Shown in pieces: positions 1 through 34,078 of a stretch of DNA of 34,078 nucleotides. Positions within the stretch are counted from its first letter, which is position 1, and the number at the start of each line of letters is the position of its first letter. The DNA comes from a virus: positions 1 through 34,078 of the IMG/VR virus record IMGVR_UViG_3300035183_000846. The stretch is one strand, 5' to 3'. Under the pieces are notes generated by a model that was not told the origin of the DNA, made no database searches, and saw only the letters and a list, made by a program, of their open reading frames with translations. The position numbers were made by a program, and so were the translations under genes.

Positions 1-2
1 CC

Positions 3-527
3 GCGACCGTCACGGCGACGGCGACCACGACCGCCGGCTTGCCGACGCTGACGCCCGATCTCACCCGCACGCCCGAGGCATTCAGCGTCGATGCGCTCGA
101 CTGCCTGTGGCCGAGCGTCGACGTCACGCTCGACAAGCTCCCGACCGAGGGCAGCGATCTGACCGTGACGTTCGTGGTGCGGAGCGTCTACAACGTGCCG
201 CTGCGGGCACAGCAGGTGACCTACGTCGTGCACGACCAGGCGACCGGCACCGAGCTGCTCGCGGCGACCAGCGTCAGCCCGACGAGCAGTACGGTTCGCT
301 TCGTCCTGCCCTCGGCGGCGCAGGCGATCGTGCGATCGGGGTTCTGCTCCGTCGCCGGCGGCACCGCCTGCGAGTCGGCGGCCGACTGCCCGGCAGGCCA
401 GCGCTGCCTGCAGGTCCCGGACGAGACGCATCTCCTCACCGCCGAGATCCTGCTGCCCGGTGGCGGCCGGCGCACGCTCGAGTACCCGCTGCGCGTCCGC
501 AACCTCGCGCACTGGCCGCTCACCTGA
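3..527 (+). CDS. C-terminal part of a Thr-rich linker, Cys-motif protein (5' truncated)
   Basis: The reading frame is open from base 3, before any usable start, so the N-terminus lies outside the window. The visible part begins with a Thr/Ala/Pro-rich linker of the kind seen in the next three proteins. A compact domain of about 150 residues follows. It holds a Cys cluster (CSVAGGTAC, then ADCPAGQRC) of the form C-x(n)-C-x(n)-DC-x2-G-x-C, which recurs in the protein at 2938-6573. I recognise no enzyme motif. The gene stops three bases before the next start, so it belongs to the same plus-strand operon. An extracellular or virion-surface accessory protein is the most that can be inferred. Confidence 0.7.
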   Translation, partial: ATVTATATTTAGLPTLTPDLTRTPEAFSVDALDCLWPSVDVTLDKLPTEGSDLTVTFVVRSVYNVPLRAQQVTYVVHDQATGTELLAATSVSPTSSTVRFVLPSAAQAIVRSGFCSVAGGTACESAADCPAGQRCLQVPDETHLLTAEILLPGGGRRTLEYPLRVRNLAHWPLT

Positions 528-530
528 TCG

Positions 531-1211
531 ATGCGCATCGCACGCTCCTGGCTCGTTGCCGGCGTTCTCCTGGCGGCAACGGCCGCTGGAGCTACGCCGC
601 CACCGACCCCGACACGCACGACGACGTGGACGCCGGCGCGCACCCCGACGGAGACGTCGACGCCCGCGCCCGGGACGCCCACCCGCACAGCGCCGCCGAC
701 CATCACCGGCACGGCGCTGCCGACGGCGCGCATCCCGGTCGAGATGCTGCAGTGGGTCACGCCGGCGCCCACGCCGCCATCCGACCCGCGCTGCGTCTAC
801 GTCCTTCGCTCCGACGTCAACCTGCCGGCGTGCGTTCCGGTCGGCTCGGTCGGTGGCGGCGGCACCCCGACCCCCTGCCTCTCCGAGACCATCGCCACGA
901 CGGCGTCCGCCGACACGGCGGAGAGCGCGGGCACGCTCGCCGCCGGCGCGACGGTGGTGAACTGTCTCGCGACCACGATGGCCGCCGTCCCCGGCGGCTA
1001 CGACGTCGGCCTGCACGGCGCGCCACTCCTGTGGGGCACGGTCCACGGCGCGGCGAGCGAGAGCAACGCGCTCGACCCGACGCGCCCGATCGGCGTGCGG
1101 ATGATCGAGGACGAGTCGGTCGTCGTCACGTCCCGGCGGTCGAACGGATTCGCGGACAACGACGGACGCATCAGCCTCTCGTGCTGGTGCGCCGCACAGG
1201 GGGGACCATGA
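531..1211 (+). CDS. Secreted Thr/Pro-linker protein, unknown function
   Basis: A 226-residue protein with a clear Sec signal peptide: a basic start (MRIAR), a hydrophobic core and a likely cleavage after about residue 21 (AAGA). A Pro/Thr linker covers roughly residues 22-65. The rest is a domain of about 160 residues with few Cys and no motif I recognise. Its stop codon overlaps the ATG of the next gene in an ATGA arrangement, which implies translational coupling. Signal peptides are not expected on phage virion proteins, so this may be cargo secreted by the lysogen rather than a tail part. The family is unknown. Confidence 0.75.
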   Translation: MRIARSWLVAGVLLAATAAGATPPPTPTRTTTWTPARTPTETSTPAPGTPTRTAPPTITGTALPTARIPVEMLQWVTPAPTPPSDPRCVYVLRSDVNLPACVPVGSVGGGGTPTPCLSETIATTASADTAESAGTLAAGATVVNCLATTMAAVPGGYDVGLHGAPLLWGTVHGAASESNALDPTRPIGVRMIEDESVVVTSRRSNGFADNDGRISLSCWCAAQGGP

Positions 1212-2953
1212 CGCGGTGGTGGTGGCTGGCGGGGCTGGTGCTGTGCGTCTGCGCGAGCGCGGCGCACGCGCAGCCGGTGGTGCGGGGCGTCGGGGCGGTC
1301 GCGGCAGCGGGGCCGAACACGCCGCTGACGCACATGGAGGTGCACCCCGACACACAGAAAGATGACCTGCTCATCCTCATCTGTGAGTCGCGGAACATTA
1401 CGTTCGCGCAGCCGGGCGGATGGGACCCGGTGCCCGGCTCGCCGTCGCAAAACGCGACGCGCGCGGTGCAGGCGACCGTCTTCTATCACAAGGCGCAGGA
1501 CGCGGACGTGGACGGCGATTGCGAAGTCTGCGCCGTACCGCAGAACGTCGACCATCTGCTCTGCGCGATCCTGACGGTGGCGGCGTGGAATACCAGCGCG
1601 CCGTTCGACGTCTCCGCGCAAAACATCTCTGGCATCACGGGGGGCGTCCACATTCCCGGCGCGACGGCGACCGTGGCGAACTCGCTGGTGATCGCGATCG
1701 CCGCGGGCAGCAACAACGGCACGAACGGCAGCAACTTCGGCAGCTTCGCCAACGGCAACCTCACCGGCCTCACGAAGTACGTCGACGCCTCCACGCTCCT
1801 CGGTGACGATGGCGAGCTGGGCGTCGCGGCGGGGATTATGCCGTCCGCCGGCGCCTGGGGCACGACCGATGTGACCTCGGGCACGTCGATGAGCTGGGCC
1901 TACTTCTCCTTCAACATCCGCAGCGCGCCCGCGACCCCGACACCGACCCCGTCCGGCACGGCGACGGCGACTGGCACGATCACCGCGACGCCGACGCACA
2001 CCGGCACGGTGACGCACACCGGCACGGTCACCCACACGCCGACGATCACGCCCACGCCGACCGTGACGGCGACGGGCACGGCCACGTCGACGAGCACGGC
2101 GACGGCGACCAAGACGCCGACCGCGACGATCACGCGCACGCCGACGGCGACGCCGACCGACAATCTGTGGGCCGAGCGCGGCGATTCGGGCGTGACCGGC
2201 GTGCATAACTTCTGGTCGCTGCCGCAGGACGACGGCTCGATCTACTGCTACAAGACCGACGCCGCGACGGGCGCGTTCCGCTGCCAGGGCACGTCGCGCC
2301 CGTTCAGTGAGTTCTTCGATGCCGACGGCGTGCGCGTCGCGGATGACCCGTGGCCGTACGGGCTCCAGGCGGACGCGACGCTGACGGCCTCGTTGGAGAC
2401 CGACGCGCGGTGGGTGACGTTCGGCCTCGCGCCCACCTACGTCCCGACGCTCGACACGGCGCTGCTCGCGTCGTTCGGCGTCTGCACGACCGACGTGTGC
2501 GACTTCGTGGGGGCGGACCCGCCGAAGCGCAACGGCGTCCCGATCGCGCCGCTGAACACCGCGTCGGCGCACTGCGGGCCGGTGCCGCTGAACGGCGGCA
2601 CGTACTTCTGCACGCTCTCGGGCTACGGCCCGACGGACGTGCGCGCCAACGCCGAGACGCCGCAGTACGGGGTCGGCTGCACGCTGCTCGGGATGTCCCT
2701 GACCGCGTTCGACGAGGGCGCGCTGTCCGCGATCCCCTCGGGCTGCACGGTGTCGGCGGGACCGACCGTCGAGGGCGTCAGCCAAACCGGCGTGGTGGCG
2801 CTCGCGGCGGGCGAGACCAGCTACAGTGACGGTGCCGCGCACGGGCAGGGCTGGAGTGCCGGCGACGGGGCCGGCCTCTATATCAGCGCGTCAGGCAGCG
2901 GCTGCCAGGGCTCGCGCGTGTTCGAGGTGCAGTGGGCATGTGGCGGCGACTGA
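1208..2953 (+). CDS. Secreted two-domain protein with Thr-rich linker and phage-tail-like N-terminal domain
   Basis: A 581-residue protein. Residues 1-21 form a signal peptide ending in AHA-Q. Residues of about 30-235 form a beta-rich domain whose opening (DDLLILICESRNITF, then GGWDPV) resembles a domain I know from phage tail and receptor-binding proteins; this is recognition by eye. Residues of about 238-317 are a linker of Thr-Pro, Thr-Ala and Thr-Gly repeats. The C-terminal 260 residues are Cys-rich (CTTDVC, HCGPV, GCTLLG, SGCTV) and have no known motif. The ATG at 1208 overlaps the previous stop and places the signal peptide correctly; longer versions of this frame upstream are shadow translation. 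It is probably an adhesin-like or host-surface protein. Confidence 0.75.
   Translation: MTRWWWLAGLVLCVCASAAHAQPVVRGVGAVAAAGPNTPLTHMEVHPDTQKDDLLILICESRNITFAQPGGWDPVPGSPSQNATRAVQATVFYHKAQDADVDGDCEVCAVPQNVDHLLCAILTVAAWNTSAPFDVSAQNISGITGGVHIPGATATVANSLVIAIAAGSNNGTNGSNFGSFANGNLTGLTKYVDASTLLGDDGELGVAAGIMPSAGAWGTTDVTSGTSMSWAYFSFNIRSAPATPTPTPSGTATATGTITATPTHTGTVTHTGTVTHTPTITPTPTVTATGTATSTSTATATKTPTATITRTPTATPTDNLWAERGDSGVTGVHNFWSLPQDDGSIYCYKTDAATGAFRCQGTSRPFSEFFDADGVRVADDPWPYGLQADATLTASLETDARWVTFGLAPTYVPTLDTALLASFGVCTTDVCDFVGADPPKRNGVPIAPLNTASAHCGPVPLNGGTYFCTLSGYGPTDVRANAETPQYGVGCTLLGMSLTAFDEGALSAIPSGCTVSAGPTVEGVSQTGVVALAAGETSYSDGAAHGQGWSAGDGAGLYISASGSGCQGSRVFEVQWACGGD
2035..2079 (+). repeat. 45-nt direct repeat, copy 1 (second copy 3777-3821)
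   Basis: The 45 bases at 2035-2079 recur without mismatch at 3777-3821. Both copies encode the linker peptide TPTITPTPTVTATGT, in the protein at 1208-2953 and the next protein. Identity at the nucleotide level, third positions included, points to recent duplication or gene conversion between linkers rather than selection on the protein alone. Confidence 0.9.
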
Positions 2954-5900
2954 GCGGCGTCGCGCTGCTGCTCGCGCTCCTGGTCGCCGCGCCGGCCAGC
3001 GCCGCGACGCGCATCTATCTGCAGAACGCGGCGGCCCCGTTCGTGCCGACCCCGCAGGGGAGCTGGTCATCCCTGTGTGCGCCGAACCCTGCGGGCGCTC
3101 CGTCGGCGCGGATGGGCCTGACCAAGAGCGGCACGGCCACCTCGGCGACGACGACGGAGGTCGTGAACGAGACCGCCAGCTATCTCGTCACGCGGTTCGT
3201 GTCCGAGGGGCCGCTCCCCGCGTCCGGCGCGGTGTCGGGCACGCTCGCCTTTGCGCTGATGACCGAGGAGAGCGCGAACGGCGAAAATGCGCTCACGACG
3301 CTGCACATCTACTACGCGCAGGGCAGTAGCACGTCCGCCGTGCGCTGCACGCTACTCGACATGGCGGTGAGCGGCACCGTCGACAACACCAGCAACGAGT
3401 GGGGCTGCAACAGCGCCGCCGGTCCGTGCTCCGTCGTCAACCAGAGCGCGCTCTCGATCGCCACCGGCAGCGGGGCGTGCAGCGGCACGGGCAGCACGCC
3501 GCCGCAAGCCGGCGACTATCTGGTCGCGGAGATCGGCTTCCACACGTCGTCGAGCGCCGTGGCCCGCAGCGGGACCCTGTGGCGAGGGGGAACGAACGGC
3601 ACGGATCTGTCCGGCGTTGGCAGCACGGACACGACCAAGGCGAGTTGGATTGAGTTTTCGCAGGACAACGTGATCGGGCCGCCGTTCACGCCGACGCCTA
3701 CGGTCACGGGCACGGCGACCAACACCCCGATACCGACCAACACCACGATACCGACCAACACCACGATACCGACCAGCACGCCGACGATCACGCCCACGCC
3801 GACCGTGACGGCGACGGGCACCCGCACCAGCACCGCCACGCGGACGCCCAGCGTCACCGCCACCCCGACGTGGACGATGCCGCCGAGCCGCGCCTGCTGC
3901 CCCGACCGCGACGGCGACGACCGCTGCGGGGTGGCGATTGTCGGCAACGACCAGACCGCGCGGCTCTTCCCCTGGCTCGGCTGGATGGTGCCCGGCGCGG
4001 ACATGCTCTGCTCGCGCACCATCAGCCATGGGCTCGGCGCGGAGTTCCGCCGCCTGGAATCCGACATCACCACCGACGGCGGCGACTGCACGCCACACGG
4101 CACCGTGGAGCGCGGAGCGAACATGTTCGCGGACGTCGAGATCGTGGACGTGAGCGCCGTGCTCGTCGAGGAGATGGTCCGCACGGCGACGGCGCCGCGT
4201 GACGGCCGCTGCTGGGGGCCGGGCACGCGCTGCACCGCGAATCTCGTCTACGGGCTGGGCGAGGACTACGCCGCCGACGCGCACGCGCACTGCATCAGCG
4301 GCCCCGACTACGGCGAGGGCTGCACGCCGACCGATGGCGTCACGCCGGCCGACTGCGCGAACGACCCGTCGCCGCTCGATCCCTACGGCTCGTGGTGTCA
4401 GCCGTACACGTTCGCGGCGGGCGACCCCGGCGTGCAGATCCTCTCGCCGCCGGGGCATGTCTGCGCGCCGCCGGCCATGTGCCAGCAGCGGGTGCAGATC
4501 CATGCGGTGTACCGCAACATCATCGGGATGCTGCGCGCCATCCGCGAGCGCGGCGCGATTCCGGTGCTCCTGTTCAACGTGCTGCCGGCGGCGTGGCAGT
4601 CCAGCGTCAACGCGCAGGGCGTGCGGACCGCGCCGCTGCCCAACGCGACGCCATACCCGGACCAGCCGTATCAGGCGGCCCATGAGGTGGCGCGGGCGGA
4701 CCTGACGCTGCTTCGCGCCTGGCTCAACAGCTATCGGCAGTCATCCACGCTCGGGCCGATTGCGGTGATCGACCTCCAGGCCGCCGCCGAGCGCGACACG
4801 GGCGGGCGGCCGTGGCTGTGGCTCGAGGACCAGATGCACCTCGCCGGCGCCGATGGCATCGGGCACTGCGCGTGCGTCATCGACGCCGACTGCGGCGCGG
4901 GTGGGGTGTGCACCGATCACCGCTACTGCTCCGCTGGCGAGCGCGCGACGTGCAGCGGCGAGAACGACCCCGTGTGTCGCGGCGGCAACTCGCAGGCGCA
5001 TCCGGGGCGCTCGACGTGCCTGGTCAACGCGGCGGCGAAGGCGGCGGTGATCGTGCACGACTGCATCGAGAACGTCGCGGTGGATCAGCAGCCGGAGCTC
5101 GAGTCGGGCATGCTCCCCGTGCTCGCCTGCTCCGATCCCGCGCTGCCGCGCCCGCCGCAGTGCACCGCGTGGCCGACGTACACGGTGCCCGCGACGGAGA
5201 CGGTCACCCCGACGTTCACCGCCTCACCGACGCCGGGCTCGACCTTCACGCGCACGCCGGTCCCGACGGTCACGCCGGGCGGACCCGCGACACCGACCGA
5301 GACGGTGACCGGCACCCCGACGGCGACACTCGTGCCGCTCACGCCGTCGCCGCTGTCGGCGAGCTGCGCGCCGGTGAACAAGGGCTGCAACAAGCTGCCG
5401 ACGCTGCTGCGTGGATTCCGCGAGATCGTGCAGCGGTTCGGGATCACCGACGACCCGGACTGCAAGTGGGGATACGCGCCGGACTCGTGCGCCTATCCGG
5501 TGTTCGGGGCGTACAAAGACACGGGCTACAACCAGCCGTGTCCGTCGCCGGGCGCGACCAGCTGCAACGGGCAGACGATCCCGAACCTGATGCTCTGTGG
5601 CGACCGGAACAACGCGACCAGGACGTTCTGCACCGACGGCAAGCTCCACGCCGATGGGCACTTCGCCGCCTTCAAGTGGACCTACGGCTGCACGGCGCAG
5701 TGGAACGCCGCCGCCTATCCCGCGTGCGCGGCGGATGACGACTACACCGACTGCTATTCGCCGCCGTGCGCGCCGGAGTGCTCGATTCCCGACGCGCGCA
5801 ACATCTCGATCTGGATGGGGCGCCCGCCGTCGCCGATCTCGGGCGCGCTCGATTTCACGAAATACTTCGACCAATACTACGGCCCGCTCTGGGAATGGGG

Positions 5901-6573
5901 CCGCTGGCTCAACGACGTCTACGTCTACAGCGAGTTGGTCGAGCACGTCTTCCCGTTCTTCTGGAGCTACGGGCGCTGCAACGCGACCACGGCGAAGCCG
6001 TGCACCGACGACAGCCAGTGTCCGAGCGGTGAGTGGTGCAACAACCTGATCAACTCGCGGCCGGACCTCTTTCCCGGCGGCAACGGCCAGGGCACGGTGC
6101 CGGACGGCGCGATCAGCCGCCCCTGTGCGCGCGACATGATGGACACGATCCTGCGGCAGTTCCTCAACAACCTGCTGCCGACGGGAAAGATCAAAGCCGA
6201 TCCGGGCGAGACGCAGACGCACTTCTTCAATACCGGCGGCTGGTTCGCCTGCTACGAGGCGTGGCAGAACGTCGACGCCAACTGCGGCAAGGCCACGAAC
6301 GACACGCTCGAGGACGGCGGATGGACGCCGACCACGAAGGTCTTCACGCTCGGCACGCAGGGCACGAACACCAGCAGGCCGGCGTGCCCGGCGAGCGTCA
6401 CAATGAACGACACCGCGCAGATCGACTGTGCGTCGTGGTTCGAGTTCTGCCGCCAGATCACCCGCCGCTTCCTGCCGATCATGTACTCCTGCCGGCAGGC
6501 GTTCTCGCCGCGCCTGCCCGACGGGACGCCGGGCACCGAGGGCACGCCGGGGCCGGCGCCGTGGGAGCCGTGA
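2938..6573 (+). CDS. Large secreted multidomain protein with SGNH-hydrolase-like region
   Basis: A 1211-residue protein. I chose ATG 2938, which gives a good signal peptide (MWRRLSGVALLLALL, cleaved near ASA-A, residue 22); GTG 2932 adds two residues. An N-terminal beta-rich domain (about 25-245) looks like a phage tail domain. Thr/Pro linkers lie at about 251-315 and 750-803. Between them is an SGNH/GDSL-like region: VAIVGNDQT at about 331-339 stands where the GDS block belongs, and LEDQMHL (Asp631, His634) stands where the DxxH block belongs, but the nucleophile Ser is not present. A related DGKLHADGH motif (His904) lies after the second linker. Cys modules such as PCTDDSQCPSGEWC repeat the pattern of the protein at 3-527. 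The gene overlaps the previous one by 16 nt. Confidence 0.75.
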   Translation: MWRRLSGVALLLALLVAAPASAATRIYLQNAAAPFVPTPQGSWSSLCAPNPAGAPSARMGLTKSGTATSATTTEVVNETASYLVTRFVSEGPLPASGAVSGTLAFALMTEESANGENALTTLHIYYAQGSSTSAVRCTLLDMAVSGTVDNTSNEWGCNSAAGPCSVVNQSALSIATGSGACSGTGSTPPQAGDYLVAEIGFHTSSSAVARSGTLWRGGTNGTDLSGVGSTDTTKASWIEFSQDNVIGPPFTPTPTVTGTATNTPIPTNTTIPTNTTIPTSTPTITPTPTVTATGTRTSTATRTPSVTATPTWTMPPSRACCPDRDGDDRCGVAIVGNDQTARLFPWLGWMVPGADMLCSRTISHGLGAEFRRLESDITTDGGDCTPHGTVERGANMFADVEIVDVSAVLVEEMVRTATAPRDGRCWGPGTRCTANLVYGLGEDYAADAHAHCISGPDYGEGCTPTDGVTPADCANDPSPLDPYGSWCQPYTFAAGDPGVQILSPPGHVCAPPAMCQQRVQIHAVYRNIIGMLRAIRERGAIPVLLFNVLPAAWQSSVNAQGVRTAPLPNATPYPDQPYQAAHEVARADLTLLRAWLNSYRQSSTLGPIAVIDLQAAAERDTGGRPWLWLEDQMHLAGADGIGHCACVIDADCGAGGVCTDHRYCSAGERATCSGENDPVCRGGNSQAHPGRSTCLVNAAAKAAVIVHDCIENVAVDQQPELESGMLPVLACSDPALPRPPQCTAWPTYTVPATETVTPTFTASPTPGSTFTRTPVPTVTPGGPATPTETVTGTPTATLVPLTPSPLSASCAPVNKGCNKLPTLLRGFREIVQRFGITDDPDCKWGYAPDSCAYPVFGAYKDTGYNQPCPSPGATSCNGQTIPNLMLCGDRNNATRTFCTDGKLHADGHFAAFKWTYGCTAQWNAAAYPACAADDDYTDCYSPPCAPECSIPDARNISIWMGRPPSPISGALDFTKYFDQYYGPLWEWGRWLNDVYVYSELVEHVFPFFWSYGRCNATTAKPCTDDSQCPSGEWCNNLINSRPDLFPGGNGQGTVPDGAISRPCARDMMDTILRQFLNNLLPTGKIKADPGETQTHFFNTGGWFACYEAWQNVDANCGKATNDTLEDGGWTPTTKVFTLGTQGTNTSRPACPASVTMNDTAQIDCASWFEFCRQITRRFLPIMYSCRQAFSPRLPDGTPGTEGTPGPAPWEP
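3729..3780 (+). repeat. 18-nt tandem repeats in linker
   Basis: About three tandem copies of an 18-base unit (ataccgaccaacaccacg) encode a repeated Ile-Pro-Thr-Asn-Thr-Thr. Only the ends of the array differ. This is an in-frame minisatellite that can change linker length by slippage. It lies immediately before the second copy of the 45-nt direct repeat. Confidence 0.85.
3777..3821 (+). repeat. 45-nt direct repeat, copy 2
   Basis: Identical to 2035-2079 (see that entry). It encodes the TPTITPTPTVTATGT part of the first linker of the protein at 2938-6573. Confidence 0.9.
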
Positions 6574-6613
6574 GGAGCGGGGGCGCATCAGATGCCCGGC
6601 GGCCCATGACAGC

Positions 6614-6847
6614 ATGACCTCCTTCCAGGTCCAATTTGAAGTGCTCCGCCATTCCCGGCGCATCGGCGTGCTCTCCGGCTGCGCGGAGCACCAGTTCAGC
6701 GATGTCTCTCGCGACCCCAAGCGCCGGCTGCGCACCGGCGAAGTCCAGTGCCATCGCTGCGGGCAGATCGTGTCGGTGCTCTGCGCCTTCCTGTACCTGC
6801 AAGGGCGGCGGCACGGGCCACTCCCCGCTGAGGCATCGGAGCGGTGA
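6614..6847 (+). CDS. Small protein with a single CxxC pair
   Basis: A 77-residue protein starting MTSFQVQFEV. It has one CHRCG motif near residue 46 and an earlier Cys, which may make a single zinc-knuckle half-site. The ATG at 6614 was preferred because the longer frame upstream runs inside the previous gene. Its TGA shares the A with the next ATG at 6847. I do not recognise the family. It sits between the secreted-protein genes and the membrane/lysis genes and could be a small phage accessory protein. The start is uncertain because no strong ribosome binding site is visible. Confidence 0.5.
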   Translation: MTSFQVQFEVLRHSRRIGVLSGCAEHQFSDVSRDPKRRLRTGEVQCHRCGQIVSVLCAFLYLQGRRHGPLPAEASER

Positions 6848-7026
6848 TGGCTCGGCCGCTCACCCGTCGTGAGTCCGATCTGCTCGGACGGGCCCGGGCG
6901 CTCTGGCAGGCGCAGGAGCGGGGCGACGCCGCCGGCGAGCTCCGGTCGTTCTACGGCGTGATCGAGGTGCTGCGCCGGCGGGAATCGCAACCTTCGACAC
7001 CGCCGCGCGATGTGGTAGACGACTAA
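6847..7026 (+). CDS. Small helical protein, unknown function
   Basis: A 59-residue, strongly charged and probably helical protein (MARPLTRRESDLLGRARALW and onward). ATG 6847 overlaps the previous stop by one base and has GGAG five bases upstream; GTG 6844 is an alternative start. No motif is recognised. The tight coupling to the gene before it is the main support for it being real. Confidence 0.5.
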   Translation: MARPLTRRESDLLGRARALWQAQERGDAAGELRSFYGVIEVLRRRESQPSTPPRDVVDD

Positions 7027-7119
7027 CAACATTCGGCCTCGCCGCCTGGGAGCCTGCCGCCACGGCGCCTCGCTCCGACCCCGGCCTGCCCGCCCAACAG
7101 TGGAATGGAGGGTAGGCCC

Positions 7120-7554
7120 ATGCACCGACTGACCCGAACTGGCGCGCTGCCGTGGCTGGTCTGCGTCGCCGTCGCGCTCGCCGCCCCGGCGGTCGCGCAG
7201 GACGCCCCCGGCGGCGGCATCGACCTCATGTCGATCGTCACGGGCCTGATGGGCAGCGTGAACGTGCCCGTGCTCGCGATGCTCACCGTGCTGGCGCTCA
7301 CGCTACACCGCGCGCAGCGCATCACGGCGGCCTCGGCCATCACGATCCCGATCGCCATCGGCGCGGCGCTGGGCGCGCTGTCCGCCGTCGTCCACGCGCA
7401 GCAGAGCGCCGGCGGCTGGCTGATGGTCGCCGGGCTGACGCAGGCGGTGATCGAGGGCGCGATCATCAACGGCGGGATGGCGGTGGTCGTCGGGCGGCTC
7501 GCCTCGATCGGCTACGACAAGCTCTTCCCGGCCGCGCCGGACGGAGGCGGCTGA
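7120..7554 (+). CDS. Multi-pass membrane protein, holin candidate
   Basis: A 144-residue protein. Residues 8-27 form a signal-like first hydrophobic stretch ending AVAQ. Further hydrophobic segments lie at about 48-64, 72-92 and 100-125, and the C-terminal tail is short and polar (PAAPDGGG). I chose ATG 7120 because GGAGGGTAGG lies just upstream; an in-frame ATG at 7105 is weaker. Small multi-span proteins directly before an endolysin are often holins, which release the endolysin through the inner membrane. No holin family motif was identified, so holin is an inference from size, topology and place. A long hairpin follows the stop codon. Confidence 0.7.
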   Translation: MHRLTRTGALPWLVCVAVALAAPAVAQDAPGGGIDLMSIVTGLMGSVNVPVLAMLTVLALTLHRAQRITAASAITIPIAIGAALGALSAVVHAQQSAGGWLMVAGLTQAVIEGAIINGGMAVVVGRLASIGYDKLFPAAPDGGG

Positions 7555-7569
7555 CGCAAACAGGCAGGC

Positions 7570-7604
7570 GGGGTGCCGGCCGCCTGGTACGCGGCCGACA
7601 CCCC
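7570..7604 (+). terminator. Long GC hairpin between the membrane protein and coiled-coil genes
   Basis: GGGGTG at 7570-7575 pairs with CACCCC at 7599-7604, and CGGCCGC at 7577-7583 pairs with GCGGCCG at 7591-7597, with a single internal mismatch and a 7-nt loop. That makes a 13-bp stem in the 171-nt gap 7555-7725. No T-run follows, so it may act as a pause, a Rho-assisted terminator or an mRNA stability element. The rest of the gap holds no gene that I can see. Confidence 0.5.
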
Positions 7605-7725
7605 TGACCACCACGAACAGACGGACTGATCGGGATGGCTAGCGAGCCGATGCGCACACCAGACAGGCCGCGGCAACAGAAAAATCCCGTGACGCCACTT
7701 GCCGCGGAGCAGCAGGGAGGCGGCC

Positions 7726-8448
7726 ATGCCACGGGGGGATAGCGGGATGCGGGAGGACAGCCAGCTCCTCCTGCGCGCCATCGAGCAGCAGGGCGCGCAG
7801 ACGCTCGCAGCGATCGAGCAGCAGGGCGCGCTCACGCTGCGCGCCATCGAGCAGACCGGACAGCAGCAGGTCGCCGCCATCGAGCGCATGGGTGCCGCAC
7901 AGCGCGACGGCTTCCGCTCGATGGCCGACGCCATGGACCGCGTCGGCGATCAGCTGGAGAAACAGATCGCGCAGACCAAGGCGGCCAACGGCAAGGCGCA
8001 CGCGGACACGGGCGACCGGCCCTCCGTGATGCTGTTCATCGCGCTCGCCGGCCTGTTCGCCGCGATCATCGGCCCCATGTACATGTGGGTCGCCAACGTG
8101 TCCGACGGCTCCACGCGCGAGACGAGCGAGATGCGGCAGGCGGCGGTGGGCGGGCTCAAGCAGCTGCAAGAGGAGCTGCACACCGCGATGCGCGAGGGCA
8201 TGCAGCGCGACGAGGTGTCGATCGCCGACCGCCGCGCGCTCAAGGCCGCGCAAGTCGAACAGGCGCAGAAGCTGAACGAGATCGAAACGCAATTCCGCGC
8301 CATGTGGATGATGATCGACGCGGAGCTGCAGCAGCAGGACCGCATCAACTCGTTCCTGTGGAACTACCAGCACAAGGACATGCCGTGGGAGCCGCGCCGG
8401 TTCTTCCCGGCGATGGGCGGGCCGCCGCAGATGGTAGGGGGCGAGTAG
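7726..8448 (+). CDS. Membrane-anchored coiled-coil protein with 11-residue repeats
   Basis: A 240-residue protein. The N-terminal half has an AIE motif at residues 18, 29, 40 and 51, an exact 11-residue (hendecad) period that is typical of a straight coiled coil. One membrane span follows at about 101-123 (VMLFIALAGLFAAIIGPMYM), then a Glu/Gln-rich coiled coil and a Trp/Pro-rich C-terminus. ATG 7726 has GGGAGG eight bases upstream; the frame extends to a TTG at 7699 without support. It lies three bases before the lysozyme gene. A lysis role (inner-membrane spanin-like or holin accessory) is possible, but the central rather than N-terminal span does not match classical Rz proteins. Confidence 0.7.
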   Translation: MPRGDSGMREDSQLLLRAIEQQGAQTLAAIEQQGALTLRAIEQTGQQQVAAIERMGAAQRDGFRSMADAMDRVGDQLEKQIAQTKAANGKAHADTGDRPSVMLFIALAGLFAAIIGPMYMWVANVSDGSTRETSEMRQAAVGGLKQLQEELHTAMREGMQRDEVSIADRRALKAAQVEQAQKLNEIETQFRAMWMMIDAELQQQDRINSFLWNYQHKDMPWEPRRFFPAMGGPPQMVGGE

Positions 8449-8451
8449 GGC

Positions 8452-8895
8452 ATGGACGACATCCCCGCCGCCGCTGTCGAGCTAATCAAGCGCTACGAGG
8501 GCTTGCGGCTCGAATCCTACCGCTGTCCGGCCGGCTATCTCACGATCGGCTGGGGACACCGCGACAACGTCCTGCCCGCCATGCACATCACGCGCGAGAT
8601 GGCGGACTACTACCTCAACCGCGATCTGCGCGAGCTGGCGAACCTGCTGCGCCCGCTGATCGACGTGCCGCTCACGCCGAACCAGTGGGCGGCGCTGCTC
8701 TCGTTCGCCTTCAACGTCGGCGTGGGAGCGTTCCGCGATTCGACGCTGCGTAAGCGGCTGAACGCCGGCGACTACGACGCGGTGCCGGCGGAGCTGATGC
8801 GGTGGAACAAAGCCACGATCAAGGGCGTCAAGCGCGTCTTGCCGGGCCTGATCGCGCGGCGTGAGGCGGAGGCGGAGCTGTGGCGGAGAGCGTGA
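8452..8895 (+). CDS. Phage endolysin, GH24 lysozyme (muramidase)
   Basis: A 147-residue protein of typical T4/P22-type lysozyme length. It cleaves the beta-1,4 bond between MurNAc and GlcNAc in peptidoglycan at the end of the lytic cycle. The catalytic arrangement is visible: Glu16 in [11 protein letters not shown], Cys25 and Thr31 in TIGWGH, which is the E-x8-(D/C)-x5-T motif of phage endolysins with Cys in the middle position. The later block [18 protein letters not shown] is also characteristic. There is no signal or SAR segment at the N-terminus, so it should need a holin for export. It follows the coiled-coil membrane gene by three bases and overlaps the next small gene. Confidence 0.93.
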
Positions 8896-9065
8896 ACATC
8901 GTGCTCACGCGCATCGAGCGCGGCCGGACGTGGATGGCCACGCGGGTCGGCGACGGGCGCGCGGTCGGATTGGGGCCGACGCCTGCCGTGGCCGTGGCAG
9001 AGCTGTTCCGCTGGGCACCGTGGCTCAGCGAGCCAGCGGCGCCATCGCCGGGAGACGGCGGATGA
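8892..9065 (+). CDS. Small protein, unknown function
   Basis: A 57-residue protein starting [15 protein letters not shown] chose GTG 8892 because it forms a GTGA overlap with the lysozyme stop and has GGAG five bases upstream; GTG 8880 would add four residues. Its own stop forms an ATGA overlap with the next start. It has no recognisable motif: a short beta-like N-terminus and a Pro/Gly-rich tail. The conserved overlap pattern at both ends supports a real gene. Confidence 0.5.
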
Positions 9066-10759
9066 GGTGGCGGTGGTGGGTGCTCTCGGCGGTGGCCCTG
9101 GCGCTCGCCTGCGGCGTGCGGCGCGAACAGCCGCCGCTGCAACTCGGCTTCTCCGCGCAGCTGCCGGCCGCGCCTGCCTACCGCTGGTCTCGCGCTTTCG
9201 GCTCCTCGCTGCCGACCGGCGCCGTGTCGGTCAACGCCGTCCTGCCGCAGTTCGTCGGCGGCTCGTTCCAGGGCGCGCTCACCGGCTGCGTGTCGCTCCT
9301 CGCACGCGGCGGCCCGGACGGATTCGTGGCGCGGCTAGACGACAGCGGCGCCTGCCAGTGGGCGGCGCAGATCGGCGGCGTGGGGGCGAGTACGACCGTG
9401 ATGGCGCTCGCGACAGATGGCGATGCGATCTACGCGGCCGGGTCGTTCACGCGCACGGTCGAAGCCGGCGACGTGAGCCTCACCAGCGCGGGCGGCACGG
9501 ACGGCTTCCTCGTGGCGTACTCGGCGGACGGCACGCTCAAGTGGGCGCGCGGCATCGGCGAGGCCGGGCAGGACAAGGCATACGGCGTCGCGGTGTCGGG
9601 CGGCGTGGTGGCGGTGACGGGCTATGCGGGCGGCTCCGGCCTGCTGCTCGCGGCGTACCGGCCGGATGGCTCGCCGCTCTGGACGCACACGGCCAGCGGG
9701 CAGGGCGCGGGCATCGCGGGGCGACCGGGCGGCTTCTACGTGGTCAGCTCGGCGGGGATCACGGCCTACAATCTCGACGGCATTTCGCTCTGGGCGCAGA
9801 CGGTGCCGGGCGCCACGCTGGCCGCTGTCGCCGCCGACGCGGACGGGCTGGTTGTCACCGGCACCATCGCCGACGGCGGCGCCCCGGCGGTGTGGCTCGC
9901 GCGGTACAGCGCGGACGGCGAGCCTGTCTGGGCGCGGAGCTACCGGGCCGGCTTCCCGATCTTCGGCGGCGCCGGGCGGGCGGTGGCGCTCGGCTCCGAC
10001 TCGATCGCGCTCACCGGCTCGATCACCGATGACGTGGACTTCGGCGGCGGCGCGCTGGCCGGCGGCTACACGGCGGACGTGTTCGTGGCGGAGTTCTCGG
10101 CGAGCGGCGTGCATCGGTGGTCGCAGCGCTATCCGGCCACCTTCCGCGACGAGGGCGAGGGCATCGCCTACGACGGCGACGGGCTCACGGTCGGCGGCGT
10201 GTTTGCGAATAGCATCGACTTCGGCGGCGGGACGCTCAGCGGCACGGGCGCGACGAAGGGCTTTGTGGCGGCGTTCGGGCGGGCGGCGGTGGCGACTGAA
10301 ACGGCGCAGCCGACGAGCACGGCCACGGCGACCACGACGGAGACCGCGACCAGCACGGCCACGAACACGCCGCAGCCGACTGCGACGGCAGCGCCTGCGG
10401 ACACGGTGACGGCGACGGCGACTGCGACGAGCACGGCCATCCCGACCGCGACCAGCACGGAGACGGAGACGGCGACGCCGACCGACACCGCCGCGAGCAT
10501 GCCCACCGAGACCGCGACGCCGGCCGACACCGCGGTCCCGTGGCGCATCTGCGACGTGACGCGCAACGGCGGCATCAGCTCGCTCGATGCCACGCGCGTG
10601 CTACAGTGGGTCGCCGGGCTCGCCGCGCTCGACGCGGAGCAGCAGCGGCTCGGCGACGCGAGCGGCAACGGACAGCTCAGCACACTGGACGCGGTGCTCA
10701 TCCTGCAGTGGGTCGCGGGCCTGCACGACGCGGCGCCGCGCTGCGGGACGGCGGAGTGA
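9062..10759 (+). CDS. Secreted beta-propeller protein with Thr/Ala linker and dockerin-like domain
   Basis: A 565-residue protein. The N-terminus is an export signal ([17 protein letters not shown]); Cys17 could be a lipid anchor, though the lipobox is weak. Residues of about 40-410 are repeats of the [11 protein letters not shown] / [17 protein letters not shown] type, as in SBBP or PQQ-like beta-propellers. A Thr/Ala/Pro linker follows. The C-terminus carries two EF-hand-like dockerin loops, [12 protein letters not shown] (498-509) and [12 protein letters not shown] (532-543), each followed by LQWVAGL, with Cys497 and Cys561 framing the pair. Dockerins bind calcium and cohesins in extracellular complexes. 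The ATGA overlap supports ATG 9062. It is probably lysogen-surface or virion cargo. Confidence 0.85.
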
Positions 10760-10866
10760 TGGCCGACGCCTGGTACAACGCGCCCGGCCTGTACGCCGCG
10801 TGGTGGGCGCTCGTCCTCGGCATCGCGGTGGCGGTGTGGGTGAGCAACTGGAGGGACCGGCGATGA
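10759..10866 (+). CDS. Single-span membrane micropeptide
   Basis: A 35-residue protein with one hydrophobic segment (YAAWWALVLGIAVAVWV) and a basic end (NWRDRR), giving an N-out, C-in topology by the positive-inside rule. The TGA of the previous gene shares its A with this ATG, GGAG lies five bases upstream, and the stop forms an ATGA overlap with the next gene. It may be a lysis accessory or a small structural membrane protein; no family is recognised. Confidence 0.6.
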   Translation: MADAWYNAPGLYAAWWALVLGIAVAVWVSNWRDRR

Positions 10867-11294
10867 AATCCGACGACCTGAACGCGCTGCTCAATGAGGC
10901 CGGCGTGGGCAGCTGGCAGGCGGCGCTGGGCTCGATTGGCGTGGCGGTAGTGAAGGCGGTCGCGCCGCAGCTGCTCGACGCCTTGCAACGCCTCGCCGTC
11001 ACCGGCGCGGTGGCGCTCGTGCAGCGGATGCAGGCGGCGCTCATGCCGCAGGACTCGCCGGACTACGCGCTGCGCATCGTCGAGGGCATCGAGCGCGACC
11101 ACGGGCCGGGCGGCTCCATGGAGCTCTGGCCGGGGCCGCAGCGTGCCGAGTACGCGCGCGACGCGATCCGACAGTGGGCGATCGACCAGGGCGCCGCGCC
11201 CGACGATGCGATGGTCAACATGCTCGTCGAGGGCGCGGTCAACAGACTCAAGGCGAAACAAACGGCAGCGGCGAAGGCGCTGCAAGGGAGGTAG
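10863..11294 (+). CDS. Small phage protein with holin-LLH-like C-terminal motif
   Basis: A 143-residue protein. The first 60 residues are mildly hydrophobic and helical (ALGSIGVAVVKAVAPQLLDALQ) but not a clear membrane span. The C-terminal 45 residues (AIRQWAIDQGAAPDDAMVN, LVEGAVNRL) have the A-x(n)-G-x(n)-EAAV-x2-L pattern that I associate with the end of holin-LLH/superfamily 6 proteins; this is recognition by eye and not secure. ATG 10863 overlaps the stop of the membrane micropeptide before it. A lysis or envelope role is suggested by the neighbours only. Confidence 0.6.
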   Translation: MKSDDLNALLNEAGVGSWQAALGSIGVAVVKAVAPQLLDALQRLAVTGAVALVQRMQAALMPQDSPDYALRIVEGIERDHGPGGSMELWPGPQRAEYARDAIRQWAIDQGAAPDDAMVNMLVEGAVNRLKAKQTAAAKALQGR

Positions 11295-11296
11295 AC

Positions 11297-11542
11297 ATGC
11301 GGACGATGATGATGGCGGTGGCGGTGGCGGCGCTCGCCGGCTGCGCGACAGCGCGGCAGGGCTCGACCTACGCGGCCAATCCGGTCGTGGTGGGCACGCT
11401 GGCGGTGGCCACGGAGAGCCAGTGCCGGCAGTACGCGGCCGACCACCCGGAGGATGCGGCGGCGCTGCGCGGCTATCTCACCGCGACCGGCGCGGCGATC
11501 GACGGGTGTGTCGGCGGGATCAGTGCGGGGCTGGGGAAGTAG
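11297..11542 (+). CDS. Small lipoprotein, possible outer-membrane spanin
   Basis: An 81-residue protein with a lipoprotein signal: MRTMMMAVAVAALAGC, where LAGC is a good lipobox and Cys16 would be lipidated. The mature part is about 65 residues with two Cys and no Pro-rich stretch. GGGAGG lies upstream of ATG 11297. It is the last gene of the plus-strand arm and lies 2.4 kb after the lysozyme gene. Short lipoproteins in lysis regions can be o-spanins, which fuse the membranes at lysis. The candidate partner would be the coiled-coil protein at 7726. This is an inference. Confidence 0.65.
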   Translation: MRTMMMAVAVAALAGCATARQGSTYAANPVVVGTLAVATESQCRQYAADHPEDAAALRGYLTATGAAIDGCVGGISAGLGK

Positions 11543-11545
11543 CAG

Positions 11546-11598
11546 CAGATCCCGACGTACCTGAAAACCAGATTAGGCACGTCGGGATCCGGGATCTG
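11546..11598. terminator. Hairpin between convergent arms, probable bidirectional terminator
   Basis: GATCCCGACGT at 11548-11558 pairs perfectly with ACGTCGGGATC at 11579-11589. A further CCT/AGG pair narrows the loop to 12 nt. A second partial arm, GGGATCTG at 11591-11598, can compete for CAGATCCC at 11546-11553. It lies where the plus-strand arm ends and the minus-strand region ends. The right arm is inside the last codons of the minus-strand gene, and its stop codon is in the loop. No T-run is present, so the efficiency is unknown. Confidence 0.65.
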
Positions 11599-11827
11599 CA
11601 CTGGTCCAATTGCCGAGCCGCCGCGCCTCGGTCCAGGCGTCGTCGAGGATCGGGCGCAGCTCGGCCCATGTGCAGGACTCCGGCGCCGCCACCGGGATCG
11701 TGATGGCGCGGAGCACGTAGCGCTCGCCCCAGCAGGCGCCGCAGAGCACGGCGTCGCCGTCGCGGGACCAGCCCATCGGCAGGCGGTCCGGGCGCCCGCG
11801 TTCGGTGCGGCAGTGGGTGCAGATCAT
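11573..11827 (-). CDS. Small zinc-ribbon-like protein, unknown function
   Basis: An 84-residue protein starting MICTHCRTERG. It has CTHC near the N-terminus and CGAC about 27 residues later, four Cys placed as in a small zinc ribbon. The Trp- and charge-rich C-terminus has no motif. ATG 11827 directly precedes the zinc motif and lies one base after the previous stop codon; the frame extends further upstream, but that part is shadow. It is the last gene of the long minus-strand region, and its stop lies in the terminator hairpin. Confidence 0.55.
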   Translation of the reverse strand: MICTHCRTERGRPDRLPMGWSRDGDAVLCGACWGERYVLRAITIPVAAPESCTWAELRPILDDAWTEARRLGNWTSADPGSRRA

Positions 11828-11828
11828 G

Positions 11829-12269
11829 CTACAGCAGATCCTCCAGCAGCATCCGCGCCTCGTACAGCCGCGCGTCGCCGCACACATCGCGGGTCTCGTA
11901 GATGATGTCCCGCGCCCGCTGGATGCGGTCGCGTCGGAGGTCGTCGGCCGCAGCGCGGATGCGGTCCCAATCCCCTTCGATCACCAGCGTGGCGATGACC
12001 GGCTCCCACGATCCACCATGGACCGGGCGGAACTCCCTATCGTCGCCGCCCTCGCCGGCGCCGCCGAGGTAGCGGATGCCGTCGACCAGCGAGAACCAGT
12101 GCGGGCGCCGCTCCGGGGGCAGCTCGGCGGGCTCAGTGGCGACCGCGCCCTCGGGCAGTCCGAGGTCGCCCGCTCCCATGCGGAGCAGATCGCGGATGTC
12201 ACGCGCCTGGGCCTCGCTGCACTCCGCGAGGCGGCGGTGGAGCAGGCGGTACGCTTCAAGATTCGTCAT
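11829..12269 (-). CDS. Unknown phage protein
   Basis: A 146-residue acidic protein (MTNLEAYRLLHRRLAECSEAQ and onward). Both ends look helical and the middle is probably globular (PHWFSLVDGIRYLGG). No catalytic or binding motif is recognised. It lies three bases after the previous gene and one base before the next, in a packed minus-strand operon. The ribosome binding site is weak. A hypothetical early-region protein. Confidence 0.6.
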   Translation of the reverse strand: MTNLEAYRLLHRRLAECSEAQARDIRDLLRMGAGDLGLPEGAVATEPAELPPERRPHWFSLVDGIRYLGGAGEGGDDREFRPVHGGSWEPVIATLVIEGDWDRIRAAADDLRRDRIQRARDIIYETRDVCGDARLYEARMLLEDLL

Positions 12270-12272
12270 GGG

Positions 12273-12626
12273 TCAGTCCGCGAACCGCAGGCGCCGGCCG
12301 GGCGACCAGACGCGCTGGATGCGGGGCTCGTAGTAGCCCGGCTCGAGCGCGATGTCCGCGTGCGGCGCGTCGGCCCGCTGCCGGATCGCGATGTGTCGCA
12401 GCAGCTCCGGGTCGTCGATCCGCAGCAGGTCGGTCTGGCCGACCCGCACCGGCGTCGCGCGCTCGATGACGTGCGCGTGTGCGCCGCCCTCGCCGACGTG
12501 GCGGAATCCGCGCAGGGTCGTGCCGTCGTCGGCCACGATCGGTTCCGGCGTCTCCGTGACGTCGAGCTCGACGGGGACCAGGATGACATCGCCCTGGCGG
12601 CATGCGCGTGAGTAGTCGTGTCGCAT
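12273..12626 (-). CDS. Conserved phage-type protein with GxAHxI motif
   Basis: A 117-residue protein opening RQGDVILVPVEL, with GGAHAHVI near residue 49 and a C-terminal PGYYEPRIQRVW. I recall a widespread family from phages and genomic islands with the same order: QGDVLLxPV, then GHAH, then YxxxxQReY. It has no assigned function that I know. The gene has an excellent ribosome binding site (AGGAGG, six bases before ATG 12626). A 90-nt gap with a hairpin separates it from the gene transcribed before it. Confidence 0.7.
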   Translation of the reverse strand: MRHDYSRACRQGDVILVPVELDVTETPEPIVADDGTTLRGFRHVGEGGAHAHVIERATPVRVGQTDLLRIDDPELLRHIAIRQRADAPHADIALEPGYYEPRIQRVWSPGRRLRFAD

Positions 12627-12686
12627 CGCTCCCTCCTGTGCCTGCCCTGCTCATCAGCGTCGGACTCGGCAGGTCTACCGACGGAC

Positions 12687-12708
12687 GGGGGCGACTGCGT
12701 CCGCCCCC
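12687..12708 (-). terminator. GC hairpin after the 12717-13643 gene
   Basis: GGGGGCG at 12687-12693 pairs with CGCCCCC at 12702-12708 around an 8-nt loop, nine bases after the stop of the gene transcribed before it. There is no T-run. It probably attenuates rather than fully ends transcription into the next gene. Confidence 0.4.
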
Positions 12709-12716
12709 ATTTCGCT

Positions 12717-13643
12717 CTACGCCTCGATCGCAAGCTGCTGATACTGCTCGACGGTCATCCGGGCGCACCAGGCGAGCCCGGCCGTGCAGCTCTCGGTGTC
12801 CGGCGGCACCGGCAGCGCGTGCAGCCGCTCCGGGTGGGTCGCGTCGGCCACGATGCAGTAGGTGTAGATGCCGCCCGTGCGGCGGATCACCAGCAGCGCC
12901 CCGCGCGCGTCGGTCGTGATCCACGCATCGCGCACGCCGTCGGCCAGCCGCTCGGCCTTGGCCAGCTCGGCCGGCGTCGCGGGCCGCTCGCCGGTCGGTC
13001 CGTAGGGGCAGGCGGCGGCGTGCTCGGGCGAGTGCGCATGGCGCCACCCATGATCCACGCAGCGGACGACCGGATCGACGCGCGGCGGGGCCAGGTGTCT
13101 GCGCACCTGCGCCCGCTGGCGGGCGTCCACGCGCGGCGCGATGCCCGCCCACCAGCGGCGGACGTCGCGCACGCGACGGCGCCGCAGCCGAGCGCGTCGG
13201 CGGGCGCGGACGCCGTCGCGCGGCGACAGGCGCGGGTCGATGCAGGCGGCGAGGTGGCGCGTGCTGATCGCGTCGGGCCCGGGCGCGCCGCGCGATGCAG
13301 AGGGCACGTCGCTGCGCCCGGTGTCGTGCGCGACGTACAGCAGCCCCTGGCGGTCGCAGTAGACGTAGATGTCCTGCGTGGTCGCGGTCGCCCGGCCGCG
13401 GTAGCTGTTCGGCACGCGCCAGCTGTGCCCCTCGCTGTACTGCGCCTCGCCACGCTCACGGGCCGGCGCGAACAGCAGCCGCTCGACGGACTCCGTGTCC
13501 CACATGGAGTCGATCGTGCGGGTACGACATCCGCGATTGGCCTCACGGAGCGCCGCGTTCAGCTCGGCCGCGACAGCAGCCGCGTCGCTGACCAGATGCG
13601 CCAGCGCCTGCTGGCGAGCCTCGGTTCGGGCCGTGTGATCCAT
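12717..13643 (-). CDS. Unknown 308-residue protein
   Basis: ATG 13643 has the best ribosome binding site in this part (GAGGAGG, six bases upstream) and gives 308 residues; the frame extends further but that part is shadow. The N-terminus is helical and Ala-rich, the centre is very Arg-rich (RARRRARLRRRRVRDVRRW), and the last third looks globular with scattered Cys and His (CVDHGWRHAHSPEHAAAC). The Arg-rich centre could bind nucleic acid. No family is recognised. It is transcribed from its own likely promoter at 13720-13748. Confidence 0.65.
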   Translation of the reverse strand: MDHTARTEARQQALAHLVSDAAAVAAELNAALREANRGCRTRTIDSMWDTESVERLLFAPARERGEAQYSEGHSWRVPNSYRGRATATTQDIYVYCDRQGLLYVAHDTGRSDVPSASRGAPGPDAISTRHLAACIDPRLSPRDGVRARRRARLRRRRVRDVRRWWAGIAPRVDARQRAQVRRHLAPPRVDPVVRCVDHGWRHAHSPEHAAACPYGPTGERPATPAELAKAERLADGVRDAWITTDARGALLVIRRTGGIYTYCIVADATHPERLHALPVPPDTESCTAGLAWCARMTVEQYQQLAIEA

Positions 13644-13717
13644 ATTCGCCTCCTCGGCGTCCCGGTGTTCGCCCTCGGGCGGCGCTGCTTGCCGGGTCAC
13701 AGCAGCGGCTGACGGTC

Positions 13718-13736
13718 CCTGTCTACAGCAGACAGG
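13718..13736. promoter_or_regulatory. 19-bp dyad, operator candidate
   Basis: CCTGTCT at 13718-13724 and AGACAGG at 13730-13736 form a perfect 7-bp dyad around acagc. It covers the -10 box of the promoter at 13720-13748. A degenerate copy (14 of 19 bases) lies at 13939-13957, just before the SymE-like start. The CTGT/ACAG half-sites recall LexA boxes, but the spacing here is nine rather than eight bases. Confidence 0.55.
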
Positions 13737-13748
13737 CGAGGCTGTCAA
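13720..13748 (-). promoter_or_regulatory. Sigma70-like promoter for the 12717-13643 gene
   Basis: On the minus strand TTGACA (13743-13748) is a perfect -35 box. After 17 bases comes TAGACA (13720-13725), a weak -10. The -35 overlaps the stop codon of the SymE-like gene. Transcription would start near 13712, leaving a leader of about 70 nt before ATG 13643. Confidence 0.55.
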
Positions 13749-13933
13749 GCCCTCTTTTTTCGGCGCTCGCGCTCGATCACCACGCGCCCCTTCTCGGCGC
13801 GGGCCGCCAGCTCGTCGCCGACCGCGAATCCAGCCTCGGTGAGCACGGCGCCGACGACCTGCACCCACGGCGCGCGGTAGGTGCGCCGCTCGCCGCCGCG
13901 CTGCTTCCGCTCGGTGCGCTCCATCACTCTCAT
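13745..13933 (-). CDS. SymE-like / AbrB-fold small protein
   Basis: A 62-residue protein. After a basic start, residues of about 20-55 (PWVQVVGAVLTEAGFAVGDE, then GRVVIERE) fit the SymE/SpoVT-AbrB pattern: PWxxxxGxxLxxAGFxxGxxxxxxxxxGxLVI. SymE of E. coli is an SOS-induced, RNA-affecting type I toxin with an AbrB-like swapped-hairpin fold. I cannot see an antisense RNA here. The Lys/Arg tail (ERRKKRA) could bind nucleic acid. ATG 13933 forms an ATGA overlap with the previous stop; ATG 13924 is an alternative. Dyads that look like operators lie on both sides. It may be a toxin or a small regulator. Confidence 0.6.
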   Translation of the reverse strand: MRVMERTERKQRGGERRTYRAPWVQVVGAVLTEAGFAVGDELAARAEKGRVVIERERRKKRA

Positions 13934-14265
13934 GCCGGCCCGCCTGTAGCAGACGGGCGGCGGTCGGCCAATCGTCGGCGCCGCCGCGCGCCGGCCCCGG
14001 ATCGGCCCCCATCGCCGCGCAGGATCGTGACCACCGCCGGCGCCACACCCTCGCTCTCGCCGCTGACGATCGCGCGGAAGGTGTACCGCCCGCCCCGGCA
14101 GCGCAGGCTCACGGCGCCGCTCGAGAGTCGCACGGCGGCGCGGACGTGATGCGCCAGCTCCTCGATAATCGCCGCGCGCGCTGCCTCGTATCCGAGCTGC
14201 GGCGCGATGCGCGCGATGAACTGCCGCACCGCGTGCGGCGTGATGAAGTAGCGGCCGACGATCAT
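13930..14265 (-). CDS. Unknown phage protein, ITPHAVRQF family-like
   Basis: A 111-residue protein starting MIVGRYFITPHAVRQFIARI. The YFITPHAVxxF opening, the following helix and the later strand pattern (YTFRAIV, VAPAVVTILRG) resemble small proteins I have seen in phage and mobile-element operons. They may be DUF4258- or RelE-like, but that placement is uncertain. The C-terminus is Arg-rich. ATG 14265 makes an ATGA overlap with the gene before it, and the stop makes an ATGA overlap with the SymE-like gene, so the three are translationally coupled. A toxin-like fold next to a SymE-like protein is suggestive only. Confidence 0.6.
   Translation of the reverse strand: MIVGRYFITPHAVRQFIARIAPQLGYEAARAAIIEELAHHVRAAVRLSSGAVSLRCRGGRYTFRAIVSGESEGVAPAVVTILRGDGGRSGAGARRRRRLADRRPSATGGPA
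13939..13957. promoter_or_regulatory. Second, imperfect 19-bp dyad before the SymE-like gene
   Basis: CCCGCCTGTAGCAGACGGG matches the dyad at 13718-13736 in 14 of 19 bases and is itself a dyad with one mismatch in seven pairs. It lies six bases upstream of ATG 13933, inside the end of the previous coding sequence. It could be a second binding site of the same regulator or a chance hit. Confidence 0.3.
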
Positions 14266-14636
14266 GCCGCCCACCGCCGCCGTCCGCCGGCGATCGCGCA
14301 CGGCAGTGAATCGGCGGCGAACAGCCACCAGCGCCCACCGGGCACGCGGCGCGCGGCGATGCGGCCCCGGCGCGCGAGCGTCGTCAGGTGCTGCTGCGTG
14401 TAGCCGGACAGCCGCGCCGCCTGCGTGCTCGTGAGCCAGCCCGCGCTCGCGCACCGCAGTCGCAGCCGCCAGCAGCGCGCCCGGATCGCTTGCGGCGTAC
14501 GGTCGAGCGCGGCGGCCAGACGGGCGACCGGCCACACCGCGATACGCTCGCGCAGTAGCGCGTCATCGGCGCGCGACCAGCGCCGGCCCATGGTGCGCGT
14601 GGCGCCGGCGCTGGTCTGATAGGCGAGGCGGGGCAC
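14262..14636 (-). CDS. DNA-binding protein: SANT/Myb-like domain plus excisionase-type HTH
   Basis: A protein of about 124 residues. The first domain (RRWSRADDALLRERIAVW, then LDRTPQAIRARCWRLRLR) fits a SANT/Myb-like three-helix unit. The second (GWLTSTQAARLSGYTQQHLT, then GRIAARRVPGGRWWLFAAD) is a MerR/excisionase-type winged HTH. I preferred GTG 14636, whose first base is the last base of the cysH-like TAG stop; ATG 14591 would remove 15 residues and has no ribosome binding site. Its stop forms an ATGA overlap with the next gene. It is probably a transcription factor or a DNA-targeting accessory of the neighbouring type IV cassette. Confidence 0.7.
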   Translation of the reverse strand: MPRLAYQTSAGATRTMGRRWSRADDALLRERIAVWPVARLAAALDRTPQAIRARCWRLRLRCASAGWLTSTQAARLSGYTQQHLTTLARRGRIAARRVPGGRWWLFAADSLPCAIAGGRRRWAA

Positions 14637-15424
14637 TACGACACCGCCCGCACGCGCGGAAACTCCAGCGCGAGCTGCTGCCACAGCGCCGGGTGGTGCG
14701 TCCGCAGCCAGACCAGCCGCCCGTCCTCGGCGCCGACGGTGGTGAGCCAGCCGGTATTGCGCAGGGTGTAGCGCGAGAACCCGTGCGTCTCCGCATCGTA
14801 GATCAGTCGGTTGTACGGCAGCGCGCGGACCGCGATGTACGCCCACACGTCGCGCGCCGTCCAGTGCGCGATGGGGATCGCGGTGACGTAGCCGTCGCGT
14901 CGCGTGCGGACCAGGCCGTGGGCGCGGATCGTCACGCGCCGACCGGCGCTCTCCTCGCCACGCAAGCCGAGCACCTGCACCCGGTAGCCGCGCGCCGCGC
15001 ACCACTCAGCCATGCGGTCGGCCTTGCCGCGCTTGGCGGCGGCGTACTGGCCGCGCTCGTAGCAGAGGCCATTGGCGTGTAGCCACGCGACCGTCTCGGC
15101 CAGCGTGCGCGTCGGCGCGAGCGTCACCACCTCCGTGCGCGCCGCAAAGTGCGCGATCACCTCGTCGTAGCCCGGCAACTCGTAGGTGCTCGCAAGATGC
15201 ACCAGCGGCACGGGGCCGAGCACATCAAGCGCCAGGTCGGCGGTGACGGTGGAGTCCTTGCCCCACGAGGTGGCGACCATCACCGCCCCGTGGCGCGCCG
15301 CCTCGCGAAGAATCGCCCGCGACCGATCAACCCGCTGCGCGAAGGCCGCAGTCGCCGCCCATGCGAGCCCGTCGCGCCGCCAATCGGGGCTTGGCTGGTA
15401 GTGCCGAGCCTGCCAGGCCCTCAT
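14636..15424 (-). CDS. cysH: CysH-like PAPS-reductase-family protein of the type IV-B locus
   Basis: A 262-residue protein of the adenine nucleotide alpha hydrolase/PAPS reductase superfamily. The PP-loop SWGKDS (residues 53-58), which binds ATP or PAPS, is clear. So are LGLRGEESAGR and IPIAHWTARDVWAYI, typical of CysH relatives. The C-terminal ECGLH block with the catalytic Cys of true sulfate-reducing CysH is missing, so normal PAPS reduction is unlikely. It follows csf3 by seven bases with a purine-rich ribosome binding site. A cysH-like gene beside csf1-cas11-csf2-csf3 is the known signature of type IV-B; its biochemical role there is not settled. DndC-like sulfur chemistry is an alternative. 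Confidence 0.9.
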   Translation of the reverse strand: MRAWQARHYQPSPDWRRDGLAWAATAAFAQRVDRSRAILREAARHGAVMVATSWGKDSTVTADLALDVLGPVPLVHLASTYELPGYDEVIAHFAARTEVVTLAPTRTLAETVAWLHANGLCYERGQYAAAKRGKADRMAEWCAARGYRVQVLGLRGEESAGRRVTIRAHGLVRTRRDGYVTAIPIAHWTARDVWAYIAVRALPYNRLIYDAETHGFSRYTLRNTGWLTTVGAEDGRLVWLRTHHPALWQQLALEFPRVRAVS

Positions 15425-15431
15425 GCCCCGC

Positions 15432-16082
15432 TCACCACTTCGGCTGCACGCATGGTTCGCTGCGCTCCATCAGCCAGTACGGCATGTCGACGACGCCCAT
15501 CTGGCGCGGCCAGTCCCCGCGCACGCCCGGATAATCCGCCGGCAGCGGGCGCAGCGGCACGCCGTCGCGCACCACCGGGAAGCCCTCGCCCCAGGAATCG
15601 CACGGCGCCACGGTCCACGCGCGCACGCGCCCCAGGCCGACCGACCGCTTGCGTCCCAGGTGCGTCACCCAGCCCAGCAGCTCGCGCACGGCATCGACAT
15701 CGCCAACCGCGTACCAGTCGAGGCGGTCGCCGACCACATGCGCAACCTCGCGGGGGATGCGGTAGCTCTTCGCCGGGCCGGCGGTGATCTTGAGCGTGCC
15801 CATCTGCCGCCCCATCAGCTGCGCCTGCTCGACCGGGAAGCGGCGATGCGTGTGCTGGAGCTCGACGCGCTCGACGGCGCCGAGCGCGCAGCTGGCGAGA
15901 TAGAATCGCTCGCCCGGCTCGCGCTCGAGCGGCACCGCGAGCGGCACCAGATCCTCGGCGGTCGCCGCCGGCGGAATGCCGTCGCGCTGGCACATGGCCG
16001 CGCCGAGCAGCGCATCGAGCGCGAGCGGCACGCTCATCGCCAGCCCGCTCGCCAGCTCGGCCGTGACGCGGAGCGGGGTCAT
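15432..16082 (-). CDS. csf3: Csf3, Cas5-like RAMP subunit of type IV CRISPR effector
   Basis: A 216-residue protein. It starts as a ferredoxin-like RAMP (LRVTAELASGLAMSVPLALDALL) and carries a Gly-rich loop LGRKRSVGLGRV at about 142-153, the usual RAMP signature. Cas5 subunits hold the 5' handle of the guide RNA at the foot of the complex. Cys31 and Cys65 are not in a zinc pattern. ATG 16082 overlaps the csf2 stop as ATGA. Length and position directly after csf2 fit Csf3. No nuclease motif is seen, consistent with a structural role. Confidence 0.82.
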   Translation of the reverse strand: MTPLRVTAELASGLAMSVPLALDALLGAAMCQRDGIPPAATAEDLVPLAVPLEREPGERFYLASCALGAVERVELQHTHRRFPVEQAQLMGRQMGTLKITAGPAKSYRIPREVAHVVGDRLDWYAVGDVDAVRELLGWVTHLGRKRSVGLGRVRAWTVAPCDSWGEGFPVVRDGVPLRPLPADYPGVRGDWPRQMGVVDMPYWLMERSEPCVQPKW

Positions 16083-17050
16083 GCCGCAACCGACGACAGG
16101 AACGACGCGATGCGTTCGCGCCGCTCGGCGACGTGCGAGCGGAAGCGCTCGCCCACCCGCGCCCCCAGTGCCCGCACGTCCATCGCGTCGGGCCGCTCGC
16201 TCGGCCGGCGCAGCTCCGCGCCCCAGGCCATGACCGGCGCGAGCAGCCCGCAGCCTGTGCCCCGCTTGCCGCCAACGCGCGCGTCATAGAGGAACGCCGC
16301 GAGCATCACCATCAGCGTGTCGTGGTCGAGGTCGTCCCAGCACGTTGCCGTGACGCGCCACCAGAAGAGCGAGCCCTGCACCACGCGCTCATAGGTGCGC
16401 GGCAGCATCGTGCTCTTGGTCTCGGCCGCGACCGCATCGGTGGCGGCGCCCTCGCGCAGCTCCATGCGCATCTCGACCTGCTGGCGCTCCGCGTCCGTCA
16501 GCAGCTTGCGCTTGGTCGGATCGAGCAGCGGATCCATCCGCACGCGCTGCGCCTCTTCGACGTGTGCGCGCTGGCTCGACAGCGGCGCGGCGCCGATCCA
16601 CTCCACGACATGCTCCGGCAGGAGGTGCGCCGTCTCGGTGCAGATGAGCGTCGCCTCGTCCACCGCGAGCCGGCCGGGGATGACGCGGTTCTGCGCGCAG
16701 CCACCCAGGAGCGCGAGCGGCGGGAAGAGGTCGCAGAGCTCGCGGTAGTCGCCGAGCTTCACGCTGCCGCCCGCCGATCCTGTCACCATGCCGCCCGCGA
16801 AGAGCAGCCGCAGCGCCGCCTCCGACAGCGTGGCGCCGAGGAGTCCCGCCGCGTCGAGGTAGGCGAAGGCCGCCGCCTGGCGCAGGCCGTGGCGCATCGT
16901 GTCGCCCGTCACCATCGGCACATCGGCAAAGCTGCCGTCCGGCAGCCGGGTCTTGCGCCGCATGCACAGCGCTGCGTTGCCCAGCGTCTCGCTGTGGTGC
17001 GCGATCGGCTGCTCGGCGCGCAACACGAAATCAAACCGTTTCGTTTCCAT
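16079..17050 (-). CDS. csf2: Csf2, Cas7-like backbone subunit of type IV CRISPR effector
   Basis: A 323-residue protein. The N-terminus (FVLRAEQPIAHHSETLGNAA) and VPMVTGDTMRHGLRQ at 44-58 fit the first RAMP strand and the conserved [VI]SGNxxRGxLR-type block of Cas7/Csf2. A Gly-rich loop GGKRGTGCG lies at about 260-268. Cas7 subunits polymerise along the guide RNA and form the filament backbone. ATG 17050 has GGAGGAGATGT upstream and overlaps the end of cas11 by 20 nt; the stop overlaps csf3. The length is usual for Csf2. The HHSE near residue 19 is on the expected RNA-facing part, but I cannot assign catalysis. Confidence 0.88.
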   Translation of the reverse strand: METKRFDFVLRAEQPIAHHSETLGNAALCMRRKTRLPDGSFADVPMVTGDTMRHGLRQAAAFAYLDAAGLLGATLSEAALRLLFAGGMVTGSAGGSVKLGDYRELCDLFPPLALLGGCAQNRVIPGRLAVDEATLICTETAHLLPEHVVEWIGAAPLSSQRAHVEEAQRVRMDPLLDPTKRKLLTDAERQQVEMRMELREGAATDAVAAETKSTMLPRTYERVVQGSLFWWRVTATCWDDLDHDTLMVMLAAFLYDARVGGKRGTGCGLLAPVMAWGAELRRPSERPDAMDVRALGARVGERFRSHVAERRERIASFLSSVAA

Positions 17051-17441
17051 ACATCTCCTCCGCCTCCTCGTCGATCACCAGGCTCTGCTGATATTCGAGC
17101 GTGTCGTTGCGTGCCCGCTTGCGCCGCTCCGCTTCCGCGCGCGCGAGCGCCAGCACATACGGCGTCTCGCGGTCGATCAGGTCGAGCAGCGCGCCGTGGC
17201 GCTCACCGACCGCCGCGGCCAGCGCCACCGTCGCCGAAGAGAGCGATCTGCCCTGCCCCACGATGCGCAGGCCGCGCAGGACGCGCGCCATCCACTCCGG
17301 CGCCGTCGTGGTCGTCTTGGCCGCGGCGCGCATCCGCGTCTCGATCTGCTCCCAGTGCGTCAGGCTCGACGCGCCGCCGGCCAGGAACTCCGCCCGCGCC
17401 GCGAGCACCCACCGCACGACTACTGCTCGTACGTCCTCCAT
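17031..17441 (-). CDS. cas11: Cas11-like small subunit of type IV-B effector
   Basis: A 136-residue, Ala/Arg-rich and apparently all-helical protein (MEDVRAVVVRWVLAARAEFL and onward), as expected of Cas11 small subunits, which line the belly of class 1 complexes and stabilise target binding. Sequence motifs are weak, so the assignment rests on size, helical character and place between csf1 and csf2. The start is secure: AAAGGAGACCG precedes ATG 17441. The csf1 frame remains open across most of this gene. The 3' end overlaps csf2 by 20 nt. Confidence 0.72.
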   Translation of the reverse strand: MEDVRAVVVRWVLAARAEFLAGGASSLTHWEQIETRMRAAAKTTTTAPEWMARVLRGLRIVGQGRSLSSATVALAAAVGERHGALLDLIDRETPYVLALARAEAERRKRARNDTLEYQQSLVIDEEAEEMYGNETV

Positions 17442-18204
17442 CGGTCTCCTTTCGTGCGGCGAGCGTCGCCGCGTAGTCCGCCTCGTCGCGCTGCGCGAGC
17501 CAGAGGCAGAGCGTGAACCATGCCCCGCCGCGCGCCGGGCCGTGCGCGTCCTCGAAGGTGCGCACGGCATCCGCGCTATGCTGATAGCTGGCGACCCGGT
17601 ATCGTCCCGTCTCGATCTCCTCCTTGGTGATGCCCGCCGACAGCGCGGCGATCATCGCGTCGCAGAGCGTCCAGTCGCCGAGCGCGATGGTCTGCTCCTC
17701 GAACCGCACCAGGCCGCGCGTGCCGCCGGACAGATTCATCGGCGTCCACGGCAGCGTGTGTTTCTGGCCGCTGTCCGCAATCGCACAGAACCACGGCCCC
17801 ACCTTCGGACGGCGCAGCCAGGCGAGCAGCCACGGCTTGCACGCCTTGTTCCCGTAGGCGTACTCACCCGCATCGTAGCAGTGCGAGAAGAGCCGCAGGT
17901 TCACGCCCTTCTTGCCCGACTGCGGCGCCGGATGTCCCGGCGGCGCCACCCACGAGCAGGCCCATGCGCATGGCTCGCAGACAATCGGCGAGGACTGCGC
18001 GCGGCACTTGTTCTGGTCGGTGAACGACGCGCCCATCCACCGCACACGATCAACGCCGCGATCGTCGAGCGCCGGCGCACCGCAGAGCCAGCACGGCGCG
18101 GCATGCAGCGTGTCGGCCAGCGGCGGACAGCCGGCCAGGCGGTAGAGGAGCGCGGCGGGCGTGCCCTGCTCAGACTGCCGGGACTGCTTCGCTGCTGCCG
18201 CCAT
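17203..18204 (-). CDS. csf1: Csf1, zinc-finger large-subunit-like protein; 3' end runs into cas11
   Basis: The frame from ATG 18204 gives 333 residues; GGAGGTGGCG upstream makes the start secure. CWLC (Cys38, Cys41) and CEPC (Cys76, Cys79) form the two-knuckle zinc finger typical of Csf1, the small Cas8-like subunit of type IV. The middle is rich in aromatic residues (CKPWLLAWLRRPKVGPWF) and looks globular. From residue 255 the frame overlaps cas11 by 239 nt, and its sequence becomes Gly/Ala/Arg shadow-like. The true protein probably ends near 255, close to the usual Csf1 length, with a lost stop, a frameshift or a real overlapping tail. The start overlaps the helicase end by 35 nt. Confidence 0.8.
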   Translation of the reverse strand: MAAAAKQSRQSEQGTPAALLYRLAGCPPLADTLHAAPCWLCGAPALDDRGVDRVRWMGASFTDQNKCRAQSSPIVCEPCAWACSWVAPPGHPAPQSGKKGVNLRLFSHCYDAGEYAYGNKACKPWLLAWLRRPKVGPWFCAIADSGQKHTLPWTPMNLSGGTRGLVRFEEQTIALGDWTLCDAMIAALSAGITKEEIETGRYRVASYQHSADAVRTFEDAHGPARGGAWFTLCLWLAQRDEADYAATLAARKETDGGRTSSSRAVGARGAGGVPGRRRVEPDALGADRDADARRGQDDHDGAGVDGARPARPAHRGAGQIALFGDGGAGRGGR

Positions 18205-19921
18205 CGCCACCTCCACCGCCAAGGGGCGTGCGCGCCCCCGCCTTCTTCGCCAGCAGCGCTTCCGCCAGCCGCTTCACGTTGTCGCCGCCACCCTGTAGCT
18301 GCTCGACCAGCGCCGCATCCGGATCGCGAATGCCCTGGATCTGCCCCTTCTTGATCTGCAGCGTGTCCGCGATCACCGGGTCGCTGCCGCTGTCGGCAAC
18401 GAGGAAGTAGGCGGCGACTGGGTCGCCCTGGCCGTCACGGTGCACGCGGCCGATCGCCTGCTCATGGACGGCCGGCGACCAGTCGAGCTCGCCGAACACC
18501 ACCGTGCGGCAGCAGCCCTGCAGCCCGTCCAGGCCGGCGCCGGCGCGGAGCGACATGATCAGCACCGGCGTCTCGCCGCCGACGAACCGGCGCTTCGCCT
18601 CCTCCTTCTGGTTCGGCGACTCCGAGCCGGTGTACATCGCGGGCTGCAGGTCGCGCAGCCTATCCAGCCAGATCGAATAGACCTCACGGTGCCAGCCGTA
18701 GAGGACGACGCGTTCGCCGCTTTCGACCAGCAGCTTCACGAAATCGGCGACGTACGGCGCTTTCGCGATCCCCGTCGCCTGGCGGACGAGGTAGGACAGC
18801 TCCTCCGCGGCCTTCCATTTCTCGCCGCGCCCGAGCGGGTTCTGGTCAAGGATGATGCGCGCCAGCTCCATCGCGGCGCTCTGCACCGATTCGATCGCGC
18901 GGGTGTCCGCGTCGACGTAGTGCTCGATCTTCGTCAGCTCCGGCAGCTCGCGGCCGACGTCCTTCCGGGTCCGGCGCAGCATCAGGCCGTGCTCGCGCAG
19001 GTAGCCGCCGAACGCCTTCGCATTCTTGATCGACGCCCGGCCATGCTGGTCGGTGTGGTCGCCGCACCATTCGCGCAGGAACTCCTCCCAGGAGCCGAGC
19101 GCGCCCTCGCGCAGCACGTCGAGGACGGACCACATCTCGCCGCCTAGGTTGTGGATCGGGGTCGCCGACAATCCCAGGCGGTAGGTCGCCGCCCGCGCTA
19201 GCTGGACGGCGGCGGCGTACTTGTCGGTCTTGCGGTGCCGCAGCTCCTGCACCTCGTCGAACACCACGGAGCGGATGTGCGGCGACAGCGCGTCCGCCCA
19301 TCCGGCCATCTTGTGGTAGTTCATCACCAGCACGTCGGGAAACTCGCCGAACAGCCCGCGCTGTGGCCCGGTCAGGTCGTACGGCGTTCCCTTCTTGATG
19401 ATGTGCACCCGCAGGCCGGGAGCGAACTTCTGCAGCTCGTCGCGCCACTGCCGCGGCAGATGGGTGAGGGTCACGACCAGCGCCGGGCGGGTCGCCGGGT
19501 CCGTCAGCATGCAGATCGCGGATGCGGTCTTCCCGATGCCGACGTCGTCGGCGAGCAGCAGGCCCGGAACCTGCAGCGCCATCTCGGCCGCGATCTTCTG
19601 GTATTCGCGGGCCGGGACCGCCAGCTCGAACCGACGCGCCTGGTAGTCGCCCGACATGATCGCCGAGACGATCGCCTCCTGCTCGCGGTGCATCGCCGCG
19701 CGGCGTTCGAGGTGCTCGCTCGGCGTCACCTGCAGCGGGAAGCGCTCGCAGAACCATTGCAGGTCGCGCGCGATCTCGATCGTGTCGGTGAGCGTGACCT
19801 TGCCGCCGGCGCGCTGCGCCTTGCCGAAGACGCGCTTGAGCCGCATGGCGACGTGCGGCTCGCACTTGATCTCCCACTCGCGGCCCTTCAGGACCGCCGT
19901 GCCGAATGTCCGCACCCTCAC
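18170..19921 (-). CDS. SNF2-like superfamily 2 helicase / ATPase
   Basis: A 583-residue protein with the SF2 motif set: Walker A DDVGIGKT (125-132), DExx box FDEVQE (Asp222, Glu223), motif III LSATP (251-255), motif V around SLRAGAGLDGLQ (457-468) and motif VI QAIGRVHRDGQ (488-498). The order and the RxHRxGQ box fit the SNF2/RapA-like branch of DNA translocases. GTG 19921 forms a GTGA overlap with the nuclease-like gene and has GGGAGG upstream; the longer frame is shadow. The C-terminus is Gly-rich and overlaps csf1. In many phages such a gene serves replication or recombination. Here it is also directly upstream of csf1. Confidence 0.9.
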   Translation of the reverse strand: MRVRTFGTAVLKGREWEIKCEPHVAMRLKRVFGKAQRAGGKVTLTDTIEIARDLQWFCERFPLQVTPSEHLERRAAMHREQEAIVSAIMSGDYQARRFELAVPAREYQKIAAEMALQVPGLLLADDVGIGKTASAICMLTDPATRPALVVTLTHLPRQWRDELQKFAPGLRVHIIKKGTPYDLTGPQRGLFGEFPDVLVMNYHKMAGWADALSPHIRSVVFDEVQELRHRKTDKYAAAVQLARAATYRLGLSATPIHNLGGEMWSVLDVLREGALGSWEEFLREWCGDHTDQHGRASIKNAKAFGGYLREHGLMLRRTRKDVGRELPELTKIEHYVDADTRAIESVQSAAMELARIILDQNPLGRGEKWKAAEELSYLVRQATGIAKAPYVADFVKLLVESGERVVLYGWHREVYSIWLDRLRDLQPAMYTGSESPNQKEEAKRRFVGGETPVLIMSLRAGAGLDGLQGCCRTVVFGELDWSPAVHEQAIGRVHRDGQGDPVAAYFLVADSGSDPVIADTLQIKKGQIQGIRDPDAALVEQLQGGGDNVKRLAEALLAKKAGARTPLGGGGGDGGSSEAVPAV

Positions 19922-20265
19922 AACCCTCCCACCTTCACCGCCCGAACGGGCTTGCTGTTGATCGTCTCCGGCAGCCGGGTCAGCCGGTGCCGATTCGTCA
20001 CCACGATCAGCGCCGTGATCTCGTCGCGCTGGGCATAGCGGTGCACCTGGCGCGTCAGCGCCGACAGGCTGCCGTCGATCTTCACCTCGATGCCGATGCC
20101 ACCGGGCAGCAGGAAGTCGATTCGGTCGGCGGCGCCGAACCGCACCTCGCGCGCCGGCGATAGCGGCGAGAGGACCGTGGCGAGGCCGTCCTGCAGCTCG
20201 ATCTCGTCGGCGAACGCGAAGACGTGCCGCGCGACGAGCGCCATCACTTCGTGGAGCGCCAGCAT
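19918..20265 (-). CDS. PD-(D/E)XK-like nuclease
   Basis: A 115-residue protein. RIDFLLPGGIGIEVKIDG supplies the core of a PD-(D/E)XK fold: Asp in RIDF, then Glu-x-Lys in IEVK. A helix (LTRQVHRYAQ) and a strand (ALIVVTN) follow, as in small Holliday-junction or restriction-type nucleases. ATG 20265 was chosen; the frame extends upstream without a ribosome binding site. The stop overlaps the helicase start as GTGA, so nuclease and helicase are probably made together and may act as one DNA-processing pair. The substrate is unknown. Confidence 0.75.
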   Translation of the reverse strand: MLALHEVMALVARHVFAFADEIELQDGLATVLSPLSPAREVRFGAADRIDFLLPGGIGIEVKIDGSLSALTRQVHRYAQRDEITALIVVTNRHRLTRLPETINSKPVRAVKVGGL

Positions 20266-20276
20266 CGCCGCGCCGC

Positions 20277-21170
20277 TCAGCTCTCCCCGCCGTCGCGATC
20301 GAGGCCGGCGAGGGCGTCCACCTCCAGGTCGCCATCGTGGATGCCGTTGATGCACGTCGAGCACCCGTCAGGGCCGGTCAGTCCGTTCGGGTGAAGCGGG
20401 CACGGTGGATAGGCGTTGCTCGCTTGTGGGGTATCGGTCATCACGTCCTCCCGTTTCTGCTTCTGACACCCGCACACCCCATCCCAATGTCGCAGCACGA
20501 CATCGGACAGGAACGCGGCGGTCTGCTCGCGCGTCTCCTGCATCACGCCCGTCGTCTCGTCGGGCGGATCGGTCAGCGGGTTGGGCGCGGAGCCGTCTGG
20601 GCGGCGGAACCAGAGCTGCAGAAGCGCTTGGTAGAGCCCGCCGTGTGGCTTGGTCAGCTGGTGCCCCAGCCGCCGCGAAAGCGCCTCCGATGGGCGCGCC
20701 GCATCGCAGCCGCCGCACCGACTGTCTCCGCAAGCGCAGGGCGGTGCCGCAGCGGCTTCGAGCTGCTGCGCCAGTTCCTCGACGTGCGCCGCGCTGACGT
20801 ACTCGCGGCAGCCGGGCGCACCCGACATCATCAGTGCCGAGTGGGTCGTACGCGGCAGTGTCCGCAGCCTGCGCGCGATCTGGGCGCGGAGGTCGGAGAG
20901 GCCGAATTCGGCTGGCTGCTCCCGTGGCGGCTCAATTCTCGGGTCGGTCAGCAGGCGATGCACTCGGTAGTCCTCCTTCGACAACGTGTCGAGCGCCGCA
21001 TCGAACGCCGCGTCCTGTCCGCGACACTCATCTTCGGTGTCCCAATCCTCGTTGCGCATTTCCTCGATCAGCACTTGGTAGACCCCCATGCGCTGCTTCG
21101 TGTCCGGCACGGCGCGTCGCAGTTTCCGAATAATGCCGTCCATGAGCGACGATCCTGATCCCCAGCCCAT
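20277..21170 (-). CDS. Unknown 297-residue Cys-containing protein
   Basis: ATG 21170 has GGGAGAACTAAAG upstream. The N-terminus is helical and charged (MDGIIRKLRRAVPDTKQRMG). A Cys cluster CACGDSRCGGC lies mid-protein, and CPLHPNGL with CSTC lies near the end, so one or two zinc sites are possible. An internal ATG at 20441 has a strong GGGAGGACGTG before it and would give a separate 54-residue zinc protein from the same frame. One long protein, a nested product, or two ancestral genes fused in frame are all possible. No family is recognised. Confidence 0.6.
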   Translation of the reverse strand: MGWGSGSSLMDGIIRKLRRAVPDTKQRMGVYQVLIEEMRNEDWDTEDECRGQDAAFDAALDTLSKEDYRVHRLLTDPRIEPPREQPAEFGLSDLRAQIARRLRTLPRTTHSALMMSGAPGCREYVSAAHVEELAQQLEAAAAPPCACGDSRCGGCDAARPSEALSRRLGHQLTKPHGGLYQALLQLWFRRPDGSAPNPLTDPPDETTGVMQETREQTAAFLSDVVLRHWDGVCGCQKQKREDVMTDTPQASNAYPPCPLHPNGLTGPDGCSTCINGIHDGDLEVDALAGLDRDGGES

Positions 21171-21246
21171 CTTTAGTTCTCCCTTCCTTCGTTAGCCCGC
21201 TGACAGCCCGCGCGATGTCCAAGCCCAACGGTGCGCAGCGTTCCGA

Positions 21247-22200
21247 TCAGCGGGGTGATGGGATCGCCAGCCGCGAACGCGGCGACGAGGAACCGCCCAA
21301 GCCCTCCTGCGGGAACTCCCGCACGCGGAGATCCGCTGGCCACTCAGATGGGTCCTCGCCGGCACGATGCACCAACTTGATCGGCGTGCCGGTGCAGCGC
21401 TCACGGTGGAGCGCCTGTTCGCGTAGGCTCTGCGGCACCAGGTGGTCGCACTTCACCGGCCGGCTACCGAGCTGCTTGACGAACACCGCGGCGCCGGCCT
21501 GCCGCCCCTCGCTTATCAGGCGGCGCACCCAGTCAATATGGAGTGGCCGCGCTCGCGGCCCACTCTCGCCGCCCAGGATGATCCAGTCGATCTTGGGCGA
21601 GCCCACCTCCGAAACCTCGCCCGGCGCGATGCCGACGAGCGTGTTGATGTAGCCGAGCTCGGTGTCGTCCCAGAACGTCAAGGGGGCGATCAGCGGCTCG
21701 ATCGAGATGAAACGCACCGCTGCGTCGACCGCACGGAGGTGCGCGATCTCGTCGAGTCGATCCGGGTGCGCGATCGTCGTGCCGAACCAGACGTTACGCG
21801 GCCAGCCGTTTCGTTGCCACCGCTCCAGCATCCGAGGCGCGTTGCCGGCCCGCTTCGTCAGGAGTAGCCAGTCGAGCCATGGTGTCCGCTCTACGAGCTC
21901 GACCCACCGCTCGCGCGCCTCGATCAGGTCGTCACGATCCTCCAGGACGTCGGCCATGGAGGCGCAGAACACGCGCCGGCGCTCACCGGCCTGTTCGGCG
22001 GCGCGGTTCCACTTCACCGGCTCGTTCCAGTGCTTGTCGCCGAAGAAGCGCCGCGGCGCGTCGGCGCCCCAGACATCATAGCCCCAGCGGTGCGCCAGAT
22101 CTGCCGCGTAACAGTTCTTGCACTCGGGGGCGATCTTGAGACACCCCCACCAGGGTGAAAACGTGTGATGGCACCAGGCGATCTTAGTGACTTCGCCCAC
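21247..22200 (-). CDS. DUF5131 (phage Gp37/Gp68) family protein
   Basis: A 317-residue protein matching the Gp37/Gp68 family, which is common in phages and plasmids. Visible blocks are IAWCHHTFSPWWGC, then IAPECKNCYA (a four-Cys cluster, Cys10, 20, 27 and 30, probably metal or Fe-S binding), VFCASMADVLED, LLLTKR, VWFGTTI, RFISIEPL and IILGGESGPRARP. The family is thought to be related to radical-SAM TIM barrels such as spore photoproduct lyase, but its reaction is not known to me. GTG 22200 has GGAAGGAG at good spacing. The last 40 residues are variable. It overlaps a broken small zinc gene. Confidence 0.88.
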   Translation of the reverse strand: MGEVTKIAWCHHTFSPWWGCLKIAPECKNCYAADLAHRWGYDVWGADAPRRFFGDKHWNEPVKWNRAAEQAGERRRVFCASMADVLEDRDDLIEARERWVELVERTPWLDWLLLTKRAGNAPRMLERWQRNGWPRNVWFGTTIAHPDRLDEIAHLRAVDAAVRFISIEPLIAPLTFWDDTELGYINTLVGIAPGEVSEVGSPKIDWIILGGESGPRARPLHIDWVRRLISEGRQAGAAVFVKQLGSRPVKCDHLVPQSLREQALHRERCTGTPIKLVHRAGEDPSEWPADLRVREFPQEGLGGSSSPRSRLAIPSPR

Positions 22201-22316
22201 GGTTATACTCCTTCCAGTAGTTCAATCGGCAGGTGTGACAGCGTCGCTTGCCGTCGCTACGATCGACGCTGGTGGCCCTTGGCACAGTGCTGCTCGTCGC
22301 TCAGCTCGTCGGTCAT
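22184..22316 (-). pseudogene. Frameshifted small CxxGH...CxxC zinc protein
   Basis: ATG 22316 overlaps the clamp-like gene stop as ATGA and encodes MTDELSDEQHCAKGHQRR before a TAG. A one-base shift continues as SDGKRRCHTCRLNYWKEYN and ends at a TAA (22184-22186) inside the next gene start. Together they make a protein of about 44 residues with the C-x2-GH ... C-x2-C layout of small phage zinc fingers. The gene is broken by a frameshift, is expressed by frameshifting, or contains a sequencing error. Without it, this 112-nt gap would be the only unexplained one in this part of the operon. Confidence 0.4.
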
Positions 22317-23119
22317 CGCTCACCTCGAATCTGCGCGGCCAGGGACTGCAACTCGTTCACCGCCGACGCTGGCTCTCCGCTGCCAGAAATTTGCGCCGCT
22401 CGCAGTTCGGCCGTGCGCGCCCAATGCTCTGCCGTGTCGCTGAACGTTTTCCCGCTCAGCCGCTCCCGTAGCTCGCGGTTCTCCTCGGCGGCGGCGAGGT
22501 ACATGGTGCAGATGCCGCGCTCGGCCAGCGTGTCAGTGTCCCAGCGCGCGACCAGATGCGGCACGCGGGCCAGGATCTCCGTCGCCGACGCCAGGACGAG
22601 CTGCCCGTCGTTCCGCCGCAGTCGTAGTGTCGAGTGCGCGGTCGGCGGCAGCATCAATGTGTGCAGCGTGCGCAAGAGCGGCGCGGCCTCGATCCGCACC
22701 GTGGCGACCCAGGATGCCGGCATGCGCGTGGCGTAGTTCGTCGGGAACTCCGCGGCCCTCTCTGGCGGCATGCGCTTGAAGCGCGCCGCGCCGCCGACGC
22801 CGCCTTCCACGATCAGCGCATCGTCGAGCATGCGAAGCACGACCGGCGCGCCGGTGGCGCAGGCCTCGTAGAACCGGGACACCTCGCCGGAATCGAGGCC
22901 GACCCACGGCATGCCGATCGACGGAACGCTCGCCGGGCGCGACGAGTAGGCGATGCGATGGTTGTCGGTGGCCGCCAGGTGGAGCCGCGCCCCCGATGCG
23001 CGCAGGTGGATGCCGTGCAGGCAGCAGGGCAGCCCTTTCGTGCACTCATCCAGCGCGGCGAACGCCACGGTGCTGAGCATCTCGTGGAGGTGCCAGCCGA
23101 CGATCGTGACGGCGCTCAT
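22313..23119 (-). CDS. Sliding-clamp-like (DnaN/beta-clamp-related) protein
   Basis: A 268-residue protein. The segment LPCCLHGIHLRASGARLHLA, then ATDNHRIAY (about 49-58), matches the DnaN block GVxLxxxGxxLxLxATDxHRLA, in which the ATDxHR turn is strongly conserved. Bacterial beta clamps have about 370 residues in three domains, so this protein may have two full domains or a divergent third. The clamp tethers polymerases and repair enzymes to DNA. ATG 23119 overlaps the previous stop as ATGA; the long upstream frame is shadow. The C-terminal 60 residues look coiled-coil. No DNA polymerase gene is in the window, so it may recruit host enzymes. Confidence 0.72.
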   Translation of the reverse strand: MSAVTIVGWHLHEMLSTVAFAALDECTKGLPCCLHGIHLRASGARLHLAATDNHRIAYSSRPASVPSIGMPWVGLDSGEVSRFYEACATGAPVVLRMLDDALIVEGGVGGAARFKRMPPERAAEFPTNYATRMPASWVATVRIEAAPLLRTLHTLMLPPTAHSTLRLRRNDGQLVLASATEILARVPHLVARWDTDTLAERGICTMYLAAAEENRELRERLSGKTFSDTAEHWARTAELRAAQISGSGEPASAVNELQSLAAQIRGER

Positions 23120-25425
23120 GCGGCCTGCCTCGTCGCTGCCGCACCCGGCGCGCGCACCACCCAGCCGCTCGGCACCGCCGCCGGGCTGTGCGCGGACGCC
23201 AAGATGCAACCGCGGAGACGGTCCGACACCGTCGACAGCCCGGCCATTACCTGCGCGAGCGTCACCGGGTCGGCCTCGGCCGACTCCAGCAGCAGCAGCT
23301 TCACCGGCGCGCCGCGGCGAATGATCAGCGCCGCCATGAACGCCGCCGCCCAGGCGACGAATTCGCCGCCGCTCAAGCCCTCGACCGCCACCTGCTCGCC
23401 ATCCTCGCGCGTCCAGCCGAGCAGGAACGGCGTCTCTGTCCGGCCGGCGCCGGCGAGGACTTCGCGCATGATGGAGAGCAGCGGCTCGCCGCGGTGCTCG
23501 ATCTCCTCGGCGCGCACCCGCTGCAGCGCGGCCTCGAGCGCCTTGCAGACGACCTCGCGCGCCTCGAGCGCGGTGATCTCGGCGACCAGGCGCTCGAACT
23601 CGCCGCGGGTCGCGAGCACGCGGGTGAGCGTCTTGATCCGCTCCTCGAGCGCATCGCGCTCGCCCTGCAGTGCCGCGGCGCTGGGCATCCCGGCGGGGTC
23701 GACCTCGCTGACGGTCGCCGCCTCGACGTCCGCCAGCCGTTGACGTGCCGCCTCGACCGCGCGGGTGGCCTCCGCCAGCGCCTCGGCCGTGGCGTGGTCG
23801 CGCTCCTCGGCGCCGTCGACGAGCGGCCGCAGGCGATCGCGAGTGGCGATCAGCCCGGCGCGTGCCGCGTCGTACTCCTGCCGGGCGGCGCGGTAGATGC
23901 CGTCCAGCTTCGCCCGCGCCTGCGCCGCCGCTTCCCGGCCTTCGCGCGCCGCGTCCTCCAGCTCGGCGCGCCGGGCCAGCGCATCGCCGCGGGCATGGCT
24001 GGCGAGCTCCGCCTGCTCCTCGGCCGCGGCCAGCGCCGCCTCGGCGTCCCGCAGCGCCTCTGTGCACGCCGACAGGTCGCCCGGTCCGTGCTCGGCGGCG
24101 AGCGTCTGCAGCTCAGTCATGCCGGCGCCGATCTGCTCCACCACCTTCGGCCAGCCGCGGCGGTGCTTCTCCAGCTTCGCCATGGTCTCGGCGGCGATGG
24201 CGCCGACCCGCGACCAGGGCGAGGCGGTGGCCCGGTCCAGCGCGGCCCGCGCGGCCGTGACCGCGGCGGCAGCGGCGGCGGTATCCGGCACGTCCGGCAC
24301 CACGACGGCGGCGGCAGTCTCGGCGGCTTTCCGCGCACTCCGCTCCAGCGCCTCGACCTCGGCGTAGTCCGGCGCCGCCGGCGGCGTCAGGGCCTCCAGG
24401 TTGGCCAGCGCATCAGCCAGCTCGGTGCGCCACGCCGGCAGCTTGGGGGCGTCGGCCTCGAACGCCTCCCGGCGCTCCTGCGCCTGCGTCTCGGCGGCGA
24501 TCGCGGTGGCGACTGCCTCCCGCGCCTGCTCCAGCAGCCCGCGTCGACGCCGCTGCGCGCCTTCGCGCTCGGTCGCGGCGCCGATCTGCTGGTCGAGCGC
24601 CGCCCGCTCGCCTTCCAACCGGGCGATCTCGTCGGCGTCGGGGGTGGGCAGCTCGGCCAGGCGGAGGTCCAGCTCGGTCCGCGCCTGCTTCTTGGTGCGC
24701 AGCCCCGCCGCGGCCTGGCGCTTCTGCTCGTTCGCCCACACCAACGCCCCGGCGATGCCCACCTCGTCGAGCTTCGGGACCAGCTGCCCGGCGAGCTCGC
24801 GCATGGCGGCGTACTGGCCGGTATGCACCGCGTCGTCCGCGTCGCCACCGAAGCCAGGGATCAGTGGGCGGAGCTGCCGGTGGTCGGCAATCTCCGCCAT
24901 GCGCTCGTCGTCGACCGCGGCAAGCTGCTGCATCCAGCGGCGCGCGATCGATTGTGCAAGCGCGCCCGTGTCCTGGGTGCGCTCGAGGAGTGCCTGCAAC
25001 CGCGCGGCGCGCTTCTCGGGCGTCAGGTGGAGCAGCTCGTTCAGGTCGAGGCACTCGGCGATCTCGTCAGCGGAGCCGCCGAACATGTCGAGGACCGCCG
25101 CCTCGTGCTCCTCGTTGCGCGTGCCGCTGATCCAACTGGCCCGGCACTCCGTCTCGAAGCCGCCCTTCGCCTTGCGGCGCAGCGTGCGGCTGATCCAGTG
25201 GTCGGTGTCGATCGTCAGGCGGACCGACATCTCGCGGCCGCGCAGGAAGGTCGCAGTGGCCGCGGCGGTGCGTCCGAGCGCGGGAATCGCGCCGAGGATC
25301 GCGAACCGGAGCGCGTTCAGAATGGTGCTCTTGCCGACGCCGTTGGCGCCGGTGAGCAGCACCTGGGGCTCGAGGTCGATGTCCAGGTCGTGGGCGCCGA
25401 ATCCGCGAATCTGCAGATGCATCAT
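23116..25425 (-). CDS. SbcC/Rad50-like SMC-type ATPase
   Basis: A 769-residue protein. The N-terminal ATPase half has Walker A GANGVGKST (26-34). A long Ala/Glu/Arg-rich coiled coil fills about 200-620. The C-terminal half has the ABC signature LSGGEF (684-689) and a Walker B-like strand LLLLESAEAD (about 710-719), where the usual Asp-Glu pair reads Glu-Ser. No CxxC zinc hook is evident at the coiled-coil apex. Such proteins work with nucleases in end processing for recombination. No SbcD/Mre11 gene is visible; the PD-(D/E)XK protein at 26746 may stand in. ATG 25425 has GGAGG nine bases upstream; the next codon is also ATG. Confidence 0.88.
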   Translation of the reverse strand: MMHLQIRGFGAHDLDIDLEPQVLLTGANGVGKSTILNALRFAILGAIPALGRTAAATATFLRGREMSVRLTIDTDHWISRTLRRKAKGGFETECRASWISGTRNEEHEAAVLDMFGGSADEIAECLDLNELLHLTPEKRAARLQALLERTQDTGALAQSIARRWMQQLAAVDDERMAEIADHRQLRPLIPGFGGDADDAVHTGQYAAMRELAGQLVPKLDEVGIAGALVWANEQKRQAAAGLRTKKQARTELDLRLAELPTPDADEIARLEGERAALDQQIGAATEREGAQRRRRGLLEQAREAVATAIAAETQAQERREAFEADAPKLPAWRTELADALANLEALTPPAAPDYAEVEALERSARKAAETAAAVVVPDVPDTAAAAAAVTAARAALDRATASPWSRVGAIAAETMAKLEKHRRGWPKVVEQIGAGMTELQTLAAEHGPGDLSACTEALRDAEAALAAAEEQAELASHARGDALARRAELEDAAREGREAAAQARAKLDGIYRAARQEYDAARAGLIATRDRLRPLVDGAEERDHATAEALAEATRAVEAARQRLADVEAATVSEVDPAGMPSAAALQGERDALEERIKTLTRVLATRGEFERLVAEITALEAREVVCKALEAALQRVRAEEIEHRGEPLLSIMREVLAGAGRTETPFLLGWTREDGEQVAVEGLSGGEFVAWAAAFMAALIIRRGAPVKLLLLESAEADPVTLAQVMAGLSTVSDRLRGCILASAHSPAAVPSGWVVRAPGAAATRQAA

Positions 25426-25440
25426 GACGTGGCCTCCGCA

Positions 25441-25471
25441 CGCGCCGGCGTGCTCCGACGGAGCCGGCGCG
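25441..25471 (-). terminator. Hairpin between recT and the SbcC-like gene
   Basis: CGCGCCGGC at 25441-25449 pairs with GCCGGCGCG at 25463-25471. The 13-nt loop contains a further CTCCG-A-CGGAG dyad. It lies in the 77-nt gap after recT. No T-run follows, so partial termination, pausing or protection of the recT mRNA is more likely than full termination, since the downstream genes lack another clear promoter. Confidence 0.45.
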
Positions 25472-25502
25472 CGGTCATCGCGTCCGTCACGCGAGGGGGG
25501 TG

Positions 25503-26711
25503 TCAGACGAGCTCGCCCTGCTTGGCGCCGCCGGCCTTCGGTGCCGCGCCCCTGTTGCCGGCCGCCGCCGCCTGCTTCGCCTTCAGCTCCTTGATCGTGG
25601 CGGCGAGGAACTTCTCCGCGGCCTCGAACTGCGCCACGGTGAGGTCCTCGAGCTCGGTGTCGGGCACCGCCGTCGCGAGCGCGCTCATGCCCTTGCCCTC
25701 GCCGCCCAGCGCGTCGGCCTGGTCGATCAGGGCGCAGAGGGCCGTGCGCTGCTCGTCGCTGGCGAGCTCGCCGGTCTCTTCGGCCTGCTGCTGGTCACCG
25801 GCGTCGCCGCCCTGGCCGCCCTCGGTGCCCGCGTCCAGGATGTCCTCCAGCTTCACCGGCCCGCGCGCCTCCGGCAGGGCGGGCGCGTTGCCCGCGCCGC
25901 CCGGCGTGACGTCGATCACGTCGCCGCTGCCGTCGATCGAGAGCGCGCGCACGGCCTCGGTGTCGTCGATGACGGCCCAGCCGCGCGAGACGGCGTAGTG
26001 CATGGCCGTCTTCATCGACATCTCGATCGGCCAGACGTGCCACGGGTCGGTGCGGCGCGCCCACTCGGTCTTCACGGCGAACTGGTAGCTGTCCGAGCCG
26101 TTGCGCCGGATCTCGATCAGGCGCTTGGCGACCCAGCCCCGGAAGAGCACCTGGCCCGTGCTGGTCTTCACCACGATCACGACGCCGCGCAGCTCGTCCC
26201 AGGTGACCGGCGGCTCGTCGATCTGCGGCTCGAAGCGCGTCACCTCGCCGTCGGTGACCTCCAGCACGTCCTGCGTTCCGCACGGCAAGGCCAGGAGCAC
26301 CAGGTCGGCCCGGCGGGCGAGCGCCGCCAGACCGCGGTGCGACAGCTGGTACTGCAGCTGCGGCGCCTCGCCCTTCCGCGGCCGGCGCGGGACGAGGTAG
26401 GCGAGCGCCGCGGCGCCCGTACCCGGCATCATGCCGGTCAACGCCGCGATCGCGACGCAGTGCGCGATGCTGGCCGGCGTGGCGGCGTAGAAGTCCGACG
26501 GATTGCGCGCCGCCATCGCGGACGCCTGGAACGCGGACGCGATGCGGCCCTTGGCCTCTGCCGCGCGCTCGGGGCCAACCCACTGCTCGAGCAGCTTGGT
26601 CGCCGCGCGCGTCGTCAGCTGGAGGAACCGCGCGCCCTCGGACTGCTGCGCGTCGGTCGTCGCCGGGGCGGTCGTGCCGTTGGTGCCGTTGGTCGGTGCG
26701 GGTGTGCTCAT
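25503..26711 (-). CDS. recT: RecT-family single-strand annealing recombinase
   Basis: A 402-residue protein. The core at about 60-270 has the RecT hallmarks: IAHCVAIAALTGMMPGTGAA, then AYLVPRR, LQYQLSHRGLAALARR, VVIVVKTSTGQVLFRG and WPIEMSMKTAMHYAVSRGW. RecT anneals complementary single strands during phage replication and recombination. An acidic linker (about 285-335) and a helical C-terminus follow; the latter may bind SSB or partners. The N-terminal 25 residues are a low-complexity Thr/Asn/Pro tail. It is transcribed right after a PD-(D/E)XK nuclease, the usual exonuclease plus annealing-protein pair. The ATG at 26711 precedes this low-complexity tail. Confidence 0.92.
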   Translation of the reverse strand: MSTPAPTNGTNGTTAPATTDAQQSEGARFLQLTTRAATKLLEQWVGPERAAEAKGRIASAFQASAMAARNPSDFYAATPASIAHCVAIAALTGMMPGTGAAALAYLVPRRPRKGEAPQLQYQLSHRGLAALARRADLVLLALPCGTQDVLEVTDGEVTRFEPQIDEPPVTWDELRGVVIVVKTSTGQVLFRGWVAKRLIEIRRNGSDSYQFAVKTEWARRTDPWHVWPIEMSMKTAMHYAVSRGWAVIDDTEAVRALSIDGSGDVIDVTPGGAGNAPALPEARGPVKLEDILDAGTEGGQGGDAGDQQQAEETGELASDEQRTALCALIDQADALGGEGKGMSALATAVPDTELEDLTVAQFEAAEKFLAATIKELKAKQAAAAGNRGAAPKAGGAKQGELV

Positions 26712-26745
26712 GTGTGATCGATCTCCCTTGGGGTTGGTTGTGGTG

Positions 26746-27570
26746 TCAGGCAGCGCGAGATGCAGCGGCGCGGCGCTCGCGATTCACGTAGACACAGCTC
26801 CTCCAGTACCCGCACCACCGCTCGTTACATCCCCAGCTCGACAGCTCGGCCGGCGGGAAAATCCCCGCGTCGCGCGCCCGCAGAAAGGCGTTCAGTCGAG
26901 CGACGAGGACCAGGTAGTCGCTGCGCCGCCGCGTGGTGCTGAGGCGCTGATGCTTCGGTGGCGAGGTGTCGACCAACACCTCCATGTCCAGGCCGGCGGC
27001 GTCCTGTCCGGTGTGCGCGCGGTAGGCGAGCCCGTAGAGCGACAGCTGCAAGGACTGATCCGCTTCGGCCTGCGTCTTCGACCGCGCCGCCGTTTTCAGG
27101 TCCTTGACGCGCCGGTCGACGGTGGCCACGTCCAGGATGCCGAGCAGGTCGACGGGGGCGTCGGGCAGCATGATGCGGACGCGCTCCTCGACCAGCGCCG
27201 GCTGGATCGTGGGGGCCACGCTGTGGGCATAGAGCCCGGTCAGCTTCACCGCCCGGTCCTTGGCGCGCCCGAGTACGTTGGCCTCGCCGATCGACGCCTC
27301 TTCCGGCGTGAGCAGGACGCCGCCCTCGGCGCGCGACGCGTCGAACGCCGTTGCTGCGGCGTCGACCAGGTCGCCGAGGGGCAGGTCGACGCCGCTCGCG
27401 ATCTTCTGGCGGTGATTCAGCTCGGCGGCTCCATGGACCGCGCGGCCGCGGATCGCCGCGACGCCAGGCGGGATCTTCTCCCGCTCGATGTAGCGACGAC
27501 GAAATGCCTCGCCGCAGCGCTCAAACAGCGCCAACTGCGAATAGGAAACGTATGGGCGCTCCTCGCTCAC
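26746..27570 (-). CDS. PD-(D/E)XK nuclease with Fe-S cluster motif (Cas4/AddB-like)
   Basis: A 274-residue protein of the PDDEXK_1 type. It opens SYSQLALFERCGEAFRRRYI with Cys19, has GILD (Asp147), then VKDLKTA (Asp157, Lys159) and QLSLYGLAY (Gln175), the nuclease core. It ends with WGCNERWCGYWRSC (Cys248, 253, 259). Cys19 with the three distal Cys makes the four-Cys [4Fe-4S] site of AddB/Cas4 nucleases. It probably resects DNA ends for RecT. I chose GTG 27570 over GTG 27576: it forms a GTGA overlap with the gene before and has AGGAGG eight bases upstream. It should not be called a CRISPR adaptation gene; no cas1 is present. Confidence 0.88.
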   Translation of the reverse strand: MSEERPYVSYSQLALFERCGEAFRRRYIEREKIPPGVAAIRGRAVHGAAELNHRQKIASGVDLPLGDLVDAAATAFDASRAEGGVLLTPEEASIGEANVLGRAKDRAVKLTGLYAHSVAPTIQPALVEERVRIMLPDAPVDLLGILDVATVDRRVKDLKTAARSKTQAEADQSLQLSLYGLAYRAHTGQDAAGLDMEVLVDTSPPKHQRLSTTRRRSDYLVLVARLNAFLRARDAGIFPPAELSSWGCNERWCGYWRSCVYVNRERRAAASRAA

Positions 27571-27863
27571 GCGCACGCCCTCCTATCCCTCCGCCACTCA
27601 ATCCACGTGCGCACGATGTCCGCGCGCAGCGTCCGACTGCCGCTCCGCTGCTCGGCGAGCACGCTCATGAACTGCCGCACGAACACCACGACATCCTCCG
27701 CGTCCGGCTCGTAGTCCGCCGCGCGCAGGATCGCGGTCGCTGCCGCGTCGAGCACGTCCGGCCGGTGCGCCTCGATGAAGATGGCGCGGTCAGTCTCGCG
27801 CGGGTCGAGCGCGGTGACGGTGACGATGCCGGCGAGCGAGCTGATGGTGTAGCCGCTGATCAC
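27567..27863 (-). CDS. Small protein, unknown function
   Basis: A 98-residue protein starting from GTG 27863 (ISGYTISSLAGIVTV), with GTGA overlaps at both ends. It is acidic in the middle (YEPDAEDVVVFVRQF) and basic at the end (EWRRDRRACA). The alternation of strands and helices suggests a single small domain. I recognise no family. It lies directly before the RecT-associated nuclease and might be a recombination accessory. Confidence 0.6.
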   Translation of the reverse strand: MISGYTISSLAGIVTVTALDPRETDRAIFIEAHRPDVLDAAATAILRAADYEPDAEDVVVFVRQFMSVLAEQRSGSRTLRADIVRTWIEWRRDRRACA

Positions 27864-28159
27864 GCCACACCTCCGCCGACGAACGCGGCGCGCAGCTCAC
27901 CGATCACCGGCTGCACCACGCGCGACGCCTTCGTCTTGCGCCAGCCGATGCGCAGCGCGCGCCGAAAGCGCCAGCCGCGGAGTCGAGCGTAGGCGCGGGC
28001 GTGCGCCTGCGCGTCCGCCTCGAACAGCGCGACGGTGTCGCGGTGCCAGCGCCGCGGGTCGGCCTTGGCGTGCCGCACCGCCGCCTTCGCAGCGAGGAAC
28101 AGGAGTAGGATGCGCTCGCGTTCGACGCGGCGGGCGACGTTGACGATGGCCCTGGTCAT
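27860..28159 (-). CDS. Small very basic protein, unknown function
   Basis: A 99-residue, Arg/Lys-rich, mostly helical protein (MTRAIVNVARRVERERILLL and onward; RLRGWRFRRALRIGWRKTK near 60-77). The charge suggests nucleic-acid binding. GGAGAG precedes ATG 28159, and the stop overlaps the next gene as GTGA. No family is recognised. Confidence 0.6.
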   Translation of the reverse strand: MTRAIVNVARRVERERILLLFLAAKAAVRHAKADPRRWHRDTVALFEADAQAHARAYARLRGWRFRRALRIGWRKTKASRVVQPVIGELRAAFVGGGVA

Positions 28160-28173
28160 CGTGGTCTCTCCGC

Positions 28174-28446
28174 TCAGAACAGGAAAGCGCAGGCGGCGAT
28201 CAGCCAGCCGCCGACGCCGAAGGTGGCGAGGACGAAAACGGCCTCCACCCAGAAGGGGGAGCCGACCGAAGAGGGTGCGTGCTGCGCTCCATCGGGCAGG
28301 AAGGAGGCCCTCTCCGGCCGGCGGTTGTTGGGCTGGCGCCCAACGCTCTCAGATGGCGACAGCGACGACGCCCCACAGAACGCATGTGAGGTAGCCTCGG
28401 AAGCGTCGCCGCCGATTGGCGAGCCCTGTGCCGCCAACGTCTTCAT
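28174..28446 (-). CDS. Tail-anchored small membrane protein
   Basis: A 90-residue protein. A polar, Ser/Pro/Gly-rich N-terminal part (about 1-62) is followed by one hydrophobic segment at the very end (AVFVLATFGVGGWLIAACAF), giving a C-terminal anchor. GAGGTG lies upstream of ATG 28446. The low-complexity soluble part resembles no domain I know, and base composition there looks less biased than in the neighbours. An 18-nt palindrome (GTTGGGC-TGGC-GCCCAAC, 28327-28344) lies inside the gene. Function unknown. Confidence 0.5.
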   Translation of the reverse strand: MKTLAAQGSPIGGDASEATSHAFCGASSLSPSESVGRQPNNRRPERASFLPDGAQHAPSSVGSPFWVEAVFVLATFGVGGWLIAACAFLF

Positions 28447-28754
28447 GGTTGCACCTCGTCGAGTACGTGCTCGCACTGGTCGGCCGGCTCGCTGCTGACC
28501 GGGCAGCGCGGCGCCGAGACCAGCGGCATCCGCTCGCCGCCGATCGTGCCGCCGGAGAGGAGCGCCGCGATCAGCTCGTCGCTGAGGTCATCGCAGCGGA
28601 TCGGCCGGCGGCCGGCCGCCTGCTCGGCGACTTCGCAGCTGGGGCAGAGCGAATCGGGCGTGAGGCACGCGCCGCAGACGACGCGATCGCACCCCTCGCC
28701 GGCGCAGGCCGCGAGAACGCTGGTTGAGAATCCGCAGGCATCACAGCGAGGCAT
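28443..28754 (-). CDS. RING/zinc-ribbon-like protein
   Basis: A 103-residue protein with eight Cys in the first 40 residues: CDAC (4, 7), CAGEGC (17, 22), CGAC (27, 30) and CPSC (37, 40). This spacing fits a cross-brace two-zinc module of the FYVE/RING/ribbon kind, used for protein or nucleic acid contacts. The remaining 60 residues are acidic. ATG 28754 lies at the first zinc knuckle with GGAGGGGG upstream; GTG 28769 is an alternative. It overlaps the pentapeptide gene by 14 nt and the membrane-protein start by four. Confidence 0.65.
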
Positions 28755-29274
28755 CAGAACCCCCTCCACCGGCGGCGCCCCTCGTCGACCGCGGCCTGTC
28801 CGCTTCCTCAGTCGCGGCCGGCGCGTCGATCGCCCAGCCGCGCAGCCGCGCTACCGTCTCGATGTACGCGAGCGCGGCCATGACCTCGCGGCGGTTATCC
28901 TTGCCGGCCCAGTAGGCCAGCGCCTGGTCAAGCCGCAGCTCACGGCAGCCGACGCGGATGGACAGGCGACCGCCGGAGAGCCAGCCGTACGCACACCAGC
29001 CGTCCGGGTAACCGGCGGGGATGATGGCGTTGGCGCCGCGCAGGTAGGCGTCGCGCAGGTAGGCGCCGCTCAGGTCGGCGCCGCTCAGGTCGGCGTCGCG
29101 CAGGTCGGCGCCGCTCAGGTAGGCGTCGCGCAGGTAGGCGCCGCGCAGGTCGGCGAAGCGCAGGTCGGCGCCGCGCAGGTTGGCGCCGCTCGCAGCTGCC
29201 GCACTCAGCTCATCGCGTAGCGTCTCGGCCGTCCCTTCCCACGCGACACTGCCGTCGATGCGGTAAATCTTCAT
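28741..29274 (-). CDS. Pentapeptide-repeat protein
   Basis: A 177-residue protein. A short N-terminal beta segment ([14 protein letters not shown]) is followed by about 11 pentapeptide repeats of the A(D/N)LRG / AYLRD type at residues 30-82, which fold into a right-handed square beta-helix. The C-terminal domain ([20 protein letters not shown], then [15 protein letters not shown]) matches other phage pentapeptide proteins I have seen. Some pentapeptide proteins mimic DNA and protect gyrase; the number of repeats here is too small to claim that. GGAGGTGCG precedes ATG 29274, which overlaps the previous stop. Confidence 0.85.
29031..29190 (-). repeat. 15-nt tandem repeat array encoding pentapeptides
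   Basis: Roughly eleven degenerate 15-base units (caggt-mggcg-ccgct type) lie in tandem and in frame with the pentapeptide gene. Neighbouring units are nearly identical, which suggests recent expansion by slippage. It is protein coding and is not a CRISPR array. Confidence 0.8.
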
Positions 29275-29705
29275 CGCACCTCCCCCGCCCACGCGACCGC
29301 CGCGAGCATGTCGTCGGTCGTGAACGCGGCCCCGCACTCGCCGCACTCCCACGTCCCGTACTCGTCGCCCGTCGTCGCGCCCTCGATGTCGTCGAGCGCG
29401 CCGTCGCAGTAGACCGGCCAGAGCAGCGCATCGCAGGCGCGGCAGTGGGGCAGGATGCCGCGCACGGTGAGGGGGGCGCGGCACGCGGCCGAGCAGTACG
29501 GTGCGTAGGCCGGGCTCGCCATCTCGTGCTCCGGCCTGCCGCAGCGCTCGCACACCGGCTCGTCCGCCTCCGCCGCCTCCAGGCAGGCCTGCGAGCAGAC
29601 CCCGATGTTGCAGCCGTGGTCGAACGGCTGACCGCAGACAGCGCAGCCGGGAAGCTGCTCGGGTTCGATGAGATGGGCGGTGGCGGGGTGCGTTGGGTTC
29701 GTCAT
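29271..29705 (-). CDS. Multi-zinc-finger protein
   Basis: A 144-residue protein with at least 13 Cys, mostly in pairs: CAVC (21, 24), CSQAC (37, 41), CERC (52, 55), CSAAC (71, 75), CRAC (88, 91), CGEC (121, 124). Three short zinc ribbons in series are likely, the middle ones of the CxxC...CxxxC type. Both ends have ATGA overlaps. The family is unknown; such proteins in phage early operons may bind DNA, RNA or host proteins. Confidence 0.65.
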
Positions 29706-30334
29706 GCGGCCTCCGTGGTGGCGAGCTTGTGAGCCAGCCGCTTCGACTTGATCGTCGCGATCGTGTCCGACAGGACGAACAGTGCGCGCTCCAGCTCGGG
29801 GGTGAGCACGGGGGCCAGCGACTTGGCCTCGACCAGCTCCTGCAGCGCGTGCAGCTTCCAGCGCATCTCGCTGGGGTCGCCGTGCGATGCGTGGACGATC
29901 GCGGCGCGCCGGATGAAGGCCTCAACGGACTGCTGGTAACGCCGCGCCTTCTTGATGTCGTGCAGTTCCTTGCGGGACAGCCACACGACGAACGGGCGCA
30001 TCCGGTCCGCAATCGGGTCCTGCTTCGTGACCGGCGGCGCCCAGGGCTTCGCCATGGGCTGCCTTGCGTGGCAGGGGTCACACAGCGGCGTCAGGGTGAG
30101 CGGCTTGCGATAGTCGGGATGGTGCCAGACATCGGCGCTCCCGCCGCAATCGGCGCAGACCTGCGTGGCCGCCGGCGGGATGCGGCCTTCCGCGAGCGCG
30201 GCGCGCATCGCGCGATGCGCCTTGGCTTGAATCAGGCGCCGTCGCTCCCGAATGGCCGCCGTGCCCGTGTACCGATAGCCCTGGGGAGTCCGCGCCGCCT
30301 TCACCGCCACCGCCGCCTCCGTGATGTTGTGCAT
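29702..30334 (-). CDS. HNH-like zinc-motif protein, first gene of the long minus-strand operon
   Basis: A 210-residue protein. Cys60-x2-Cys63, then [20 protein letters not shown] with His71, His72, Cys85, Cys88 and His89, forms an HNH-type zinc centre. The usual DH[IV] catalytic pair reads HH, so nuclease activity is uncertain. Before it is a basic helix, and after it a helical region with a [17 protein letters not shown] segment that might bind DNA. I chose ATG 30334 because the promoter at 30351-30379 would start transcription near 30344; the longer TTG 30379 start would overlap the -35 box. Confidence 0.65.
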
Positions 30335-30350
30335 CGCGCTCACGTATTCG

Positions 30351-30379
30351 TTTGTATGCGAATCGCACACCAACGTCAA
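30351..30379 (-). promoter_or_regulatory. Early promoter of the minus-strand operon
   Basis: On the minus strand TTGACG (30374-30379) and TACAAA (30351-30356) are separated by exactly 17 bases. A 17-bp operator-like dyad fills most of the spacer. The leader to ATG 30334 would be about ten bases. It is the only clear promoter that could drive the long run of overlapping genes to its left. Confidence 0.65.
30354..30370. promoter_or_regulatory. Operator candidate O1, GTATGC-N5-GCACAC
   Basis: GTATGCGAATCGCACAC lies within the early promoter spacer and matches the perfect dyad at 31487-31503 in 15 of 17 bases. Binding here would block RNA polymerase. A nearby inverted ATTCG/CGAAT pair overlaps it. 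Confidence 0.6.
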
Positions 30380-30390
30380 GCGGATTCATC

Positions 30391-30410
30391 CCGGGCATGG
30401 GCTTGCCCGG
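30391..30410. other. Short hairpin in the divergent intergenic region
   Basis: CCGGGCA at 30391-30397 pairs with TGCCCGG at 30404-30410 around six bases. It lies between the minus-strand promoter and the plus-strand ribbon-helix-helix gene, 40 bases before ATG 30450. It could be a leader hairpin or a protein-binding dyad. Confidence 0.35.
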
Positions 30411-30449
30411 TGGACCCGATTGTTCCATGGGCTCAAGTACGCAGCGCAT

Positions 30450-30707
30450 ATGACGAAACGGTCAGACACCGGCGGGCAGAAGGTCGACCTCGACGACGAT
30501 GCCGACGAGGAGAAATACGACCAGATCACCACGGTGCGTTTCTCCGCGCGGCAGATCGAGGCGTTCCGGCGGTTGGCCAAGCGAACAGGCACAAAGCCGG
30601 GGACGCTGATTCGGATCAAGGCGCTCGAAAACTTCGACTGGGAACGGTTTTTGGCCCAGGACGACGCCCGGCGACCACGCCAGTCCGGTAGGGACGACGG
30701 AGATTGA
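30450..30707 (+). CDS. Ribbon-helix-helix (CopG/Arc-like) protein, repressor candidate
   Basis: An 85-residue protein. An acidic N-terminal arm (VDLDDDADEE) precedes a CopG-like unit at about 27-62: strand TTVRFSARQ, helix IEAFRRLAKRTG, turn TKPG and helix TLIRIKALENF. Such dimers insert the paired strand into the major groove and often repress their own promoter. It is divergent from the long minus-strand operon, the normal place for its repressor. ATG 30450 is the first start after the operator region; its ribosome binding site is weak. Confidence 0.78.
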   Translation: MTKRSDTGGQKVDLDDDADEEKYDQITTVRFSARQIEAFRRLAKRTGTKPGTLIRIKALENFDWERFLAQDDARRPRQSGRDDGD

Positions 30708-30731
30708 GCGCCGCCGCGCGAGCTGGCGAAG

Positions 30732-31433
30732 ATGGCGCTCGTGGCCTGCCCGGAGTGCGGGCGAAGGGTGTCGGACCGCGCGGCTGCGTGTCCGCAGTGT
30801 GGCTATCCTTTCGCCAGCGATCCCGCCCGCCGCGCCGCCGCTGACGCTGCCGGCGCAACCGGCAGCGTCCCCGCAGATGCCAGGACAACGTCTGAGCGCC
30901 TGAACGAGCGCTTCGCGCAGCTCGCTGCCGACGGGACCCTGCGGGATTCCGAGCGGATGCTCAGCGGCGTCCGTGCCGCGCAGGCGATCGCTGCCGGCCT
31001 ACAGGCGTTGGCGCCCGCGATCAGGCCGGCGCCGCTCGGTCACGACCTGGGCCGCGCGGCGCCGCAAGGGGGTGCCGCGCCGCGCTGGTTCCGGGCCGCC
31101 TTTGTTCCGCTCGTGACGGTCGGATTCATCGTCGGTCTCGGAGCGCTCCTGTCCAAGAACGGCGGCCCCCGCGGTTCGGAGCCAAAAGGGAAGGTGGAGC
31201 GGGAGAACGAGGCCGTGGCCTTCTGTGAGGACCGGATGCGACGAGCGCTCGTGGCGCCGGGCAGCGCCACGTTTCCTTGGGCGACGGCGCGCGCCGTGGG
31301 CAACCGGACGTATGTCGTCTCCTCCTACGTCGACGCGACGAACGGATTCGGCGGCGAAATCCGCACCTATTACACCTGTCGCGCCCGCTACACCGGCGAC
31401 GAATGGACGATGGTCGCCTTCGACGTCCACTGA
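30732..31433 (+). CDS. Zinc-ribbon membrane protein
   Basis: A 233-residue protein. The N-terminus is a zinc ribbon (CPECG, Cys6 and 9; CPQCG, Cys20 and 23). A polar linker follows, then one membrane span (FRAAFVPLVTVGFIVGLGAL, about 120-140) and a C-terminal domain (VAFCEDRMRRALVAPGSATF, then SYVDATNGFGGEIRTYYTC). The ribbon would face the cytoplasm and the C-terminal domain the periplasm. I know the combination from bacterial envelope proteins without an assigned function. A terminator follows. It could be a lysogenic-conversion or superinfection-related gene. Confidence 0.75.
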   Translation: MALVACPECGRRVSDRAAACPQCGYPFASDPARRAAADAAGATGSVPADARTTSERLNERFAQLAADGTLRDSERMLSGVRAAQAIAAGLQALAPAIRPAPLGHDLGRAAPQGGAAPRWFRAAFVPLVTVGFIVGLGALLSKNGGPRGSEPKGKVERENEAVAFCEDRMRRALVAPGSATFPWATARAVGNRTYVVSSYVDATNGFGGEIRTYYTCRARYTGDEWTMVAFDVH

Positions 31434-31437
31434 TTCG

Positions 31438-31463
31438 TCGCGGAGCCTGCGCGAATTTTTTTT
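31438..31463 (+). terminator. Rho-independent terminator
   Basis: TCGCG (31438-31442) pairs with CGCGA (31450-31454) around a 7-nt loop, and the hairpin is followed by a run of eight T (31456-31463). It ends the transcript of the zinc-ribbon membrane gene and is the clearest intrinsic terminator in the window. Confidence 0.75.
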
Positions 31464-31468
31464 CGGGC

Positions 31469-31503
31469 TTGCAGCCTTCGCGCCCCGTATGCTAATCGCA
31501 TAC
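31469..31503 (+). promoter_or_regulatory. Promoter region with operator O2 before the second RHH gene
   Basis: TTGCAG (31469-31474) may be a -35 box; the -10 is unclear (TAATCG at 31493 with an 18-base spacer). The segment 31487-31503, GTATGC-TAATC-GCATAC, is a perfect 6-bp dyad and nearly identical to the operator candidate at 30354-30370. It ends three bases before ATG 31507, so bound repressor would block initiation. Confidence 0.55.
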
Positions 31504-31506
31504 AAC

Positions 31507-31689
31507 ATGGCGGATCAAACGGGCCTGAAACCGAGGACGATTCGGCTCTCTGACAAGGTTTGGAAGGCGGTCGAGCGACGCGCGCGACAAGACCGACGGA
31601 CGGTGTCCGACTTCCTCCGTGTGGAGATCGAAGAGCTGTTGAAGCGCCCGAAGAGCGAAGCGGCGGGCGGCGGCGCGCAGGCGGCCTAA
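31507..31689 (+). CDS. Second ribbon-helix-helix protein
   Basis: A 60-residue protein with one RHH unit at about 9-45: strand PRTIRLSDKVW, helix KAVERRARQDR, turn RTVSD and helix FLRVEIEELLK. It is the size of phage Arc/Mnt-type repressors. No ribosome binding site is visible, because the operator occupies that place. ATG 31489 is in frame and would add six residues, so translation may be leaderless or weak. The operator next to its start suggests autoregulation. Its stop codon overlaps the stop of a convergent minus-strand gene. Confidence 0.75.
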   Translation: MADQTGLKPRTIRLSDKVWKAVERRARQDRRTVSDFLRVEIEELLKRPKSEAAGGGAQAA

Positions 31690-31967
31690 TTGGCGATGCG
31701 CCAGAGCGCTGCCACCAGCTCGTCCCGCGAGCAGCCGAGCGCGTTGCGAATGTCGCGCTCGCTCGCCCCCAACCGCAGCAGCCGGCAGATCGTCGCATCT
31801 GCGCCGGTGAGCGATGCGGGCTCGTATGGCGTGTCTCCCGCGACACGCATCAACATGCGGAGCGCTGCCGATTTCAATTCGGCCCCCCTGGCAACCTTGC
31901 GCCCCGACGGCGCCTGCCGCCGGCGGCCCCTCACCGCATCCCGCCCCGCGTCACTGTCCGATCGCAT
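31686..31967 (-). CDS. Small HTH-like protein on the minus strand
   Basis: A 93-residue protein. The N-terminal half is basic (GRRRQAPSGRKVARG). The C-terminal half (TICRLLRLGASERDIRNALG, then CSRDELVAALWRIA) fits a helix-turn-helix of the resolvase/Fis type, where GASERDIxxxLGCS is the turn and recognition helix. ATG 31967 has a GGGGG five bases upstream; ATG 31979 would add four residues. It is convergent with the RHH gene and divergent from the integrase-side operon, a fitting position for a second regulator. The frame could still be a shadow. Confidence 0.5.
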   Translation of the reverse strand: MRSDSDAGRDAVRGRRRQAPSGRKVARGAELKSAALRMLMRVAGDTPYEPASLTGADATICRLLRLGASERDIRNALGCSRDELVAALWRIAN

Positions 31968-31984
31968 GATGGCCCCCATGTATC

Positions 31985-32228
31985 ATGCTGAGCACACGAC
32001 TCCCACTGCGGCCCGAATCGGCCACCTGGTATGTCGAGATGTGTGCTGGCCCCCGAATTGCTCGGGAGATGAAAAGGCGAAGCCAGAATCTACCGCTTGC
32101 GTATCAGCTTCGTCAACCGCGATTTCGAGTGTTCGGCAGCTATGCCGCGACGCTACATCTCGTAGTCGCATCACCGCGACGCCAGGTGTCGTGGCGCGGG
32201 AGGGCGTGCGGCACAAGGGGTTGCGGCC
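31985..32228 (+). other. Lower-GC segment, unassigned; open frame without a stop
   Basis: This stretch is visibly less GC-biased than its surroundings. A frame from ATG 31985 (MLSTRLPLRPESATWYVEMC and onward) is open but has no GC preference at third positions and no stop before it enters the gene at 32441 in frame. It has a small CCCGA/TCGGG hairpin at 32051-32065. It is the divergent region between the minus-strand HTH-like gene and the plus-strand integrase-side operon, so it should hold promoters, but I see no good -35/-10 pair. A decayed gene is also possible. Confidence 0.3.
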
Positions 32229-32441
32229 ATGCTGACCCTCGCCGCCGCCTTCCTCGGCACCCTCCTCGCCCACGCCGTCGTGATCGCAGTCGGCGTCCTG
32301 GTCGCCCGCCGCGACCGTCGCCGTCGTGCGGCGGCGCTGGCGGACATCCAGCGCGAGGCGGCGGCGATGCTGGAGGTGCTGGGCACGCCAGGGCTGCGGG
32401 CGCTGCGGCGGGAGGCGGTGGGGATGGAGAGGGGGCATTGA
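32229..32441 (+). CDS. Small membrane protein
   Basis: A 70-residue protein with one N-terminal span (TLAAAFLGTLLAHAVVIAVG) and a basic, helical cytoplasmic tail (ARRDRRRRAAALADIQREAA). AGGGG lies upstream of ATG 32229. Its TGA shares an A with the next ATG at 32441. Function unknown; it is the first gene of the operon that ends in integrase. Confidence 0.65.
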   Translation: MLTLAAAFLGTLLAHAVVIAVGVLVARRDRRRRAAALADIQREAAAMLEVLGTPGLRALRREAVGMERGH

Positions 32442-32860
32442 TGGCAACAGACGAGTGCCGGGCGTGCGACGGAACAGGCGTGGATCGTTTCGCCGGCAGC
32501 GCCGGGGAACCGTGCGATCAGTGCAACGGTGCCGGGCGCACGCGCGACATCGAGGATGGCGACGCCTGCGCACCGTGCAGCGGGTCCGGTTACGTCACGT
32601 ACGCGACGACGGCCACGTGGCGCGGCGGCATTGGCGGGGCACGCCCGACTCGCGCCGTCTGCAACCACTGCTGGGGCAGCGGGTCGCGGTCGCAGCGCTG
32701 GCCGTCGTGGCGGACGACGGAGGCCGCCATGCGCCTGATCGGACTCCTTGATGCGGCGTGCGACGGCCACGACCTCGACGGCGTGCCGGTGCCCATCTGG
32801 CAACTGATTGATGCGCTGCGCGCGTTGGCGCCGGAGCGAGCGAGCGAGGCGCGCGAATGA
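32441..32860 (+). CDS. DnaJ-type zinc-finger protein
   Basis: A 139-residue protein with four CxxCxGxG-type motifs: CRACDGTG (6-13), CDQCNGAG (25-32), CAPCSGSG (43-50) and CNHCWGSG (74-81). This is the Cys-rich zinc domain of DnaJ/Hsp40, here without a J domain or substrate domain. The C-terminal 50 residues are helical (LIGLLDAACDGHDLDG, IWQLIDALRALAPE). Stand-alone versions occur in phages. The role may be protein folding, disulfide chemistry or regulation. ATGA-type overlaps at both ends tie it to its neighbours. Confidence 0.8.
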   Translation: MATDECRACDGTGVDRFAGSAGEPCDQCNGAGRTRDIEDGDACAPCSGSGYVTYATTATWRGGIGGARPTRAVCNHCWGSGSRSQRWPSWRTTEAAMRLIGLLDAACDGHDLDGVPVPIWQLIDALRALAPERASEARE

Positions 32861-33369
32861 GCACCTGCATCCGCTGCGACGGCCGGGGCTGGGTCTACGA
32901 GTACGGCGAAGAGGGCTTCGCCGTCGGCCAGTCGTCGTGCGAGTGCCCGGCTGGCGAGGCGCATGCGACACGGATCATGGCCGACCACCTGGACGGGCGG
33001 CTGATCGACGCGCAGGCGCGGTGCGCGGAGCTGGCTGCGGCACTGGCGCGAACGGAAGCAGAGCGCGACCAGCTCCGCGAGCGCGGCGCCCGTGACGACA
33101 TGCTGCTCACCAACATCGAGGACCGTGCGCGGAACGCCGAGGCGCGAGCGGAGCAGCTGCACGCGGCGGTGACCGCCTTCCTCGCCGCTCACGACTCCGG
33201 CGCCAGCTACCGCGAGGAGTTGGCGGCGATGCGGGAGGTGACGGCGCCGGCGGGCGGGGGGGGTGGTCAGGTAGCAGAAGCACAACGGGGACAGCCGTGC
33301 AGCGGTGGGGACTGCGAACACGGCATCGCGATCGAGGACAACGCGGCCGGGGCGAGCCGGCCTAGCTGA
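32857..33369 (+). CDS. Zinc-knuckle plus coiled-coil protein
   Basis: A 170-residue protein. CIRCDGRG (Cys4, 7) and CEC (28, 30) form one DnaJ-like zinc site related to the preceding gene. Residues of about 45-110 are a coiled coil (AQARCAELAAALARTEAERD and onward). The C-terminal part is low-complexity and Gly-rich, with CSGGDC. ATG 32857 overlaps the previous stop. It may have arisen from the gene before it by partial duplication of one zinc repeat. Function unknown. Confidence 0.65.
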   Translation: MSTCIRCDGRGWVYEYGEEGFAVGQSSCECPAGEAHATRIMADHLDGRLIDAQARCAELAAALARTEAERDQLRERGARDDMLLTNIEDRARNAEARAEQLHAAVTAFLAAHDSGASYREELAAMREVTAPAGGGGGQVAEAQRGQPCSGGDCEHGIAIEDNAAGASRPS

Positions 33370-33415
33370 GTGAGGGGCGTACGGCCGCGGACGTGAGTCG
33401 CGGCGGAGACGGGTG

Positions 33416-33721
33416 ATGGCGGCGGTAGTGGAGAACAGGCGAGGCGGGTATGGCGCCGACGTGCGCCCCTACCTGAGCCTTGCGCAGGCTGCGGCGTTCA
33501 GCGGCTTCACCGTTGGTCGCATCAAGAACCTGATGCGCAACGGGACGCTGGTCGAGCACGTCCACTTCACCCGTCCGCGCAACTCCCGCCCGCTGATCGT
33601 GCTTGCTGCTTTCGACGCCTACCTCCGCGGCGAGGACGAACCGCTGATCGCGGCGCACCGGAAGCAGCAGCGTCGAGCGCCTGGCCGCTGCAATCTGGGC
33701 GCCCTGAAAGAGGCCGTCTGA
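33416..33721 (+). CDS. Excisionase-like DNA-binding protein
   Basis: A 101-residue protein. Residues of about 19-60 (YLSLAQAAAFSGFTVGRIKN, then RNGTLVEHVHFTR) form a MerR/AlpA-type winged HTH as in phage excisionases, followed by LIVLAAFDAYLRG. It directly precedes the integrase, with TGATG coupling. Excisionases bend the attachment-site DNA and turn the recombinase towards excision. GGAG lies upstream of ATG 33416; GTG 33413 is an alternative. Confidence 0.78.
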   Translation: MAAVVENRRGGYGADVRPYLSLAQAAAFSGFTVGRIKNLMRNGTLVEHVHFTRPRNSRPLIVLAAFDAYLRGEDEPLIAAHRKQQRRAPGRCNLGALKEAV

Positions 33722-34078
33722 TGGGCTGCTGGCTGTTCGTCAACCAGCACGGCACGCTGTCGTTCGCGTTCCGCTACCGCGGACAGCAGTGGAAGAAGTC
33801 CACCGGCTACAAGGCCGACGATCCGGTCGCACGCGCCGAGGCCGAGCTGCTGCGCGACCGCCTGGTCGCCGTGATGAAGAAGGGCCGGCTCGAGGAGTGG
33901 TACGCCGAAGCCTTCGAGGGCGACACCCGCTTTGCGCCGGCCGCGCCCGCCGACACGCACGAGGCCGGGCCGCTGCTGCGCGAGTGGGGCCCCAAGATCA
34001 TCGACGAGCGGAAGCCGCCGCTCTACGTCCCCGAGTACGCGCGCACGGCCACGTCTCACTTCGACGCCTGGATTGAGC
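33721..34078 (+). CDS. int: Tyrosine-recombinase integrase, N-terminal part (truncated by window end)
   Basis: The first 119 codons of a gene that leaves the window. The opening (LFVNQHGTLSFAFRYRGQQW, then KKSTGYKADDPVARAEAELL) is the arm-type binding domain of phage integrases: a three-stranded sheet with RYRGQxxxxSTGxK, followed by a helix. The core-binding domain starts near PPLYVPEYARTATSHFDAWI. The catalytic R-H-R-Y part lies beyond the window. Its ATG is coupled to the excisionase-like stop. Any attP/attL would also lie to the right. Confidence 0.82.
   Translation, partial: MGCWLFVNQHGTLSFAFRYRGQQWKKSTGYKADDPVARAEAELLRDRLVAVMKKGRLEEWYAEAFEGDTRFAPAAPADTHEAGPLLREWGPKIIDERKPPLYVPEYARTATSHFDAWIE

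Follow-up and report, generated by a model that had tools for sequence, protein, structure and literature searches.

We identified a pair of operator-like sites, one at the promoter of a long leftward early operon and one at the start of a predicted repressor gene, in an IMG/VR record of 34,078 bases, which was analysed as a whole (the window) and is a linear fragment of 71% GC that ends within a candidate integrase gene. The two sites are very probably operators of one regulator. This regulator is probably, at moderate confidence, the small ribbon-helix-helix (RHH) protein P0001, which would bind both sites and repress the early operon and itself. The coordinates of the sites, of the surrounding genes and of a type IV-B-like csf cassette on the same strand as the early operon are given in Table 1.

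Table 1. Positions of the features discussed, in order along the window, with the basis of each assignment
Feature	Position	Strand	Basis or remark
Type IV-B-like cassette	14636-18222	-	NCBIfam matches below curated equivalog cut-offs
cysH-like gene	14636-15424	-	PAPS_reduct 3.5e-17
csf3	15432-16082	-	
csf2	16079-17050	-	
cas11-like ORF, overlapping csf1 end	17031-17441	-	Position and size only
csf1	17203-18222	-	
RecT-like annealing protein, early recombination gene	25503-26711	-	
PD-(D/E)XK exonuclease, early recombination gene	26746-27576	-	
P0003, HNH-endonuclease-like, first gene of early operon	29702-30334	-	phrog_2340 1.4e-7
Sigma-70-like promoter TTGACG-N17-TACAAA of leftward early operon	30351-30379	-	9/12 consensus bases
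Operator-like site 1, GTATGCGAATCGCACAC	30354-30370		7/8 dyad pairs
P0002, possible second RHH-like protein	30450-30707	+	phrog_4113 5e-4 (function unknown); DUF6290 0.098
Zinc-ribbon protein, between the two sites	30732-31433	+	PF13240 6.6e-6
Terminator-like hairpin and T8 run, 5' of site 2	31438-31462	+	
Operator-like site 2, GTATGCTAATCGCATAC	31487-31503		7/8 dyad pairs; end 3 nt 5' of P0001 ATG (31507)
P0001, 60-aa Arc/CopG-like ribbon-helix-helix protein	31507-31689	+	phrog_6506, PF01402, AF2, Foldseek
Possible excisionase-like HTH ORF	33413-33721	+	HTH_17 0.085, below cut-off
Possible integrase 5' part, cut by contig end	33721-34077	+	Arm-DNA-bind_2 6.5e-4, below cut-off

Two palindromic sites and a predicted promoter at site 1

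The initial annotation had paired the two 17-mers as one motif, and they lie at the positions it gave, with 15 of 17 plus-strand bases identical. It had missed that either site taken alone is nearly a perfect palindrome, in which 7 of 8 pairs match about the central base. The half-sites read GTATGCGA, GTGTGCGA, GTATGCTA and GTATGCGA and together match GTATGCGA in 30 of 32 bases; the deviating bases fall at different positions in sites 1 and 2, as expected for the target of a symmetric protein. Both sites are intergenic. Site 1 lies between the start of the HNH gene (30334) and the ATG of P0002 (30450), and site 2 falls in the gap that follows the zinc-ribbon stop codon (31433) and precedes the P0001 ATG; gene starts are our choice, and two longer alternative ORFs cross site 1 on opposite strands. 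The sites are direct repeats around P0002 and the zinc-ribbon gene and could in principle be recombination sites or cassette borders that flank this 1.1-kb segment, but their similarity ends at the dyad, no recombinase adjoins the dyad and both dyads are at gene starts, which makes this reading hardly credible. A second inverted repeat (CCGGGCA-N6-TGCCCGG, 30391-30410) follows site 1 ahead of the start of P0002, and the 115-nt gap that holds it folds better than most of its shuffled versions (z -2.1). RNA searches gave neither an Rfam match nor a tRNA, and site 1 was rejected as an RNA element, as it overlaps the -10 box and would be absent from the operon transcript.

A scan of the whole window at up to three mismatches revealed no third place with one form of the pattern, while another form added a weak match at 10201 (3 mismatches). 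The window contains 36 palindromes of such quality, among which sites 1 and 2 are the sole pair with 15/17 identity. Two promoter-like islands that are rich in AT could resemble each other by chance in a GC-rich genome: when composition is ignored, 66-95% of simulations contain at least one 15/17 palindrome pair, as words rich in GC recur at 71% GC. With matches weighted by base composition, however, only 0.2-0.6% of Markov simulations reach the score of the observed pair, and palindrome pairs in which each member has at least 45% AT were found in 0-0.07% of Markov simulations. The location of both copies in short intergenic gaps, which was outside the simulation score, lowers the probability of chance further, and we regard a chance resemblance as very improbable.

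The predicted promoter of the leftward operon has its TTGACG box at 30379-30374 and its TACAAA box at 30356-30351 on the minus strand. The whole window has four 9/12 matches against an expectation of about one, and no other lies on the minus strand between 13.75 and 32.09 kb. Site 1 had been described as filling the promoter spacer; the promoter-like sequence is present, and the site overlaps 14 of the 17 spacer bases and extends into the -10, of which it includes the first three bases. The further claim that the motif marks two promoters is supported at site 1. At site 2 no sigma-70-like promoter was recognisable by consensus, the best plus-strand match having 7/12 bases and a -10 that ends at the ATG, so that the P0001 promoter is unrecognised and a second promoter is inferred. 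Site 2 is preceded by the terminator-like hairpin with its T8 run, which would set P0001 apart from the zinc-ribbon gene and suggests that the P0001 gene needs its own start. Elsewhere in this region, a minus-strand promoter-like sequence (TTGACG-N18-TAGATT, 32116-32087) lies upstream of a small ORF (31686-31979) that has no family match and that by eye resembles an HTH protein in its C-terminal part.

P0001 and other candidate regulators

Site 2 was initially reported to touch the start of an RHH gene, and this was confirmed, as the site ends three bases before the P0001 ATG and P0001 is an RHH protein by phrog_6506 and by its model. The profile match is to phrog_6506 ('Arc-like repressor', 1.3e-6), and the comparison with PF01402 (RHH_1) yielded an E value of 0.001 and 19.4 bits, 1.1 bits below the cut-off of 20.5. 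The AF2 model (mean pLDDT 74; 88-92 for blocks 11-40) has helices at residues 16-28 and 33-46 after an extended segment, and its top Foldseek matches include the Arc-operator (1par) and CopG-DNA (1ea4) structures with a probability above 0.9 and E values of about 0.2-0.3. P0001 therefore has an RHH domain both by profile and by its strand-helix-helix fold. Two RHH proteins had been assigned to this region; P0001 retains this assignment, whereas P0002 has weak family matches and a low-confidence model (pLDDT 58).

In the operators of Arc and CopG, half-sites of 4 bp stand 5 bp apart, and the ATGC-N5-GCAT core of the two sites matches this layout. Dyads of 17 bp with a 5-bp centre are also the targets of lambda-type HTH repressors, and the geometry thus cannot decide for an RHH protein. 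We propose that both dyads are bound by a single phage repressor, a dimer or tetramer, for which the Arc-like P0001 is the most likely candidate. On site 1, P0001 would block RNA polymerase at the leftward early promoter, from which transcription would run from the HNH gene to csf1-csf2-csf3-cysH, and on site 2 it would occlude its own start and thereby repress its own synthesis.

Another phage regulator, with P0001 as one of its targets, is an appreciable though unlikely alternative. Candidates are P0002, which is encoded 80 bp from site 1 and divergently from the early operon, the HTH-like ORFs at 31686-31979 and 33413-33721, the latter with a weak HTH match, and a cI-like protein beyond the contig end; the linear fragment is cut inside the candidate integrase gene, so that a further repressor may be missing, and 17-bp dyads would suit HTH dimers too. 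Only P0001 combines good repressor family and fold support with a gene that adjoins a site, however, and the model of P0002 is of low confidence.

In IMG/VR we found no relatives of P0001, of P0002 or of the HNH protein P0003; GTDB genomes and named phages gave none for P0001 and P0003, and no relatives of the promoter region were found. Across all IMG/VR viral contigs, the motif with its flanking AAM had no match; without AAM, seven chance-like matches were obtained across all IMG/VR contigs. The sequence around them is unrelated and differs in GC content, most of the matches are inside ORFs, and none has P0001 or P0002 relatives nearby. These matches also bear on the idea that the sites bind a host regulator (e.g. 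of the SOS or metal response) that would make both transcripts respond to a host signal. Phages are known to adopt operators of their hosts, but the seven matches count against such a regulator, and the motif is not among the LexA boxes known to us; we consider a host regulator improbable.

The leftward operon and its csf cassette

From 30.33 kb leftward, the minus strand encodes the HNH-like protein, zinc-finger and pentapeptide-repeat ORFs, the PD-(D/E)XK exonuclease, RecT and an SbcC-like protein, followed by an ORF at 22313-23119, DUF5131, an SNF2-like helicase, csf1, csf2, csf3 and the CysH-like gene. Minus-strand ORFs continue without obvious break from 30.3 kb to the csf cassette: the sole apparent gap (22.3-23.1 kb) is filled by the minus-strand ORF 22313-23119, which is coding-like with high GC3, and just one terminator-like element, a weak one at 28256-28242, was found on the minus strand within the operon. 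We infer from this arrangement that the csf genes depend on the promoter at site 1. By eye, the product of ORF 22313-23119 has the look of a sliding-clamp-type protein. The stretch at 28984-29238 consists of 15-nt coding repeats of the pentapeptide-repeat-like protein.

The defining genes of type IV-B are csf1-3 together with a cas11-like and a cysH-like gene (PMC8175902). Plasmids, prophages and some lytic phages carry type IV systems, and IV-B also occurs in a family of archaeal viruses (PMC10848311). The window holds csf1, csf2, csf3 and a cysH-like gene, the same set and order of which recur in relatives, and no array-like repeat of a CRISPR array was detected at 11.5-23.2 kb. Judged by gene content, this arrayless csf1-csf2-csf3-cysH set fits type IV-B.

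Thirteen other viral contigs encode a csf2 relative with 43-56% identity. Csf1, csf3 and cysH adjoin csf2 in nearly all of them, and they have little else in common with the window. The motif is absent from these 13 contigs: eight have no site at up to one mismatch, and the other five, searched at up to two mismatches, gave weak matches in two. Without P0001 relatives and with 13 csf2 contigs that lack the motif, there is no comparative footprint of the sites. In two of the 13 contigs (G003 and G012), RecT or exonuclease genes precede csf on its strand; in four others RecT is found elsewhere or on the opposite strand. A palindrome repeated three times in G003 (CCGGAGTACTCCGG, L030:2364-2516) was considered as an analogous operator cluster and dropped, as it is within a repetitive coding stretch. 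An integrase catalytic domain is encoded in only one of the 13 contigs, many of which are fragmentary records, and lysogeny control of csf is therefore probably not a general feature. The catalytic domain (PF00589) is likewise absent from the 34,078-base fragment, which ends inside the candidate integrase gene.

Likeness to known phage switches

The initial annotation had read this region as a lysogeny switch in which an RHH protein represses itself and the early operon including the csf genes. Several elements of that reading stand, namely the shared operator-like sites, P0001 as an RHH protein, an operon that continues to csf and adjoining putative integration genes, while the RHH assignment at 30450 is weak and the site-2 promoter is unrecognised. 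Operator-like sites are shared between the early promoter and the predicted repressor gene, as in a lambda-like switch. A role in lysogeny is plausible, although what is switched may instead be early versus late timing.

It is textbook phage biology that a repressor has operators both at an early promoter and at its own gene, and Arc acts in the immI region of P22 on ant and arc. As with the Arc/Mnt RHH repressors of P22, a small phage RHH protein is combined here with a dyad operator that overlaps a promoter, with expected autoregulation and with a fold match to 1par; unlike for P22 Arc, the target of the predicted binding would be the whole leftward early operon. CopG plasmid repressors share the RHH fold, with a match to 1ea4, and the 4-5-4 half-site layout, but CopG acts on plasmid copy number and on its own promoter rather than on a phage early operon. 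The arrangement of a leftward early operon with recombination genes, divergent from a rightward regulator and putative integration genes, and of operators common to two transcription units resembles lambda immunity (PL, cI), from which it differs in that no cI-like HTH repressor was identified in the fragment and in that each promoter has one site versus a cluster of three. The csf cassette is similar to type IV-B of the Fuxiviridae in having csf1, csf2, csf3 and a CysH-like gene without an adaptation module (PMC10848311; PMC8175902). Those are, however, archaeal viruses with a mini-array, whereas here no array was found, the fragment is bacterial-phage-like with part of a candidate integrase, and the cassette comes far down a long early operon.

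The operator pair would thus be an ordinary phage switch, except that csf genes seem to sit under it. The role of type IV-B Csf complexes and of their CysH-like partner is unknown (PMC8175902), and a short regulatory element at this position would tell when a phage turns on Csf-CysH. Tentatively, the type IV-B csf cassette may be under a lysogeny repressor, silent in the prophage and switched on together with the early recombination genes at infection or induction. If this is true, it would suggest that Csf-CysH serves the early cycle of the phage itself and not the protection of the lysogen.
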